Shown here piece by piece: positions 1 to 64,000 of a stretch of 64,000 bases of DNA. Both the position numbers and the translations under genes were made by a program. Each line of letters opens with the position of its first letter. The stretch's first letter is position 1. Source of the stretch: Haloferax sp. Q22 (GTDB taxonomy: Archaea; Halobacteriota; Halobacteria; Halobacteriales; Haloferacaceae); assembly GCF_001482285.1 (NCBI RefSeq), contig NZ_LOEP01000022.1, positions 62,001 through 126,000 on the forward strand, read 5' to 3'. Under the pieces are notes generated by a model. It had not been told where the DNA came from, searched no databases, and saw nothing but the letters and a program-made list of their open reading frames with translations.

Positions 1-88
1 GAAACCGCGACTAGACGACCGTGAGAACCCACGAACTGTTGGTCTCACCGGGAGATAGCCCGTCTCGGCGATGAAACCGAGTCATAAG

Positions 89-96
89 GCTTATGC
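89..96 (+). promoter_or_regulatory. TATA box of aglB
   Basis: The sequence GCTTATGC is centred about 28 nt before the aglB ATG, the usual distance between an archaeal TATA box and the transcription start. Transcription would begin at or just before the start codon, giving a leaderless mRNA. This is inferred from spacing only. Confidence 0.5.
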
Positions 97-120
97 GGGT
101 TTTCCCAGTCCATCGAAGCG

Positions 121-3100
121 ATGAGCGCAGACACAGAGCGCATCGAGGACCCCGACTCGAAATCGGTCCTCGACCTCGCTAAGGACTGGTATCACGTCCC
201 CGCCCTCCTCGTGATACTGGTCGCCATGTTGGCCGTCCGTCTTCGGTCGTATAGCAATTTCATCAGGGACGGTGACGTCCTCTTTTCGGGGAACGACGCC
301 TGGTACCACCTCCGTGAGGTGACGTACACCGTCCAAAACTGGCCGTCGACGATGCCGTTCGACCCGTGGACGTACTTCCCGTTCGGGACGAGCGTCGGCC
401 AGTTCGGGACGATTTACGACCAGATTATCGCGACGGTCGCCCTCGTCGTCGGCCTCGGCAGTCCGTCGGCCGACCTCGTCGCCAAGACGCTGCTCGTCGC
501 CCCGGCGGTCTTCGGGGCGCTCGTCGCCATCCCGACGTTCCTCATCGGCCGCCGTCTCGGCGGTCGCCTCGGCGGCATCTTCGGGGTCGTCATCCTCGCG
601 TTGCTCCCCGGGACGTTCCTCCAGCGCGGCCTCGTCGGCTTCGCCGACCACAACGTCGCCGAGCCGTTCTTCCAGGGCTTCGCGGTCGTCGCGGTCATGA
701 TCGCCCTCACGGTGGCGAACCGCGAGAAACCCGTCTGGGAACTCGTTGCCGCCCGCGACTTCGACGCCCTCCGTTCCACGCTTATCTGGTCCGCGCTCGC
801 GGGCGTGGGCATGGCGCTCTACATGTGGGCGTGGCCGCCGGGCGTCCTTCTGGTCGGCATCTTCGGCCTGTATCTGGTCCTCCAGATGGTCGCCGACTAC
901 GTCGGCGGGCAGTCCCCGGAACACGTCGCGTTCGTCGGTGCGGTCTCGATGCTCGTCACCGGCCTCCTGATGTTCGTCCCGCTGACCGACTTCTCGTTCA
1001 GCGTGACGAACTTCAGTCTCCTCCACCCGGTCATCTCCTTCGGCGTCGGCGCGGGCGCGGTCGTCCTCGCCGGTCTGGCCCGCTGGTGGGAGTCCGCCGA
1101 CGTCGACGACCGCGGCTACCCCGCCGCAGTCGCCGTCCTCGGCCTCGTCGCAATCGGTGCCATTTCGGTCGCTCTCCCGGCTGTGTTCGACAGCCTCGCG
1201 GTGAACTTCCTCCGCACCGTCGGCTTCAGCGCCGGTGCGGCGACGCGCACCATCGGTGAGGCACAGCCCTTCATCGCCGCGAACGTCCTCCAGAACACCG
1301 GCATGACCGCGACGGAGCGCATCATGTCCGAGTACGGCTTCACGTTCTTCACCGGCCTCGTCGGCGCCATCTGGCTCGTCGGCAAGCCGCTCGTCCGCGA
1401 CGGTGACACCCGGAAAATCGGCTACGTTGCCGGCAGCCTCGCCGCCTTCGGCGTCATCTTCCTGATTCCGGCCATCCCGGCCGGCGTCGGCGGGCTCCTC
1501 GGCCTCGAATCCTCGCTTGTCAGCCTCGCCATCGTGACCGCCCTCATCGTCGGCGCGGTGCTGCAGGCCGACTACGAGAGCGAACACCTGTTCGTCCTCG
1601 TCTGGGCGGCCATCATCACCTCGGCCGCCTTCACGCAGGTCCGCTTCAACTACTACCTCGCAGTCGTGGTCGCGGTGATGAACGCGTACCTCCTCCGCGA
1701 GGTGCTCTCGCTCGGCATCATCGACCTCGCCGACACCGACCGCCTCGACGACGTGTCGCTCGGAACCGTCGCGGTCGTCGCTATCGCCCTGCTTCTCGTT
1801 CTCACGCCGGTGCTCGTGGTACCGATTCAGCTCGGCAACGCCGGCACCAGCAACAACGCCATCGAGTCCGCCCGGACCGGCCCGGGCACGGTGACGCAGT
1901 GGCAGGACAGCTTCGAGTGGATGCAGACCAACACGCCCGAAGAGGGAGAGTTCGGTGGCGCATCCAACGGGATGGAGTACTACGGAACCTACGAACGGAC
2001 GAGCGACTTCGACTACGCCGAGGGAAGCTACGGCGTCATGTCGTGGTGGGACTACGGTCACTGGATAACCGTTCTCGGCGAGCGCATCCCGAACGCTAAC
2101 CCGTTCCAGCAGGGCGCGACCGAGGCGGCGAACTTCCTCCTCGCACCGAACGAAGCGCAGGCCTCCGACGTCCTCGCCGACATGAGCGAGGAGGGTAACG
2201 AGACCCGCTACGTCATGGTCGACTGGCAGATGGCCTCGACCGACTCCAAGTTCGGTGCCCCGACCGTCTTCTACGACGAGTCGAACGTGTCGTCGTCCGA
2301 CTTCTACGGCCCGATGTACCGACTGCAGGAACAGGACGGACAGACGAGAATCGCCGCCGTGTCGAACCTCAAGGACCAGCGGTACTACGAGAGCCTGATG
2401 ATTCGGCTCTACGCGTACCACGGCAGCGCCCGTGAGGCGTCGCCCATCGTCGTCGACTGGGAAGAACGAACGTCCGCCGACGGCGAGACCACGTTCAAGG
2501 TGACGCCCTCCGACGGACAGCCGGTCAGAGTGTTCGACAACATGACCGCCGCCGAGGAGTACGTCGCGAACGACCCGACCTCGCAGATCGGCGGCATCGG
2601 AACGTTCCCCGAAGAGCGCGTCGCCGCCCTCGAACACTACCGCCTCGTGAAGTCCTCGAACAGTTCGGCGCTCCGCTCGGGGTCGTACCAGAACTCGCTC
2701 GTCCGCGAGGGGAACACCTACGGCATCCAGCCGCAGGCGCTCGTCCCCGACAACCCGTCGTGGGTGAAGACGTTCGAGCGCGTCCCCGGCGCGACGGTCG
2801 AAGGCAGCGGTGCCCCGGCCAACGCGACGGTGACCGCGCGCGTCCAGATGCGCGACCTGACCACGGGAACGAACTTCACCTACACGCAGCAGGCGCAGAC
2901 CGACGCCGACGGTGAGTTCACGATGACGCTCCCGTACTCCACGACCGGCTACGGCGAGTACGGCCCGGACAACGGCTACACGAACGTTAGCGTCCGCGCG
3001 ACGAGCGGCTACACGTTCACCGGCCCGACGACGTTCGCCGGGAACAACACCGTCGTCAGCTACCAGGCGCAGAACGTCGCCGTCGAGGAGGGCCTCGTCA

Positions 3101-3255
3101 ACGGTGCCGAAGACGGTGCCGTGGCGGTCACCCTCGAACGGAACGAACAGGAGTTCGACCTGACGGAGAACTCCGCTTCGAACGACTCGCAGACGAACGA
3201 GTCGGCGTCGACCTCGTCGTCGGTCGACGCGAGCGCGGTCTCGGTCGCCGCGTAG
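121..3255 (+). CDS. aglB: Oligosaccharyltransferase AglB (archaeal STT3)
   Basis: AglB moves the lipid-linked glycan from dolichol phosphate to Asn in N-X-S/T sequons of exported proteins such as the S-layer glycoprotein, on the outer face of the membrane. The protein has 1044 residues. Its N-terminal half, to about residue 570, is polytopic membrane sequence. The rest is a hydrophilic, Asn/Ser/Thr-rich extracellular domain. The catalytic STT3 signature WWDYG is at residues 642-646. A first external loop carries the acidic NDAWYH motif (Asp59), and an ADHNVAE motif follows near residue 180. The length fits haloarchaeal AglB. The ATG at 121 is chosen because a TATA box sits about 28 nt upstream. 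Most other agl glycosylation genes are not seen here, although the window opens just before this gene. Confidence 0.97.
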   Translation: MSADTERIEDPDSKSVLDLAKDWYHVPALLVILVAMLAVRLRSYSNFIRDGDVLFSGNDAWYHLREVTYTVQNWPSTMPFDPWTYFPFGTSVGQFGTIYDQIIATVALVVGLGSPSADLVAKTLLVAPAVFGALVAIPTFLIGRRLGGRLGGIFGVVILALLPGTFLQRGLVGFADHNVAEPFFQGFAVVAVMIALTVANREKPVWELVAARDFDALRSTLIWSALAGVGMALYMWAWPPGVLLVGIFGLYLVLQMVADYVGGQSPEHVAFVGAVSMLVTGLLMFVPLTDFSFSVTNFSLLHPVISFGVGAGAVVLAGLARWWESADVDDRGYPAAVAVLGLVAIGAISVALPAVFDSLAVNFLRTVGFSAGAATRTIGEAQPFIAANVLQNTGMTATERIMSEYGFTFFTGLVGAIWLVGKPLVRDGDTRKIGYVAGSLAAFGVIFLIPAIPAGVGGLLGLESSLVSLAIVTALIVGAVLQADYESEHLFVLVWAAIITSAAFTQVRFNYYLAVVVAVMNAYLLREVLSLGIIDLADTDRLDDVSLGTVAVVAIALLLVLTPVLVVPIQLGNAGTSNNAIESARTGPGTVTQWQDSFEWMQTNTPEEGEFGGASNGMEYYGTYERTSDFDYAEGSYGVMSWWDYGHWITVLGERIPNANPFQQGATEAANFLLAPNEAQASDVLADMSEEGNETRYVMVDWQMASTDSKFGAPTVFYDESNVSSSDFYGPMYRLQEQDGQTRIAAVSNLKDQRYYESLMIRLYAYHGSAREASPIVVDWEERTSADGETTFKVTPSDGQPVRVFDNMTAAEEYVANDPTSQIGGIGTFPEERVAALEHYRLVKSSNSSALRSGSYQNSLVREGNTYGIQPQALVPDNPSWVKTFERVPGATVEGSGAPANATVTARVQMRDLTTGTNFTYTQQAQTDADGEFTMTLPYSTTGYGEYGPDNGYTNVSVRATSGYTFTGPTTFAGNNTVVSYQAQNVAVEEGLVNGAEDGAVAVTLERNEQEFDLTENSASNDSQTNESASTSSSVDASAVSVAA

Positions 3256-3301
3256 ATTCGGACCGGAACCGGTCCGCGCGCCGTCCGCAGTTTCCACGCA
3301 C

Positions 3302-3307
3302 TTTTTT
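3302..3307 (+). terminator. T-run terminator after aglB
   Basis: Six consecutive T lie about 45 nt after the aglB stop. Archaeal RNA polymerase ends transcripts at such T-runs. No strong hairpin precedes it. Confidence 0.4.
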
Positions 3308-3368
3308 CGCGCGACGGTCCGCAGAGCGGTGGACTGATATCCTTCCCGAGAGAGCATCCGACAACGAA

Positions 3369-4337
3369 ATGTCGAGGAACTCAGACGGGGCGACACCCCG
3401 TTTCTCGTTGCTTCTCATCTACCTGAAGGGCATCTGTATGGGTGCCGCCGACGCCGTTCCGGGCGTCTCGGGCGGCACTATCGCACTCATCACGGGCATC
3501 TACGAACGGCTCATCAGCGCGGTGACGGCCATCACGCCCGGTCGAATCAAGCGCGCCCTCGGCGTCGTCGTCCCGGGACGCCGGGCCGACGCCGTCGCGG
3601 CGATGCGCGAGGTCGACATCGGCTTCCTGTTGGCGCTCGGTGCGGGTATCGCCACCGCCATCGTGACCGTGATGCGCGTACTCCACATCGCGCTCAACGA
3701 GGCACCGGTCCCTACCTACGGCTTCTTCTTCGGGCTCATCGCCGCGTCGGCGGTCGTCCTGTACGCGCAGGTCTCGCTCGACGGCCCGCGACAAATCGCG
3801 GCCGCCGTCGCCGGGTTCGTCATCGCCTTCGTCGCCTCGGGCGGGGGTGCCGGGGTCGCCGGACACTCGCTTCCCGCGATTGCGTTCGCCGGCGGCATCG
3901 CCGTCAGCGCGATGATTCTTCCCGGCGTCTCGGGGTCGCTCCTCCTGTTGATTCTCGGTCAGTACAGGTACATGACCGCGACGCTCAACGCGTTCGTCGA
4001 CAGCCTCGTCGACGTCGTCGGCGGCGCGCCGCTGTCGGTCGTCATCGAACCGGGGACGGTCGTCATCACGTTCATGCTCGGGGCCGTCGTCGGCCTGTTC
4101 AGCATCGCACACGTCGTCCGCTGGGCGCTCGAACACCACCGCCGAGCGACGCTGGCGTTCCTCGTGAGCCTCATCGTCGGGGCGCTCCGCGCGCCGGTCG
4201 TAAAGAGCACCGAGGAACTGGTCGACGCGGGGCTGTCGTGGACGACAGAGCTCTACGCCGCGTTCGCCGTGGCCGCGGTCGTCGGCGCAGCGGTTGTCCT
4301 ACTCGTCGACCGGTACACGGGAATCATCGAGTCCTGA
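3369..4337 (+). CDS. DUF368 family polytopic membrane protein
   Basis: The protein has 322 residues and is mostly hydrophobic, with about eight or nine membrane segments. It opens with the family-typical stretch around GICMGAADAVPGVSGGT (residues 20-37), and a second PGVSGS-type motif appears near residue 185, which suggests an internal repeat. DUF368 proteins are widespread in bacteria and archaea. Some bacterial members have been linked to recycling of polyprenyl phosphate carriers, so a place beside aglB, which releases a dolichol carrier, is suggestive. That link is inference. The ATG at 3369 follows a TATA-like GATATCC about 33 nt upstream. Confidence 0.85.
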   Translation: MSRNSDGATPRFSLLLIYLKGICMGAADAVPGVSGGTIALITGIYERLISAVTAITPGRIKRALGVVVPGRRADAVAAMREVDIGFLLALGAGIATAIVTVMRVLHIALNEAPVPTYGFFFGLIAASAVVLYAQVSLDGPRQIAAAVAGFVIAFVASGGGAGVAGHSLPAIAFAGGIAVSAMILPGVSGSLLLLILGQYRYMTATLNAFVDSLVDVVGGAPLSVVIEPGTVVITFMLGAVVGLFSIAHVVRWALEHHRRATLAFLVSLIVGALRAPVVKSTEELVDAGLSWTTELYAAFAVAAVVGAAVVLLVDRYTGIIES

Positions 4338-4434
4338 GCGGGGCCGTCGCGGCGGACGGCCGCGGGGTGAGAAGGAAGTCGATTGGCTGTTCGGACGCGA
4401 TACGCTCACGGACTCGCGCGGGCGATGGCGGCCC

Positions 4435-4590
4435 TCACTCGCGGGCGACGGCGATGTTCCGAACCGACCCGCCGCAGTCGGGACACTCGGACAGGTGAGA
4501 CCCACTGACCGTCCGCGTGCGACAGGAGCGACACTCGTAGTACCCCTCTGTCGGGTGATAGTCGTCGATGACTGAGTTATGTAATGCCAT
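4435..4590 (-). CDS. Small rubrerythrin-like zinc-ribbon protein
   Basis: A 51-residue protein with two Cys pairs, CRSC and CPDC, 16 residues apart (first Cys to first Cys), followed by GG. This is a rubredoxin/rubrerythrin-type zinc ribbon that should bind one metal ion. Such mini zinc-ribbon proteins are abundant in haloarchaea and their roles are mostly unknown. The start is placed at the internal ATG at 4590 (MALHNS) because the 17 residues upstream lack acidic character and lie in AT-rich promoter-like DNA. The neighbouring genes give no clue to its partner. Confidence 0.7.
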   Translation of the reverse strand: MALHNSVIDDYHPTEGYYECRSCRTRTVSGSHLSECPDCGGSVRNIAVARE

Positions 4591-4762
4591 GTTATTAGTT
4601 GGCACGGTTCTCGTGGTAAGCGTTGTCCTGATATTCAACAAATTACTCTAGTATGTTAATGTTTACAACCGCATTAGTTCGGGAGGTGTAACTATATTCA
4701 CCACATAGCACCTCAGATTACAATTCTTGTGAGAAAATATCCCATCTGCCCTGTCGGTCGCG

Positions 4763-5317
4763 TCAGCGCCGGGCGACGCAGACGAACGTCTCGCGGCGCG
4801 TCTCACCGTGGGAAACGGTGAAGCCGACCGATTCGAGCGCGTCGGTCGCGTCGCCAAGACCGAAGCGCTCGTCGAGCGGCGGCCCGTCCTCCCCCGACCC
4901 GGATGTGGACCAATCGACCACGACCACGGTACCGCCGGGACGGACGACGCGGGCGAGTTCTGCGAGCGCGTCGTCGGTGGCGAACTCGTGGTAGGTCATC
5001 GTTGAGAACGCGGCGTCGAGGTGGTCGTCGTCGAACGGAAGCGATGCCACGTCGGCCGTGACGAACTCGACGTTGTCGGGTGCTCCCTTCTCGCGGTAGT
5101 AGTCATGCATGACCGCCTGTACGTCCACCGCGTAGAGCGTGCCGACGTATGGGGCGACTTCGTCGGTGTAAAAACCGGTGCCGCTGCCGAGGTCGGCGAC
5201 GACCCGGTCGGGAGCGACGCCGAGGTGCGAGAGCAGTTCCTCTCGGGAGGCGAATCGGAACCGCGCGGAGTCGTCGAGTTTCGCCGCCCTGTCGGCGTCG
5301 AAGGTGTGAAAGCCCAT
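4763..5317 (-). CDS. Class I SAM-dependent methyltransferase
   Basis: A 184-residue protein with a Rossmann-fold methyltransferase core. Motif I is DLGSGTGFYTDE (about residues 41-52), followed by an acidic end of strand 2 (AVDVQ), the motif PFDDDHLDAAFS near residue 97 and VVRPGGTVVVVDW near residue 127. This is the UbiE/Methyltransf_11 type. The substrate cannot be read from the sequence. The start is the ATG of MGFHTFD, since upstream codons are Arg-rich and unlike a haloarchaeal N-terminus. The upstream 170 bp between it and the zinc-ribbon gene are AT-rich. Confidence 0.85.
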   Translation of the reverse strand: MGFHTFDADRAAKLDDSARFRFASREELLSHLGVAPDRVVADLGSGTGFYTDEVAPYVGTLYAVDVQAVMHDYYREKGAPDNVEFVTADVASLPFDDDHLDAAFSTMTYHEFATDDALAELARVVRPGGTVVVVDWSTSGSGEDGPPLDERFGLGDATDALESVGFTVSHGETRRETFVCVARR

Positions 5318-5493
5318 GGATGCATTCCGCGCCCCGGCCCGTAAGTCCCATCGGTTCCGGAAGATGCGTGTTCGGCGCGTACACAACTGTCCCGGTGGGT
5401 TCGCTCCGGCGGCGAGCGTCGGGTGCCGAGCGGGCCGACCGCGAAACTGCCGACGGCGATGGGCTTTTTTGCCCGGCAGTCAGTCTCACACGT

Positions 5494-5682
5494 ATGGAAC
5501 CCCAACTTCGACGACCGACGCGACGCGTCTGCGAGCGCTGCGGTCGGGTGGAACGCTGGGACGACGACGCCGCGACGTGGGTCGTCGCCGAAGAAGACGG
5601 CGAGAAACGGGTCGGAAGCCCCTATTGTATCCACGAGTGGGACATCAACGGCCGCTTCGCTCCCTTCGAAGAGCCGGCCTGA
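5494..5682 (+). CDS. HEWD family small zinc-ribbon protein
   Basis: A 62-residue protein with a CERCG pair near residue 13 and a later Cys before the signature HEWD (CIHEWD), which names a haloarchaeal family of unknown function. It is transcribed divergently from the methyltransferase. A T-rich box (CTTTTTT) lies about 28 nt before the ATG, consistent with a leaderless transcript. The C-terminus (DINGRFAPFEE) is acidic. Metal binding is likely, and a partner or nucleic-acid target is not apparent. Confidence 0.7.
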   Translation: MEPQLRRPTRRVCERCGRVERWDDDAATWVVAEEDGEKRVGSPYCIHEWDINGRFAPFEEPA

Positions 5683-5722
5683 GACGCCGACGAACTGCGC
5701 GCGCGGTCGTCGTGCTACGCCG

Positions 5723-6403
5723 CTACGCCGCGTCTTCTTCCCGGAGCGATTCGAGCACCGAGAGCGTGCCGTCCATGTACGACTGTTCGAGCACCGTGTC
5801 GGCGGCCTCCCTGGCCACGTCGTCCGCGTTGGCGACGGCGAACGAGCGACCGGCGACGCGGAACGTCGAAGCGTCGTTGACGCTGTCGCCGACGGCGACG
5901 AACGCCGCCGGGTCGTAGCCCATCGTCTCGCAGACGCGTTCGAGGCCGACGCCCTTCTCCACCCCCGGAGTCTTGATGTGGTACGCGTAGCCGGTGTCGA
6001 TGACTTCGAGGTCGAACTCGTCAGCGACCTCTCGGAGGAGCGCCTCGTCGGCGTCGAGGCGGGCGATAATCTCGGTCTCGCGCCAGCGGTTCGCGGTGTC
6101 TGCGGCGTCCCACCCGAGGTCGCCGCCGCGCGCGACGAACTCGTCAGCGGCGGCCTGCGCGGCCTCGCGGTCGCCGGTGAACGTCACCTCGCCGTCGGCG
6201 AGGACGACCCCACCGTTCTCCGCGATGACCGTCTGCGGGAGGCCGAGGTAGTGACACAGCGAGACCGGATAGGGAAACGCCTTGCCGGTGGCGAGGATGA
6301 CGGGCGCGTCCCACGTCGGGAGCACCTCGAACGCGCGCGGGTCGAGGCGGCCCTGCGCGTCGGTGAGCGTCCCGTCGATGTCGAGTACGAGCGGCGGAAC
6401 CAT
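5723..6403 (-). CDS. Phosphoglycolate phosphatase, HAD superfamily
   Basis: A 226-residue HAD-family phosphatase. The nucleophile motif LDIDGTLTD is at residues 7-15, with Asp8 the nucleophile and Asp10 the acid/base. The C-terminal metal motif AVGDSVNDASTF lies at about residues 170-182, and a Cof-type cap domain sits between them. Size and motifs match the archaeal phosphoglycolate phosphatase family (TA0175 type), which clears 2-phosphoglycolate. A generic sugar-phosphate phosphatase is the alternative. The gene lies on the same strand as, and downstream of, the Orc-like gene. Confidence 0.85.
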   Translation of the reverse strand: MVPPLVLDIDGTLTDAQGRLDPRAFEVLPTWDAPVILATGKAFPYPVSLCHYLGLPQTVIAENGGVVLADGEVTFTGDREAAQAAADEFVARGGDLGWDAADTANRWRETEIIARLDADEALLREVADEFDLEVIDTGYAYHIKTPGVEKGVGLERVCETMGYDPAAFVAVGDSVNDASTFRVAGRSFAVANADDVAREAADTVLEQSYMDGTLSVLESLREEDAA

Positions 6404-6527
6404 ACCCGGAGTTGGGAGACGGGGGAAAAAGATTCAGCGGTCGGGGAGAAGCGCGCCGCAGGACGGCCCGAGCGGGTCGTCGCTCTCGCAGGTCGCGGGG
6501 GGCGCGCAGGTCGCCACCTCCCACGGC

Positions 6528-7739
6528 TCAGCGCTCGGCGTCGTCCAGCCCGCGGAACGCCAGCGTCGAGAAGTTCGGGACGGGGCGCGTCGCCGGCCGG
6601 CCCGGCCCGTCGGTGGAGTCGCCGTCGGAGACGCGGCGGACGATGCCGAGGTCCGAAAGTTCGTAGAGGACGCGTCGGATGGTCGCGGGCGACAGCGACA
6701 CGCGCGGCGACGCGGCGACGTTCTCGGTCGCCGTCGAGACGGAGGCCGTCTCTTCGTCGTCGAGCGCGACGAACGCCCGGAGGACGCGACGGCGGCTCTC
6801 GGGGAGCGCGAACACGCGCCCGAGCGAACAGCCGTCGTCGGGGACGGCGTCGATGCCGGCGCAGACGTACTCGGTGTCGAGGGCGTCCGCGCCGTCGGCG
6901 GCGGCCAGCGTCGCCGCCCCGTAGAGCGCCGAGAGCGCGTCGTGGGCGTCGCCGTCGGCCCACTCGGCCACCTCGCGCGTCGCCTCGTGCGAGAGCGCGT
7001 TTCGGGTGACGCCGTCCGAGGCGCGCGCGACGAGGATATCTACGAGGCTGTGGCGCTCGTAGGCCGGCACCGCGATGGACGCCGCGTCGGTGGCGTCGAT
7101 GGCGTCAGTCGTTCCGTCCCCGTCGTCGCGCTCGCTCGCGTCGCTTCGAGGGTCGCGGCCGACGGTGAGCACCGAGAGGTGCGGCGACACCGACGAGAGC
7201 GTCTCGACCGCCGTCGCCGCGGGGTAGGTCTCCGGTTCGTCGACGTGGTCGACGGCGACGACCGCGTGTTCGTCGTGGGCGACCCGGTCTGTGAGCCGCT
7301 CGCGGAGTGCCTCGACCCCGACGCCCTGCGACGGCACCGGTTCCTCGCAGAGCGCGTCGAGCGCCGCGTGGAGGAGCGCGAACTCGGTCGAGGCGTCGCG
7401 GGAGTCGACGTAGGCGAAAGAGGTCGTCGGCGTGGCGGCGGTGCGCGTGGCGGTGTGGATGACCGACCGCTGGGAGGGGAGCGCGCTGGAGAGGTGCTCG
7501 AAAAGCGTCTCGACGACCGCCGACTTCCCGGCTCCTTTCGGCCCGTGGACGTGGGCGTCGAGCGGCAGATCGCCGTCGAACACCGGGTCGAGGTGGTCGA
7601 GGATGCGTTCGAGCGTCGGCCCGCGGCCGGTCGGCTCGTCGGGGTGGGCCGTCGGGTCGAGCGCGTTCAGGTCCCGGACGAGCCGCCGTCCCGTCCCGCC
7701 GCGGCGGCGTCGTCTGGTGATTCTGTCTTCGAGGCGCAT
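6528..7739 (-). CDS. Divergent Orc1/Cdc6-type AAA+ ATPase
   Basis: A 403-residue protein laid out like archaeal Orc1/Cdc6: a basic N-terminus (RRRRR), Walker A HGPKGAGKS at 65-73, an AAA+ core, and a C-terminal winged helix (about 305-403, with SLSPATIRRVLYELSDLGIVRR). The Walker B region reads VVAVDHVD (160-167), where canonical members have a DE pair such as LDEID, and the sensor-1 segment is also altered. It may bind ATP without normal hydrolysis. The start is the ATG at 7739, since upstream codons are not acidic and look non-coding. Haloarchaea carry many Orc paralogues, and this may be a specialised one rather than a main initiator. Confidence 0.75.
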   Translation of the reverse strand: MRLEDRITRRRRRGGTGRRLVRDLNALDPTAHPDEPTGRGPTLERILDHLDPVFDGDLPLDAHVHGPKGAGKSAVVETLFEHLSSALPSQRSVIHTATRTAATPTTSFAYVDSRDASTEFALLHAALDALCEEPVPSQGVGVEALRERLTDRVAHDEHAVVAVDHVDEPETYPAATAVETLSSVSPHLSVLTVGRDPRSDASERDDGDGTTDAIDATDAASIAVPAYERHSLVDILVARASDGVTRNALSHEATREVAEWADGDAHDALSALYGAATLAAADGADALDTEYVCAGIDAVPDDGCSLGRVFALPESRRRVLRAFVALDDEETASVSTATENVAASPRVSLSPATIRRVLYELSDLGIVRRVSDGDSTDGPGRPATRPVPNFSTLAFRGLDDAER

Positions 7740-7915
7740 AGCGTGGAACGTTCCGTGCTGACGGTATCCAGCGCACGCGTAAAAATCGACCACTACCGAC
7801 ATCTTCCCTGTCAAGTGAGAACATGAAACATGGAAATCGGCCGTTCGGAGCGCTTCAAAGCCAGTTGAGAGGTTCGTTGTCGGCGAGGTTTCCATACCGG
7901 ACGTAACTAATAAGA

Positions 7916-7936
7916 ACAATAATTTTGAATTATTGT
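7916..7936. repeat. Perfect inverted repeat, 8-bp arms
   Basis: ACAATAAT and ATTATTGT are separated by TTTGA. The repeat is AT-only in its arms except for the terminal C/G, in otherwise GC-rich DNA. It could be a regulator site shared by the divergent promoters or a DNA-unwinding or hairpin element beside the orc-like gene. Confidence 0.6.
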
Positions 7937-8014
7937 CGTCGTTTCGAATAGGCGTAGAAACGCCGAGCTACGGTATTCTACGGGCAGTACGATGGCAATC
8001 GGGTCGCCGAAGTG

Positions 8015-8034
8015 GTTCGTTCCGTGAGACGAAC
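8015..8034. promoter_or_regulatory. Inverted repeat upstream of the glpA TATA region
   Basis: GTTCGT and ACGAAC are separated by 8 nt and lie about 20-40 bp upstream of the presumed TATA region of glpA. The position suits an activator site. It is a candidate only. Confidence 0.35.
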
Positions 8035-8094
8035 GGGGCGTGAGACGAGTGAAGGTAAAATAAAGTGCCGTCGGTCCTACCTCACGAAAGACAG

Positions 8095-9876
8095 ATGAAA
8101 AAATCGCCGAGCGTCCTCGTCATTGGCGGGGGGTCGACCGGCACGGGCATCGCGCGCGACCTCGCGATGCGCGGGCTGGACGTGACCCTCGTCGAGAAGG
8201 GGAACCTCACACACGGGACGACGGGGCGGATGCACGGACTCCTCCACAGCGGGGGCCGGTACGCGGTGTCGGACCAGCCGTCCGCCAAGGAGTGTATCGA
8301 GGAAAACCGGGTCCTGCGGCGAATCGCGGGCCACTGCGTCGAGATGACGGGCGGGCTGTTCGTCCAGCGCCCCGAGGACTCCGACGAGTACTTCGAGAAG
8401 AAGCTGGAGGGCTGTCGCGAGTGCGGCATCCCCGCCGAAGTGCTGTCCGCCGAGGAAGCGCGCGAGATAGAGCCGTACCTCGCGAAGGACATCAAGCGCG
8501 CCATCAAGGTTCCGGACGGCGCGGTCGACCCGTTCCGCCTCTGCGTGGCGAACGCCGCGAGCGCCGTCGAACACGGCGCGCGCATCGAGACGCACTCAGA
8601 GGTCACCGACGTACTCGTCGAGAGCGGCGAGGTCGTCGGCGTCGAAGTCACTCACCAGACCGGGACCGGCCCATACGTCCACGGTGAACCCGGGGAAGTC
8701 GAGGAAATCCGCGCCGACTACGTCGTCAACGCGACGGGCGCGTGGGCCGGCCAAATCGGCGACCTCGCCGGCGTCGACGTGGAAGTCCGCCCGTCGAAGG
8801 GCGTCATGACCATCATGAACACCCGTCAGGTCGACACGGTCGTCAACCGCTGTCGGCCGAAGGGCGACGCCGACATCATCGTCCCGCACGAGACGACGTG
8901 CATCCTCGGGACGACCGACGAGGAAGTCGAGGACCCGGAGGACTACCCCGAAGAGGGCTGGGAAGTCGACCTGATGATAGAGACGCTGTCGGAGCTCGTT
9001 CCCATGCTGGCCGAGGCGCGGACGATTCGCTCCTTCTGGGGCGTCCGCCCGCTGTACGAGCCGCCAGGAACCGGCACGGAAGACCCGACGGACATCACCC
9101 GCGAGTTCTTCCTGCTCGACCACGACGACCGCGACGACCTGCCGGGCATGACGAGTATCGTCGGCGGCAAGCTCACGACCTATCGGATGATGGCCGAGCA
9201 GATTTCGGACCACGTCTGCGAGAAGCTCGACGTGGAAGCCGAGTGCCGCACCGCCGACGTGCCGCTCCCGGGCAGCGAGGACTTCACCGTCCTCCGCGAC
9301 TACATGGACGACTTCGGCCTGCGGTCGCCCATCGGCCGCCGGTCGGCCCAGCGGCTCGGCTCGCGCACCGACGAGGTGCTCAACAGCGTCGACCCCAACC
9401 CGGTCGTCTGCGAGTGCGAGGCCGTCACCCGCGCCGAGATTCAGGACTCTCTCGACACCGCGGGCACGGAGCTCAACTCCGTGCGCATCCAGACGCGCGC
9501 CTCGATGGGCAACTGTCAGGGCGCGATCTGCTGTCACCGGATGGCGAACGAACTCGCGCCCGAGTACGACGAGGAGACCATTCGCGCGTCCCTCGACGAC
9601 CTCTATCAGGAGCGCTGGAAGGGCGAGCGCCACGCCATGTGGGGCACACAGCTCTCACAGACCGCGCTGAAGCACATGCTCCACGCGACGACGATGAACC
9701 GCGACGAGGACCCCGCCGCGGCCGACGCCGACATCGACTTCGCCGCCTTCGACGACGGCGGTGCCTCGGAGGACGACGCCTCGGGTGTCGCGTCCGGCGG
9801 CGCGGTCGCGGACGGCGGTCGACTCGACGACCGCACGAGTGACGACGCGCTCGGAGGTGCCGATGGCGATAACTGA
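8095..9876 (+). CDS. glpA: Glycerol-3-phosphate dehydrogenase, FAD subunit A
   Basis: Catalytic flavoprotein of the three-subunit anaerobic-type glycerol-3-phosphate dehydrogenase, which oxidises sn-glycerol 3-phosphate to dihydroxyacetone phosphate at the membrane. The protein has 593 residues: an N-terminal FAD Rossmann motif [16 protein letters not shown] (about 7-22), a DAO-type core, and a BFD-like [2Fe-2S] region with [11 protein letters not shown] near 441 and [10 protein letters not shown] near 473. A long acidic Ala/Gly/Asp tail follows. The start is the ATG at 8095 (MKKSPSVL) because the FAD motif begins just after it. Its stop overlaps glpB by 14 bp. In H. volcanii this operon is called gpdA1B1C1. 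Confidence 0.96.
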
Positions 9877-11131
9877 CGACGTGCTCGTCATCGGCGGCGG
9901 TATCGCCGCCTGCACGGCGGCTCTCTCGGCCGCGGAGACGGGCGCTCGCGTGCGCCTGCTCGCCCACAAGAAGAGCACGCTCCGGCAGGCCAGCGGCCTC
10001 GTCGACGTGCTCGGCTACGCCGGCGGCGACGGTCCCCTCTCGGACCCCTACGCCGGTCTCGACGCGCTCCCGGAGGGCCACCCCTACCACATCGTCGGCG
10101 AGGACGGCGTTCGCGCCGGCCTCCGCATCTTCGAAGAGGCGGTCGGCGACGCCTACCGAGGCGGTCACACGGACTCGAACGCGCTCGTGACGACCCACGG
10201 CGGCGCGGTGAAACCGACCGCTCGGTACCCCGAGTCGGTCGCGCCCGGTCTCGTCAGCACCTCAGGCGACATGCTTTTGGTCGGCCTCGCGGGCCTCACG
10301 GACTTCGACGCGCCCGTCGCGGCCGACCACCTGGCGGCCGCCGGCGTGCCGTTTTCGGCCCGCGGCGTCACCGTCGAGTTCCCCAAGCGATTCCGCGCCG
10401 ATGCGAAGGTGACGCGGTTCGCCAAGGCGCTCGACCGCGACGAGGACGTCGACGGCGGCACGGTCCGTTCCGTCCTCGCCGACACCGTCGCCGAGGAACT
10501 GGACGGCGAGTCGCGCGTCGGTTTCCCGGCGATGCTCGGCGACGACCACGACGAGGAGGTCCGCGCGGAGCTTTCGGACCGCCTCGGCGTCCCCGTCTTC
10601 GAGGTGCCGACCGGCCCGCCGAGCCTGCTCGGACTCAAGCTCGAAGACATGCTGTTCGACGCGCTCGACGAGGCGGGCGTCCGCATCTCGGCGGGCAACC
10701 CGGCGGTTGACTTCGAGGCCGACGACGGCCGCGTCGAGACCGTCATCGTCGACCAGAAGAGCCGACCGACGCCCTACTCGGCCGACCAAGTCGTCCTCGC
10801 GACGGGCGGCCTCGTTGGCAAGGGCCTCGACTCCGACCGAGAATCGGTCACAGAGCCCGTCTTCGGCTGTCACGTCCCGCATCCCGAGGACCGCTACGAC
10901 TGGTCCGAGCCCGAGGCGTTCGGCGACCACGCGTTCGCGCGCTTCGGCGTCGTCCCCGACGACGAACTCCGGCCGACCGACGAAGACGGCGAACCGCACT
11001 TCGAGAACCTGCGCGCCGCGGGCGGCGTTGTCGGCGGTGCCGACGTGGCGCGCGAGAAATCCGCGAGCGGCGTCTCCTTGGCGACGGGTGCCGTCGCCGG
11101 CCGACTCGCGGGCGAGGAGGCAACCAGATGA
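9863..11131 (+). CDS. glpB: Glycerol-3-phosphate dehydrogenase subunit B
   Basis: Second flavoprotein subunit of the glycerol-3-phosphate dehydrogenase, 422 residues. It carries an N-terminal dinucleotide-binding motif [18 protein letters not shown] and a C-terminal segment ([25 protein letters not shown]) typical of GlpB, which links GlpA to the iron-sulfur subunit. The start at 9863 lies inside the end of glpA, and the stop overlaps the glpC start by 4 bp (ATGA), so the three genes are translationally coupled. Confidence 0.95.
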
Positions 11132-12438
11132 GTGACGCAGAATCCCCAGGCAACCCGACTTTGACCCCCGACGCACAGACAGACGACTTCGAGGCCGTCG
11201 AGGTGTTCCCCGACAGCACCGACATGGACCTCCGTCCCGGTGCGGACAACTGTTACAAGTGCACCGCCTGCGACGTGTCCTGCCCGGTCGCGGAAGTCGA
11301 CGACGAGTTCCCCGGGCCGAAGTTCCAAGGGCCGGAGCAGTGGCGGCTCAAGCGCAAGGAAGACGAGGCCGTCGACGACTCAATCATGTCGTGTTCGAAC
11401 TGCATGCGCTGTGACGACGCCTGTCCCTCGGGCGTCCCGCTCAGCCAGATGCACAACACGGCCCGCGGCGAGTACGTCGACGAGGAGATGGACAAGCTCT
11501 CACGGGAGTACATCCGCAACCGCATCCTCGCCAACTACGGCACGCTCGCGCAGTTGGGCAGCATGTTCCCGCGGCTGGCGAACGCCGTCATGGGCAACTC
11601 GGTCGTCCAGCGGATAAACGAGAAGGTGCTCGGCATCACGGCCGAGCGCGACTTCCCCGAGTTCGCCACGCAGACGTTCCGCGAGTGGTGGAACGAACGC
11701 GGCGGCCCGCAGGTCCGCTCCGAGGAGAAACGCGTCGCGTACTTCCACGGCTGTTACTCCAACTACAACACGCCCGAGGTGGGCAAGGCGATGGTCCGCC
11801 TCTTCGAGTCGTTCGGCTACGAGGTCGTCGTCCCCAAACAGCGCTGTTCGGGGACGCCGATGTTCGCAAACGGCATGCTCGACGACGCAAAGCGCGCCGC
11901 CGGCATCAACGTCGAGAACTTCGCGGGGCTCATCCCCGAGGGCTACGACATCATCGCGTCGTGTACCTCCTGTTCGATGTCGCTCCGTCAGGAGTACCCC
12001 GAACTGTTCGATATCGACGGCATCGAGGACCTCTCGGCGCACACCTACGAGGCGCTGGAGTACCTCCGCATCCACGAGGACCTCGAAAGCGCGGTTCGCG
12101 AGGCCTCGGTCGAGGACCAATCGTTCGCGTACCACGCGCCGTGCCACGGTCGCAATCAGGGGCTCGACCGACAGGCGGTCGAGCTGTTCCGCCAGCTCGA
12201 CGGCGTCGAAATCGAGGACGTTGGCGATTCTTGTTCCGGTATCTCCGGCACCTACGGCTGGAAAGAAGAGAAGTACGACAAGTCGATGCAGATCGGCGCG
12301 GACATGTTCGACCACATGGAGCACGCCCAGGGGAACGTCGGCATGACCGAGTGTCCAACCTGCTCGATGCAGATGGAACACGGTACTGGGTACGACATCA
12401 AACACCCGCTCCAGCTCCTCGAAGAGGCGCTGGTCTGA
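11128..12438 (+). CDS. glpC: Glycerol-3-phosphate dehydrogenase subunit C, Fe-S
   Basis: Iron-sulfur subunit of 436 residues that passes electrons from GlpAB to the quinone pool. Two 4Fe-4S clusters are encoded in the N-terminus (CYKCTACDVSCPV near 47, then CSNCMRCDDACPSG near 89). Two CCG-type cysteine-rich domains follow (around FHGCYSNYNTPE, CTSCSMSL, HAPCHGRNQG and CPTCSMQMEHG), as in heterodisulfide reductase D-like proteins. The 4-bp overlap with glpB and the order ABC support one complex. Confidence 0.95.
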   Translation: MSDAESPGNPTLTPDAQTDDFEAVEVFPDSTDMDLRPGADNCYKCTACDVSCPVAEVDDEFPGPKFQGPEQWRLKRKEDEAVDDSIMSCSNCMRCDDACPSGVPLSQMHNTARGEYVDEEMDKLSREYIRNRILANYGTLAQLGSMFPRLANAVMGNSVVQRINEKVLGITAERDFPEFATQTFREWWNERGGPQVRSEEKRVAYFHGCYSNYNTPEVGKAMVRLFESFGYEVVVPKQRCSGTPMFANGMLDDAKRAAGINVENFAGLIPEGYDIIASCTSCSMSLRQEYPELFDIDGIEDLSAHTYEALEYLRIHEDLESAVREASVEDQSFAYHAPCHGRNQGLDRQAVELFRQLDGVEIEDVGDSCSGISGTYGWKEEKYDKSMQIGADMFDHMEHAQGNVGMTECPTCSMQMEHGTGYDIKHPLQLLEEALV

Positions 12439-12619
12439 CGCGCGCACGGCTGACGAACGCCATCATTCGAGCGCCGGACCACTCGAACGGCGTCGCGCTC
12501 GGCGCGCGCGCCGATTCGACGGCGACTTCCCGGTGATTGTTTCTCATTAATCGCCGTATTTTGCCGCTATCGGACCGATCGAGATGTTATATCCGACAGT
12601 ATCTGTCCTTGATTAAAAG

Positions 12620-12665
12620 TGCCGAAAGAGTGTCCGTGTGAAATAAGAGACCGAGTATTTCGGCA
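12620..12665. repeat. Inverted repeat upstream of glpK
   Basis: TGCCGAAA (12620-12627) and TTTCGGCA (12658-12665) are perfect complements separated by 30 nt. They lie 60-105 bp upstream of the TATA-like boxes. They may be paired operator half-sites or, in a read-through transcript, a hairpin with a large loop. Confidence 0.5.
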
Positions 12666-12724
12666 TTAGAAGCGCCATAATCCGTAATTGGCTCTCACAA
12701 TATACGAGGCAGTAGTAAAGAAAC

Positions 12725-12740
12725 ATTTATCATATAATTT
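12725..12740 (+). promoter_or_regulatory. TATA region of glpK
   Basis: Overlapping AT-rich boxes TTTATCAT and ATATAATTT lie 60-75 nt before the glpK ATG. A start about 27 nt downstream would leave a leader of some 35-45 nt, unusual here where most genes look leaderless. Confidence 0.5.
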
Positions 12741-12799
12741 GTACACGTTTGTAGTGGTAGGACTCTCACACCGAGGGTTCGTATCGAGGTTGGTTAGAA

Positions 12800-14332
12800 A
12801 TGTCAGGAGAAACTTACGTCGGTGCCATCGACCAAGGTACCACAGGCACGCGGTTCATGGTGTTCGACCACGACGGCAAGGTGGTCGCCAACGCCTACGA
12901 GAAGCACGAACAGATCTACCCAGAGCCCGGTTGGGTCGAACACGACGCAAACGAGATTTGGGAGAACACGAAGGAGGTCATCGACGCGGCGCTCTCGAGC
13001 GCCGGCCTCGACGCCGAACAGTTGGAAGCCATCGGTATCACGAACCAGCGCGAGACGACGCTCATCTGGGACCGTGAGACCGGACAGCCGATTCACAACG
13101 CAATCGTCTGGCAGGACCGTCGGACGACCGACCGCATCGAGACGCTCGAGGCGGACGGCAAGACCGACGACGTGCGCGCGAAGACGGGCCTCGAACCCGA
13201 CGCGTACTTCTCCGCGACGAAAGCCGAGTGGCTGCTGGACAACTCCGACCCCATCAAGCTCCAGCGCTCCCGGCCCGAAGACATCCGAGACCGCGCCGCC
13301 GACGGCGAACTCGCCTTCGGGACCATCGACACGTGGCTCATCTACAATCTGACGGGGAACCACATCACGGACGTGACGAACGCGTCGCGGACCATGCTGT
13401 TCAACATCCACGACATGGAGTGGGACGACGAACTCCTCGACGAGTTCAACGTCCCGCGCGAACTCCTCCCCGAGGTCCGCCCGTCGTCCGACGACGACCA
13501 CTACGGCGAGACCGACGCGGACGGCTTCCTCGGCGCGGAAGTCCCCGTCGCCGGCGCGCTCGGCGACCAGCAGGCCGCGCTGTTCGGCCAGACCTGTTTC
13601 GACGCCGGCGACGCCAAGAACACCTACGGCACCGGCTCGTTCATGCTGATGAACACCGGCGACGAGGCCGTCATGTCCGAACACGGCCTCCTCACCACCG
13701 TCGGCTTCCAGCGCACCGGTGAGCCGGTCCAGTACGCCCTCGAAGGCTCCATCTTCATCACCGGCGCGGCAATCGAGTGGCTCGAAGACATGACGCTCAT
13801 CGACAACGCCGGCGAGTCCGAGAAGCTCGCTCGGTCGGTCGAGTCCACCGACGGCGTCTACTTCGTCCCCGCGTTCACGGGCCTCGGTGCGCCCCACTGG
13901 GACCAGCGCGCCCGCGGTACCATCGTCGGCATGACCCGCGGCACCCGCCGCGAGCACATCGTCCGCGCGACGCTCGAATCCATCGCGTTCCAGACGCGCG
14001 ACGTCGCCGAAGCGATGCAGTCCGACAGCGACATCGACCTCTCCAGTCTCCGCGTCGACGGCGGCGCGGTCAAGAACAACTTCCTCTGTCAGCTCCAGTC
14101 GAACATCCTCGACACGGAAATCGTCCGCCCGCAGGTCGACGAGACGACCGCGCTGGGCGCGGCCTACGCCGCCGGCCTCGCCGTCGGCTACTGGGAGACG
14201 CTCGACGAACTCCGCGAGAACTGGCAGGTCGACCGCGAGTTCGCCCCGAAAGACCCACAGAACGTCGAAGCACGCTACGGCCGCTGGAAGGAGGCCGTCG
14301 ACCGTTCGCTCGACTGGGCACGGGAGGAGTAA
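12800..14332 (+). CDS. glpK: Glycerol kinase
   Basis: ATP-dependent kinase making sn-glycerol 3-phosphate from glycerol, the substrate of GlpABC encoded just upstream. The protein has 510 residues, the usual length for GlpK. FGGY-family features are the N-terminal phosphate loop GAIDQGTTGTRFMVFD (about 7-22), ITNQRETTLIWDRETG near 81, IVWQDRRT near 101, GDQQAALFGQ near 255 and the C-terminal ATP motif (LRVDGGAVKNNFLCQLQ near 417). In H. volcanii glpK is needed for growth on glycerol. A GTG-started membrane protein and an HPr gene follow on the same strand, forming a transport and phosphorylation unit. Confidence 0.97.
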   Translation: MSGETYVGAIDQGTTGTRFMVFDHDGKVVANAYEKHEQIYPEPGWVEHDANEIWENTKEVIDAALSSAGLDAEQLEAIGITNQRETTLIWDRETGQPIHNAIVWQDRRTTDRIETLEADGKTDDVRAKTGLEPDAYFSATKAEWLLDNSDPIKLQRSRPEDIRDRAADGELAFGTIDTWLIYNLTGNHITDVTNASRTMLFNIHDMEWDDELLDEFNVPRELLPEVRPSSDDDHYGETDADGFLGAEVPVAGALGDQQAALFGQTCFDAGDAKNTYGTGSFMLMNTGDEAVMSEHGLLTTVGFQRTGEPVQYALEGSIFITGAAIEWLEDMTLIDNAGESEKLARSVESTDGVYFVPAFTGLGAPHWDQRARGTIVGMTRGTRREHIVRATLESIAFQTRDVAEAMQSDSDIDLSSLRVDGGAVKNNFLCQLQSNILDTEIVRPQVDETTALGAAYAAGLAVGYWETLDELRENWQVDREFAPKDPQNVEARYGRWKEAVDRSLDWAREE

Positions 14333-14335
14333 CTC

Positions 14336-15400
14336 GTGTTCGAAGCATTCGCACTCCAGATTCCGGTCATCGGCGTCAGCGCCGAACGGTTCGTCGTCCT
14401 CCTGCTCGCGGCGTTCGCGGGCGGGATGTTCGGTGCGGCCATCGGCGCGCTGCCGTCGTTCATCTTCACCGGCTTCGTCGTGCTGCTCGGCGAGACGGCT
14501 GGCATCGTCATCCGACAGTTCGAAGGAGCGGACCTCATCACCGCCGGCGAACTCGGCACGGGCATCACCGGTAGTATCGGGTTCGGCCCCTTCGTCGGCC
14601 CGCACATCGCCTTCGCCGGCGGTGTCGCCGCCAGCGCCTACGCGGGCAAGCGGTACGCCGACATGAACCCCAGCGAGGGCGGCTACCACTTCGGTAAGGA
14701 CATCACGTACGCCTTCGGTACGCAGCCCGATATCCTTGCCGTCGGTGGCCTGTTCGGCGTCCTCGGGCTCCTCATCTCCCGCGTCGCGGGGGGTATCGGC
14801 CTCCCGCTCGACAGCGTCGCTCTGTCCGTCATGACGACGGCGTTCATCGCGCGCATCGCCTTCGGCTACCCGCTCATCGGCTCGCCCGCCGGCAGCGGCC
14901 TCCTCGACATGTCGCCGTTCGAGAAGGGAACGATGCGCGGCGACGGGAGCGGACGGCCCGCGACCGAACCGTGGCTCCCCCACCAGTACAAGTGGGTCAA
15001 CATCGTTGTCATCGGCCTCGGAGCCGGTATCCTCGGCGGCTGGACGTGGCTCATTACGGAGAGCTTCTTCCTCGCCTACGGTATCTCCGCGGCCAGCCTG
15101 CTGTTCTTGAACCTCGGCGTCGAGAAGATACCCGTCACCCACCACATCACCCTCGGTGGGTCGGCGTTCGGAGCCGTCGCCGCGCCGATGGTCGGCGGGA
15201 GCGAACCGCTCATCATCGTCGCCGCCGCGTTCGGTGGACTCATCGGAGCGCTTCTCGGTGAAGTCACCCAGCGTATCGCCTACGCACACTCCGGGACCCA
15301 CGTGGACCCGCCGGCGATGTCGATTACCATCTACTCGCTGCTCATCGGCGTGCTGTTCCTGCTCGGGGCGATCCCCAACGCGGCGTACCTCGGGCTCTAA
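14336..15400 (+). CDS. Membrane protein of the glycerol operon (glpX-like)
   Basis: A 354-residue polytopic protein with about eight hydrophobic segments and glycine-rich loops. It starts with GTG three bases after the glpK stop. In H. volcanii the gene in this position has been called glpX and proposed as a glycerol facilitator, but it is unrelated to the fructose-bisphosphatase GlpX and shows no aquaporin NPA motif. A role in glycerol or dihydroxyacetone uptake is inferred from position alone. The hydrophilic part near residues 195-222 probably forms a cytoplasmic loop. Confidence 0.7.
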   Translation: MFEAFALQIPVIGVSAERFVVLLLAAFAGGMFGAAIGALPSFIFTGFVVLLGETAGIVIRQFEGADLITAGELGTGITGSIGFGPFVGPHIAFAGGVAASAYAGKRYADMNPSEGGYHFGKDITYAFGTQPDILAVGGLFGVLGLLISRVAGGIGLPLDSVALSVMTTAFIARIAFGYPLIGSPAGSGLLDMSPFEKGTMRGDGSGRPATEPWLPHQYKWVNIVVIGLGAGILGGWTWLITESFFLAYGISAASLLFLNLGVEKIPVTHHITLGGSAFGAVAAPMVGGSEPLIIVAAAFGGLIGALLGEVTQRIAYAHSGTHVDPPAMSITIYSLLIGVLFLLGAIPNAAYLGL

Positions 15401-15499
15401 CCGCCCGAACGCCTCCGGCCCCGCACACGTCGTTCACGATTTTTCTGCGCCGCGTTCCGCAACCGGTAGCGATAACGCTCCGCAGTCGATATCCGACGT

Positions 15500-15775
15500 A
15501 TGGAACGCATCGTCGCCGTCGTCCCGAAAGACGGCCTGCACGCTCGTCCCGCCTCCCAGTTCGTCGAGACCGCGAACTCCTTCGACGCCGACATCCAACT
15601 CGGCCGCGCCGACGAGGACGACCTCGTCCCCGCCGCCAGCATGCTCGCCGTCACCGGCCTCGGCGTCGGCCACGGCGAGGAGATTCGCCTCGTCGCCGAG
15701 GGCGACGACGCGGAGGCCGCGCTCGACGCGCTCGAAGCAGTGCTCTCGACGCCCGAAGCCGACGACGAAGAGTAA
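15500..15775 (+). CDS. ptsH2: HPr-type phosphocarrier protein
   Basis: A 91-residue HPr. The active-site motif GLHARPAS gives His14, which accepts phosphate from enzyme I and passes it to an EIIA-type acceptor. The region of the regulatory Ser is present (AASMLAV, Ser47), but the surrounding motif differs from the Gram-positive one. No PTS permease or enzyme I gene is in the window. The nearest acceptor is DhaM on the opposite strand, so this HPr most likely feeds dihydroxyacetone phosphorylation. The name follows H. volcanii, which has a second HPr in a fructose PTS cluster. Confidence 0.93.
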   Translation: MERIVAVVPKDGLHARPASQFVETANSFDADIQLGRADEDDLVPAASMLAVTGLGVGHGEEIRLVAEGDDAEAALDALEAVLSTPEADDEE

Positions 15776-15876
15776 AACGAAACAGAACAAAGCAGGAACT
15801 GCGGGCCGCCGTGTCGCGCGGCGATCTCTTTTCTGGTCGGATCGATGGCTCGGAAACCGGGTCGACCGCCGACCGG

Positions 15877-16263
15877 TCAGTTCAGCTTCCGGTAGTCGCG
15901 GGCGTCCTCGGCGCGCTCGACGACCGAGTCGAGCGTCGCCTTCTTGCTCGTCGTCTCGACGGCCGCGTTGAGCGTGCCCTCCAGAATCGGTGCGTCCGCG
16001 ATGACGGCCTCGGAGTCCATCGCCATCTCGATGGCGAGTTCCGCGTTCATCACGGCGCTGCCGAGGTCGACGAGGACGACGACGCCGTCGCCGTCGTCCG
16101 CCTCCTCGATGCCCTCTCGGATGCGGTCCGGCGAGGTGCCGATGCCGTCTTCGTCGCCGCCGGCGGGAACGATGCGGGCGTTGCCGCCGCCCATCTGCGC
16201 GGCGACCTCAGCGATTCCCTCTGCCGCCTTCGCGCTGTGCGAGACGACGACGAGGCCGATCAT
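15877..16263 (-). CDS. dhaM: PTS-dependent dihydroxyacetone kinase subunit DhaM
   Basis: An EIIA-mannose-like phosphocarrier of 128 residues. The motif LVVVSHSAKAAEG gives His9 as the phosphorylated residue, and GGGNARIVPAGG and LVDLGSAVMNAELA are typical of DhaM. It consists of the EIIA domain only, without the HPr and enzyme I fragments fused in E. coli, so it relies on a separate HPr such as the convergent ptsH2. It hands phosphate to ADP bound on DhaL. Its start overlaps the dhaL stop by 4 bp. Confidence 0.95.
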   Translation of the reverse strand: MIGLVVVSHSAKAAEGIAEVAAQMGGGNARIVPAGGDEDGIGTSPDRIREGIEEADDGDGVVVLVDLGSAVMNAELAIEMAMDSEAVIADAPILEGTLNAAVETTSKKATLDSVVERAEDARDYRKLN

Positions 16264-16958
16264 TCGTCTCTCCCGACGGCGTCTTCGGCCCGCGCGTCGC
16301 GGTCGATCTCACCGTCGAGGTATTCTTCGGCCGTTTCCAGTAGTTCTTCGAGGATGAACAGCGTGCTCGTCGCGCCGGGGTCCTGATGGCCGACAGAGCG
16401 CCAGTCGAGGAACGACGCGCGACCCTTCATCGCCTTGATGGGGACGGTGAATGCGACACCCCGCTCGGCCGCGTCGACGGCCTTGGCGAGGGCTTCGAGC
16501 GGCGGGAGGTCGTCCTGCTCGACTGACTTCTTGTAGGTGTGGACGGCAGGGACGAGCGCGTCGACCATCGTCTTCGCGCCGACCTGCGCACCGCCGCGGT
16601 CCTTGACCTTGTTGAGGTACGCCTCCGCGAACGCCACCGAAGTCTCGGCGGTGATGCCGTCTTCGAGTTCCTGACTGGCGAACATGATAGAGCCGCCGTA
16701 GAGGGGCCCGGAAGCCCCGCCGACGTTCGAGATGAGCGTCGTCCCGACGTTCTTGACGACCTCGTTCGGCTCCATCTCGGCGAACTCCTCGCGCTTGTCG
16801 GCGGCCTTGCCGAAGCCGCGTTCCATGTTCGCGCCGTGGTCGGCGTCGCCGATGGCGGAGTCGAGGTCCGTGAGATACTCCTTCTCCTCGGCGAGGCGCT
16901 CGGCGACGTTGTCGAGCGCGTCCAGCACCGCTTCGCGTTGTGTCTCTGCGTCAGCCAT
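16260..16958 (-). CDS. dhaL: Dihydroxyacetone kinase subunit DhaL (ADP-binding)
   Basis: A 232-residue DhaL. The motif DSAIGDADHGANM holds Asp33, Asp38 and Asp40, which chelate the Mg-ADP cofactor. SGPLYGGSI and DPGATS motifs follow. The bound nucleotide is rephosphorylated by DhaM and the phosphate goes to dihydroxyacetone on DhaK. The start is the ATG at 16958 (MADAETQ). A 113-bp gap to dhaK contains a TATA-like box (GGATTAACG) about 25 nt before this start, so dhaLM may also have its own promoter. Confidence 0.95.
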   Translation of the reverse strand: MADAETQREAVLDALDNVAERLAEEKEYLTDLDSAIGDADHGANMERGFGKAADKREEFAEMEPNEVVKNVGTTLISNVGGASGPLYGGSIMFASQELEDGITAETSVAFAEAYLNKVKDRGGAQVGAKTMVDALVPAVHTYKKSVEQDDLPPLEALAKAVDAAERGVAFTVPIKAMKGRASFLDWRSVGHQDPGATSTLFILEELLETAEEYLDGEIDRDARAEDAVGRDE

Positions 16959-17071
16959 GGCTGTCCTTCGTCGGCCTGTCGTTAATCCCTTGTCCCGCGG
17001 GACTGTTCTGCCGCGAAAAATCGGTGGACACGTCGGGAGCCGACCCGAGAGCGCTCGGTGGGCGTCGCCGC

Positions 17072-18070
17072 TTACTCGGTGACGGTCAGGCCGGGCGTCT
17101 CCGCGGGCGCGCCGAGCAGTTCCTTCAGTTCGTCGTCGACGCGGAGCACGGAGACCGAACAGCCCATCATGTCGAGCGAGGTCATGTAGTCGCCGACCCA
17201 CGCGTCCCACGTCTCGATGCCCCGGTCGCCGAGGATGGACTGGAGCTTGCGGTTGACGATGTACAGCTCCGAAAGCGGCGTGCCGCCCATGCCGTTGACC
17301 ATCGTCACGACCTCCTCGCCCTCGTCGAGTTCGAGGTCGTCGAGGACGTTCTCGGTCAGGTGTTCGGTTATCTCGTCGGCGCTCATGACGTCGGCGCGCT
17401 CGGTGCCCGGCTCGCCGTGGATGCCGATGCCGAGTTCGATTTCGTCCTCGCCGAGGTCGAACGTCGGTTCGCCCTTCTCCGGGGTGACACAGGAGGTGAG
17501 CGCCATCCCCATCGTCCGCACGTTGTCGACGACCTTCTCTGCGACCGCTGTGACCTCGCCGAGGTCCCCGCCCGCGGCGGCCTTCGCGCCGGCGCACTTG
17601 TGGACGAAGATGGTGCCCGCGACGCCGCGACGGCCCGACGTGTACAGCGAGTCCTCGACGGCCACGTCGTCGTTGACGACGACCTGCTCGACCTCGACGC
17701 CTTCCATGGCGGCCATCTCGGCGGCGGTGTCGAAGTTCATCACGTCGCCCTCGTAGTTCTTGACGACGCAGAGGACGCCCTCGCCCGCGTCCGTGGCCTG
17801 AATCATCTCGTTCAACTGGTCGGCAGTCGGCGAGGTGAACACCTCACCCGCCGCCGCGCCGTCGAGCATCCCCTCGCCGAGATAGCCCGCGTGCGTCGGC
17901 TCGTGACCCGACCCGCCGCCGGAGACAACCGCGACCTTCCCCTCGACCGGCGCGTCGTCGCGGACGAGGACGTTCGTGCCGTCGAGCCGGCGCAGTTCGG
18001 GGTGCGCCGCGACCATCCCGTCGAGCATCTCGTCTACGACCGCTCCGGGTTCGTTGATGAGTTTCTTCAT
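17072..18070 (-). CDS. dhaK: Dihydroxyacetone kinase subunit DhaK
   Basis: Substrate-binding subunit of 332 residues. GGGSGHEPTHAGYLGEGML (51-69) is the conserved DhaK motif, and ELGIGIHGEPG places the catalytic His at 218, the same number as in E. coli DhaK, where it binds dihydroxyacetone covalently as a hemiaminal. The product, dihydroxyacetone phosphate, enters glycolysis or gluconeogenesis. The gene faces the glpK-ptsH2 unit. A TATA-like box lies about 25 nt upstream of the ATG. Confidence 0.96.
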   Translation of the reverse strand: MKKLINEPGAVVDEMLDGMVAAHPELRRLDGTNVLVRDDAPVEGKVAVVSGGGSGHEPTHAGYLGEGMLDGAAAGEVFTSPTADQLNEMIQATDAGEGVLCVVKNYEGDVMNFDTAAEMAAMEGVEVEQVVVNDDVAVEDSLYTSGRRGVAGTIFVHKCAGAKAAAGGDLGEVTAVAEKVVDNVRTMGMALTSCVTPEKGEPTFDLGEDEIELGIGIHGEPGTERADVMSADEITEHLTENVLDDLELDEGEEVVTMVNGMGGTPLSELYIVNRKLQSILGDRGIETWDAWVGDYMTSLDMMGCSVSVLRVDDELKELLGAPAETPGLTVTE

Positions 18071-18090
18071 GACTCACCGTCCATCACGTT

Positions 18091-18098
18091 CGATAAGG
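18091..18098 (-). promoter_or_regulatory. TATA box of dhaK
   Basis: On the minus strand the sequence reads CTTATCG about 25 nt before the dhaK ATG, consistent with a leaderless transcript. Confidence 0.45.
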
Positions 18099-18250
18099 TC
18101 AAAAGTGTTGGTCAGCCGGAAGTCGAAGCCGGCGTCGTCTGCGAAAAATCGGGTCACGTCACCCCCGATTTCACGGGGGTCGATGGCGGCCGAGTATCGG
18201 TCGGCGTGCCAACCGACGCGCCGACCAGCGGTTGGGGGGCGCGAGCCGTC

Positions 18251-21200
18251 TCAGTCGAGTTGCGTGACCGCGATGGTCACCGACACGTCCTCGACGTCCC
18301 ACGTCTCGACCGTCTCGCCCTCGGCGCTTCCGAGGTCGAACTCGCGGGCGCGGACCTCCTCGGCGATGAGGTCGCTGTTCTCCTCGACGAAGCCGGCGAC
18401 GCGCTCGTCGTCGACCGCGAGCGACACGTCGATTTCGGCCTCGACGTCGAGGTCGAGTTGTTTGCGCATCTCTTGGATGCGGCGGATGACGTCGCGGGCG
18501 TAGCCCTCGGATTCGATGTCGTCGGTGAGTTCGGTGTCGACGTAAACCGTGCCGCCCTCGAAGTCGGCTCCGGTGACGTGTTCCGGCGGTTCCGCACGGT
18601 ACGAGACCATCTCGTCGGTGAGGTCGTACGTCTCGCCGTCGACTTCGACGCCGGACTCGACTTCGGCGCGCGAGAGGCCTTCGACGGCCTCCATGATTTT
18701 CTGGGCGTCAGCGCCGAACTCCGGCCCGATGACGCTCATCTGCGGCTCTGCGGTCTCGACGAGTTCGTCGAAGACCTCGACGACCTGCACGTCGCGGGTG
18801 TTCACGCGCTCCGCGAGGAGGTCCGAGAGGGCTTCGACCGCGTCGGCGACCTCGGCGTCTTCGGACTCGACAACGATGCGCGAGACGGGCCAGCGGAGCT
18901 TGCGGCCGCCGAGTTGGCGGGCGTGCGCCGCGGCCTCCTCCACGTCGCGGAGGACGGCCATGTTGGCCTCCAGTTCCTCGTCGCGGCGGTCCTCGTCGGC
19001 CTCGGGGTACGACAGCATGTGGACGGACGTCTCCGAGCCGTCGAGTCGCTGGTACATCCGCTCGGCCATGTAGGGCGCGTAGGGTGCGATGAGCCGGATG
19101 GACTCCGAGAGCACCGTCGAGAGCGTGGCGTACGCGCCGAGCTTCGACGCCGAGTCCTCCTCGTCCCACATGCGCTCGCGGATGGCCTTCACGTAGAAGC
19201 GCGACACGTCCTTCGTGATGAAGTCGAGAAGGGTGTTGAGCGCGGTGGAGACCTCGTAGTCGTCCCACGCGTCGGCCATCTCGGCCTCGACGGTCTGGAG
19301 CCGCGAGAGCACCCACTCGTCGACGACGGTGAGTTCGCCTTCCGAGAGGTCTGCCTCGGCGGGGTCGTAGCCGTCGAGGTCCATGTACGGAAGCGGGAAG
19401 CGGAAGACGTTCCAGAAGATGTTGAGCGTCGACTGGGTGTCGGCGAGGCCGTCCCACTCGAACGAGAGGTCGACGCCCTGCTGGTCGTGGCTGAGGAGGT
19501 AGGCGCGAAGCGGGTCGCGGCCGGCGCGGTCGATAGCCTCCTCGGGCGTCACGATGTTGCCGACGGACTTCGACATCTTGCGGCCGTCCTTGTCGTTGGC
19601 GAAGCCGTGCATGATGACCTCCTTGTACGGCGACTCGCCGGTCGCGGCGGTGCCCATGCCGAGTTGCGACCAGAACCAGCCGCGGGTCTGGTCGTGCGCC
19701 TCGATGATGAGGTCGGCGGGCCACAGCTCGTCGTACGCCTCCGTCTCGCCGGGGAAGTCGAGGGTGCCCCACGTGGCGACGGAAGAGTCGATCCACACGT
19801 CGAACACGTCGGGGACGCGCTCGTAGGTCACGCCGTCTTCGGTGATGGTGATGGGGTCCACCGAGGGCCGGTGGAGGTCCACCGTCTCGGGGTCGATGTC
19901 CTGGTCGGCGCGCTCGGCGAGTTCCTCGCGAGTGCCGACGACAATCATCTCCTGTGCGCCCTCGGCGTCGGCGTCCTGCGGGACCCAGATGGGAAGCGGG
20001 ATGCCCCAGTAGCGCTGGCGGGAGACGTTCCAGTCGGGCGCGTCGCTCACGAAGTCGCGGAAGCGGTTGTCGCGGGCCCACTGCGGGTGCCACTCGGACT
20101 CCTCGATGTTGTCGAGGAGCTGTTCTTTCACGTCAGTAACCGTGATGAACCACTGGTCGGTGGCGAGGAAGATGATGTCCGTATCACAGCGCCAACAGTG
20201 GCCGTAGCGGTGGTCGTGTTCGCCGGCGTGGAGCAGGTGGCCGAGTTCGTCGAGGTCCTCGATGACTTCCGGGTTGGCGTCGCGGACGAAGGTCCCCGCG
20301 TAGTCGCCGCCCTGCTCAGTGAACTCGCCTTTGTCGTCGACGGGGACGAACACGTCTAAGCCGAGTTCCTGCCCGCGGGCGAAGTCTTCCTGACCGTGAC
20401 CGGGCGCGGAGTGGACGAGGCCCGTGCGGTCGGCCTCGACGTAGTCGGCGGTGTACACCTGTCCCGCGCCCTCGAAGTCGGCGTACTCGGCGACGACGCC
20501 GTCGAGCGGGTGGTCGTACTCCCAGCCGACCATCTCCTCGCCCGTGACCTCCGAGAGGACCTCGTAGTCCTCGTAGCGGCCCTTCTTCAGAACCTCCTCG
20601 ACGCAGGGTTCGGCGAGGTACAGCACTTCGCTCTCGCCGTCCTTCTCGGCGCGGACCTCCTGATACGTCATCTCGCCGTCGACGGCGACGAACGTGTTGG
20701 CGGGGATGGTCCACGGCGTCGTCGTCCAGATGACGAGATTGCCCTCGCGTCCCTTCAGCGGGAACTTGACGTAGATAGAGGGCGAGGTGATTTCGTCGTA
20801 CTCGACCTCGTTGGCCGCGATGGCGGTCTGACAGCGCGGGCAGTAGTTGACGCTCCGCTTGCCCTGTTCGACGAGTCCGTTTTCGGCGACCTTCGAGAAG
20901 GCCCACCACGCAGACTCCATGTACTCGGGCGACAGCGTCTGGTAGGGGTTGTCCCAGTCCATCCACGCGCCGATGGACTGGAAGTCCTCGTCCATCGCCT
21001 CGCGGTTGCGGACGGCGAACTCCTTGCACTTCTGGATGAACTGCTCCATGCCGAACTCCTCGATGTCGCGCTTCGAGGTGAAGCCGAGTTCCTCCTCGAC
21101 TTTGACCTCGATGGGGAGACCGTGCATGTCGTAGCCGGGGCGGTCCGTGACCTGATGCCCCGTCATGCGCTTGTGCCGGATGACGGCGTCTTTCAGGGTC

Positions 21201-21382
21201 TTGTTCCACGCCGTGCCGAGGTGCATCTGGCCGGACGTGTACGGCGGGCCGTCGACGAAGAAGAACGACGGGTCGTCGGCGTGTGCCTCCTTCGTCGCCT
21301 CGTACGCGTCGTTCTCGTCCCAGTACTCGCCGACGACGGACTCCACGTCCGACGGCGTGTACTGGTCTGCGATGTCTTCCAT
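18251..21382 (-). CDS. ileS: Isoleucyl-tRNA synthetase
   Basis: Class I aminoacyl-tRNA synthetase charging tRNA-Ile in the cytoplasm, 1043 residues. The HIGH-equivalent HLGT is at 54-57 in GPPYTSGQMHLGTAWNK, and KMSKS is at 602-606. The editing (CP1) domain carries GHGQEDF and the typical TTPWTIPANT segment, followed by an anticodon-binding domain and an acidic C-terminal extension. Archaeal/eukaryotic-type length. The start is the ATG at 21382, with TATATAT about 22 nt upstream; longer forms would run through that promoter. Confidence 0.97.
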   Translation of the reverse strand: MEDIADQYTPSDVESVVGEYWDENDAYEATKEAHADDPSFFFVDGPPYTSGQMHLGTAWNKTLKDAVIRHKRMTGHQVTDRPGYDMHGLPIEVKVEEELGFTSKRDIEEFGMEQFIQKCKEFAVRNREAMDEDFQSIGAWMDWDNPYQTLSPEYMESAWWAFSKVAENGLVEQGKRSVNYCPRCQTAIAANEVEYDEITSPSIYVKFPLKGREGNLVIWTTTPWTIPANTFVAVDGEMTYQEVRAEKDGESEVLYLAEPCVEEVLKKGRYEDYEVLSEVTGEEMVGWEYDHPLDGVVAEYADFEGAGQVYTADYVEADRTGLVHSAPGHGQEDFARGQELGLDVFVPVDDKGEFTEQGGDYAGTFVRDANPEVIEDLDELGHLLHAGEHDHRYGHCWRCDTDIIFLATDQWFITVTDVKEQLLDNIEESEWHPQWARDNRFRDFVSDAPDWNVSRQRYWGIPLPIWVPQDADAEGAQEMIVVGTREELAERADQDIDPETVDLHRPSVDPITITEDGVTYERVPDVFDVWIDSSVATWGTLDFPGETEAYDELWPADLIIEAHDQTRGWFWSQLGMGTAATGESPYKEVIMHGFANDKDGRKMSKSVGNIVTPEEAIDRAGRDPLRAYLLSHDQQGVDLSFEWDGLADTQSTLNIFWNVFRFPLPYMDLDGYDPAEADLSEGELTVVDEWVLSRLQTVEAEMADAWDDYEVSTALNTLLDFITKDVSRFYVKAIRERMWDEEDSASKLGAYATLSTVLSESIRLIAPYAPYMAERMYQRLDGSETSVHMLSYPEADEDRRDEELEANMAVLRDVEEAAAHARQLGGRKLRWPVSRIVVESEDAEVADAVEALSDLLAERVNTRDVQVVEVFDELVETAEPQMSVIGPEFGADAQKIMEAVEGLSRAEVESGVEVDGETYDLTDEMVSYRAEPPEHVTGADFEGGTVYVDTELTDDIESEGYARDVIRRIQEMRKQLDLDVEAEIDVSLAVDDERVAGFVEENSDLIAEEVRAREFDLGSAEGETVETWDVEDVSVTIAVTQLD

Positions 21383-21820
21383 ACCCCGTCCTTCTCGTGG
21401 ATATATATCAAAACGGCGGGTCTGGTCCGCGTCGGCGGGACGTGCCGCCGGGTCAGACTCAGACACGGCAGACCCTCCGCTGTCGATTGGCTACTGGTCG
21501 CTGTCGATACGCCTGTCGGGTGTGGGTCGTGTGTCGCTCCATGTTGGATTCCGGTGGTCGTGGTCACACCGGACGGGAGACCGCTGTCGCTCGGAAGTCG
21601 ATACGGGAGGGAGTCGAGGATGAGTGAGATGCGAGGCTACTGCCCCGCAATAATGGGCGACGGGGCGACGACCGAGCGCCGTGACTGGCCGACCGCGGGC
21701 GGGCGGCGCGGAGTCCGGTGTCGTCGCATGCTGTTCGAACGAAGTCTCGGAAGCGACATAACGCTTACTCCGACGCCGACTCGCGGCCCGACGCCACCGG
21801 CGCCACCGCTGCCGCCGACG
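21383..21820. other. Gene-free gap upstream of ileS
   Basis: About 440 bp between the ileS start and the stop of the lipoprotein gene. Apart from the ileS TATA box, no convincing gene, tRNA or repeat is seen. Open frames here are Arg-rich or Pro-rich and lack the acidic bias of real genes. Confidence 0.5.
21400..21408 (-). promoter_or_regulatory. TATA box of ileS
   Basis: The minus strand reads GATATATATCC just upstream of the start codon, centred about 22-23 nt away. It is a strong archaeal TATA element and supports the chosen start. Confidence 0.65.
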
Positions 21821-22423
21821 CTACCGGTCCGACCAGCGACCGACGCGATGTGTTGCAACGACCGACTCGGAGTCCGACCCGTGCGTGGTCCCGGACTCGT
21901 CGTCGCGCTCGAACATCCGGAGCGTGGCGTTCGTCGGCGCGGCGCCTCTCGCCACGTCGAACTTCGAGAGGTGGGTGCAGACGAGCGTGTCGGTCTCGAA
22001 CGGTTCGAGGTCGGCGGGTGGCGACCGGCGAATCGGGAGCTCGGCGTCGCGCCAGCCGGTCCACGACGGGGACTGCGCGACGTTGTAGAACGCGGCGTCT
22101 TCGCGGGGCATCCGGACCTCGAACAGGAGGACGAACGAGTCGCCCTCGGCCCACAGCAGGTCGTTCGAGTACTGGCCCTGCATCGCGCGGTCGGTGAACA
22201 CGTCCGTCTGGTCGTCCGGCGGGTCGGCGAACAGCCACCCGCGGAAGTCGGCGTCGTCGGGGAACGACCCGTTCACGTACTGCTCGTCTGCCGGGTGGAG
22301 TTTCGAGTGGCCGGTGTCGGCGCGGATTCGACCGCTCGCGGTCCGTCGGGCGTCGGCGAGACAGCCCGAGAGACCCGCCAGCGAGAGCACGGCAGCGCTC
22401 GAAAGGAGGGCTCGGCGGTGCAT
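21821..22423 (-). CDS. Predicted lipoprotein, unknown function
   Basis: A 200-residue exported protein. The N-terminus MHRRALLSSAAVLSLAGLSGC has a charged start, a hydrophobic core and the lipobox LSGC (Cys21), so it should be lipid-anchored outside the cell. The mature part has beta-rich segments (NDLLWAEGDSFVLLFEVRMP, TDTLVCTHLSKFDV) but no family that I recognise. Haloarchaeal lipoproteins are often Tat exported. The RR pair fits weakly with a Tat signal. It is followed by a gene of unknown function on the same strand. Confidence 0.7.
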   Translation of the reverse strand: MHRRALLSSAAVLSLAGLSGCLADARRTASGRIRADTGHSKLHPADEQYVNGSFPDDADFRGWLFADPPDDQTDVFTDRAMQGQYSNDLLWAEGDSFVLLFEVRMPREDAAFYNVAQSPSWTGWRDAELPIRRSPPADLEPFETDTLVCTHLSKFDVARGAAPTNATLRMFERDDESGTTHGSDSESVVATHRVGRWSDR

Positions 22424-22483
22424 ACTGTCGTGTGACGTGGGGACGACATAAACGTCCGCCGCCGTGACACGCGTCCCGGCGGA

Positions 22484-22939
22484 TCAGCCGAAGTCGGGCA
22501 GGTCGTCGGGCGCTTCGTACTCGGACTCCCAGTCGATGTAGTCGTCTTTGAGCACGTCGCACACGTCCTGTCCGAGTTCGGTGAGGCCGGCGTTGATAGA
22601 CGACACCTCGCCCCACGAGGTCAGTTCGGGGTGGAGTTGTCGTTCTTTCCAGTCCTCGGGGATGCCCGGCGCGTGGTAGCCGACGCGGTCGGCGAAGTCG
22701 TCCCAGAAGAAGTCGAAGTGAGAAAGGAGGTCGAGGTCGAGGACGATTTCCCACTGCGCCTCGGTGACGGGCGTCTCCGCGGCCCACGACTCGAAGGCGT
22801 CAGCCCACGCGCCGGCTTCGAGGAACTCCTCCAACTCGGCGCGCTTGAAGTCGGCGTCGGCCGCCACTTGGGCGTCGTCGTACTGATTCGGGTCGACGGT
22901 CGGGAGCGACGGCGGGTCCGGGATGGGAACGTCGAGCAT
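22484..22939 (-). CDS. Conserved hypothetical acidic protein
   Basis: A 151-residue soluble protein with typical haloarchaeal acidity and many Trp and Phe residues (AWADAFESWAAETP, LSHFDFFWDDFADRVGYHAPGIPEDW). No catalytic motif, transmembrane segment or known domain is recognised. The gene is codirectional with the thioesterase upstream, 54 bp away, and with the lipoprotein downstream, 60 bp away. I assign no function. Confidence 0.7.
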   Translation of the reverse strand: MLDVPIPDPPSLPTVDPNQYDDAQVAADADFKRAELEEFLEAGAWADAFESWAAETPVTEAQWEIVLDLDLLSHFDFFWDDFADRVGYHAPGIPEDWKERQLHPELTSWGEVSSINAGLTELGQDVCDVLKDDYIDWESEYEAPDDLPDFG

Positions 22940-22993
22940 GGTCGCCAGTCGGTCGCCGTCCGGGAAAAGGGTTCGGCGCTGGTGCTGGCTCCC

Positions 22994-23479
22994 TCAGTTC
23001 TCCATGCGCTCGATGACGGATTCGAGCTGGTCGGCGCGGGCGGCGACCGCCTCGGCGCGAAGCTCCTCTTCCTCGTCGGTCTCGCAGACGAGTCGGGGGA
23101 CTGGCGTCGGCTTCCCGTCGTCGTCGAGGGCGACGAACGTCAGGAACGAGGTGGTCGTCTTCCGTAGTTCGTCGGTCTTCGGGTTCTCGGCGTGCACGTC
23201 GACTTTCACGTCCACGCTGGTCCGGCCGACGTTGAACACGTACGCCTCCATCACGGCGACTTCGCCGAGGTCGATGGGGCTGATGAAGTCGACGTGGTCC
23301 ATCGACGCGGTGACGCACTGGCGGTTCGAAAAGCGCATCGCCGCGATGGCCCCGCAGATGTCCATCCAGTGGAGGACCGCGCCACCGAGGGCTCGCCCGA
23401 GGTTGTTGGTGTCGTTCGGCAGGAGGAGTTCGGTCATCTCGGTGCGCGACTCGTCGAGCGTCGCGGTGGATTCGCTCAT
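22994..23479 (-). CDS. Acyl-CoA thioesterase, hotdog fold
   Basis: A 161-residue hotdog-domain thioesterase of the YciA/BFIT/acyl-CoA hydrolase type. It carries the characteristic LLPNDTNNLGRALGGAVLHWMD stretch (about 19-40, with the catalytic Asn/Asp region), then RQCVTASMDHVDFISPIDLGEVAVMEAYV and FLTFVALDDDGKPTPVP. It hydrolyses fatty acyl-CoA esters. Chain-length preference cannot be read. The C-terminus is a short helical acidic tail. Confidence 0.9.
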   Translation of the reverse strand: MSESTATLDESRTEMTELLLPNDTNNLGRALGGAVLHWMDICGAIAAMRFSNRQCVTASMDHVDFISPIDLGEVAVMEAYVFNVGRTSVDVKVDVHAENPKTDELRKTTTSFLTFVALDDDGKPTPVPRLVCETDEEEELRAEAVAARADQLESVIERMEN

Positions 23480-23539
23480 GCGAGCAGGGTCACGCCGAAG
23501 GGGCTTGAAATCGTGGGGCGCGGCGGCGACGCCCCCGGT

Positions 23540-23983
23540 TCACTCGTCGAAGTCGGCGTCGAACGCCTCGGGCGACTGCCCGGCGGCGTCGAGCACCTCG
23601 TCGGAGATGAGAATCGGACAGTCAACGCGGATGGCGAGGGCGATGGCGTCGCTCGGACGAGCGTCGAAGACGAACGTCCGCGCCTCACCGTCGTGGTACC
23701 GCTCGGCGTCGACCTTGGCGAGGAACGTGCCGTTCGAGAGGTCGTCGATGCGGATGCTGTCGATGGCCCCGCCGAACTCGGTCACCATCTCGACCAGGAG
23801 GTCGTGGGTTAGCGGGCGCTCGAACTGCTCGCCGGAGAGGCCGAGTTGGATGGCCTGAGCCTGGTCCGACGTGATGACGATGGGCAGGAACTCGTCGCGG
23901 GCTTCGAGGACCACTGCCGGGACGTTCGAGCCGTCTTCGCCGACGCCGACCCCGATACCGCGGACCACGGCACGGTGTTTCAT
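23540..23983 (-). CDS. Bifunctional nuclease family protein (DUF151)
   Basis: A 147-residue protein of the DUF151 / bifunctional nuclease family. Typical motifs are FLPIVITSDQAQAIQLGLSG, RPLTHDLLVEMVTEFGGAIDSIRIDDLSNGTFLAKV and FDARPSDAIALAIRVDCPILISDEVLDAAG. Plant members have RNase/DNase activity; archaeal roles are not established. The ATG at 23983 starts MKHRAVVRG, and longer frames upstream are antisense to the glycerate kinase. It is separated by 80 bp from the regulator gene upstream. Confidence 0.88.
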   Translation of the reverse strand: MKHRAVVRGIGVGVGEDGSNVPAVVLEARDEFLPIVITSDQAQAIQLGLSGEQFERPLTHDLLVEMVTEFGGAIDSIRIDDLSNGTFLAKVDAERYHDGEARTFVFDARPSDAIALAIRVDCPILISDEVLDAAGQSPEAFDADFDE

Positions 23984-24063
23984 GGTATGCTGTAGTTGGC
24001 CGGAGTACGAATAGTTACCCCAGGGGAGTCGCCGACCCGGTCGCCGTCCGCTCCCGCGGAGCC

Positions 24064-24684
24064 TCAGCGTCGGGCGAACTGAACGGCCGCGATGACGAGC
24101 AAGATGACGAGGCCGCCGGCGAAGAAGGCGAGTCCCGGCGGGATTCCCTGCGCCGCCGCGGGCGCGGCCTCCACAGCCATCGTGGAGACCGTCCCGGCGT
24201 CGGCGGACTCCGCGGCACCGCCGGCACCGCCGAGGACGCCGAGACCGCGGGACGCGACCCACTGGACGAACGCCGAGAGCAGGGCCAACACGGCGACGCC
24301 GCCGAGCAGACTCGACAGCATGGACGCGAGGCCCGTCCGCGTCTCCTCGCCGGCGGCGACGACGACCAGCGGCCTGTCGGCGGGCGCGTACACCTTCATC
24401 TCGCGGCCCTTCTCGGAGTAGACGGTGTCGACCACCTCGACGAGGCCCGCGTCGTCGAGCTTTCGGAGATGGTACTGGACGTTCTGGAGCGACGTGTCGA
24501 CGCGCTCTGCGAGGTCCGCGGCGTTCGTCGGCGTTTCGTGGAGCGCGGCGAGCACGCGGCGGGCCGTCTCCGACGAGAGCGCCGATAGGAGGTCCGACGC
24601 CTCGTCGTCGTCGAGTCCGATAACCCGCGGGGAAGATTCGTCCGCGGCGGAGGTGTCGGGAGTGGAGGGCAACAAACCGGCCAT
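24064..24684 (-). CDS. Membrane-anchored ArsR-type transcription regulator
   Basis: A 206-residue protein joining a winged helix-turn-helix to membrane segments. The HTH (about 28-98) contains LLSALSSETARRVLAALHETPTNAADLAERVDTSLQ in separate helices and a wing with YSEKGREMKVYAP. Hydrophobic segments follow at about 120-145 and 184-202, joined by a Gly/Ala-rich external linker. The DNA-binding part would be cytoplasmic. Such HTH-plus-two-TM proteins are common in haloarchaea. Which signal is sensed and which genes are controlled is not known. Codirectional with glycerate kinase upstream. Confidence 0.85.
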   Translation of the reverse strand: MAGLLPSTPDTSAADESSPRVIGLDDDEASDLLSALSSETARRVLAALHETPTNAADLAERVDTSLQNVQYHLRKLDDAGLVEVVDTVYSEKGREMKVYAPADRPLVVVAAGEETRTGLASMLSSLLGGVAVLALLSAFVQWVASRGLGVLGGAGGAAESADAGTVSTMAVEAAPAAAQGIPPGLAFFAGGLVILLVIAAVQFARR

Positions 24685-24747
24685 AGGGGTGAGTACTCCG
24701 CCGGAGGATACAAACCTGTTGTCCGTCGCCCGCGAAACGGTCGGCGC

Positions 24748-26076
24748 TCAGACGCCCTCGCCGACCACGACGACGCGCAGGTCGTTGACGTTCGTCCCCG
24801 TCGCGCCGGATTCGACGAGCGCGCCGGCCTCCCGAAGCACCGGGAGCGCGTCGTTTCTCGCCAGCGCGTCGTGAGCGTCGCCGGCGTCGACGGTCGACGA
24901 GTCCACGACCGCGCCCGCGACCTCCGTCCCGCCGTCTTTCCCGTCGCTGTCGATGCTGGCGAGGACGGTCTCGTCGGGGAGTTCCGCGGCGGCCGCGAGA
25001 CAGAATTCGAGGTTCGGTCCGCCGTCGCCGTCGCCGCGGACCGTCACGGTGCACTCGCCGCCCGAGAGAACCACGGCGGGCGCGGCAATCGGGTTCCCGG
25101 TGGCGAGTGACTCCTCCGCGACGGCCACGTGTGTCTTCGCGGCCTCGCGGGCCTCGCCGCGCACGCGAGATGAGAGGACGAGCGGGTCGTAACCGCGTTC
25201 GTCGGCCACCTCGCGGGCGGCGTCGAGCGCGGTGAAGGTGTCCGCGAGAACGTGGTTCGTCACCCGGTCGAACACCGAGTCGCCGGGTTTCGGCGTCTCC
25301 GGGATGTCTCCCGCGGAGCCGCGGGCGAGGCGCGTGCGAACCGACTTCGGCACGTCGAGATCGAAGCGGTCCAGCACGTCGAGGGCGTCGTCGTAGGTCG
25401 TCTCGTCGGGCGCGGTCGGCCCGGAGGCGATGACGCCGAGGTCGTTTCCGACCACGTCCGAGAGGACGAGGCCGACGACCGTCGCGGGCGCGGCGAGGCG
25501 CGCGAGACCGCCGCCCTTCAGCGTCGAGACGTGCTTTCTGACCGCGTTGAGGTCGTGAATCTCCGCGCCGCTTTCGAGCAGTCTGTCGGTCGTCTCCTGC
25601 AACTCGGCGAGCGAGATGCCTTCGGCGGGAGCCGGGAGGACCGCGCTCGCGCCGCCGGTGATGGCGGCGAGGACGAGCGTGCGGTCGTCGAGGTCGGAAA
25701 TGAGGTCCACGAGTCGCCGGGTGCTCTCGACGCCGCGCGCGGAGGGAACCGGGTGGTCGCCGGGGAGTCGCTCGATGCGCCCGTCGGGGCTCGGCGTCGG
25801 GTCGGGCGTCACCACGACGCCGTCGTCGATGCGGTCGCCGAGGACGGCTTCGAGGGCGTCGGCGACGCCGTCGCCGGCTTTGCCCCCGCCGACGACGAGG
25901 ATGCGGTCGTAGGCGGTCAGGTCGTACGTCTCGTCCGCGACGGTCAGTGCGTCGCCGTCGAGCGACACGGATTCGCGGACGACGCGGTCGGGAAGGACGG
26001 CCTCGACGCCGGCCTGCAGGCAGTCGATGGCCGTCTCGTGGGCGGGCGTCGGGGTTCGCGCGTCGAAATTCTGCAT
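24748..26076 (-). CDS. Glycerate 2-kinase (DUF4147/MOFRL family)
   Basis: A 442-residue glycerate kinase of the DUF4147-MOFRL type. N-terminal motifs include DRILVVGGGKAGDGVADALEAVLGDR and ITGGASAVLPAPAEGISL. The C-terminal MOFRL part has LSGGECTVTVRGDGDGGPNLEF and ASIDSDGKDGGTEVAGAVVD. In archaea these enzymes phosphorylate D-glycerate to 2-phosphoglycerate in branched Entner-Doudoroff and related pathways. The start ATG at 26076 lies only 53 bp from the divergent TraB gene, so the two promoters must overlap. Confidence 0.92.
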   Translation of the reverse strand: MQNFDARTPTPAHETAIDCLQAGVEAVLPDRVVRESVSLDGDALTVADETYDLTAYDRILVVGGGKAGDGVADALEAVLGDRIDDGVVVTPDPTPSPDGRIERLPGDHPVPSARGVESTRRLVDLISDLDDRTLVLAAITGGASAVLPAPAEGISLAELQETTDRLLESGAEIHDLNAVRKHVSTLKGGGLARLAAPATVVGLVLSDVVGNDLGVIASGPTAPDETTYDDALDVLDRFDLDVPKSVRTRLARGSAGDIPETPKPGDSVFDRVTNHVLADTFTALDAAREVADERGYDPLVLSSRVRGEAREAAKTHVAVAEESLATGNPIAAPAVVLSGGECTVTVRGDGDGGPNLEFCLAAAAELPDETVLASIDSDGKDGGTEVAGAVVDSSTVDAGDAHDALARNDALPVLREAGALVESGATGTNVNDLRVVVVGEGV

Positions 26077-26129
26077 AGTTCGTGGGAGATGCCGACACGG
26101 ATAAAAACCGTGGGGCGGTAAACCCGGCG

Positions 26130-27809
26130 ATGAACGATTCGTCGCCCGGCGAGGGTCACGTCCGCGTCGTCGGCACGGCCCACGTCTCGGCCGACAGCGT
26201 CAGAGAGGTCGAAGAGACCGTCAGGGAAGAACGTCCCGACGTCGTCGCGGTCGAACTCGACGAGGGGCGCTACCGGCAGATGAAGGGCGGAACGCCCGAC
26301 GACATCGAAGCGCGCGACCTGCTTCGCGGCAACACCGTCTTCCAGTTTATCGCCTACTGGATGCTCTCGTACGTCCAGTCGCGGATGGGAGACAAGTTCG
26401 ACGTGAAACCCGGTGCGGACATGCTCGCGGCGGTCGAGACCGCCGAAGAGGAAGGCCTCGACGTGGCGCTCGTCGACCGCGACATCCAAGTGACCATCCA
26501 GCGCTTCTGGCGGCGGATGGGCACGCTCGAAAAGATGCGCATGGCCGGCGACCTCCTGTTCGGGGTCGCCGACGCCCGCGGAGTCGGCGCGGTGTTGGGC
26601 ATCGCCGTCGGCGTCTTCCTCGGGCCGCTCGTCGGCCTGTTCGGGGGCGCAGTCGGCGTCACCGACCTCCTGTTGACGCGCACCGCTACCGCCGCGGTCC
26701 TCGGGGCCGCAGCCGCGTACATGCTCTACACCGTCGCCTCGTTCTCCCTCGACGGCGACGACGCGGTCCTCGCGGGCCTCGGCGGCGGCGCGGCAATCGG
26801 TATCGTCGCCGGCTTCGGCCTCGGACTCGGAACCGGTCTCGTCTCGGGTATCCTCGGGAGCCTCGGCACCGCCATCGTCGGGAGCCTCGTCATCGGCGTC
26901 CTCGCGGGCGTCATTGTGGGCGTCACCGCCGGCGCGGTCCTGAACGCCTTCGGTCTGTTCGCGCCCGCCGAGGGCGACACCGACTACGAGGAGTTCGACA
27001 TGGCCGAACTGACCGACGGCGACGTGGTCTCGGCCATGATGGAGGAGTTCCGCCGGTTCAGCCCCGGCGGCGCTGAGGCGCTCATCGACGAGCGCGACGC
27101 CTACATCGCCCACCAGCTCGTCGCGCTCCGGCAGTCCGGTCGGCACGTCGTCGCCATCGTCGGCGCGGGCCACCGCGAGGGCATCGAGAACTACCTCGAA
27201 CACCCCGAGACGCTCCCGCCGATGGAGTCGCTCGTCGGCGTCGCCGAAAAAGACGGCTTCCCGTGGGGCAAACTGCTCGGCTTCGGCGTCACCGCCGTAT
27301 TCATCGCCTTCTTCGTCCTCCTCGCGATGGCCGGCGTCGGCAACGAACGACTCCTGACCATCTTCGGCGCGTGGTTCCTCATCAACGGCGTGTTCGCCGC
27401 CGCGCTCGCCAAGGTCGCCGGCGCGCGGTGGACTTCCGCCCTCGTCGGCGGCCTCGTCGCGTGGATGACCTCCATCAACCCGCTCCTCGCGCCCGGCTGG
27501 TTCACCGGCTACGTCGAACTCCGGCACACGCCGGTCAACGTCGGCGACATCAGCAAACTGAATGAACTGCTCTCCGACGAGGAGACGCCCATCGTCGAAC
27601 TCGTCGGCCAGATGTTCGACGTACCGCTGTTCAAGCTCATCATGGTCGTCGCCATGACGAACATCGGGAGCATCATCGCCAGCTTCCTCTTCGTCACGTA
27701 CGTGATCCCCGTCATCGCTTCCGACCTCGGGGGCGTCGCGGGCGTGGCGAACCTGATGTTCGAGGGCGCGCGCAACAGCGCCGACCTCATCTGGAGGTCC
27801 CTGACGTGA
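26130..27809 (+). CDS. TraB family membrane protein
   Basis: A 559-residue protein. The N-terminal TraB/PrgY-type domain has VRVVGTAHVSADSVREVEETV near residue 9, VVAVELDEGRYRQM near 39 and VAIVGAGHREGIENYL near 346. Several glycine-rich membrane segments lie in the middle (about 150-290) and at the end (390-560). TraB-domain proteins are related to enterococcal TraB, which shuts down pheromone production, and some are suspected metalloproteases. The start is the ATG at 26130, after the TATA-like ATAAAAAC box. The stop overlaps the GTG start of the M50 gene by 4 bp, so the two are translationally coupled. Confidence 0.88.
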   Translation: MNDSSPGEGHVRVVGTAHVSADSVREVEETVREERPDVVAVELDEGRYRQMKGGTPDDIEARDLLRGNTVFQFIAYWMLSYVQSRMGDKFDVKPGADMLAAVETAEEEGLDVALVDRDIQVTIQRFWRRMGTLEKMRMAGDLLFGVADARGVGAVLGIAVGVFLGPLVGLFGGAVGVTDLLLTRTATAAVLGAAAAYMLYTVASFSLDGDDAVLAGLGGGAAIGIVAGFGLGLGTGLVSGILGSLGTAIVGSLVIGVLAGVIVGVTAGAVLNAFGLFAPAEGDTDYEEFDMAELTDGDVVSAMMEEFRRFSPGGAEALIDERDAYIAHQLVALRQSGRHVVAIVGAGHREGIENYLEHPETLPPMESLVGVAEKDGFPWGKLLGFGVTAVFIAFFVLLAMAGVGNERLLTIFGAWFLINGVFAAALAKVAGARWTSALVGGLVAWMTSINPLLAPGWFTGYVELRHTPVNVGDISKLNELLSDEETPIVELVGQMFDVPLFKLIMVVAMTNIGSIIASFLFVTYVIPVIASDLGGVAGVANLMFEGARNSADLIWRSLT

Positions 27810-28429
27810 ACGTCTCCTTTTCCTCGCGCGAACTCCGCGACCTGCTCGTCGCGTGGGTCGCGCTCGGCCTCGCCTTCGCCATCTTCTTCGCCGGCGGCGG
27901 CAACCGGACGCTTCAACTCCTGACGAGCGGGTCGTTCGGCCTCGCGCTCGTCGTGAGCCTCCTGACGGCCGGTGTGGGCTTTCTCCTCCACGAGGTCGCT
28001 CACAAGGTCGTCGCCGTCAGGTTCAATCAGGTCGCCGAGTTCCGCGCCGACTACGGCATGCTCGCGGTTGCCATCATGAGCGCGCTCGTCGGGTTCATCT
28101 TCGCCGCGCCCGGCGCGGTCTACCACCGCGGCGTGCTCACCGAGCGCGAACACGGCCTCATCGCCCTCGCGGGCCCGGTGACGAACCTGTTGCTCCTCGT
28201 CGCGTTCGCGCCGGTGCTCGTCGTCGGCGTCCTCGTCGGCTCCGACGTGGTCCAACTCGTCGGCTCGCGCGGGCTTATCATCAACGCCTTCCTCGCGGCG
28301 TTCAACATGCTCCCGTTCGGCTCCTTGGACGGCAAGACGGTCAAGGCGTGGAGCACGCCGGTGTTTGCCGGCGTCCTCGTCCTGTCGATTCTCCTCACCG
28401 TCGGCCTGTTCCTGTTCGTCGGGTTCTGA
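27806..28429 (+). CDS. Peptidase M50 (site-2 protease-like), membrane
   Basis: A 207-residue polytopic membrane protein with the zinc-binding motif LLHEVAHKVVA (HEVAH, about residues 63-67) inside a hydrophobic segment and the second M50 motif AFNMLPFGSLDGK near residue 169, where the Asp is the third ligand. Site-2 proteases cut transmembrane substrates. The gene starts with GTG, overlapping the traB-like stop. The pairing suggests that the TraB-like protein is a partner or a substrate, which is inference. Confidence 0.88.
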   Translation: MNVSFSSRELRDLLVAWVALGLAFAIFFAGGGNRTLQLLTSGSFGLALVVSLLTAGVGFLLHEVAHKVVAVRFNQVAEFRADYGMLAVAIMSALVGFIFAAPGAVYHRGVLTEREHGLIALAGPVTNLLLLVAFAPVLVVGVLVGSDVVQLVGSRGLIINAFLAAFNMLPFGSLDGKTVKAWSTPVFAGVLVLSILLTVGLFLFVGF

Positions 28430-28905
28430 CCCGACCGGTGGGGGTTTCGGAGACCCCAATCGCGCTATTGCTGGCTCGTCTCATTCTCGAAGTCGCGAGC
28501 GACCGCTGAATCAGAGACGCGGGACGGGGTGCACTCGGAGGGCGCGGGATACACAGGCGGTACTCGGTGCGCGACAGGGACGAATGGGAGGAGAAGGGGA
28601 CCGCACGAGTGCGGCGAGGACCGATCGTCGTCGAGGTCGGGATTCGGGAGCAGGTTGCGGCTGTGGAGTGCAGTTCGGGACGCGAGGTTGGGTTGGGCTG
28701 TGTCGGGTGTGGGTGGGCAGAGGTTAGCTGAGGTCGGTCGGGTTGGAGTCGGGCTAAGTTGGTGTTCGGGTTGGAGTCGATGTCAGGTGGGCTGGTTTGC
28801 GGACGGTTCGCGGTCGGGCAGGGGCAGACGCGCGCCGTGGGAGGGGGAAAGCGCCGGCGGGGAACCGAGACGAATCCGGGTTGCTCGTACGCGTCGGGGA
28901 CCGTG
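28430..28905. other. Gene-free convergent gap, G/T-rich on plus strand
   Basis: A gap of 476 bp between convergent genes. The plus strand from about 28640 to 28800 is unusually rich in G and T, with few A or C. It contains a canonical G-quadruplex motif (28690-28717) and a 14-bp direct repeat TCGGGTTGGAGTCG at 28738-28751 and 28766-28779 (period 28). Open frames on both strands lack haloarchaeal codon bias. It may hold the 3' untranslated ends of both flanking genes or an unannotated RNA. Confidence 0.55.
28690..28717 (+). repeat. G-quadruplex motif
   Basis: Five runs of GGG are separated by loops of 2, 7, 3 and 1 nt (TT, CTGTGTC, TGT, T). Any four consecutive runs meet the G3+N1-7 rule. It lies in a gap without genes. 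Confidence 0.6.
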
Positions 28906-29148
28906 TTACTGCTGGCCGTGGTCGCGCCCGAGGACGAGCGCGATGGCGTGGAAGGCGATGAGCCCGGCGAAGAGGGGGAGTTCGCCGGCTGAGAGACCGC
29001 CGCTGAGGACGGGCAGGTACGCGAGGGGCAGCGCGACTGCCGACCAGAACGCGACGGTTTCGAGGGGGGCGTACGCGAGGCGGCTGATGGTCGATGCGAA
29101 GTCGAGCGCGATCGAGTCGGTCGTGGAGGGGATTCCGGACATCGTCAT
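28906..29148 (-). CDS. Small two-TM membrane protein
   Basis: An 80-residue protein with two hydrophobic segments (about 31-52 and 57-74) separated by SGGLSAG, a hydrophilic N-terminus and the C-terminal RDHGQQ. No family recognised. Translation may start at either of two ATG codons, two codons apart (MTMSGIP). A TATA box about 27 nt upstream supports a leaderless start at the first. Confidence 0.7.
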   Translation of the reverse strand: MTMSGIPSTTDSIALDFASTISRLAYAPLETVAFWSAVALPLAYLPVLSGGLSAGELPLFAGLIAFHAIALVLGRDHGQQ

Positions 29149-29171
29149 TCCTGCATACGACGGGGACCATC

Positions 29172-29179
29172 ATATAAGG
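29172..29179 (-). promoter_or_regulatory. TATA box of the small membrane protein gene
   Basis: The minus strand reads CCTTATATG, centred about 27 nt before the ATG at 29148. Confidence 0.5.
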
Positions 29180-29525
29180 GGTCGAGCGTTACCGTGAATT
29201 CGCTTCTTTTTCGACTGTTCAGACCCGGCTTAGGACGAACATTCTTCTTTCGTAACGTTTTATGAGGCCACCAAAACCGCCGAGAAATTTTATACTGCTC
29301 TCTGGGGCTTTTTCGCAAATATTGCAATAAATATAGATTATTCAACACAACCGGCTCGGAGATCGGCCGATTAGGAGGCTCGTAGTCGGTTCGTAGCGGG
29401 GTGGTCGGAGAGCGTGCGCGACCGGCAGGACGTGCGTAACCGGAAGGGGGACGACGACACGACCGACGACCGAACGGCAGCGAACGCTCACCTATGCGAG
29501 AACGTGTATGATTCGTACCCTGTGA

Positions 29526-29533
29526 TTTTATAT
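29526..29533 (+). promoter_or_regulatory. TATA box of purM
   Basis: TTTTATAT is centred about 27 nt before the purM ATG and implies a leaderless mRNA. Confidence 0.55.
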
Positions 29534-29556
29534 TTCGGCCTATCTCGTACACGAAC

Positions 29557-30531
29557 ATGACGAACGACGACTCCGAAGGGATGACCTACGCCGACGCGGG
29601 CGTCGACATCGAGGCGAGCGAGGCCGCGACCGCCGCGCTCGTCGCACAGGTCGGCGGCGGGTCGGGCGACTACGCCGGCCTGCTCGACATCGGGGACCGC
29701 TACCTCGGACTCGCCACCGACGGCGTCGGCACCAAACTGCTCGTCGCCGAGGCGCTCGGCGACTACTCGACGGTCGGTATCGACTGCATCGCGATGAACG
29801 CCAACGACCTCGTCGCGGCCGGCGTCCGGCCCGTCGCGTTCGTGGACTACCTCGCGGTCGACGCTCCCGACGAGACGTTCGCCGAGCAGGTCGGACAGGG
29901 CCTCGCCGCGGGCGCCGAGGAAGCTGACATCGAACTCGTCGGCGGTGAGACGGCGGTCATGCCCGAGGTCATCAACGGCCTCGACCTCGCCGGCACCTGC
30001 GCCGGACTGGCGAAGAAGGACGCCATCTTCCCCGGCGAGGCCGAGGAGGGCGACGCACTCGTCGGTTTCCCGTCGTCCGGCATCCACTCGAACGGACTCA
30101 CGCTCGCCCGCAAGGCCGCCACGGCCGACGGCGACTACGACGACGACTGGGACGGCGACGACTACGACACCGTCGGCGAGGCCCTCCTCGAACCGACGCG
30201 GCTCTACACCTACCTGCTCGACGACCTGCGCGCCGCCGAGGCGAACGCCGCGGCCCACGTCACCGGCGGCGGCTGGACCAACCTCGAACGCATGGGCGAG
30301 TTCCGCTACGTCGTCGACGACGCCTTCGACCCCCAGCAGGTGTTCGAGTTCGTTCAGGAACGCGGCGGCGTCTCCGACGAGGAGATGCACACGACGTTCA
30401 ACATGGGCACCGGCTTCGTCGCGGCCGTCCCCGAGGAGAACGCCGAGGCGCTGGTCGAGGCGACCGACGGCCGCGTCATCGGCCGCGTCGAATCGGGCGA
30501 GAGCGTCTCGATTCGCGGCCTCGACCTCTGA
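29557..30531 (+). CDS. purM: Phosphoribosylformylglycinamidine cyclo-ligase (AIR synthetase)
   Basis: Fifth step of de novo purine synthesis: ATP-dependent ring closure of FGAM to AIR. The protein has 324 residues. Typical PurM motifs are MTYADAGVDIEASE at the start, LATDGVGTKLLVAEA near 48, DCIAMNANDLVAAGVRPVAFVDYLA near 69, ELVGGETAVMPEV near 127 and GFPSSGIHSNGLTLAR near 169. The C-terminal lid contains HVTGGGWTNLERM. It stands alone, without other pur genes nearby. Confidence 0.97.
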   Translation: MTNDDSEGMTYADAGVDIEASEAATAALVAQVGGGSGDYAGLLDIGDRYLGLATDGVGTKLLVAEALGDYSTVGIDCIAMNANDLVAAGVRPVAFVDYLAVDAPDETFAEQVGQGLAAGAEEADIELVGGETAVMPEVINGLDLAGTCAGLAKKDAIFPGEAEEGDALVGFPSSGIHSNGLTLARKAATADGDYDDDWDGDDYDTVGEALLEPTRLYTYLLDDLRAAEANAAAHVTGGGWTNLERMGEFRYVVDDAFDPQQVFEFVQERGGVSDEEMHTTFNMGTGFVAAVPEENAEALVEATDGRVIGRVESGESVSIRGLDL

Positions 30532-30546
30532 ACGCGGTCAGTTTGC

Positions 30547-30567
30547 CTAACCGAACTGTTCGATTAG
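30547..30567. promoter_or_regulatory. Palindromic operator candidate before P450
   Basis: CTAACCGAAC and GTTCGATTAG flank a central T (30557) and are complementary at nine of ten positions. The palindrome ends six bases before the TATA box (CTATTTTA, about 30573-30580), so it lies against the transcription-factor-B site. Spacing from the TATA box to the GTG start is about 27 nt. This is a classic position for an activator or repressor. Confidence 0.6.
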
Positions 30568-30603
30568 AAGCACTATTTTACCGATGTTCGCCATAGTGGA
30601 GGT

Positions 30604-31908
30604 GTGACTTCACCGCCACCGACACCGAGCGGCCTCCCGCTCGTGGGCCACACCGTCGGCTTCGCGGCCGACCCGTTCGGCTTCGTCGCCGACCTCCTCG
30701 CGGACCACGGCGTCGAGGACGCGGTTGGACTCGACGTGGTGGGGATGGACGACCTGTACGTCCTCGCTCACCCCGACCACTTCGAGCGGGCGTTCGTGAC
30801 CGACCCCGATACCATCGTCAAAGGCGGCGAGTTCGAGGCCGCCTTCGGCGACGCCGTCATCGCCGCCGAAGGAGAGGAGTGGCGGCGACAGCGCGACGAG
30901 TTAGAGCCGTTCTTCCGCTGGGAGCGGGTCGACGAGTACGCGTCCGTGATGCGCCGACAGGTCGAGCGCCGCCTGCAGACGTGGCCCGACTCGGGGACGC
31001 TGTCGCTCGAAGCCGAGATGAAGGCCGTCACGCTGGACACCATCTTCGCCACCATCCTCGGACGGGAACTCGACCTCGACGGCGATGACCGCGTTCGCTC
31101 GGCCGCCGACGGCCTCAACGGCCGCTTCGCGCCCGCCTCGTGGGCCCTTCCGTCGTGGGTGCCGACGCCGAGCAGACGCCGGTTCAACCGGGCCGACCGC
31201 GTCCTCCGCGAGGAGGTCCGACAACTGGTCGAGACCGCCGACGAGGGGAGTCTGACGCGTCGACTTGCCGACGCACTCGGAACTGACGCCGGCTACCCGG
31301 AGACCGTCGAGTCGCTGGAGAACCAACTCGTGGGCATGATTTTCGCCGGCCACGAGACGACCGCGCTCGCGCTCACCTACGCGCTGTACCTGCTTGCGAC
31401 GCACCCCGAGACCCGCGAGCGCGCCGCCGCCGAGGTCGACCGCGTCGTCGGCGACGGCCCCGTGACCGCCGACGCGACCGGGGAACTCCTGGTGCTCGAA
31501 CGCGTCATCAAAGAGACCCTCAGAATCTATCCCCCGGTCCACACGCTCCCGCGGGAGACGGCGAAGCCGTTTCCGACCGGCGACCGGGTCATTCCGGCGG
31601 GCACGGACATCCACCTCTCTATCATCCGCATCCACCGCGACGAGCGGTGGTACGACGACCCGCTCGCGTTCCGCCCAGAGCGGTGGGACCGCGAGAGCGA
31701 CCGGCCTGCCTACGCCTATCTCCCCTTCGGGGCCGGGCCGCGGAGCTGTCTCGGGCGGGCGTTCGCGCTCACGGAGGCGAAAATCGTGCTCGCGACCGTC
31801 CTCCGCGACTTCGACCTCGACTGGGGCGGCGACGGGGAGTTAGCAATCACGCCCGAGATGACGACACAACCGAAGGGCGAGACGCCGCTCGTCGTCCGCC
31901 GGCGCTGA
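30604..31908 (+). CDS. Cytochrome P450
   Basis: A soluble heme monooxygenase of 434 residues. The oxygen-binding I-helix motif is AGHETT (about 246-251), the K-helix ExxR is KETLR, the PERF-like motif is FRPERW, and the heme loop FGAGPRSCLGRAF gives the axial ligand Cys382. The start PPPTPSGLPLVGHT is typical of CYP sequences of the bacterial CYP102/CYP197-like type without a membrane anchor. It starts with GTG, probably leaderless. The redox partner and substrate are not encoded nearby. The flanking purM is unrelated in function. Confidence 0.95.
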   Translation: MTSPPPTPSGLPLVGHTVGFAADPFGFVADLLADHGVEDAVGLDVVGMDDLYVLAHPDHFERAFVTDPDTIVKGGEFEAAFGDAVIAAEGEEWRRQRDELEPFFRWERVDEYASVMRRQVERRLQTWPDSGTLSLEAEMKAVTLDTIFATILGRELDLDGDDRVRSAADGLNGRFAPASWALPSWVPTPSRRRFNRADRVLREEVRQLVETADEGSLTRRLADALGTDAGYPETVESLENQLVGMIFAGHETTALALTYALYLLATHPETRERAAAEVDRVVGDGPVTADATGELLVLERVIKETLRIYPPVHTLPRETAKPFPTGDRVIPAGTDIHLSIIRIHRDERWYDDPLAFRPERWDRESDRPAYAYLPFGAGPRSCLGRAFALTEAKIVLATVLRDFDLDWGGDGELAITPEMTTQPKGETPLVVRRR

Positions 31909-31981
31909 GTCCGTCGCGTGGGAGTGTCGGAGTTTCGGACGGCGGACCGCCGATTGTCGTTGCCGGTCGCCGGACTCGACC

Positions 31982-32521
31982 TCAGATGTGGGCCGCGATG
32001 TCGGCCTCGGTGATGATGCCGACCGTCTCGCCGCCCTCGACGACGATGATCGCCGAGTTGTGGTCGAGATAGACGCCGATTTCGTCCAGCGTCGTCTCGG
32101 GTTCGACGGTCGTAACGCCCTCGGACATGACCTCGTTGACGGGGCGGTCGGTAACGTCGTCCTCCTGGACGTGGCGGATGTCGGCGTTCGAGATGATGCC
32201 GAGCGGGCGGCCGTTCTCGATGACGGGCAACTGCGAGAACCCGGCGTCGAGCATGATGTCGCGCGCCTCGCGGACGGAGTTGTCGGGGGCGACGCTCCGG
32301 ACGGTCGTGTTCATGATGTCCTCCGCGCGCACGATTCGCCCCTCGGCCTCGTCCAACGCCTCGACGATACGACGGAGCGTCGAGAGGCGCGGGTCGACGT
32401 CGCCGCCTTCGATGCGGGCGATGAGCGGCTGGGAGACCCCGGCCATGTCGGCGAGTTTGCTCTGCGTCAACTCCAGGGAGTTCCGCCGTTCCCTGAGGTC
32501 CTGCGGCGTGGGGAGTTCCAT
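31982..32521 (-). CDS. HTH-CBS domain transcriptional regulator
   Basis: A 179-residue regulator. The N-terminal XRE-type helix-turn-helix (about 6-58) contains LRERRNSLELTQSKLADMAGVSQPLIARIEGG. Two CBS domains follow (about 66-117 and 127-179), each with typical DIMLDAGFSQLPVIENGRPLGIIS-type elements. CBS pairs usually bind adenosyl ligands (AMP, ATP or SAM), so it may tie transcription to energy state. The family is widely conserved in haloarchaea. It converges on the P450 gene and is codirectional with the UPF0212 gene upstream. Confidence 0.9.
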   Translation of the reverse strand: MELPTPQDLRERRNSLELTQSKLADMAGVSQPLIARIEGGDVDPRLSTLRRIVEALDEAEGRIVRAEDIMNTTVRSVAPDNSVREARDIMLDAGFSQLPVIENGRPLGIISNADIRHVQEDDVTDRPVNEVMSEGVTTVEPETTLDEIGVYLDHNSAIIVVEGGETVGIITEADIAAHI

Positions 32522-32640
32522 GCCGGAGTGATAACCCGTAGTTATGAAAAAGTGTTCCGGTCGCTCGCCCTGGTGGTCGCCCCGGTTGCGCCGGACGACG
32601 CAGCGCGGCGCGATACGCGGCCGGACCCGACGACGCGGCG

Positions 32641-33000
32641 TTACTGGTCTTCGTCGGAGTCGAACTCGCGGATGTCGATGACGTCGAGGGGGACGTCGCG
32701 GAGCGCGCCGCCGACCTCGCTTTTCGCGATGCGGGAGGCGTGCTTCTCGCCGTCCGCGTTGAAAATCTTGATTTCGAGGAGCAGGCCGACGAGCGCGGTG
32801 TTGGCCGCGATGAACGCGGAGTCGAACGGTTCGCCACAGGCGGGACAGGGCGTCGCGCCGACTTCGACCTCGACGTACTCCTTGTCCTTCTGGTTGAGTC
32901 GCTTGCCGGCCTCGCTGACCGCGACGCCGATGGCGTCGTCGATGTCTTCTACGTCCCGGACCAACCAGGCCGCCTCCATCGCGACGAGATAGTTGCTCAT
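32641..33000 (-). CDS. UPF0212 (DUF555) family protein
   Basis: A 119-residue protein matching UPF0212 in size and in its opening SNYLVAMEAAWLVRDVEDIDDAIGVAVSEAGKRLN, followed by a CPACGEPF zinc-ribbon half-site near residue 52. The family is restricted to archaea and has no assigned role. The start is the ATG at 33000. Upstream codons belong to a gene-free gap. Confidence 0.85.
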   Translation of the reverse strand: MSNYLVAMEAAWLVRDVEDIDDAIGVAVSEAGKRLNQKDKEYVEVEVGATPCPACGEPFDSAFIAANTALVGLLLEIKIFNADGEKHASRIAKSEVGGALRDVPLDVIDIREFDSDEDQ

Positions 33001-33340
33001 ACACACGTTACGCGCCGGTGGGGTTTCGTGTCTTGTGGTTCGAGCGCCGGGGCGCGTGGGATTCACACACCCGGGCCGCGAATCGACCGCGACGCATCCG
33101 AACTCGCGACGCTCTCGTCGCCCGACCGGAGCGCGCACGACTCGCGCATGCCACGAGGATTATCGCTATAACTTATGGAAAAGCGCTCCGCGGGTCACGC
33201 GCGTCTCACGCCGAATAGTCGGTTCAGTTGGAGTAGAGACAAGTGCGCTTTAATCGATAGACAGCGTCGGGGTGTCGTGCAACCGGCTGAGAGAAGGTTT
33301 ATATACTGACACCTCCCGAGCCTCGACTGAGGACACGGTG
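33001..33340. other. Gene-free divergent gap
   Basis: A gap of 340 bp between UPF0212 and a small membrane protein gene. TATA-like elements lie at about 33161-33170 (CGCTATAACTT) and 33298-33305 (TTTATATA). The first has no gene behind it and could serve an unannotated short RNA or peptide. No tRNA-like cloverleaf was recognised. Confidence 0.4.
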
Positions 33341-33514
33341 ATGATTCCCCGCCTAACGAAGTACGTCCTGTTCGCCGCCTACCAGCTATCGGTCGCGATG
33401 GGCATCGCGCTGCTCCCCGTCGCGCTCGCCGCTCGCCGGATGGGTGTGACCCTCCCGATTCGCCGGCTCGTGGAAACGACCGGAACCGCCTACGAACGCG
33501 CCGCGGCTCGCTAA
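33341..33514 (+). CDS. Small single-TM membrane protein
   Basis: A 57-residue protein with one hydrophobic segment (about 7-31) and a basic C-terminal part (RRMGVTLPIRRLVETTG). Unknown function. The ATG at 33341 follows TTTATATA by about 40 nt, leaving a leader of about 13 nt; a GTG immediately before the ATG is a less likely start. Confidence 0.6.
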   Translation: MIPRLTKYVLFAAYQLSVAMGIALLPVALAARRMGVTLPIRRLVETTGTAYERAAAR

Positions 33515-33630
33515 CGCGACTCGCGCGCCTCCCTCCTCCGACGAAACTTGCCGCGAGCGACCGCACCGCGCGGCCGCCGCCGACGCGCGTCTGACGCTTT
33601 GGCACCGGCAACGGCGAGGTGAAGGGTTGC

Positions 33631-33638
33631 ATTTATCA
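33631..33638 (+). promoter_or_regulatory. TATA box of psmB
   Basis: ATTTATCA is centred 27 nt before the ATG at 33662. This fixes the psmB start and argues against longer forms. Confidence 0.55.
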
Positions 33639-33661
33639 GCGCCGAAGTGCAATCGCTGACA

Positions 33662-34393
33662 ATGCGTACCCCGACTCACGACGAGTTCTCCGGCCGTCTC
33701 GACTCGCTGAACGGCGACCGCTCGAACGTGTTCGGCCCCGAACTCGGCGAGTTCCCGCACGCCGAGCGTCGCGCCGACTCGCTCGGAGACAAAGAGACGA
33801 AGACCGGAACGACCACCGTCGGTATCAAGACCGAAGACGGCGTCGTCCTCGCGACCGACATGCGCGCGAGCATGGGCTACATGGTCTCCTCGAAGGACGT
33901 CCAGAAGGTCGAAGAGATTCACCCGACGGGCGCGCTGACCATCGCCGGCTCCGTCTCGGCCGCTCAGTCGCTCATCAGCTCCCTCCGCGCCGAGGTCCGC
34001 CTGTACGAGGCCCGCCGCGGCGAGGACATGAGCATGCAGGCGCTGTCGACGCTCGTCGGCAACTTCCTCCGCTCGGGCGGGTTCTACGTCGTCCAGCCCA
34101 TCCTCGGCGGCGTCGACGAGACTGGCCCCCACATCTACAGCATCGACCCCGCGGGCTCCATCCTCGAAGAGGAGTACACCGTCACCGGCTCCGGCAGCCA
34201 GTACGCCCTCGGTGTGCTCGAACAGGAGTTCGAAGACGGCCTCAGCATCGAGGAGGCGAAGCAGGTCGCCACGAAGGCCATCCGCTCGGCGGTCGAGCGC
34301 GACCTCGCCTCGGGTAACGGCATCAACATCGCCGTCGTCACCGACGAGGGCGTCGACATCCAGCGCCACCAGAACTTCGAAGGCCTCGAGTAA
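33662..34393 (+). CDS. psmB: 20S proteasome beta subunit
   Basis: Proteolytic subunit of the archaeal 20S proteasome, 243 residues, the same length as H. volcanii PsmB. An N-terminal propeptide is removed at Gly49-Thr50 in KTGTTTVG, exposing Thr50 as the nucleophile. The supporting catalytic residues Asp in DGVVLATD and Lys in SSKDVQKV are present. The start at 33662 gives MRTPTHDEF. The alpha subunits are not in the window. Confidence 0.97.
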   Translation: MRTPTHDEFSGRLDSLNGDRSNVFGPELGEFPHAERRADSLGDKETKTGTTTVGIKTEDGVVLATDMRASMGYMVSSKDVQKVEEIHPTGALTIAGSVSAAQSLISSLRAEVRLYEARRGEDMSMQALSTLVGNFLRSGGFYVVQPILGGVDETGPHIYSIDPAGSILEEEYTVTGSGSQYALGVLEQEFEDGLSIEEAKQVATKAIRSAVERDLASGNGINIAVVTDEGVDIQRHQNFEGLE

Positions 34394-34457
34394 GTCGCCC
34401 GCAGTCGGCGGTTTCTCTTTGGGTTAGGGATTCGCGACCGGCGGGACTGGCCGGATT

Positions 34458-34513
34458 CCCGCGGTGGAACTCCCGTGGTTGGGCTCCCGCGACGGAACCC
34501 CCGCGACCGCACT
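34458..34513. repeat. Four degenerate 14-bp tandem repeats
   Basis: Units CCCGCGGTGGAACT, CCCGTGGTTGGGCT, CCCGCGACGGAACC and CCCGCGACCGCACT follow one another without gaps, between convergent psmB and the next gene. All share CCCG at the start. It may be a slippage-born spacer or part of a transcription end. Confidence 0.6.
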
Positions 34514-34518
34514 TCTAC

Positions 34519-34896
34519 TCAGTCGTCACTCGGAAGCGGCCGCAAGAGCCCGTACCACGTCCGGTAGACGACCACGCCGAGGACGCGTCCGAAGCCGAAG
34601 CTGTACGTGAACGACTCGGTTCGGGGGAGCAGTCGGCGCTGGACCGCGATACCGACGAGGCTGACGGCCATCCCGCGACGTCGGTTCGTCCGGACCTTCC
34701 AGCAATCGCGGTCGTACGCCCACACCTGCCCGGCTCCCCACGCCCCGCCGACGGCGATGCCGCCCGGTGACAGCGGGGTCGGTTCGTGCGACTCGTCGTC
34801 GCTGGAACGGAGCAGACGGCGAATCGACATCATCCAGAGCGCGGTGAGAAGCGCGATACCGAGTTGGGCGACCGCTTTCGTCCGACGGGAGACCAT
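34519..34896 (-). CDS. Hypothetical membrane protein
   Basis: A 125-residue protein with a hydrophobic N-terminal segment (about 9-27), weaker hydrophobic stretches near 44-58 and 76-86, and several basic residues (RTNRRRG). No known domain. It converges on psmB, with the 14-bp repeats just beyond its stop. Codon choice and frame look genuine; function unknown. Confidence 0.6.
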   Translation of the reverse strand: MVSRRTKAVAQLGIALLTALWMMSIRRLLRSSDDESHEPTPLSPGGIAVGGAWGAGQVWAYDRDCWKVRTNRRRGMAVSLVGIAVQRRLLPRTESFTYSFGFGRVLGVVVYRTWYGLLRPLPSDD

Positions 34897-35012
34897 ACAC
34901 CGTGTTCGCGGGACGCGATAATAGTTATTTCTCCGACAAGAATGGGTGGCACGCGCGAGAATCAGCGGTCGCCGAGGACAGGCGGGAGGTCGCCGCGGAC
35001 GCCCGCACCGAG

Positions 35013-36542
35013 TCAGAACCAGTCCGCGAACGCGCCTTCGAGCAGCGAGTCGGACTGCCGCTCGACGTACTCGCGTTGCATCTCGTGGAGCGCCGCCTCG
35101 AAGTCGGCGCCGTCGTCGAGGGCGTCGCGGACGCGGGCGCGCTTCCAGTCGGCCGGCGTGACGCCCGTCTCGACGCGCTTGCGCAGGGGTTCGAGGTAGT
35201 AGTTGGCCTCCTCCTCGGAACAGCCCGCGAGCCGGAGCCCGTCGCGGGCGTGGACGAGCAGGTCCTCGTAGAGGTCCACGCCGGTCACGTCGTTGCCGTC
35301 GACGTCTATCCAGCGTAGGTCACCGTGCGGGCCCTCGCGCATCGCGGTGTAGAAGTTCTCCTCCGCAGTCTCCCAGTCGAGGTCGATGACGGGGTGGTCC
35401 AGTCGGGGGAGTCGCTCCATGAGGCCCGCGAAGGCGGCCTGGAACGCCACGGAGTCGCGGACGGTCGGCTGGCCCGCAATGGGGCGGAACTCGATGCGGG
35501 CGTTGGCCGACGAGCGGGACGCGCCGTCGAACACCGGACGGACCCACCGCCAGTAGGTGCCGTGCTTCCGGCGGAGCGTAGCGAAGTCGTCGTCGAACCG
35601 GTCGCCGCGCTCGACCGACATGGGGACCATCGTGGAGTCCTCGACGACGCGGTCGACCGCGTCCTCGACGGTGTCGAGGTCGCCGGGGAAGGCGACCTTC
35701 TCGTGGTCGCCGGAGTTGAGCACCGACTCGAACACCGCGATGCGGTTCTCGTCCCAACCGTCGCCGAGAATCTCGTCGGCCGTCGCGTCCTCGTCGTAGA
35801 GGTCTGCGGGGAAGAACGGCGAGTTGACGCCGAGCGCGAGCAGCGGCCCGGCGACCCGCAGCGCGTAGTTGAAGTGGTACGGCAGGTCGTCGGCGTGCGG
35901 GACCTGATAGTGCGGCTGGATCGACGTGATGAGCGCCTCGGGCATCACGGTGTCCGCTTCGAGCGAGACGTGCGGCGCGTCGAGCGTGAACGACGCTGGG
36001 GCGGTCGGCCCGTTGGCCATCGCGTGGTACCGCACGGAGTTGCTCATGTTCGTCGCGAGGCGGACCCCCCCGTCGGTGACGGAGTCGGTCAGGTACTCGC
36101 GGGCGCTCTCGCCGGCCGGCGGGATGCTCCACATCCCGTCGGAGACGAGGCGCATCCCCTCCGCGGCGGCGCAGTCGAGCGCGGCGTCGAGTCGGGCGCG
36201 GACCTCGGACTCCTGCGCGCGGAGGCCGTGGGGGTTCAGCGGCTGGGGGCTCGTGGTCATCTCGGCGTTGTGGAGCCCCAGTTCCTTCTCAAAGCCCATG
36301 AGGCCGAGCAGTCGGCGTGGGACCCGCATGAGCGCGTGCACGTCGTCTTCGCTCGCGGACCAGCGACCGTCGGAGACGGCGTAGAACTCGTACTCCAAGC
36401 CGACGATTGACTGGTGGTTGTCGAAGGTCCCCTCACGCAGTTCGCGCTTGAGTACCTCGGCGTCGGCTCTCGCTTGCGCTTCGAACTCGGCCGCGTCGAC
36501 CGCGAGCACGTCTTCGACGCGCTCTGCGAGGTCGTCGCTCAT
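35013..36542 (-). CDS. Glutamate-cysteine ligase family 2-like enzyme
   Basis: A 509-residue enzyme of the carboxylate-amine ligase/GCS2 superfamily. Recognisable parts are SIVGLEYEFYAV near residue 48, LGLHNAEMTTSPQPLN near 90, SIQPHYQVPHADDLPYHFNYALRVAGPLLALGVNSPFF in separate segments around 207-245, and SSANARIEFRPIAGQPT near 354. Haloarchaea make gamma-glutamylcysteine as their main thiol, but a separate gshA is known in H. volcanii, so this copy may use another amine acceptor. The start is the ATG at 36542, divergent from lig by about 120 bp. Confidence 0.8.
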   Translation of the reverse strand: MSDDLAERVEDVLAVDAAEFEAQARADAEVLKRELREGTFDNHQSIVGLEYEFYAVSDGRWSASEDDVHALMRVPRRLLGLMGFEKELGLHNAEMTTSPQPLNPHGLRAQESEVRARLDAALDCAAAEGMRLVSDGMWSIPPAGESAREYLTDSVTDGGVRLATNMSNSVRYHAMANGPTAPASFTLDAPHVSLEADTVMPEALITSIQPHYQVPHADDLPYHFNYALRVAGPLLALGVNSPFFPADLYDEDATADEILGDGWDENRIAVFESVLNSGDHEKVAFPGDLDTVEDAVDRVVEDSTMVPMSVERGDRFDDDFATLRRKHGTYWRWVRPVFDGASRSSANARIEFRPIAGQPTVRDSVAFQAAFAGLMERLPRLDHPVIDLDWETAEENFYTAMREGPHGDLRWIDVDGNDVTGVDLYEDLLVHARDGLRLAGCSEEEANYYLEPLRKRVETGVTPADWKRARVRDALDDGADFEAALHEMQREYVERQSDSLLEGAFADWF

Positions 36543-36660
36543 ACCCGGCGTTCCGGCGTCGAACGCCTTCAACTTCCCGGCACTGTGGTCGTTCGGGAGC
36601 GAATCACACCCCCGACGACTGTCGAGACGCTTTTGCCGCGCGCGGCGATACCCACGGACG

Positions 36661-38418
36661 ATGCAGTTCGCCGAGTTCGCCGCCCGCGCCGCCGAGATAG
36701 AAGCCGAGCCAGCGGACCTCGCGGTCGTCTCGCTCCTCTCAGACCTCTTTTCCGACGCCGGCGACGACCTCCCGACGGTCGCCCGGTTCGTCCAAGGTCG
36801 CGTCTTCCCGGCGTGGGACTCGACCACGCTCGACATCGGCCCGCGGCTCTGCCACGAGGCCATCGCCCGCGCGGCCGGCCCGAACGTCTCGGCCGACGAC
36901 GTGGAAGACCGCCTCGCTGACCGCGGCGAAATCGGTGCGGTCGCCGCGAGCTACGACTTCGGCGGCCAGCGCGGCCTCGCCGCCTTCGGCTCGGGCGGAC
37001 AGGACGGCCTGACCGTCGCCGAAGTCGATTCGGAACTCCGCGCCCTCGCGGCCGCCTCCGGCTCGGGGAGCGAAGAAACGAAGCTCAAGACACTCTACGG
37101 CCTGTTCAACCGGACCGACCCCGACGAGGCGCGCTTCCTCGCGCGCCTCGTCCTCTCCGAGATGCGCATCGGCGTCGGCGAGGGGATCGTCCGCGACGCC
37201 GTCGCCGAGGCGTTCCTGGTCGACCCCGCGGACGCCGCCGCCATCCGCGACGACGACGCCGACGCGGAGACCGAAGACGCCGCCCGAGCGCGACGGAACG
37301 AGGCCATCGCCGCCGTCGCCCGCGCCTTGCAGGTGTCGAACGACTACGGCATGGTCGCCGAACTCGCCCGCGACGAGGGCGAAGCCGGCCTCGCCGGCGT
37401 CCGCCTCGAAGTCGGCCGCCCCGTGCAGGCGATGCTGGCGCAGGCCGGCACCGCCGCCGACGCGCTCGACGAGTGGGACACCGCCGCGGTCGAGACCAAG
37501 TTCGACGGCGCGCGCGTGCAGGTCCACCGCGACGCCGATGGCGAGGTCTCGCTGTTCTCGCGCAACATGGAGGACGTGACCGGCGCGCTCCCCGAGGTGG
37601 TCGAGTTCGTCGCGGACGCGGTCGACGAGCCGATCATCCTCGACGGCGAGGTCGTGGCGATGGACGACGACGGCGAACCCCTCCCGTTTCAGGAGATTCT
37701 CCGGCGCTTCCGCCGCAAGCACGACGTGGGCCGGATGCGCGAGGAGGTCCGCGTCGAACTCCGGGCGTTCGACTGCCTGCACGCCGGCGGCGACGACCTC
37801 CTGACAGACCCGCTTTCCACCCGCCACGACCGACTGGCCACGGTCCTCGGCGACGAGTCGGCGGCCGTCTCGGACCTCCTCCTCTCGGACGACCCCGACG
37901 AAATCGCCGCCTACGAGGCCGACGCCCTCGACGCCGGCCACGAGGGCATCATGCTGAAGAACCCCGACGCGCCGTACTCGCCGGGCGACCGCGGGAAGAA
38001 CTGGCTGAAGCGCAAGCCCGACGTGGAGACGCTCGACCTCGTCGTCACCGGCGCCGAGTGGGGCGAGGGCCGCCGCGCGGAGTTCCTCGGGACGTTCCTG
38101 CTTTCGGCCCGCGTCGAAGGCGAGTCCGGCGACGACGCCTTCGAGACCATCGGTAAGGTGGCCACGGGCATCACCGACGAGGAGTTGGCCGAGTTGACGG
38201 ACCTCCTCGAACCCGAAATCGAACGCGAGGCGGGCAAGGAAGTTGACATCCGCCCGTCGGTCGTCTTCGAGGTCGGCTACGAGGAGATACAGGCGTCGCC
38301 GACGTACTCCTCGGGCTACGCGCTTCGGTTCCCGCGGTTCGTCACCGTTCGCGAGGACAAGACCGCCGAAACGGCCGACTCGCTGGCGCGCGTCGAGCGA
38401 CTGGCCGAGTCGCAGTGA
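36661..38418 (+). CDS. ligA: ATP-dependent DNA ligase
   Basis: Archaeal/eukaryal-type DNA ligase that seals Okazaki fragments, 585 residues, the length known for H. volcanii LigA. An N-terminal DNA-binding domain (about 1-200) precedes the adenylation domain with ETKFDGARVQVH, where Lys280 takes the AMP. The nucleotidyltransferase motifs EVVAMD, EGIMLKNPDAPYSPG and NWLKRKPD follow, then an OB-fold end (VFEVGYEEIQASPTYSSGYALRFPRF). The start at 36661 begins MQFAEFA. Earlier in-frame codons are antisense to the ligase-like gene upstream. Confidence 0.97.
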   Translation: MQFAEFAARAAEIEAEPADLAVVSLLSDLFSDAGDDLPTVARFVQGRVFPAWDSTTLDIGPRLCHEAIARAAGPNVSADDVEDRLADRGEIGAVAASYDFGGQRGLAAFGSGGQDGLTVAEVDSELRALAAASGSGSEETKLKTLYGLFNRTDPDEARFLARLVLSEMRIGVGEGIVRDAVAEAFLVDPADAAAIRDDDADAETEDAARARRNEAIAAVARALQVSNDYGMVAELARDEGEAGLAGVRLEVGRPVQAMLAQAGTAADALDEWDTAAVETKFDGARVQVHRDADGEVSLFSRNMEDVTGALPEVVEFVADAVDEPIILDGEVVAMDDDGEPLPFQEILRRFRRKHDVGRMREEVRVELRAFDCLHAGGDDLLTDPLSTRHDRLATVLGDESAAVSDLLLSDDPDEIAAYEADALDAGHEGIMLKNPDAPYSPGDRGKNWLKRKPDVETLDLVVTGAEWGEGRRAEFLGTFLLSARVEGESGDDAFETIGKVATGITDEELAELTDLLEPEIEREAGKEVDIRPSVVFEVGYEEIQASPTYSSGYALRFPRFVTVREDKTAETADSLARVERLAESQ

Positions 38419-38489
38419 CCGTCGCTCGCCGCGGGTCGCCCAAAGAGATCTAGTATCTGTGCGTCGACAGCTTCGGACGGTGGTTCCCC

Positions 38490-38840
38490 ATGAATCTTGA
38501 CGCCCTCTGGAAGCCGGTCGTCCTCTATACGGGTCTCTCCGGTCTGCTCACGGTCGGCGGGGTGTATTTCGCCACGCACTCAGGCCTCCACATACTCGCT
38601 TTGACGGGATTCGGCGTGCTACTCGTCGTGCTCGGCGGCGGCGCCGCGGGGCAGATGGGCCCCAGCAACGTCGAACACGCGGGCGAGAAAGGCGGGACGA
38701 ACAGAGTCGTCTCGAACGCGGGACTGTGGTCCCCCGTGGAGACGGACACCTCGCTCCGCGTCACCCTCCTGTTCTACGGGGCCGGGTTGTTCCTGTGGAG
38801 CCTCGTCGTGTTCGGCGTCCTGCGCGATACGCTCGTCTGA
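38490..38840 (+). CDS. Small membrane protein, three TM segments
   Basis: A 116-residue protein with hydrophobic segments at about 8-28, 32-54 and 90-112 and a soluble loop GPSNVEHAGEKGGTNRVVSN between the second and third. No known family recognised, though similar small membrane proteins are common in haloarchaea. It lies 71 bp behind lig on the same strand and may be co-transcribed. Confidence 0.7.
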   Translation: MNLDALWKPVVLYTGLSGLLTVGGVYFATHSGLHILALTGFGVLLVVLGGGAAGQMGPSNVEHAGEKGGTNRVVSNAGLWSPVETDTSLRVTLLFYGAGLFLWSLVVFGVLRDTLV

Positions 38841-38852
38841 GTCAGGCGCCGT

Positions 38853-38888
38853 GCATCCGCCACTCGTCGCGCATCCGCCACCCGTTGC
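38853..38888. repeat. 18-bp tandem duplication
   Basis: GCATCCGCCACTCGTCGC is followed directly by GCATCCGCCACCCGTTGC, differing at two positions. It lies between the stop of the small membrane protein gene and the MBL-fold gene. Confidence 0.7.
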
Positions 38889-38953
38889 CCGTCCGAACCG
38901 GCCGACTCGCCCCGAGAGCCGCGCTTTTTACCCCTCGGTTCGAGGTGTCGCGT

Positions 38954-39661
38954 ATGACCATCAAACACGACGGCCTCGACGTGTCGTGGCTCGGCTACGC
39001 GACCGTCAGAATCGAGTCGCCCGACGGCTTCGTCGTCTACTTCGACCCCGGCCGCTACGGCGTCCTCGACGACTACTACGCCCGCGACGGCGACCTGATT
39101 TTAGTCACGCACAACCACCACTACGACTCCGACGCCATCGAGCAGGTCGCCGACGCCGACGCGACCGTCGTCGCCTTCGAGGGCGTCGACGCCGCGACCA
39201 TCGACCGCAACGTGGTTCCGGTCGAGGAACTCCCCTACGAGACGGTCCGCGTCGGCGAGGAGGACCACCTCACCGTCGGCGAGGTCGACGTGTGGTCGCT
39301 CCCGGCGTTCAACGACCCCGACGGCCCTCACCTCCGCGACGGCGATATCGTCCACCCGCAGGGATTCGGCTGCGGCTACCACATCTCAATCGCCGACCGG
39401 ACCGTCTTCTGGCCCGGCGACTCCGACGTACTCGAAGGCCACAAACATCTCGAAGTGTCGCTGTTTCTCGCCAACATCGGCGGTTCGGTCGTGATGGACC
39501 GCCACGAGGCCGCCGACCTCGCGGAGACGCTCGACCCCGACCTCGTGCTCCCGATTCACTACAACACGATTCCGCTGCTCGAAACCGACCCGGACGCCTT
39601 CGTCGTGGACGTGGCGAACCGCGGTATCCCGGTCGTCCTCGACGACCCCGACCAAGTCTGA
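38954..39661 (+). CDS. MBL-fold metallohydrolase
   Basis: A 235-residue metallo-beta-lactamase-fold protein of the UPF0173/UlaG-like type. The metal motif is VTHNHHYDSDAIEQV near residue 50, a later Asp ligand lies in WPGDSDV, and the C-terminal His is in VLPIHYNTIPL. A His in the motif is shifted compared with the classical HxHxDH. Substrate unknown. The ATG at 38954 follows a T-rich box (CGCTTTTTAC) about 27 nt upstream. Confidence 0.85.
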   Translation: MTIKHDGLDVSWLGYATVRIESPDGFVVYFDPGRYGVLDDYYARDGDLILVTHNHHYDSDAIEQVADADATVVAFEGVDAATIDRNVVPVEELPYETVRVGEEDHLTVGEVDVWSLPAFNDPDGPHLRDGDIVHPQGFGCGYHISIADRTVFWPGDSDVLEGHKHLEVSLFLANIGGSVVMDRHEAADLAETLDPDLVLPIHYNTIPLLETDPDAFVVDVANRGIPVVLDDPDQV

Positions 39662-39741
39662 GCGGCGACAGCCGGGCGGACAGCCGAACGGACTGACAAA
39701 CGGACAGAACGATTTTGCCGCGCCGGGCCGTCCGTTCGCGT

Positions 39742-40575
39742 ATGGACCTCGACTACGGCATGCTCGGCGGCCGGCGGCCCTACTACCGCTTCGGCGACGC
39801 CGACGCCGACCCGCTCGTGGTGCTTCCCGGCCTCTCCGACGCCTTCCAGCGCATCGACCCGAACCGCGCGACTGCGGCGGCGCTCGCCGGACTGTTCCGC
39901 GAGTTCGACGACCGCGACGTGTGGGTGGTCGGCCGGCCGCGACACCTCCCGGTCGGGTCGACCACGCGCGACATGGCCGCGGGCTACGCGGGCGTCATCG
40001 ACGAACAGGACCTCTGGCCGGCGGACGTTATCGGCGTCTCGATGGGCGGTCTCGTCGCCCAGTATCTCGCCGCCGACTACGGCGACTACGTGGACTCGCT
40101 GGCCGTCGTCTCCGCCGGGACGCGACTCGGCGGCCACGGCGAGAACGTCGTGACGCGCTGGCGCTCGCTGGCGGGCAAGGGGCGCTGGGCCGAGGTCGTT
40201 GCCGACGCGGAGCGGGAGGCGGCGACGGGCCTCGAAGCGACCGTCGCCCCCGCGCTCATCGAGGCGGCCGGCCGAGTCGTCGACTTCCGGCCCGCCGTCC
40301 CCGCCGACGCCGTCGTCTCCTGTACGGCCTGTCTCGAACACGACTCCCGGGAGATTCTCGGTGACATCGACGCGCCGACGCTCGTCGCCGCCGGGAAGTC
40401 CGACCGACTCTTCCCCGAACCGCGGGTTCGAGAACTCAAAGACGGCGTCGCGGACGCGACGCTCGCGCTGTTCTCCGGGGCGGGTCACAACCTCGTGACG
40501 AGCGAGCCGCGAACGCTGAACGGCGTCGTCAGGCGCTACTTCGACGGGTTCCGCGGCGACGGGCTGTATCCGTAA
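39742..40575 (+). CDS. Alpha/beta hydrolase
   Basis: A 277-residue hydrolase. The nucleophile elbow GVSMGG gives Ser100. The acid is probably the Asp in GKSDRLFPEPRV, and the base the His in FSGAGHNLVTSEP. The N-terminal oxyanion region is VVLPGLSDAFQRID. The fold is clear but the substrate is not. It follows the MBL-fold gene by 80 bp, both on the plus strand, with a T-rich box (GATTTTGCC) before its ATG, so it may have a separate promoter. Confidence 0.87.
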   Translation: MDLDYGMLGGRRPYYRFGDADADPLVVLPGLSDAFQRIDPNRATAAALAGLFREFDDRDVWVVGRPRHLPVGSTTRDMAAGYAGVIDEQDLWPADVIGVSMGGLVAQYLAADYGDYVDSLAVVSAGTRLGGHGENVVTRWRSLAGKGRWAEVVADAEREAATGLEATVAPALIEAAGRVVDFRPAVPADAVVSCTACLEHDSREILGDIDAPTLVAAGKSDRLFPEPRVRELKDGVADATLALFSGAGHNLVTSEPRTLNGVVRRYFDGFRGDGLYP

Positions 40576-40653
40576 GCGCGAACCGCGAGCGGCGAGGGCC
40601 TCGAACCCTCCCCGCGGCAACAGGCTCATACGCCGGGCGGCCGTCGAACCGCC

Positions 40654-40875
40654 ATGCGCGACGCCCTCCGGTCGAGCCCGCTTTTCAGCGTCCGTCGGCT
40701 CCTCGTCTGTCTCGTCGTCACGCTCGCCGTTGTGACGACCGACGCGCTGTTCTTCCACGTCGAACCCGTCCGAACCGCCGCCGAGTTCGGAACCGAAGTG
40801 ACGATCCACACCCTCGGCTTCTACGGTGGGTACACTATCGTGGCGCTGTTCAATCGGTCCGGGACGGAGCGCTAG
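40654..40875 (+). CDS. Small membrane protein
   Basis: A 73-residue protein with one clear hydrophobic segment (about 14-34) and a second weaker one near the C-terminus (TLGFYGGYTIVALF). The start is the ATG at 40654, preceded by GCTCATACG. Unknown function. It converges on top6A with only 25 bp between the stops. Confidence 0.6.
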   Translation: MRDALRSSPLFSVRRLLVCLVVTLAVVTTDALFFHVEPVRTAAEFGTEVTIHTLGFYGGYTIVALFNRSGTER

Positions 40876-40900
40876 AAAAGCGACGACCGGGGCGTCCGGC

Positions 40901-42001
40901 TTAGATGACGCCCATCTCGTCGAGGCGCGTCGGCAGGTACTCGTCGGTCACGAAGTCGAGACCGCGGGAGGCGAGCGCCTGCTGTTCGGCCTTCTTGCCG
41001 ATGTCGAGTTGGAGTTCTATCTGTTCGGTCCAGTAGTCGCCCATGAACCGCGGGTCCTCCAGTTCGGACTGGAGCGCGTTGATGTCGGAGTCCGCGAGCG
41101 GGTCGGTCGGGAGGTCGTAGTCCACGATGTCCTGCGGCTGGATGCCGACGAACCGGGCCTCCGGCGTCGCGAGGTGCTCCGACAGGTGCGCGGACTTGAT
41201 GGAGCCGTAGGCGACGGAGCCGAAGATGCGGTAGGACCACGGGTCGCCGTCAGTGAAGACCACGACCGGCAGGTCGAGTTCGTTGTGCAGGCGCTTCGTG
41301 ATGCGCCGGGTCGCCCGCGCGGGCTGACCCTTCAGGTGGACGATGAGCACGTTGTACTCGTCGTCGAAGCCGTTTTCGACGAGGCGGTCGCGCATACCAC
41401 CGGTCTCCACGCAGAGGACGAAGTCGATGTCATGGTCGAGGAACTCGATGGTGTCGGGGTTGTTCGGAATCTGGTAGCCGCCCTCGCCCACGTCGAGTTG
41501 GCAGTGGATGTCGCGCTCGCCGCGGCGGGTCTGCTCGCGGAGTTCGAGCGGGCCCATGAGGGTCGCACCCGACTCCTCGGGCCGCATGTGGAAGTCCTCG
41601 CGGGTGACCTCGGAGACGATTTCGAGGTCCTCGATGAGCTGGTTCGACTCGTCTTGGTCGGAGAAGTGCGCCTCTTCTGCGTCCCACGACTCGGAGATGT
41701 AGTACAGCTCACGAAGGGTGGACGAGCGGCCCTCCTCTAACTGCCGCGCGAGGAACTCGATGGTGTATGAGGCCTTCAGGAGCTTTCTCGCCCCCCGGAC
41801 GCTGTTCGCAGAGCGCGTCGAGGTCCGGTCGCCGTACACCCAGACGTTCGAGTTCTCGTCGTACTCGATGTTGCTTTTCGTCCGCGTCGGGAGCGTCATG
41901 TGCGGAATCTCCCCCGCGTCGAACTGGTCGTAGAACTCAGCCGCGAGGTCGATGAGACGCTCGCGGGCGCGTTCCTCGGATGTCTTCCGTTCGGATGCCA
42001 T
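40901..42001 (-). CDS. top6A: DNA topoisomerase VI subunit A
   Basis: Spo11-like cleavage subunit of the type IIB topoisomerase, 366 residues. The winged-helix domain contains [12 protein letters not shown] with a Tyr pair at 100-101; by comparison with Spo11 the second Tyr is probably the one that joins the DNA 5' end. The TOPRIM domain has [12 protein letters not shown] and [12 protein letters not shown], where the acidic residues hold Mg. The gene starts within one base of the top6B stop, so both subunits are made together. Confidence 0.97.
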
Positions 42002-44397
42002 TATACGTTCACCGTGAGTTTCTCCGTCTCGACGCCGTCGACGTTGATGTCGAACGACGCGTCCTGTGCGACCGAGTACGTGAGTGTCGCCGTCTCACCG
42101 GACGACACCTCGGGGTTCCACTTGACGAACCACTCCCCGTCGAGGTCGACCACCGTCGCCTCGCCGTCAAGGCCGCCCGGCTCCGCCGAGACGATGTCCG
42201 TGATGTCCGGCGACTCGTTCGTGTTGGAGTAGTTCTTCACCGTGAGCGTTACCTCGCCGTCGTCGACGGCTCGCTCGACGGTCAGGTTGTTCATGATGCG
42301 GCCGAGCGCGCCGTCGATGTTGGGCTCGGGTCGGCCGGTGACCTCCGAGAGCTTCGTCGCCATCTGCGGGAGGATGCGGCCGAGTACGTCCTGTTTCTTG
42401 CGGCGCTTCTGGAGCGACCGCCGCTTCGAGAGGTAGGACTTGAGCTCGCGGGCCGCCTCGCGGATAGCGAGTTCGACCTCGTCTTGAATCGCCGGCACGT
42501 CCGCGAGCGCGTCTTTCGACTCGCTCGTGAAGGGGACGTTCGTAGAGGCGACGTGGACCATGAGGACCGCGGGGCCGTTCGGCATGCCGCTACCGCCCGG
42601 TTGGTCGAGGCCGTAGTTCCGCCAGCCGATGTCCTTGACGACGTGGGTGATGGTACACGCGCCCTGTTGGTAGACGAGCGGGACGCGGTTGGCGAAGCGG
42701 AGCAGGTCGATTTTCCCCTCGGACTTCAGTTCGCCGCCGTAGGCGATGCCGGCCTCGACGATGAACGGGTCGCCGCCGTGGACCTCGGCGTCGCGGGTCG
42801 CCGCGGCGTAGAAGTCGGCGTCGAACTCCTTTTTCAGGCCGGCTTCCACGAGGTCGGCGGAGATGGGAGAGAGACAGTCCGTCGGCGGCGCGAGGATGTC
42901 CGTCTCGCGCATCGCGTCGAGCAGGTCGCGGGCCACGTCGCGGTCGTCGGCGACCTCACGGACCTTCGGCACCTCGTCGGAGACGGTGCGCATCCGCGAC
43001 CAGATGGCGTCGGCGATGTTCTCCTGTGCCGTCTCGCCGTAGGTCTCGTCCTCGCGTTCTTTGGTTCGCTCGGCGGCCCACGCGACGAACTCGGCCACGT
43101 CGTCGCGGGTGGCGCGGTCGGCCGGGCCGGTCGTCTCGGCGAACTGCGTGGCGATAGAGCGCGCCATCGACACCTTGCCGGCGTCGTCTTTCTGCGTGGT
43201 CGTCACGTCGTCGATGATAGCGTACACGTCGCCCTCGCGGTCGTCGGTGAGGACGGGCCACAGCGCCTCGACGACGTTCTCGCGGACCGTCTCGCCGAAC
43301 GAGGTGTCGGTCTCCTCACCGACCGTCTCGGCGACGTTGCCGACGATGGTGACGAGTTCACCGTGGGCGATGCGGTCCTTACCGACGACGATATCCACCA
43401 GTTCGGACGCGAACGCCGCGGTCGCCTCCTTGCCCTTGTTGGCGACGGCGTCCTCGACGACGGCGACGAGTTCGTCCGCCTCAGTCGCGTCGGGCGTCCG
43501 CCACGTCATCTCGCGGCCGAAGTGTCGGTCGCGGAAGGCGTCGTGAACCTTGTCGGAGGTCTTCGCGCCGACGCGGGTGAACTCCTCTTGGAGGAAGCCG
43601 GAGACGGAGTACGACTCGGTCGCCGCGAGCATCTTCAGGAGCGTCCCGAGTTCGACGCCGTGGGGATGGGGACGAATCTCCTTCGTCTGTTTCGGAAGCT
43701 GGTCGGTCGCCCGCTCGAACTTCATCGGCTCGTCGAGGCCGGGTTCCCGGAGTTCGATGCGGGCGTGGGGGTTGACGACCGCCGTGTGGAGGATGTAGTC
43801 GTGGAGCTGTTGGCGGGCGCGCATGTTGGCTTCCATCTCCAACTCGATGCGCGTGCCGTGAGGGCGGTCCCACGAGGTGGTTTTCTCTGTCCGAATCTCG
43901 GGTTCGTTCTGGTCCGTGTTGATGACGAGTTCGAAGTACTCGGCGTCCTCCGAGCCCTGCGTCCGACTCGTCACCTTGGCGGGTTTCCCGCTCGTCAACT
44001 GCGAGTAGAGGACCGCCGCGGAGATACCGATACCCTGCTGGCCGCGGGACTGTTCGCGCGCGTGGAAGCGAGAGCCGTAGAGGAGCTTCCCGAACACTTT
44101 GGGCACCTGCTCTTTCGTGATGCCCGGCCCGTTGTCCTCGATGACGAGGCGGTAGTAGTCGCCCGCCTCGGCGATTTCCACGTAGATGTCGGGCTGGATG
44201 CCCGCCTCCTCCGTGGCGTCGAGCGCGTTGTCCACCGCCTCCTTGACGGCGGTGACCAACCCGCGGGCTCCGCTGTCGAAGCCCAACATGTGCTTGTTCT
44301 TCTCGAAGAACTCGGCGATGGAGATCTCCCGCTGGCCCTTCGCCAGCTCCTCTGCGATCCCCGGCTCGTCACCGAGTGTCGACTGGAACGAGGTCAT
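42001..44397 (-). CDS. top6B: DNA topoisomerase VI subunit B
   Basis: GHKL-type ATPase subunit of 798 residues. The ATP site has motif [14 protein letters not shown] with the metal-binding Asn near 49, VIEDNGPGI and [18 protein letters not shown] helix-two-turn-helix and a transducer domain follow. The protein is longer than Sulfolobus Top6B because of a C-terminal immunoglobulin-like domain and an inserted acidic region (about 320-500), as in other haloarchaea. The start is placed at MTSFQSTLG (44397). The promoter faces that of gyrB. Confidence 0.96.
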
Positions 44398-44424
44398 TTC
44401 CTGATGCGCATCTACCCAGTCCCG

Positions 44425-44434
44425 CGTTAAGTAC
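44425..44434 (-). promoter_or_regulatory. TATA region of top6BA
   Basis: The minus strand reads GTACTTAACG about 33 nt upstream of the top6B ATG. Confidence 0.4.
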
Positions 44435-44617
44435 TCACCGGCAACGGAGTGAAAGTGAAATTTCGGCGTTGACGCGCTTCGCGGGCTGTCCACAATGGAA
44501 CGACGAATTATGTTACACAGAGTCACCCACGACGTTCGCGCCGGGCAGTCGAAATCGCCGGACGCGAAAACCGCTACGCGGGACTCCAGTAAGTAGTACG
44601 CGCCCGCGCGTGCGAGC

Positions 44618-46570
<1,953 letters not shown>

Positions 46571-46571
46571 T

Positions 46572-49127
<2,556 letters not shown>

Positions 49128-49153
49128 GTCGGCTCTCCCCGACGACGGGTCTC

Positions 49154-49158
49154 TTTTT
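49154..49158 (+). terminator. T-run after gyrA
   Basis: Five T lie 26 nt after the gyrA stop in GC-rich DNA, a plausible archaeal terminator. Confidence 0.35.
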
Positions 49159-49236
49159 GCGGACTCCCACCGGAGAGCCGCGGCTTCGACCGTCACTCCC
49201 CGAAGGCATTTACCTCGGCCGACGGGTCGTCTCGGT

Positions 49237-49650
49237 ATGAGCATGCGACCGCGGTCGGGAATCGTCGGCGTCTCGGCGCTCGCATTCGTCGTGGTCCTCG
49301 GCGGCCTGAGCGCACTTCGGGCGTGGAACCTCGAACCGCCGACACACGTGCAGTCGCTCGTCGTCGACACGGGCGCGGTTCTCGTCGTCGCCAGCGTCGC
49401 GTCTCACGTCGCCCGTGGAGAGCGCGTCGGCACGCGAATTGGCGAGGGTATCGTACTCGCCTTCGGCCCGTGTCTCGGGTTCGCGGTTAACCTGTTCGCC
49501 CCGGTTTCGGCGATGGAGTCGCCGCTGTGGGTCGCGTACCCGCTCGTCGCTGGCGCGGTGCTCGCGCTCGCCGTCGGTGGGTTCGGTGCGGCCGTCGGCT
49601 ACGCCGTTCGAGTTGTGAAAGCGAGAAAAACCAGCGACAGCGCGTCGTAG
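49237..49650 (+). CDS. Hypothetical membrane protein, four TM segments
   Basis: A 137-residue protein with hydrophobic segments at about 9-28, 42-60, 72-90 and 100-125 and a basic C-terminus (RVVKARKTS). Unknown function. The start is uncertain between two ATGs (MSMRPRS). It ends just before the region that carries the TnpB element. Confidence 0.65.
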   Translation: MSMRPRSGIVGVSALAFVVVLGGLSALRAWNLEPPTHVQSLVVDTGAVLVVASVASHVARGERVGTRIGEGIVLAFGPCLGFAVNLFAPVSAMESPLWVAYPLVAGAVLALAVGGFGAAVGYAVRVVKARKTSDSAS

Positions 49651-49678
49651 CTCCTATTTTTCTTCGAGGAGAGAATTT

Positions 49679-49708
49679 CGCCGTTTACGGCGGGAGTGAA
49701 TCCGACAC
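49679..49708 (+). repeat. Right-end-like hairpin upstream of tnpB
   Basis: CGCCG-TTTA-CGGCG (49679-49692) is a perfect 5-bp hairpin followed by GGAGTGAATCCGACAC. It resembles the hairpin and tail at the far end of the element (CCCCGT/ACGGGG with the loop CGTTTACC, then AGGATGTCAC). It could belong to the left end of this element or be the remains of an older TnpB element's right end. Confidence 0.4.
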
Positions 49709-49753
49709 TTCCTACGCAGTCCACCGTCGATGGCAGGCTGGATATTCCACGCC

Positions 49754-49794
49754 AATCCGTAGGATTAAGTAAATCTTCCTACATAGGCTATGTA
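49754..49794 (+). promoter_or_regulatory. Promoter and twin palindromes of tnpB
   Basis: The TATA-like box ATTAAGTAAA (about 49764-49773) lies 26 nt before the tnpB ATG. A perfect palindrome AATCC-GTA-GGATT (49754-49766) abuts the box. A second, TACATA-GGC-TATGTA (49780-49794), spans the expected transcription start and the A of the ATG. Both may be left-end hairpins or sites by which tnpB expression is held down. Confidence 0.55.
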
Positions 49795-51044
49795 TGGCGA
49801 TTCAGGTCACTCGTACCTACGTTGGTTCCATCCAGAACCACCAACAGGTCTGCGATGGCCTCGACTCGCTCGGAGATTCTGCCTCGAAAATCTGGAACGT
49901 CGCACGATGGACAGCAGACCGCGTGTGGGACGAGGTTGGCAAAATCCCAAACGAAGGTTCGCTCAAATCGTACATGAAGAACCAAGCGTGCTGGAAAGAT
50001 TTGAACGCACAATCCAGTCAGAAAGTCATCGAAGAACTTTCTGACGCTTTCCAGTCATGGTTCGACCTGCGACGCAAAGACTCGAAGGCGAATCCGCCCG
50101 GCTACCGAAAAAACGGCGACAAACGGCCACGTTCCACGGTCACGTTCAAAGCAGACGGGTTCAAACACGACCCCGAGAACAATCGGGTTCGACTCAGCAA
50201 AGGCTCGAACCTCAAAGAGCATTTCTCGGACTTCATCCTCTGTGAGTACCAGACTAGCCCGGACGTTGACCTCTCGGAAGTCGAATCGGTGCAGAACGTT
50301 CGCGCCGTCTGGAACGGCGACGAATGGGAACTGCACTTCGTTTGCAAAGTCAATCTCGAAACCAACGACTCAGCAGGTGACAAGGTGGCCGGAATCGACC
50401 TCGGCATCAAAAACATCGCCACGGTCGCTTTCTCCGATGAGTACGTTCTCTACCCCGGCAACTCGCTCAAACAGGACAAGCACTACTTCACGCGTACTGA
50501 GTACGACACAGAAGGTGAGAATGGCCCGTCCGAGAGGTCAATGTGGGCACGTCGGAAACTCGCAGAGCGCGAAACGCACTTCTACCACACACTGACGGAC
50601 ACTATCATCACAGAGTGTGCCGAGCGCGGTGTTGGTACGCTTGCAGTGAGCTGGCCTGAAGACGTTCGTGACTCTGACTGGGGCAAGACTGGCAACAAGA
50701 AGTTGCATACGTGGGCGTTCGACCGCATCTACCAGTACCTCGAATACAAAGGCAAGATTCGTGGCGTTGAGGTGCTGAAAGAGAACGAGTGGGACACCTC
50801 GAAGACGTGTTCACGGTGTGGAGACGACACGAAAGGGAACCGGAAACATCGTGGGTTGTACGTCTGCTCGTCGTGTGGGTTGGTCGGAAACGCGGATTGC
50901 AACGGGGCGGAGAATATGCGTCAGAAGATAACTCCGAGTCCTCACAGTGAGGATAGGTGTAACGGCTGTGTGGCACAGCCATCGGTACACCTGTTCGACT
51001 CAGAGAGTGGTTGCTTTGCACCGCGAGAACAGGTCGTGTCGTAG
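49794..51044 (+). CDS. tnpB: RNA-guided endonuclease TnpB
   Basis: A 416-residue TnpB of the OrfB/IS1341 family, ancestor-type of Cas12. The RuvC residues are Asp202 (GIDLGIKNIAT), Glu289 (WPEDVR) and Asp368 (NADCNGAENM), all present. The zinc ribbon has CSRCGDD and CSSCG before the last RuvC motif. The N-terminal helical part is acidic for the family. It should cut DNA at a target-adjacent motif under guidance of an RNA from the element's 3' end, and so keep the element in the population. The frame is intact with no stops. The last 35 codons overlap the predicted guide RNA. Confidence 0.93.
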   Translation: MAIQVTRTYVGSIQNHQQVCDGLDSLGDSASKIWNVARWTADRVWDEVGKIPNEGSLKSYMKNQACWKDLNAQSSQKVIEELSDAFQSWFDLRRKDSKANPPGYRKNGDKRPRSTVTFKADGFKHDPENNRVRLSKGSNLKEHFSDFILCEYQTSPDVDLSEVESVQNVRAVWNGDEWELHFVCKVNLETNDSAGDKVAGIDLGIKNIATVAFSDEYVLYPGNSLKQDKHYFTRTEYDTEGENGPSERSMWARRKLAERETHFYHTLTDTIITECAERGVGTLAVSWPEDVRDSDWGKTGNKKLHTWAFDRIYQYLEYKGKIRGVEVLKENEWDTSKTCSRCGDDTKGNRKHRGLYVCSSCGLVGNADCNGAENMRQKITPSPHSEDRCNGCVAQPSVHLFDSESGCFAPREQVVS

Positions 51045-51105
51045 ACCAGCAAATATCCCACCTGCGGTACGGGAAGCCCCGTCGTTTACCACGGGGAGGA
51101 TGTCA
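50939..51105 (+). ncRNA. Predicted TnpB guide RNA (reRNA/omega RNA) scaffold
   Basis: Three stems lie in a row on the tnpB strand. The first is TCCTC/GAGGA with the loop ACAGT (50939-50953). The second is nested: AGGTGTA (50955-50961) pairs with TACACCT (50986-50992), enclosing GGCTGTG (50964-50970) and CACAGCC (50974-50980) with loop TGG. The third is CCCCGT/ACGGGG (51077-51096) at the right end. Two of them fall in the tnpB coding end. TnpB guide RNAs are known to cover the 3' part of tnpB and the right end, with the guide lying just beyond it. Here the guide would start near 51106. Confidence 0.65.
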
Positions 51106-51573
51106 CTTCTCAACGTCCGACGGCTCTCTCGTCAGGTCGTAGGTGTAGTGTCGCGGCTTGCGGTCGCGGAGCCAGTCGCGGAGCGGTTCGACCCGCGGGC
51201 GGTAGGTGAGCGTCGACCCGAGGGCGGTCAGCGGGAGGAACTTCGCCGCCTCGATTTCGTTGTCGGGGTCGCTCGGCGACGGCGTCGGGTCGTCGGCGAC
51301 GGGCGTCGCGTGGTAGAACCGCTGGAGATAGATGCGGCGGTCCGGGGCGCGAATCTCGCTCGTGAAGGCGAGCGACTGGATTTCGACTTCGACGCCGGTC
51401 TCCTCTGCGGCCTCGCGGGCGGCCGTCTCGAAGAAGAACTCCCCGGGTTCGGAGCCGCCTTTCGGTAGTCCCCAGCGGTCCTTCTCGTAGACCGCGAGCA
51501 CGGAGTTCTCCTGTAGGACGACGACGCCGGCGGCCAGGTCGTGCGGGGCGGGGGCTTCTCTCGGCGTGGACAT
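51103..51573 (-). CDS. Nudix hydrolase
   Basis: A 156-residue Nudix protein. The Nudix box GGSEPGEFFFETAAREAAEETGVEVE is at about residues 39-64 and fits GX5EX7REUXEEXGU, with Glu metal ligands. The preceding KDRWGLPKG is typical. It hydrolyses a nucleoside diphosphate linked to some group; the substrate is unknown. Its ATG overlaps the arginase stop by one base (TGATG). Its stop codon (51103-51105) lies in the tail of the TnpB element, so the C-terminus (SDVEK) may have been changed by the insertion. Confidence 0.9.
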   Translation of the reverse strand: MSTPREAPAPHDLAAGVVVLQENSVLAVYEKDRWGLPKGGSEPGEFFFETAAREAAEETGVEVEIQSLAFTSEIRAPDRRIYLQRFYHATPVADDPTPSPSDPDNEIEAAKFLPLTALGSTLTYRPRVEPLRDWLRDRKPRHYTYDLTREPSDVEK

Positions 51574-52472
51574 CAGAGAATGCGCTTGCCGAAGGCGCTT
51601 GCGGCGAGTTCGGTCGCGAGCGTCGCGGTCTCGTTGTGCTCGTCGAGGATGGGGTTGACCTCCACGAGTTCGAACGAGCGCATGGCTTCCGAGCGGGCGA
51701 CGAGTTCCATCGCCGCGTGGGCCTCGCGGTAGGTCACGCCGCCGCGGACGGGCGTCCCGACGCCGGGAGCCTCGCGGGGGTCGAGCCAGTCGAGGTCGAG
51801 GCTGATGTGGACGCCGTCGGTGCCGTCGGTCGCCACGTCGAGGGCGTCGTTCGTCACGTCGGTGATGCCGCGCTCGTCGATGTCGGACATCGTGTAGACC
51901 GTCACGTCGGAGTCGCGGACCGCCTCGGCCTCCGGGCCGTCGACGGAGCGTAGCCCGACGATGGCGACGTTTTCTTCCTTGAGGCCGGCGGCGTTCGCCC
52001 ACTCGACGCCCTCGAAGTCGCCGACGCCGAGCGCGGCGGCCAGCGGCATGCCGTGGACGTTTCCGGACGGCGAGGTGCTCGGCGTGTTGAAATCGCCGTG
52101 GGCGTCGAACCAGATGACACCGATGTCGGCGTCGCGGGCGCTCCCGACCAACGAGCCGATGGCGATGGAGTGGTCGCCGCCGAGCGCGAGCGGGATCGTT
52201 CCCTCGGCGAGCGCGGTCGAGACGGCGTCTGCGAGGCTCCTCGTCACCTCTTCGACCTCCTGGACGTGTTTGGCGTTCGCCGCCCCGGCGTCCGCGTCCC
52301 GCGTCGCGTGGTGCGGGACCGCGAGGTCGCCCGCGTCCGTCGGCGAGACGCCGGCGGACTCGAGTTGCCCCGCAAGTCCGGCGTATCGAATCGCGGAGGG
52401 ACCCATGTCCACCCCGCGTCGATTGGCACCGTAGTCCGTCGGTGCACCGAGAATCCTGACGTTCCGTTCCAT
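51573..52472 (-). CDS. rocF: Arginase
   Basis: A 299-residue ureohydrolase. Manganese-binding motifs are GGDHS (near 98), DAHGDFNTPSTSPSGNVHGMP (near 122) and SLDLDWLDP (near 225), with the Asn/Ser/Gly-rich loop of arginase rather than agmatinase. It cleaves arginine to ornithine and urea. The N-terminus LGAPTDYGANRRGVDMGPSAIRYAGL is also typical. Its stop overlaps the Nudix start, so both are translated from one mRNA. Confidence 0.93.
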   Translation of the reverse strand: MERNVRILGAPTDYGANRRGVDMGPSAIRYAGLAGQLESAGVSPTDAGDLAVPHHATRDADAGAANAKHVQEVEEVTRSLADAVSTALAEGTIPLALGGDHSIAIGSLVGSARDADIGVIWFDAHGDFNTPSTSPSGNVHGMPLAAALGVGDFEGVEWANAAGLKEENVAIVGLRSVDGPEAEAVRDSDVTVYTMSDIDERGITDVTNDALDVATDGTDGVHISLDLDWLDPREAPGVGTPVRGGVTYREAHAAMELVARSEAMRSFELVEVNPILDEHNETATLATELAASAFGKRIL

Positions 52473-52577
52473 AGTAGACCAACTCGGTCGGGGTGTTTAG
52501 TGGCATCGGAAAAACACCCTTATCGATAATTCGTACCGTCGCGTCGTCGGGCAGACCCGCGTGGCCGAACGGAGGTG

Positions 52578-53498
52578 CTACTCGTCGAGGTACGGTTCGC
52601 AGACGCGCCGAACGCCCTCCTCGAAGGAGATTTGCGGTTCCCAGCCGGTCGCTTCGCGAATCTTCGTGCAGTCGGCCATCGTGTCGTGGACGTACACGTC
52701 GAGGGGGTTTTCGATGTAGACCGGGTCGACGTCGGTGCCGAGGGTCTCGTTTATCATCCCGACCATCTCGTTGAACGAGTAGCTCTCGGCAGTCCCGAGG
52801 TTGTAGATACCCTGAAGCCGGTGGTCGGCGGCGAGTTCGATGCCGCGGACGATGTCGTCGACGTGCGTGAAGTCACGTGTCTGGGTGCCGTCGCCGAACA
52901 GTTCCGGCGACTCGCCGTTGGCAATCTGGTCGGCGAACTGCGCGACCGTGTTGGCGAACTCGCCTTTGTGTTCTTCCGCGCCGCCGAAGCCCTGATACAC
53001 CGAGAAAAAGCGGAGCCCGGCCGTCCGCATGTCGTAGTGGTGGTGGAAGTACTCCGCGTAGCGCTCGCGGGCGAGTTTCGACGCCTCGTACCCCGTGCGC
53101 GCTTCGACCGGCATGTCCTCCGGCGAGGGCTCCGTCCGAGAGCCGTAAATCGAGGACGTGGAGGCGTAGACGACGGTGTCACAGCCGTCTTCCCGCGCCT
53201 GTTCGACCGTATTCACGAAGCCTTCGACGTTGACGCGCGCGCCTTTCGTCGGGTTCTCTTCGTGCATCTTGTACGACGACAGCGCCGCGAGATGGAACAC
53301 CACGTCGACGCCCTCGGTCGGGAGGTCATCGTCGAGAACGCTCACGTCGTGGAATTCGACCGCTTCGTCGAGGTTATCGGGCGTTCCGAGGTAGAGGTCG
53401 TCGACCGCGACGACCTCGTTTTCCGCCGCGAGATGGTTCGCGAGGTTCGAGCCGATGAAGCCGGCACCGCCGGTGACGAGGACTCGTTTCCCGTTCAT
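52578..53498 (-). CDS. NAD-dependent epimerase/dehydratase (UDP-glucose 4-epimerase-like)
   Basis: A 306-residue extended short-chain dehydrogenase. The NAD motif VTGGAGFIGSNLANHLA is at about 8-24, followed by DVVFHLAALSSY and the catalytic YEASK (Tyr/Lys near 146-150) with Ser/Thr in YASTSSIYG. GDGTQTRDFTHVDDIVRG near 203 is common to UDP-sugar 4-epimerases. The likely substrate is UDP-glucose/galactose or a uronic acid form, for glycan or S-layer sugars. A TATA box (CTATACGG on the minus strand, 53520-53527) lies 26 nt before the ATG. Confidence 0.9.
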   Translation of the reverse strand: MNGKRVLVTGGAGFIGSNLANHLAAENEVVAVDDLYLGTPDNLDEAVEFHDVSVLDDDLPTEGVDVVFHLAALSSYKMHEENPTKGARVNVEGFVNTVEQAREDGCDTVVYASTSSIYGSRTEPSPEDMPVEARTGYEASKLARERYAEYFHHHYDMRTAGLRFFSVYQGFGGAEEHKGEFANTVAQFADQIANGESPELFGDGTQTRDFTHVDDIVRGIELAADHRLQGIYNLGTAESYSFNEMVGMINETLGTDVDPVYIENPLDVYVHDTMADCTKIREATGWEPQISFEEGVRRVCEPYLDE

Positions 53499-53519
53499 GT
53501 GCTACCGAACTCTCGTGAG

Positions 53520-53527
53520 CCGTATAG
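53520..53527 (-). promoter_or_regulatory. TATA box of the epimerase gene
   Basis: The minus strand reads CTATACGG, centred 26 nt from the ATG, consistent with a leaderless mRNA. Confidence 0.5.
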
Positions 53528-53557
53528 TGCTATCGACAGCATCGAGGCCGAATTAGG

Positions 53558-53576
53558 GTTCAAAATGAACATTCAT
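53558..53576. promoter_or_regulatory. Overlapping palindromes between divergent genes
   Basis: GTTCA-AAA-TGAAC (53558-53570) and ATGAA-CA-TTCAT (53565-53576) share the middle half-site, giving three TGAA/TTCA half-sites in 19 bp. They sit in the 165-bp gap between the epimerase gene and the winged-helix regulator gene, so the regulator may bind here. Confidence 0.45.
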
Positions 53577-53633
53577 GAGTGTGCCGTGGTTACAAAGTAG
53601 ACGAACGGCAGATTCGAGGCGTCATACATCGGA

Positions 53634-53639
53634 TTTAAG
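53634..53639 (+). promoter_or_regulatory. TATA box of the winged-helix regulator
   Basis: TTTAAG is centred 27 nt before the ATG at 53664. Confidence 0.5.
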
Positions 53640-53663
53640 GACGTATGTAGCGAACCATTCTCC

Positions 53664-54197
53664 ATGTCATCAATCGAGCTCACTTCGAGTCAGAAAACTA
53701 TCTTGACCGCCCTCATCAACCTCTATCGGGACTCCGAGGACGCGGTGAAGGGTGAGGATATCGCGACCGAAGTCAACCGGAACCCCGGCACCATCCGGAA
53801 CCAGATGCAGAGCCTGAAGGCGCTCCAGCTGGTCGAGGGCGTACCCGGTCCGAAGGGCGGCTACAAGCCGACCGCGAACGCCTACGAGGCGCTCGACGTG
53901 GACAAGATGGACGAGCCCGCGTTCGTCCCCCTGTTCCACAACGACGAGGAAGTCGAGGGCGTCAACGTGGACGAAATCGACCTCTCCAGCGTCCACCACC
54001 CCGAACTGTGCCGCGCCGAGATTCACGTTCAGGGCTCGGTCCGCGAGTTCCACGAGGGTGACAAGATTCGCGTCGGCCCGACGCCGCTCTCAAAGCTCGT
54101 CATCGACGGCACCCTCGACGGCAAGGACGACACGAGCAACATCCTCATCCTCCGCATCGACGACATGAAGGCACCCGTCGGCGAACCCCAGCACTAA
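53664..54197 (+). CDS. Winged-helix transcriptional regulator
   Basis: A 177-residue protein. The N-terminal winged helix (about 5-72) contains QKTILTALINLYRDSEDAVKGEDIATEVNRNPGTIRNQ and GPKGGYKPT as wing. This resembles Rrf2/TrmB or NrpR-type winged helices. A C-terminal part (about 105-177) with ELCRAEIHVQGSVREFHEGDKIRVGPTPLSKLVIDG looks beta-rich and may sense a ligand. A single Cys (near 113) argues against an Rrf2-type Fe-S cluster. Likely autoregulated or controlling the divergent epimerase. Ends with a T5 run at 54217-54221. Confidence 0.8.
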   Translation: MSSIELTSSQKTILTALINLYRDSEDAVKGEDIATEVNRNPGTIRNQMQSLKALQLVEGVPGPKGGYKPTANAYEALDVDKMDEPAFVPLFHNDEEVEGVNVDEIDLSSVHHPELCRAEIHVQGSVREFHEGDKIRVGPTPLSKLVIDGTLDGKDDTSNILILRIDDMKAPVGEPQH

Positions 54198-54313
54198 CCA
54201 CGCTCCTCTCTCCGTCTTTTTCCGGGCACTCTCCGCGCGCTCCGACCGACAGGTCCGGCGTTCGGACGCCGGCCGAACCGAACGGTGGAGTTCGGACCGC
54301 AAACACGTCAGAG

Positions 54314-54319
54314 TTTAAT
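54314..54319 (+). promoter_or_regulatory. TATA box of the small membrane protein gene
   Basis: TTTAAT is centred about 29 nt before the ATG at 54346, supporting that start. Confidence 0.45.
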
Positions 54320-54345
54320 GTAGAATAGTACACAGCTTTATCTGA

Positions 54346-54612
54346 ATGGGGGACGCAGTACTCTCCATGGCGTACAATCAGCAGAGTGCGTTCGGCATCC
54401 CATCAACGTGGGAGGAACTGAACGCCGACGTGATTGCGTTTCTCTTCACCGCAACCCTGCTTATCGGGGCGGCGTCGTTCGCTTTGATGGCCGGTGGAGA
54501 CCCCGAAACGATGGCAGTGGTCGCACTGACCGGAGTCGCGGTCGTTCTCCTTGGAACGGCTCTGGTTCGGTTCTCCGAGTATCTCCGAACGACTGAGTCG
54601 CCCTCCTTCTGA
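54346..54612 (+). CDS. Small membrane protein, two TM segments
   Basis: An 88-residue protein with hydrophobic segments at about 28-48 and 54-75 and a short polar end. The ATG at 54346 is chosen because TTTAAT lies 29 nt upstream; an internal ATG at 54367 is possible. Unknown function. Convergent with ndh. Confidence 0.6.
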   Translation: MGDAVLSMAYNQQSAFGIPSTWEELNADVIAFLFTATLLIGAASFALMAGGDPETMAVVALTGVAVVLLGTALVRFSEYLRTTESPSF

Positions 54613-54761
54613 GGACCGAAGCGTCGAGAGACCACTGCGGCGCGGCAGCGCGTATTTTCTCACACGAATCGGAACGAGGAGTCGCTGTTGCGCTCCGTAC
54701 TCCGTGAGCGCTATCGGCACTCGGGGATTGCGTCGTCGAGAAAGCGAAACCGAGTCGGCGA

Positions 54762-54789
54762 GCGTCGGGCGTCGGGCGTCGGGCGTCGC
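54762..54789. repeat. 7-bp tandem repeat
   Basis: GCGTCGG is present three times in a row, followed by one copy with a single change (GCGTCGC). It lies between convergent genes, just beyond the ndh stop. Confidence 0.7.
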
Positions 54790-54819
54790 GTCACCCGGCG
54801 GCCGGATACAGCGACCGAG

Positions 54820-56013
54820 TTACAGGTCGTTCCAGGCCGAGAGCGCGCGCTTCGGCGACGTCACGTCCGCAATCCAGTTCGCGGCGATGCCCTTCTTCAG
54901 CGTCCGCGCGAGCGGGCCGCCGAAGACGTTGACGGGGAACTCGCCGACGACCGGGAACTTTACGCCGTGAGCGACGGCGTCGTGGCCGATGGAGATGACC
55001 GTCCCCTTGTCGGTGAACGTCCAGCGCTTGAGCGGCTTGCCGGCGATGGCGCGGGCGATGTTCTCGCCGGCCACGTCCGCGGCGTCCCAGGCGGCCTGCG
55101 CCGTCGGCGGCGCGACGCTGTCGGGACCCTGCTCGACGAGGGCGCAGTCGCCGACCGCGAAGACGCGGTCGTCGCTGGTCTGGAAGTCCTCCTCGGCGAA
55201 GAAGCGGTGGGAGCGCTCGTCCTGTTCGAGTTCCACGTCGGACGCCTCGGGCTGGCCGGTGATGCCGCCGGTCCAGACGAGCACGTCGTAGTCGAGCTCC
55301 TCGGGGTCTTCGTCCTCGCCGCCGCCGATGAAGACGGTCTCCTCGTCGACCTTCGAGATGAAGTCGCCGGTGAGGATGTCGATGTCGAGGTCCTCGACGC
55401 GACGGCGGAGCGCACCCTGCAGTTCGGGGTCGTTGCCGGGGAAGATTTCGTCCATCCCCTCGACGAGTTTGATGTCGATGGGCGCGCGGTTCGTGTCGCG
55501 GTACTCGGCGACCTCGGCGGCAGTCTGGATGCCGGAGAGGCCCGCACCGCCGATGACGACCTGCGCGGGGTCGTCGCGGGAGGCGTCGGCGGCCGCCTCC
55601 TTGATGTCCTGGTGAATCTCTCGGGCGTCGTCAAGGCCCTTGAGCTGATGGGCGAACTCTTCGAGGCCCTCGATGCCGAAGAAGGCGGTCGAAGAGCCGA
55701 TGGCGACCAGCAGATAGTCGTAGTCGACGGTGTCGCCGCCTTCGAGTTCGACGACCCGGTCGTCGACGTTCACGTCGGTCGCGCGACCCTTGACGAAGTC
55801 GGTCGAGTCCTCTTTGACATCGTCGACGGGGATGGCGATGCTGGACTCGACGCTCGGGTCGCGGATGCAGCGGTGGACCTCGTGGAGGACGAGGTGGTAG
55901 TCGTGTTCGGCGACCCACGTGAGTTGTGCGTCGTGACCGAGCTCTTCTTCGAGGGTTTTGACCGCGCCGGCCCCGGCGTACCCCGAGCCGAGAACGACGA
56001 CCTGCGTGCTCAT
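54820..56013 (-). CDS. ndh: Type II NADH dehydrogenase-like flavoprotein
   Basis: A 397-residue FAD-dependent oxidoreductase. The FAD motif VVLGSGYAGAGAVKTLEEE is at the start, the NAD motif VVIGGAGLSGIQTAAEVAEY near residue 150, and the second FAD motif DDRVFAVGDCAL near 283. The C-terminal amphipathic stretch is typical of NDH-2, which moves electrons from NADH to menaquinone without pumping protons. The inverted repeat over its promoter suggests control by redox or carbon supply. Confidence 0.9.
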   Translation of the reverse strand: MSTQVVVLGSGYAGAGAVKTLEEELGHDAQLTWVAEHDYHLVLHEVHRCIRDPSVESSIAIPVDDVKEDSTDFVKGRATDVNVDDRVVELEGGDTVDYDYLLVAIGSSTAFFGIEGLEEFAHQLKGLDDAREIHQDIKEAAADASRDDPAQVVIGGAGLSGIQTAAEVAEYRDTNRAPIDIKLVEGMDEIFPGNDPELQGALRRRVEDLDIDILTGDFISKVDEETVFIGGGEDEDPEELDYDVLVWTGGITGQPEASDVELEQDERSHRFFAEEDFQTSDDRVFAVGDCALVEQGPDSVAPPTAQAAWDAADVAGENIARAIAGKPLKRWTFTDKGTVISIGHDAVAHGVKFPVVGEFPVNVFGGPLARTLKKGIAANWIADVTSPKRALSAWNDL

Positions 56014-56017
56014 GTCG

Positions 56018-56043
56018 TCGGATGCGCAGTCATCCGATAAAGG
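56018..56043 (-). promoter_or_regulatory. ndh promoter with overlapping operator repeat
   Basis: On the minus strand CCTTTATCGG (56036-56043 core) is the TATA box, 27 nt before the ATG. TCGGATG (56018-56024) and CATCCGA (56031-56037) form a perfect 7-bp inverted repeat with a 6-nt spacer. It covers the end of the TATA box and the stretch to the start site, where a bound protein would block transcription. Confidence 0.6.
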
Positions 56044-56127
56044 GGCTTTGAAACCGTCTCCACGACTGTGGTAATTTTGGCCTCCACGCCCCCAGAGCGT
56101 CGAAATCAGTGTTCGACGGTTGTCGGA

Positions 56128-56946
56128 TTAATCGAGGCTGAGACCCGCGTGCCAGCGGTCGACGCCCGCGTCTCGCTTGACCGCGTCCATCTCCGCGAGG
56201 AGGTGGACCGCGAGGCTGGCGGTCTCCGCCGCGCGCGACTCGCCTTCGGTGCGGAACTCGCCTGTGACCCGGTTCGCGTAGACCGAGCAGACGGCCCCCG
56301 CCCGGAGGCCGTAGACGTTGGCGATGGTCAGGAGCGCCGCGGCCTCCATCTCGATGTTCTTCACGTTCGCCTCGCGGAGTTCCTCGACGAGCGAGTCGGA
56401 GCCGGCGGCGCGGAAGCCCTCGAACCCGGGGCGTCCCTGCCCCGCGTAGAAGGAGTCGGCGCTCATCGTCAGGCCGACGTGGTAGTCGTAGCCGAGGCGT
56501 TCCGCGGCCGCGACGAGCGCCGAGACGACCTCGTGGTCGGAAACGGCGGGGTAGTCCTCGCGGACGTACTCCTTGGACGTGCCCTCCTGTCGGACCGCGC
56601 CCGAGGTGATGACGAGGTCGCCCACGTCCATCTCGGGTTGAATCGCGCCGCAGGAGCCGACGCGGATGAAGGTGTCCGCGCCGACGCGGGCGAGTTCCTC
56701 GACCGCGATGGCCGCCGAGGGACTCCCGATACCCGTCGAGGTGACCGAAATCGGCGTTCCGTCGTAGCTCCCGGTCGCCGTCCGGTACTCGCGGTGGTAG
56801 GCCTTCTCCTCGTGGTCGTCCCACAGCGCCGTCACCTTGTCCACGCGCTCGGGATTTCCGGGGAGCAACACCGCGTCGGCGAGGTCCTCGGGACCGACTT
56901 CGAGGTGGTACTGGACCTCGTCGTTCGGGTCCTCGCTATCGTTCAT
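56128..56946 (-). CDS. udp: Nucleoside phosphorylase (uridine phosphorylase family)
   Basis: A 272-residue PNP/UDP-family phosphorylase. Motifs are LPGNPERVDKV near 28, TSTGIGSPSAAIAVEEL near 69, IRVGSCGAIQ near 92, and the ribose-binding EMEAAALLTIA near 203. It splits a nucleoside with phosphate to base and ribose 1-phosphate; uridine is the usual substrate of this subgroup. It overlaps the metzincin-like gene by 4 bp and closes a cdd-first operon. Confidence 0.92.
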   Translation of the reverse strand: MNDSEDPNDEVQYHLEVGPEDLADAVLLPGNPERVDKVTALWDDHEEKAYHREYRTATGSYDGTPISVTSTGIGSPSAAIAVEELARVGADTFIRVGSCGAIQPEMDVGDLVITSGAVRQEGTSKEYVREDYPAVSDHEVVSALVAAAERLGYDYHVGLTMSADSFYAGQGRPGFEGFRAAGSDSLVEELREANVKNIEMEAAALLTIANVYGLRAGAVCSVYANRVTGEFRTEGESRAAETASLAVHLLAEMDAVKRDAGVDRWHAGLSLD

Positions 56947-58181
56947 GGCTCTACTCGCGGGTGAGCGGTGGAAATTCTTGCGTTCTTCGAGGGGGCCGCC
57001 GCGGGTGTCGTCGCACTCTCGTCTTCGTTCGCGGTTGCGGTCGTCGCGTGTTCAGTCGCAGCCGCCGTCTCGCCCGCGACCCCGCGCCACGTCGGGTCGT
57101 CGGAGAGGTCGCCGTCACGGAACGGCGGTGGGAGGTCGGCGCGCTCGTCGGCCGCCAGCAGGTAGCCGAGTCCCGCACCGACGTACCAGTCGACAAGCGA
57201 CGGGTCGAGGTCGGTGTCGACGACGATGTCGCCGCCGGTGTACCACTCCAGGGCGTCGTCGTCGTCCGCGTCGACGCCGGTCCGCCGCCACCGCACGCCC
57301 GACTCGCCGTCGCCGAACGCCGACACCGAGACGGTCACGTCCGCCATCGCCGGGTCGGAGACGCGTTCGAACGAGAGGTTCGCGGGCGCGACGCCGTCGG
57401 CTCCGGCCTCGTAGTACGACAGCGCGTGGTCGAGTTCCGCCTCGTAGGTCGCCCGCTCGTCTGCCGAGACGTTCGAGAGGTCGACGTGGACCGCGACGGT
57501 CCGCTCGCGGAAGGGCGTCTCCCGGTCGGCGGCGTCCAGTTCGGGGAGTCGCGTCGTCTGGATGCGCTCGGACAGCACGGGGAACGTGTCGGCGTCGTCG
57601 TGGGTCAGCCCGAGCAGATGGCCGAACTCGTGTTTCAGGACCGTCTGGGTCGTCTCGTCGTCGTAGCCGGCGGCGACGACCACTGAAACCGGTTCGTTGG
57701 GTGCGGTCGGGTCGTCGCCGTCCAAGAGGGGCGCACAGCCGACCGCGTCGGTGCCGGCGTAGTCGCCGCAGGCGTCGATTCGCTCGACGACCGAGACGGT
57801 CACGTCCGGTTCCGAGGCGTTCGGCACCACGACGAACGCCGGGCCGTAGGCGGTCGCCGACGCGTTCGCTCGCCAGTAGTCGACCGCCGATTGGACGAGC
57901 GAGGCGTAGTCGCGGCCGTCCGCGGGCGCGTCGATGCCGACGACGACCGGCGCGCGACCCCACGGGTTGTCGGCGGGTCGCGTCTCCGGCATCGCCGGCG
58001 ACCCGGGTCCGCCGATGGCGGCCGAGACGGCTCCATCGTCGCCGTCGCTCGCGTCGGCCGAGGGGTCCCCGAGGGCCGCGTCCACGACCGGCGGAGACGG
58101 CGATACGGACGTACACCCCGAAAGCACGACAAGAAAGGCGAGCGCGAGGGCGGCGGTTCCGCGGCCGGCGACGGGCGACAC
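56943..58181 (-). CDS. Lipoprotein with duplicated metzincin-type domain
   Basis: A 412-residue exported protein. The signal MSPVAGRGTAALALAFLVVL precedes the lipobox LSGC (Cys23). The first domain (about 78-202) ends in HEFGHLLGLTH (184-194), the metzincin zinc motif. A second, similar domain (about 226-354) follows: VAVHVD, DVTVSV and VGAGLGYLLAADERAD match VVVGID, DVTVSV and KHEFGHLLGLTHDDAD, but the His and Glu ligands are gone. Ala/Thr-rich tail. It lies between cdd and udp with 1-bp and 4-bp junctions, an unexpected partner for nucleoside salvage. Confidence 0.8.
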   Translation of the reverse strand: MSPVAGRGTAALALAFLVVLSGCTSVSPSPPVVDAALGDPSADASDGDDGAVSAAIGGPGSPAMPETRPADNPWGRAPVVVGIDAPADGRDYASLVQSAVDYWRANASATAYGPAFVVVPNASEPDVTVSVVERIDACGDYAGTDAVGCAPLLDGDDPTAPNEPVSVVVAAGYDDETTQTVLKHEFGHLLGLTHDDADTFPVLSERIQTTRLPELDAADRETPFRERTVAVHVDLSNVSADERATYEAELDHALSYYEAGADGVAPANLSFERVSDPAMADVTVSVSAFGDGESGVRWRRTGVDADDDDALEWYTGGDIVVDTDLDPSLVDWYVGAGLGYLLAADERADLPPPFRDGDLSDDPTWRGVAGETAAATEHATTATANEDESATTPAAAPSKNARISTAHPRVEP

Positions 58182-58182
58182 G

Positions 58183-58605
58183 TTACTCGTCGGCGTCGCG
58201 CTTCGCCGCGGCGGCTTCGAGCGTGTCCAGCGAGATGGTGTTCGGGAGGAGTTCGCCGAGCGTGTACTCGGCGACGTCGTCGCCCCCGAGGTCGCAGACG
58301 ACCGGGAGGTCCTCGCCGCAGAACTCCGCGAGCGTCTGGCGGCACATCCCGCAGGGCGTCACGCCGTCACGCGCCCCCGAGGTGACGACGAGGCGGTCGA
58401 ACTCGGTGTGGCCGTTTTTGACGGCCTCCGCGACGGCGACCTCCTCGGCGTGGAGGCTGTTCGAGTAGTTCGCGTTCTCGATGTTGCAGCCGACGTAGAC
58501 CTCGCCGTCGGCGGTCCTGAGCGCCGCTCCGACGGTGTACTCCGAGTAGGGAACGTAGGCGTTGTCGAGCGCTTCGCGGGCGCGTTCGACGAGTGCTTCG
58601 GGCAT
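58183..58605 (-). CDS. cdd: Cytidine deaminase
   Basis: A 140-residue enzyme, the usual size. The zinc motif is LHAEEVAVAEAVKNG (HAE), with CGMCRQTLAEF supplying two Cys ligands, and the N-terminal YSEYTVGAALRTADG and GCNIENANYSNSLH typical of the homotetrameric class. It deaminates cytidine to uridine, the substrate of the phosphorylase two genes downstream. First gene of the operon. Confidence 0.95.
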   Translation of the reverse strand: MPEALVERAREALDNAYVPYSEYTVGAALRTADGEVYVGCNIENANYSNSLHAEEVAVAEAVKNGHTEFDRLVVTSGARDGVTPCGMCRQTLAEFCGEDLPVVCDLGGDDVAEYTLGELLPNTISLDTLEAAAAKRDADE

Positions 58606-58750
58606 TGGGCGCTCATTCGCGTGGGGTGGCTTAGTTCGTTCGGCTCCCCGAGACTGTCGTGTCGGCCGGCGGACACGGACGGGTTTCTGGGTGTCGCCTC
58701 CATCGCGTCGTCCCGCAAGCGACTATACGGCTCGGTCCTAACGCGGCGTC

Positions 58751-59005
58751 GTGAACGACACATCCGGCGGACGACGAATCCTGTTCATCGTCGGCGCGAG
58801 CGTCGTGGCCATCTCGGGCATCCTCGGCGTCTTTATCGGCGAGAACGGCGGCCAGGTCGCCGCCGAGATATCGCTGTTCGGCTTCCTCTCGCTTCCGACC
58901 ACGCCGCTCGCGTTCAGCCTCTACGGGATGGTGTTCTCGGCCGTCATCCTCGGGGCGCTGTTCGCGCTCGTCGAGTACGCCTCGCGCGTCGAAGACGCGC
59001 GCTAG
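58751..59005 (+). CDS. Small membrane protein, two TM segments
   Basis: An 84-residue protein, GTG start. Hydrophobic segments at about 8-29 and 38-74 (GFLSLPTTPLAFSLYGMVFSAVILGALFALVEYA) and an acidic tail. Similar small proteins are found in many haloarchaea. Function unknown. Divergent from cdd by 145 bp. Confidence 0.65.
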   Translation: MNDTSGGRRILFIVGASVVAISGILGVFIGENGGQVAAEISLFGFLSLPTTPLAFSLYGMVFSAVILGALFALVEYASRVEDAR

Positions 59006-59101
59006 GACGGCGGCTCTCGGCTCGGGCGGCGAAGCGTATCGGCCGGGGAACTCCGACCGGAAGGCGGACCGTTTTTGCTCGTCGGGCCCCGACGGACCCG
59101 C

Positions 59102-59371
59102 ATGGACGCGCCCTCGTCGACCTCGACCTCGGACGCCTCGGCCGGCGACGCCTCGCCCGGCCCGCTCCCGGAGGACACGGGCGGCAAGAACCGAAAGCGC
59201 GCCGCGCTGGCGACCGCGCCGTTCCTCGCGCTCGGACTGGCCGACGTGGTGCTCATCCTCCTACAGGGGCTCGAACCGCTCTGGGGCTTCGCCATCCTCC
59301 CGCCGATTCTGTTCTGTAGCGTGCTGACCTGGATCGTCTTCAGCACCGACTTCCTCGACGACCGGACCTGA
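59102..59371 (+). CDS. Small membrane protein with Ser/Asp-rich N-terminus
   Basis: An 89-residue protein. The first 34 residues are Ser, Asp and Gly rich; two hydrophobic segments follow (about 38-56 and 60-81), with an acidic end (DFLDDRT). The ATG at 59102 follows CGTTTTTGC about 27 nt upstream. Unknown function; converges on the GNAT gene. Confidence 0.65.
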   Translation: MDAPSSTSTSDASAGDASPGPLPEDTGGKNRKRAALATAPFLALGLADVVLILLQGLEPLWGFAILPPILFCSVLTWIVFSTDFLDDRT

Positions 59372-59397
59372 GTCGGAGCCGGCTCGGTGCCGGAGCG

Positions 59398-59979
59398 TCA
59401 GCGCCGCAGGTTCGTTGAGTACTTCGTCGGCGTCTCCTCGTCGTAGCCGAAGTCCTCGGCGGTTAGCTCCGGTTCGGCGTCCCCGGCGCTCGCGGGCGCG
59501 GCGACCTTGAACCGCTCGCGGAGTCGCTCTGGCATCGAGAACGCCTCGCGGTCGAGTCGGAGCGCGATGGCGTCGCCGTCGACCTCTCTGACCCGGTCGA
59601 GTCGCTGCCGCGGCCCCTCTGGGAGGTCCTCGGCGTCGACCGCCTCGAAGCCGAACTGCGCGCAGTAGCCGTGGTCCGAGGTGAAGCCGTACACTGTCTC
59701 GAACTCCTCGGCCGCGGCGCGGTCGACCAGTCGCTCGACGACGTGCGCGCCCACGCCCTGTCGGCGCCACCGCTCCGAGACGCCGACGCAGGTGAGTTCG
59801 CAGAACGGCTCGTCGGTCTTGTGGACCCGGATGCGCCCGAATCCCGCCTTCTCGCCGGACTCCTCGTCGAGCGCAATCACGTAATCGCGGGACCGGAAGG
59901 AGCCGTCGTCGAGTCCGAGTTCTTCCAGCGAGTCGAGCAGCCAGACCTCGTCTCGGTTCTTCGCGTCTCGGACGTACAT
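59398..59979 (-). CDS. GNAT-family N-acetyltransferase
   Basis: A 193-residue protein with the GNAT fold. The acetyl-CoA-binding motif A is GVSERWRRQGVGAHVVERLVDRA (about 80-102), preceded by CELTCVGV, followed by TVYGFTSDHGYCAQFGFEAVDAEDLPEG. Substrate unknown. The ATG at 59979 (MYVRDAK) is chosen over upstream GTG/ATG codons since the domain begins soon after. Confidence 0.85.
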   Translation of the reverse strand: MYVRDAKNRDEVWLLDSLEELGLDDGSFRSRDYVIALDEESGEKAGFGRIRVHKTDEPFCELTCVGVSERWRRQGVGAHVVERLVDRAAAEEFETVYGFTSDHGYCAQFGFEAVDAEDLPEGPRQRLDRVREVDGDAIALRLDREAFSMPERLRERFKVAAPASAGDAEPELTAEDFGYDEETPTKYSTNLRR

Positions 59980-60065
59980 GCTTACTCGTAGCACACCCGC
60001 CGACAAAAACGACTCGGGCCGGTACGGCGATTCCCGCCGCGTCTGGCGAACTCAACGAAAGAACA

Positions 60066-60074
60066 GTAAAGATT
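60066..60074 (+). promoter_or_regulatory. TATA-like box before acs
   Basis: GTAAAGATT lies about 33 nt before the ATG at 60103. The nearer ATG at 60076 would have only GC-rich DNA at the TATA distance, so the later start is preferred. Confidence 0.4.
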
Positions 60075-60102
60075 CATGGTCGCGGTCGCGGTACCTCGAT
60101 TC

Positions 60103-62127
60103 ATGGACGTACCCGACACCGACACCGTGGTGCACGAACCGGACCCGGCGTTCGTCGAGGACGCCAACGTCACCCGATTCATGCGGGAACACGATATCGA
60201 GGACTACGACGAACTCATCGAGCGGACGACGACCGAGGTTCCGGGCGTCGGTGCCTCGGGCGTCGAGTGGTTCTGGGACGAACTCGTCGACTACCTCGAC
60301 ATCGACTTCTACGAGGAGTACGACGCCGTCCGCGACGACTCGGAGGGGCCGCAGTTCTCCCGCTGGTACCCCGGCGGCGAAATCAACGTCGCCCACAACA
60401 CCCTCGACCGCCACGCCGCGGTCGGTTCCGGCAACCGGAACCGCGTCGCCTGCATCTGGGAGGGCGAAGACGGCGAGGTCGTCCAGCGGACCTACCACGA
60501 CCTCTACCGCGAGGCCAACCGCGTCGCCAACGTCCTCGAATCGTACGGCGTCGAAACCGGCGACACCGTCGGCCTCTACATGCCGATGGTCCCCGAAGTC
60601 ATCTCTATCCTCTACGGCTGTTTCAAGGTCGGCGCGATAGCCGTCCCCATCTTCTCCGGATTCGGCGTCGACGCCACCGCGACCCGTCTCGAAGACCCCG
60701 AGTGCTCGGTGCTTTTCACCGCCGACGGCTTCTACCGCCGCGGCTCCGAGGTCCAACTGAAGCCGACCGCCGACGAGGCGATGGACGAAGCAGACTGCGT
60801 CGAGAACGTCGTCGTCTACCGGCGGTTCGGGGACGAAAGCGACGGCGGCGATGGCGGAACCGACGCCGACCACGAAGTCCCGTGGACCGACGACCGCGAC
60901 GAGTGGTGGGACGACACCGTCGGCGCGGCCGACCCTGAGTACGAAACCAAACGCCTCCCGTCGGACGCCGAGTCGATGCTCCTGTACTCCTCGGGGACGA
61001 CCGGCAAGCCGAAAGGCATCGTTCACACCCACGCTGGCGTGCAGATGCAGACCGCGAAGGAGATTCACTTCGGCTTCGACCAGAAGCCCGAAGACCGCTT
61101 CTTCTGGGTCTCCGACATCGGCTGGATGATGGGCCCGTGGACGCTCATCGGGAACCACACGTTCGCCGGCACTATCTTCATGTACGAGGGCGCGCCCGAC
61201 TACCCGAACCCGGACCGCTTCTGGGACATGATTGAGCGCCACCGCATCACCACCTTCGGCATCTCGCCGACGGCCATCCGCGCCCTGCGGAAGTACGGCG
61301 ACGAGGAGGTCGAGAAACACGACCTGTCGAGTCTCCGCCTGCTCGGGTCGACCGGCGAACCGTGGGACCCCGAGTCGTGGATGTGGTTCTACGAGAACGT
61401 CGGCGGCGGCGACGCCCCCATCATCAACATCTCCGGCGGCACCGAAATCTGCGGCTGTTTCCTCATGCCGATGCCGACCCAGCCGCTCAAGCCCTGCTCG
61501 CTCGGCGGCCCAGGCCTCGGGATGGACATCGACATCGTGGACTCGTCGGGCGAGTCCATCGTCGACACCCACGAGCGCGGCTTCCTCGTCGCCCGCGACT
61601 CCTGCCCCTCGATGACCAAGAGTCTCTGGGAGGGCGACGAGCGCTACCTCGACACCTACTGGTCGTCGTGGGACGACCTCTGGGACCACGGCGACTGGGC
61701 CCAGAAGGACGAAGACGGCTTCTGGTTCCTGCACGGCCGCGCCGACGACGCCCTCAACGTGGCCGGCCGCAAGGTCGGCCCCGCCGAGGTCGAAGGCGCG
61801 CTCATCGAACACGACGCGGTGAATCAGGCCGCCGCGGTCGGCGTCCCCGACGACACCACCGGGACCGCCGTCGTCGCCTACGTCGTCCTCGAAGACGGTA
61901 TCGAGGAGAGCGACGACCTCCGCGAGGAGCTTCGCGGCGTCGTCGGCGACGAGTTGGGCAAGCCGTTCCGCCCGCGCGAGATACTGTTCGTCGACGAGTT
62001 CCCGAAGACGCAGTCGGGCAAAATCATCCGCCGCGCCATCGCCTCGATTTACGCGGGCGAAGAGCTCGGTGACATGAGCAGTATCGAGAATCCCGAGTCG
62101 CTCGAAAAGATAGAAAACGCGTCCTGA
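60103..62127 (+). CDS. acs: Acetyl-CoA synthetase (acyl-CoA synthetase)
   Basis: AMP-forming synthetase of 674 residues joining acetate or another short acid to CoA. The N-terminal ACAS segment (FWDELVDYLDIDFYEEY, SRWYPGGEINVAHNTLDRH) is followed by the P-loop-like YSSGTTGKPKG (295-305), ISGGTEICGCFLMPMP, GRADDALNVAGRKVGPAEVE, and the C-terminal KTQSGKIIRRA with Lys640, the residue that catalyses adenylation and can be acetylated. Acetate is the most likely substrate, though the Trp that limits the acyl pocket was not confirmed. Confidence 0.93.
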   Translation: MDVPDTDTVVHEPDPAFVEDANVTRFMREHDIEDYDELIERTTTEVPGVGASGVEWFWDELVDYLDIDFYEEYDAVRDDSEGPQFSRWYPGGEINVAHNTLDRHAAVGSGNRNRVACIWEGEDGEVVQRTYHDLYREANRVANVLESYGVETGDTVGLYMPMVPEVISILYGCFKVGAIAVPIFSGFGVDATATRLEDPECSVLFTADGFYRRGSEVQLKPTADEAMDEADCVENVVVYRRFGDESDGGDGGTDADHEVPWTDDRDEWWDDTVGAADPEYETKRLPSDAESMLLYSSGTTGKPKGIVHTHAGVQMQTAKEIHFGFDQKPEDRFFWVSDIGWMMGPWTLIGNHTFAGTIFMYEGAPDYPNPDRFWDMIERHRITTFGISPTAIRALRKYGDEEVEKHDLSSLRLLGSTGEPWDPESWMWFYENVGGGDAPIINISGGTEICGCFLMPMPTQPLKPCSLGGPGLGMDIDIVDSSGESIVDTHERGFLVARDSCPSMTKSLWEGDERYLDTYWSSWDDLWDHGDWAQKDEDGFWFLHGRADDALNVAGRKVGPAEVEGALIEHDAVNQAAAVGVPDDTTGTAVVAYVVLEDGIEESDDLREELRGVVGDELGKPFRPREILFVDEFPKTQSGKIIRRAIASIYAGEELGDMSSIENPESLEKIENAS

Positions 62128-62128
62128 A

Positions 62129-62141
62129 GCGGTTTTTCCGC
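62129..62141. terminator. Hairpin terminator between convergent genes
   Basis: GCGG-TTTTT-CCGC lies two bases after the acs stop and a few bases before the symporter stop on the other strand. The short stem with a T5 loop could end transcription from the acs side. Confidence 0.5.
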
Positions 62142-62147
62142 CTTCGT

Positions 62148-63455
62148 TCAGTCGGACAGCGCCGCGCCGACACCGTCGTTCCACGCGTCGGCGGTGAAGT
62201 CGACCGCGTCGTTCCACGTGGCGACGACGGTCGTCACCGCGAGGTCGCCGGTCACGTTCACCATCGTCCGGATGCGGTCGAGGATGGGGTCGACGCCGGC
62301 GACGAGACCGACGATTTCCAGCGGGAGTCCCAACTGCGTCAAGACGAGCGTGAGCATGATGAGCCCCGACCCGGGGACGCCGGCGGTCCCGATGCTCGCC
62401 AGCACGGCGACCGCGACGACCGCGAACTGGTCGGCCAGAGAGAGGTTCACGCCGACGATGTTCGCCGCGAAGATGGCCGCGACGCCCTGATACATCGCCG
62501 TGCCGTCCATGTTGATGGTCGCACCGAGCGGGAGGGTGAAGCCGTAGATGCGTTCTTCGATGCCGAGGTTGTCGTCCGCGTCGGACATCGTCACCGGGAG
62601 CGTCCCGGACGACGACCGGATGCTCAGCGCGGTCACCATCGCGTCGCGTGCGCCGGAGAGGAACGCGACCGGCGACCGCCCCGCGACCCCGACGACGAAC
62701 GCGCCGAGGTAGACGACCCCGATGTGGACGACGGCCGCGAGGAGCATCGTTCCGATGAGGAGCGCGAAGGGCAGGATAGCGCCGACGCCGGCGGTGCCGA
62801 AGACGTTCGCCATGAGCGCGAAGACGCCGAGGACGCCGAACTCCATCGCCCCCCAGACGACCTTGTACATCGCTTCTGCGCCCGCGTCGGCGAGGTCGAA
62901 GAACGCCTCGATGCCGCGTTTGACCTGCTCGTCGTCCGTCTCTTCCCACGCCAGCGTGAGGCCGAGGCCGAACACGACGACGAAGAAGATGGTCGGGAGC
63001 ACGTTGCCCTCGGCCATCGCGCCGACGGGGTTCGTCGGGACGATGTTGAGGACGACTTCGACGGCGTCAGGGGCCTCGGCGCTCTGTGCCTCGGCACCGG
63101 CGAGCAGTCCTTCGAGCCCGCGGGAGCCGGGGGAGACGAGGTTACTCACGCCGAGTCCGATGGCGACCGCAAACGCGGATGTGAGCGCGTACAGTCCCAC
63201 GACCTGCGCACCGACGCGGCCGAGCGACGACGGCGAGAGCTGTCGAACACCCATCAGGAGCGTGAACACCACGATGGGGACGATGAGCATCTTCAGCAGT
63301 CGGACGAACAGGTCGCCGACCGGCTTCAGGGCCGTCGCCGGCTCGCCGACAACGAGGCCGACGAGCGAACCGAGGACGAACGCGACCCCGATTCGGTAGA
63401 CGATGCCGACCGACCGATACCGGTTCCAGAGAGACGCAATGCTAGAGTGTGACAT
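62148..63455 (-). CDS. Dicarboxylate/amino acid:cation symporter (DAACS)
   Basis: A 435-residue membrane protein of the GltP/DctA family with about eight membrane segments and two re-entrant loops. Recognisable are FVRLLKMLIVPIVVFTLLMGV near residue 47, the Ser-rich loop SIRSSSGTLPVTMS, ATINMDGTAMYQGVAAIFAAN (the NMDG motif) and GTAGVPGSGLIM. It imports glutamate, aspartate or C4-dicarboxylates with Na+ or H+. Either the ATG at 63455 or a GTG at 63470 could start it; the TATA box fits both. Confidence 0.92.
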   Translation of the reverse strand: MSHSSIASLWNRYRSVGIVYRIGVAFVLGSLVGLVVGEPATALKPVGDLFVRLLKMLIVPIVVFTLLMGVRQLSPSSLGRVGAQVVGLYALTSAFAVAIGLGVSNLVSPGSRGLEGLLAGAEAQSAEAPDAVEVVLNIVPTNPVGAMAEGNVLPTIFFVVVFGLGLTLAWEETDDEQVKRGIEAFFDLADAGAEAMYKVVWGAMEFGVLGVFALMANVFGTAGVGAILPFALLIGTMLLAAVVHIGVVYLGAFVVGVAGRSPVAFLSGARDAMVTALSIRSSSGTLPVTMSDADDNLGIEERIYGFTLPLGATINMDGTAMYQGVAAIFAANIVGVNLSLADQFAVVAVAVLASIGTAGVPGSGLIMLTLVLTQLGLPLEIVGLVAGVDPILDRIRTMVNVTGDLAVTTVVATWNDAVDFTADAWNDGVGAALSD

Positions 63456-63484
63456 GTAACGTGTTTGCACTAACGATACAGCCA

Positions 63485-63497
63485 GAATATAAATATA
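63485..63497 (-). promoter_or_regulatory. TATA box of the DAACS gene
   Basis: On the minus strand TATATTTATATTC lies about 24 nt from the GTG at 63470 and 39 nt from the ATG at 63455. Confidence 0.5.
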
Positions 63498-63598
63498 GCG
63501 GTGAATGTCCTGAATTTAACACCGAGGTAGAATTCAATCTCAAATATGAATTAATAGTTGGAGTCTTCGGCGATTCCTCTCCACCCCACGCGTCGTCG

Positions 63599-64000
63599 TC
63601 AGTACGCGTCGTCGGGCGCGAGCGCAACCGACTCGGGAACCCCGTCACCGACTGCGAGCGCCGCTTCGACGGCCTCGTCGCCCGCGGGAATCCGAATCGT
63701 CCCGCCGGCGAGAAGCGGGGCGAGCACGCCGGCGACGACGGTGCCGGGATGGGAGAGCGACGACCTGACCGCGACCGTATCGCCCGCGTCGAGGTCGAAG
63801 TCGGCGACGACCTCACGGGCCGCGTCCAGCAGGTCGCTGTGGGTGAACTCGCGGTCGTCGGCAACGAGCGCCGGGTCGTCGGGGGCGACGACCACCGGGT
63901 GGACCGCGGGGTTCTCGCTCCAGACCTCCTGTTCCCAGTGCGTGATGGCGGGCGAGCTCGGCGACCCGCCGAACACGGCGAGTTTCTGCCCCGGCGGCAG
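63599..64000 (-). CDS. AMP-binding-like protein (TIGR03089-type), 5' end beyond window
   Basis: The frame stays open to the window edge, so the start is not included. About 133 residues are visible. The segments HSDLLDAAREVVADFDLDAGDTVAVRSSLSHPGTVVAGVLAPLLAGGTIRIP resemble the N-terminal part of AMP-forming acyl-CoA synthetases (a TIGR03089-like protein), but the ATP-binding motif is missing and the protein stops early at DDAY. It may be a small stand-alone domain. The 143 bp between it and the symporter are AT-rich. Confidence 0.55.
   Translation of the reverse strand: MPPGQKLAVFGGSPSSPAITHWEQEVWSENPAVHPVVVAPDDPALVADDREFTHSDLLDAAREVVADFDLDAGDTVAVRSSLSHPGTVVAGVLAPLLAGGTIRIPAGDEAVEAALAVGDGVPESVALAPDDAY

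What the first reader, a model, noticed from the sequence alone, without database searches (positions are those of the whole stretch)
50939..51105. Guide-RNA scaffold hidden in the 3' coding end of tnpB
Two perfect stems (AGGTGTA/TACACCT enclosing GGCTGTG/CACAGCC) and a third TCCTC/GAGGA stem lie inside the last codons of the intact tnpB, and a CCCCGT/ACGGGG stem marks the element end. Such a density of exact pairing in coding DNA is unlikely by chance. It fits the reRNA/omega RNA known for TnpB, with all three RuvC acidic residues kept, so this may be an active RNA-guided nuclease of a halophile, working at molar salt.
Basis: partly seen in the sequence, partly recalled or inferred. Interest (0 to 1): 0.75.

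Follow-up and report, generated by a model that had tools for sequence, protein, structure and literature searches.

The report
Known TnpB guide-RNA gene in haloarchaea
The hairpins at the end of this transposon gene are the scaffold of the guide RNA that TnpB enzymes carry; this salt-loving microbe's copy belongs to an RNA family already catalogued in its relatives, so it is ordinary in kind, but the comparison corrects the proposed fold and fixes the element's ends, target motif and guide.

Summary
It matches Rfam RF02656 (sot0042, 94.8 bits), a family reported as RNA processed from tnpB transcripts in Halobacterium and Haloferax volcanii: a new member of a known kind.

Independent support: synonymous diversity falls about fourfold over codons 378-402 (P about 4e-9); hairpin 1 and the right-end hairpin covary (0 of 5000 permutations as good); and the loop of hairpin 2 pairs with the last six bases of the element, the outermost pair occurring as G-C, U-A and A-U in matched combinations.

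The canonical RuvC-II glutamate is a serine (S286); the conserved acid is E332, a known alternative position.

Close relatives without the element place it at 49658-51106, inserted after CTAT (predicted TAM), with the guide starting at 51107. It carries no tnpA. Expression and nuclease activity of this copy are untested.

The parts
49654..49657 (+). CTAT, insertion site and predicted TAM, left flank of the element
   Evidence: empty site in seven relatives of the genus reads CTAT joined directly to the right flank; CTAT in 67 of 72 related copies
49658..51106 (+). whole tnpB-only IS200/IS605-type (IS1341-like) element, 1449 bp (left breakpoint uncertain by up to two T)
   Evidence: comparison with empty sites; conservation stops after GTCAC in all related copies
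49794..51044 (+). tnpB, 416 aa; RuvC residues D202, E332 (alternative position), D368; canonical Glu position is S286; zinc ribbon
50926..51106 (+). omegaRNA (reRNA) scaffold, RF02656 sot0042 (model match 50926-51097)
   Evidence: synonymous diversity drop at codons 378-402
50931..50960 (+). helix P1, ACTCC (50931-50935) with GGTGT (50956-50960); GGAGT in nearly all relatives, so this copy has a T.T mismatch
   Evidence: Rfam structure
50939..50953 (+). hairpin 1, TCCTCA/TGAGGA
   Evidence: covaries, 0 of 5000 permutations
50964..50980 (+). hairpin 2, GGCTG/CAGCC with loop TGTGGCA
50970..50975 (+). 5' strand of the pseudoknot (GTGGCA), includes first base of tnpB codon 393
   Evidence: covaries with 51101-51106
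50990..51033 (+). hairpin 3, CCTGTTC (50990-50996) with GAACAGG (51027-51033)
   Evidence: all seven pairs in 91 of 104 copies; Rfam structure
51077..51096 (+). right-end hairpin CCCCGTCG/CCACGGGG, loop TTTA, one C.C mismatch here
   Evidence: covaries, 0 of 5000 permutations
51101..51106 (+). element terminus TGTCAC, 3' strand of the pseudoknot
51107..51126 (+). predicted guide (first 16-20 nt of the flank): TTCTCAACGTCCGACGGCTC
   Evidence: variable from this base on in all copies; empty site in relatives; guide length by analogy with ISDra2 (PMC8612924)

Best explanation
This is the omegaRNA (reRNA) gene of a tnpB-only IS200/IS605-type element, a member of the haloarchaeal sot0042 family. 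The 3' part of the tnpB transcript is processed to a scaffold of about 180 nt plus 16-20 nt of flanking sequence as guide. TnpB binds it, recognises CTAT followed by a match to the guide, and cuts with a RuvC site whose glutamate sits in the alternative position. The natural target is the same locus on a chromosome copy that lacks the element; the occupied locus is spared because GTCAC, not CTAT, precedes the guide match. Repair from an occupied copy would restore the element. Shown here: family membership, element ends, selection on the RNA sequence, covariation, intact protein. Inferred: transcription, processing and cutting in this organism.
For: RF02656 match 94.8 bits over the gathering score. 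Fourfold drop of synonymous diversity exactly where the RNA starts. Covariation of hairpin 1, right-end hairpin and pseudoknot. Empty sites in close relatives fix ends, CTAT and guide start. Protein matches guided_TnpB, with D202, E332 and D368 invariant in 65 of 65 relatives. Same RNA family shown as processed tnpB transcripts in H. salinarum and Hfx. volcanii (PMC8303175) and equated with omegaRNA (PMC12558985). TnpB-reRNA mechanism shown for ISDra2 (PMC8612924).
Against: No RNA data for this strain. No activity data for any TnpB of this clade were found in the papers searched. This copy carries a mismatch in helix P1 and one in the right-end hairpin. No usable structure model to confirm that E332 is in the active site.
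Confidence: 0.9

Rival explanations
1. The structures act in single-stranded DNA: they are the right-end hairpin and cleavage-site signals for a Y1 transposase (TnpA) supplied in trans, and the terminal covariation reflects DNA, not RNA.
For: IS200/IS605 elements need such end hairpins (established knowledge). The element moves (empty sites), carries no tnpA, and three Y1 transposases exist elsewhere in the genome. The right-end hairpin and terminus would serve both roles.
Against: It does not explain hairpins 1-3 and the synonymous constraint far inside the gene, the pairing of the terminus with a loop 130 nt away in the coding region, or the processed RNA seen for the family (PMC8303175).
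Confidence: 0.05
2. The RNA is made, but TnpB here no longer cuts: it is a nuclease-dead, RNA-guided repressor or a relic.
For: The canonical RuvC-II Glu is Ser286; this copy has mismatches in P1 and the right-end hairpin.
Against: D202, E332 and D368 are all kept and invariant, in the alternative arrangement known from other TnpBs and Fanzors (PMC10711439). The element inserted recently: relatives up to 99% identical in the flank lack it.
Confidence: 0.08
3. The stems are a chance by-product of codon choice and have no function.
Against: Rfam match, suppressed synonymous change and covariation.
Confidence: 0.01

Closest known systems
sot0042 RNA family (Rfam RF02656) of Halobacterium salinarum and Haloferax volcanii, now called omegaRNA (PMC8303175, PMC12558985)
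   Same: Covariance-model match over the curated cut-off across the whole model, same place at the 3' end of tnpB, same strand, same right-end hairpin and loop-to-end pseudoknot
   Different: This clade ends in GTCAC (most high-scoring RF02656 members fetched end in GTCAA) and inserts after CTAT (those mostly after TTAC); the pseudoknot pair changes accordingly
ISDra2 TnpB-reRNA of Deinococcus radiodurans (PMC8612924, PMC10097598)
   Same: RuvC TnpB with an RNA from the 3' end of tnpB plus right end, guide from the flank, target site equal to TAM, pseudoknot before the guide
   Different: TAM CTAT instead of TTGAT; RuvC-II Glu in the alternative position; last two scaffold bases Watson-Crick paired here, non-canonical or unpaired in ISDra2; no tnpA in the element
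TnpBs and Fanzors with alternative RuvC-II glutamate (PMC10711439)
   Same: E followed by six residues and the zinc-ribbon CxxC; canonical position not acidic
   Different: RuvC-I motif is DLG here, not the DPG of Fanzors; IS200/IS605-type, not IS607

Membership tests
RF02656 (sot0042) | Covariance-model score above the gathering score over the full model | tested here: met
   94.8 bits against 88, model positions 1-174 of 174
RF02656 (sot0042) | Transcribed or processed RNA from the sense strand of tnpB | not testable with these tools
   no RNA data for this strain; shown for relatives (PMC8303175)
TnpB omegaRNA / reRNA | Overlaps 3' end of tnpB and the right end, ends at the element boundary | tested here: met
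TnpB omegaRNA / reRNA | Conserved structure with compensatory changes, including the pseudoknot before the guide | tested here: met
TnpB omegaRNA / reRNA | Binds TnpB and guides cleavage next to a TAM | not testable with these tools
   CTAT predicted from insertion sites only
TnpB nuclease (guided_TnpB, NF040570) | Curated model score | tested here: met
   182.8 bits against cut-off 100
TnpB nuclease (guided_TnpB, NF040570) | RuvC triad D-E-D in canonical positions | tested here: not met
   canonical Glu is Ser286; the acid is at E332, the known alternative position, which many members have
TnpB nuclease (guided_TnpB, NF040570) | E332 lies in the active site in three dimensions | tested here: inconclusive
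   AlphaFold2 on a shallow alignment gave mean pLDDT 41.5, unusable
IS200/IS605-type element | Insertion 3' of a fixed short target without duplication, end hairpins | tested here: met
   CTAT, empty sites; end hairpins
IS200/IS605-type element | Carries a Y1 transposase gene | tested here: not met
   none in the element or linked to relatives; the tnpB-only IS1341 group lacks it by definition (established knowledge)

The most novel reading that the evidence does not exclude
In this haloarchaeal family the omegaRNA pseudoknot runs one Watson-Crick pair further than in ISDra2, to the base touching the guide, so that the last base of the transposon, a base of tnpB codon 393 and that residue's identity (Val, Leu or Met) must change together. 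The element's end signal would then be locked to its own coding sequence.
Probability: 0.6. Interest if true: 0.45.

Novelty: new member of a known kind. Interest (0 to 1): 0.3.

Why it matters
It turns a sequence impression into a testable guide RNA with defined ends, predicted TAM, guide and fold, in a group of archaea that can be grown and manipulated genetically. It shows that the conserved structure is not the one most visible to the eye in this copy, and it gives a clear compensatory-mutation test (loop base against element end) and an active-site test (E332). As many haloarchaea carry several chromosome copies (general knowledge), they are a good place to test whether TnpB restores its element by cutting empty copies.

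Tried and rejected
Folding energy against synonymous-codon shuffles as proof of structure: too weak. Inner stem as 7 bp: two of its pairs are not kept in the wider family, whose loop is GTTGGCA. AlphaFold2 model of TnpB: too poor to place E332, so no fold search was made. Tree of TnpB to count switches of the pseudoknot pair: 8 changes, but some rows were wrong reading frames with very long branches, so only the general result is used. Prediction that loops with C would go with a GTCAG end: failed; most of those elements end in GGTCAC and gain a C-G pair at the other end of the pseudoknot while the outer pair is C.C, and a few are plain exceptions. Search for another target of the guide in the genome: the three two-mismatch matches whose flanks were read lack CTAT; a fourth and the three-mismatch matches were not checked. 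The original sotRNA paper (PMC4615843) is not held.

Full report
WHAT WAS CLAIMED.

THE OBSERVATION. The stems are there at the stated positions, and tnpB (49794-51044, 416 aa) is intact. The density of pairing is not by itself remarkable: against shuffles that keep the protein and codon usage, the coding part of the scaffold folds only slightly better than expected (z = -1.8, 5 of 100 shuffles as low), and other windows of the same gene reach z = -2 to -3. Evidence had to come from elsewhere.

IT IS A KNOWN RNA FAMILY. An Rfam scan of the whole window gives a single match: RF02656, sot0042, 50926-51097, plus strand, 94.8 bits, gathering score 88. The genome holds five matches above the cut-off, and 94 of 116 genomes of the class have at least one match at E 0.001 or better. 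These sense overlapping transcripts were found in Halobacterium salinarum; dRNA-seq shows that they are processed from larger tnpB transcripts in H. salinarum and, for the sot0042 member in HVO_2075, in Haloferax volcanii (PMC8303175). [quoted passage not shown]

SELECTION ON THE RNA WITHIN THE GENE. Among 65 full-length relatives (about 84-91% amino-acid identity), synonymous diversity is 0.31 over codons 1-377 and 0.08 over codons 378-402 (Mann-Whitney P = 3.7e-9). The lowest 25-codon stretch of the gene begins at codon 377, where the RNA model begins.

COVARIATION. Hairpin 1 (inside the gene) has 38 distinct versions of 15 or 21 nt that enter the arm-swap test; own arms pair better than in any of 5000 permutations. 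The right-end hairpin has 32 versions, with 7.6 of 8 pairs on average against 6.4 for swapped arms, again 0 of 5000. These permutations ignore relatedness. Hairpin 2 (GGCTG/CAGCC) appears as GGTCG/CGGCC or GGCCG/CGGCC in five copies. Some relatives carry in-frame insertions of 54-60 nt in the loop of hairpin 2, or extra hairpins in the right-end hairpin, which themselves keep pairing with changed sequence.

THE PSEUDOKNOT. The loop of hairpin 2, GTGGCA (50970-50975), is complementary to the last six bases of the element, TGTCAC (51101-51106), with one G.U. Over 157 distinct copies the outer pair is G-C in 75, U-A in 53 and A-U in 14; it is Watson-Crick in 142, against a mean of 62 with shuffled labels. 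Thirty of the loci searched were fetched with a pattern that selects A or C in the loop, which is why exceptions with C appear; in the set taken without that pattern only L012 and L183 break the rule. In ten copies with a C.C outer pair the inner pair has changed from A-U to C-G. Labels on a tree of TnpB proteins need 8 changes, but some rows are misread and several branches are weak, so I claim only that there was more than one switch. In ISDra2 the last scaffold base is unpaired and the one before it pairs non-canonically (PMC10097598); here both are Watson-Crick. The loop base is the first base of codon 393, so that Val, Leu or Met there follows the RNA pair.

The outer stem AGGTGTA/TACACCT is perfect in this copy only (1 of 104), and swapped arms pair as well (1606 of 2000 permutations). 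The conserved helix is ACTCC/GGAGT around hairpin 1, in line with the Rfam structure; the window has GGTGT, which breaks one pair of it and creates the striking outer stem. The arm TACACCT also overlaps the conserved hairpin 3, CCTGTTC/GAACAGG, which keeps all seven pairs in 91 of 104 copies.

THE PROTEIN. It matches guided_TnpB. The position of the canonical RuvC-II glutamate is S286, aligned with the Glu of MEDL in Cas12f structures. E332 lies exactly six residues before the first cysteine of the zinc ribbon and is invariant in 65 of 65, as are D202 and D368. That is the alternative-glutamate arrangement described for some TnpBs and Fanzors (PMC10711439). A predicted structure was too poor to check it.

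ENDS, TARGET AND GUIDE. Seven relatives of the genus whose right flank is 95-99% identical lack the element and read CTAT joined directly to TTCTC(C/T/G)ACGTCCGA; the window reads CTAT-element-TTCTCAACGTCCGACGG. So the element is 49658-51106 (left breakpoint uncertain by up to two T), inserted after CTAT without duplication. CTAT is found in 67 of 72 related copies. By analogy with ISDra2, where target site and TAM coincide and the last about 16 nt of the reRNA come from the flank (PMC8612924), CTAT is the predicted TAM and the guide begins at 51107. At the occupied site GTCAC replaces CTAT, which would spare it. The insertion lies between two convergent genes and replaces the stop codon of the right-hand one (TAG in the empty site, TGA here) without changing the encoded end. 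No tnpA lies in the element or is linked to its relatives; three Y1 transposases are found elsewhere in the genome.

VERDICT. A new member of a known kind, well supported as an omegaRNA gene; expression, processing and cutting in this organism remain inferred. The details that I did not find in the papers read are the three-state covariation that ties the transposon's last base to tnpB codon 393, the CTAT target of this clade, and the correction of the fold.

Noticed in passing
L030, L046, L056, L064 (loop of hairpin 2): In-frame insertions of 54-60 nt inside tnpB, in the loop of hairpin 2, that form their own hairpins; the paired segments differ in sequence between L030 and the others yet still pair.
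   Followed up: partly
L021, L022, L034, L041, L047, L055, L057, L064, L074 (right-end hairpin): The right-end hairpin is lengthened by about 46 nt with two further hairpins whose stems vary but keep pairing.
   Followed up: no
51100-51106, 51103-51105 (- strand): The inserted element supplies the stop codon of the convergent NUDIX-like gene: TAG in the empty site of relatives, TGA here, with the same last residues.
   Followed up: partly
own genome, e.g. L001-L004, L086-L097: The genome holds 19 TnpB-like matches of several distant groups and three Y1 transposases; two of the Y1 genes sit beside distant TnpBs, not this clade.
   Followed up: no
L196, L197, L199, L203, L204, L208: A group of elements ending in GGAGGTCAC (three bases shorter than GGAGGATGTCAC) with loop CTGGCC: the pseudoknot has lost its outer pair and gained a C-G pair at the other end.
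   Followed up: partly
L125-L154 (left ends) against L007-L085: RF02656 elements ending in GTCAA mostly follow TTAC, while those ending in GTCAC or GTCAT mostly follow CTAT, which suggests a change of target motif between clades.
   Followed up: partly
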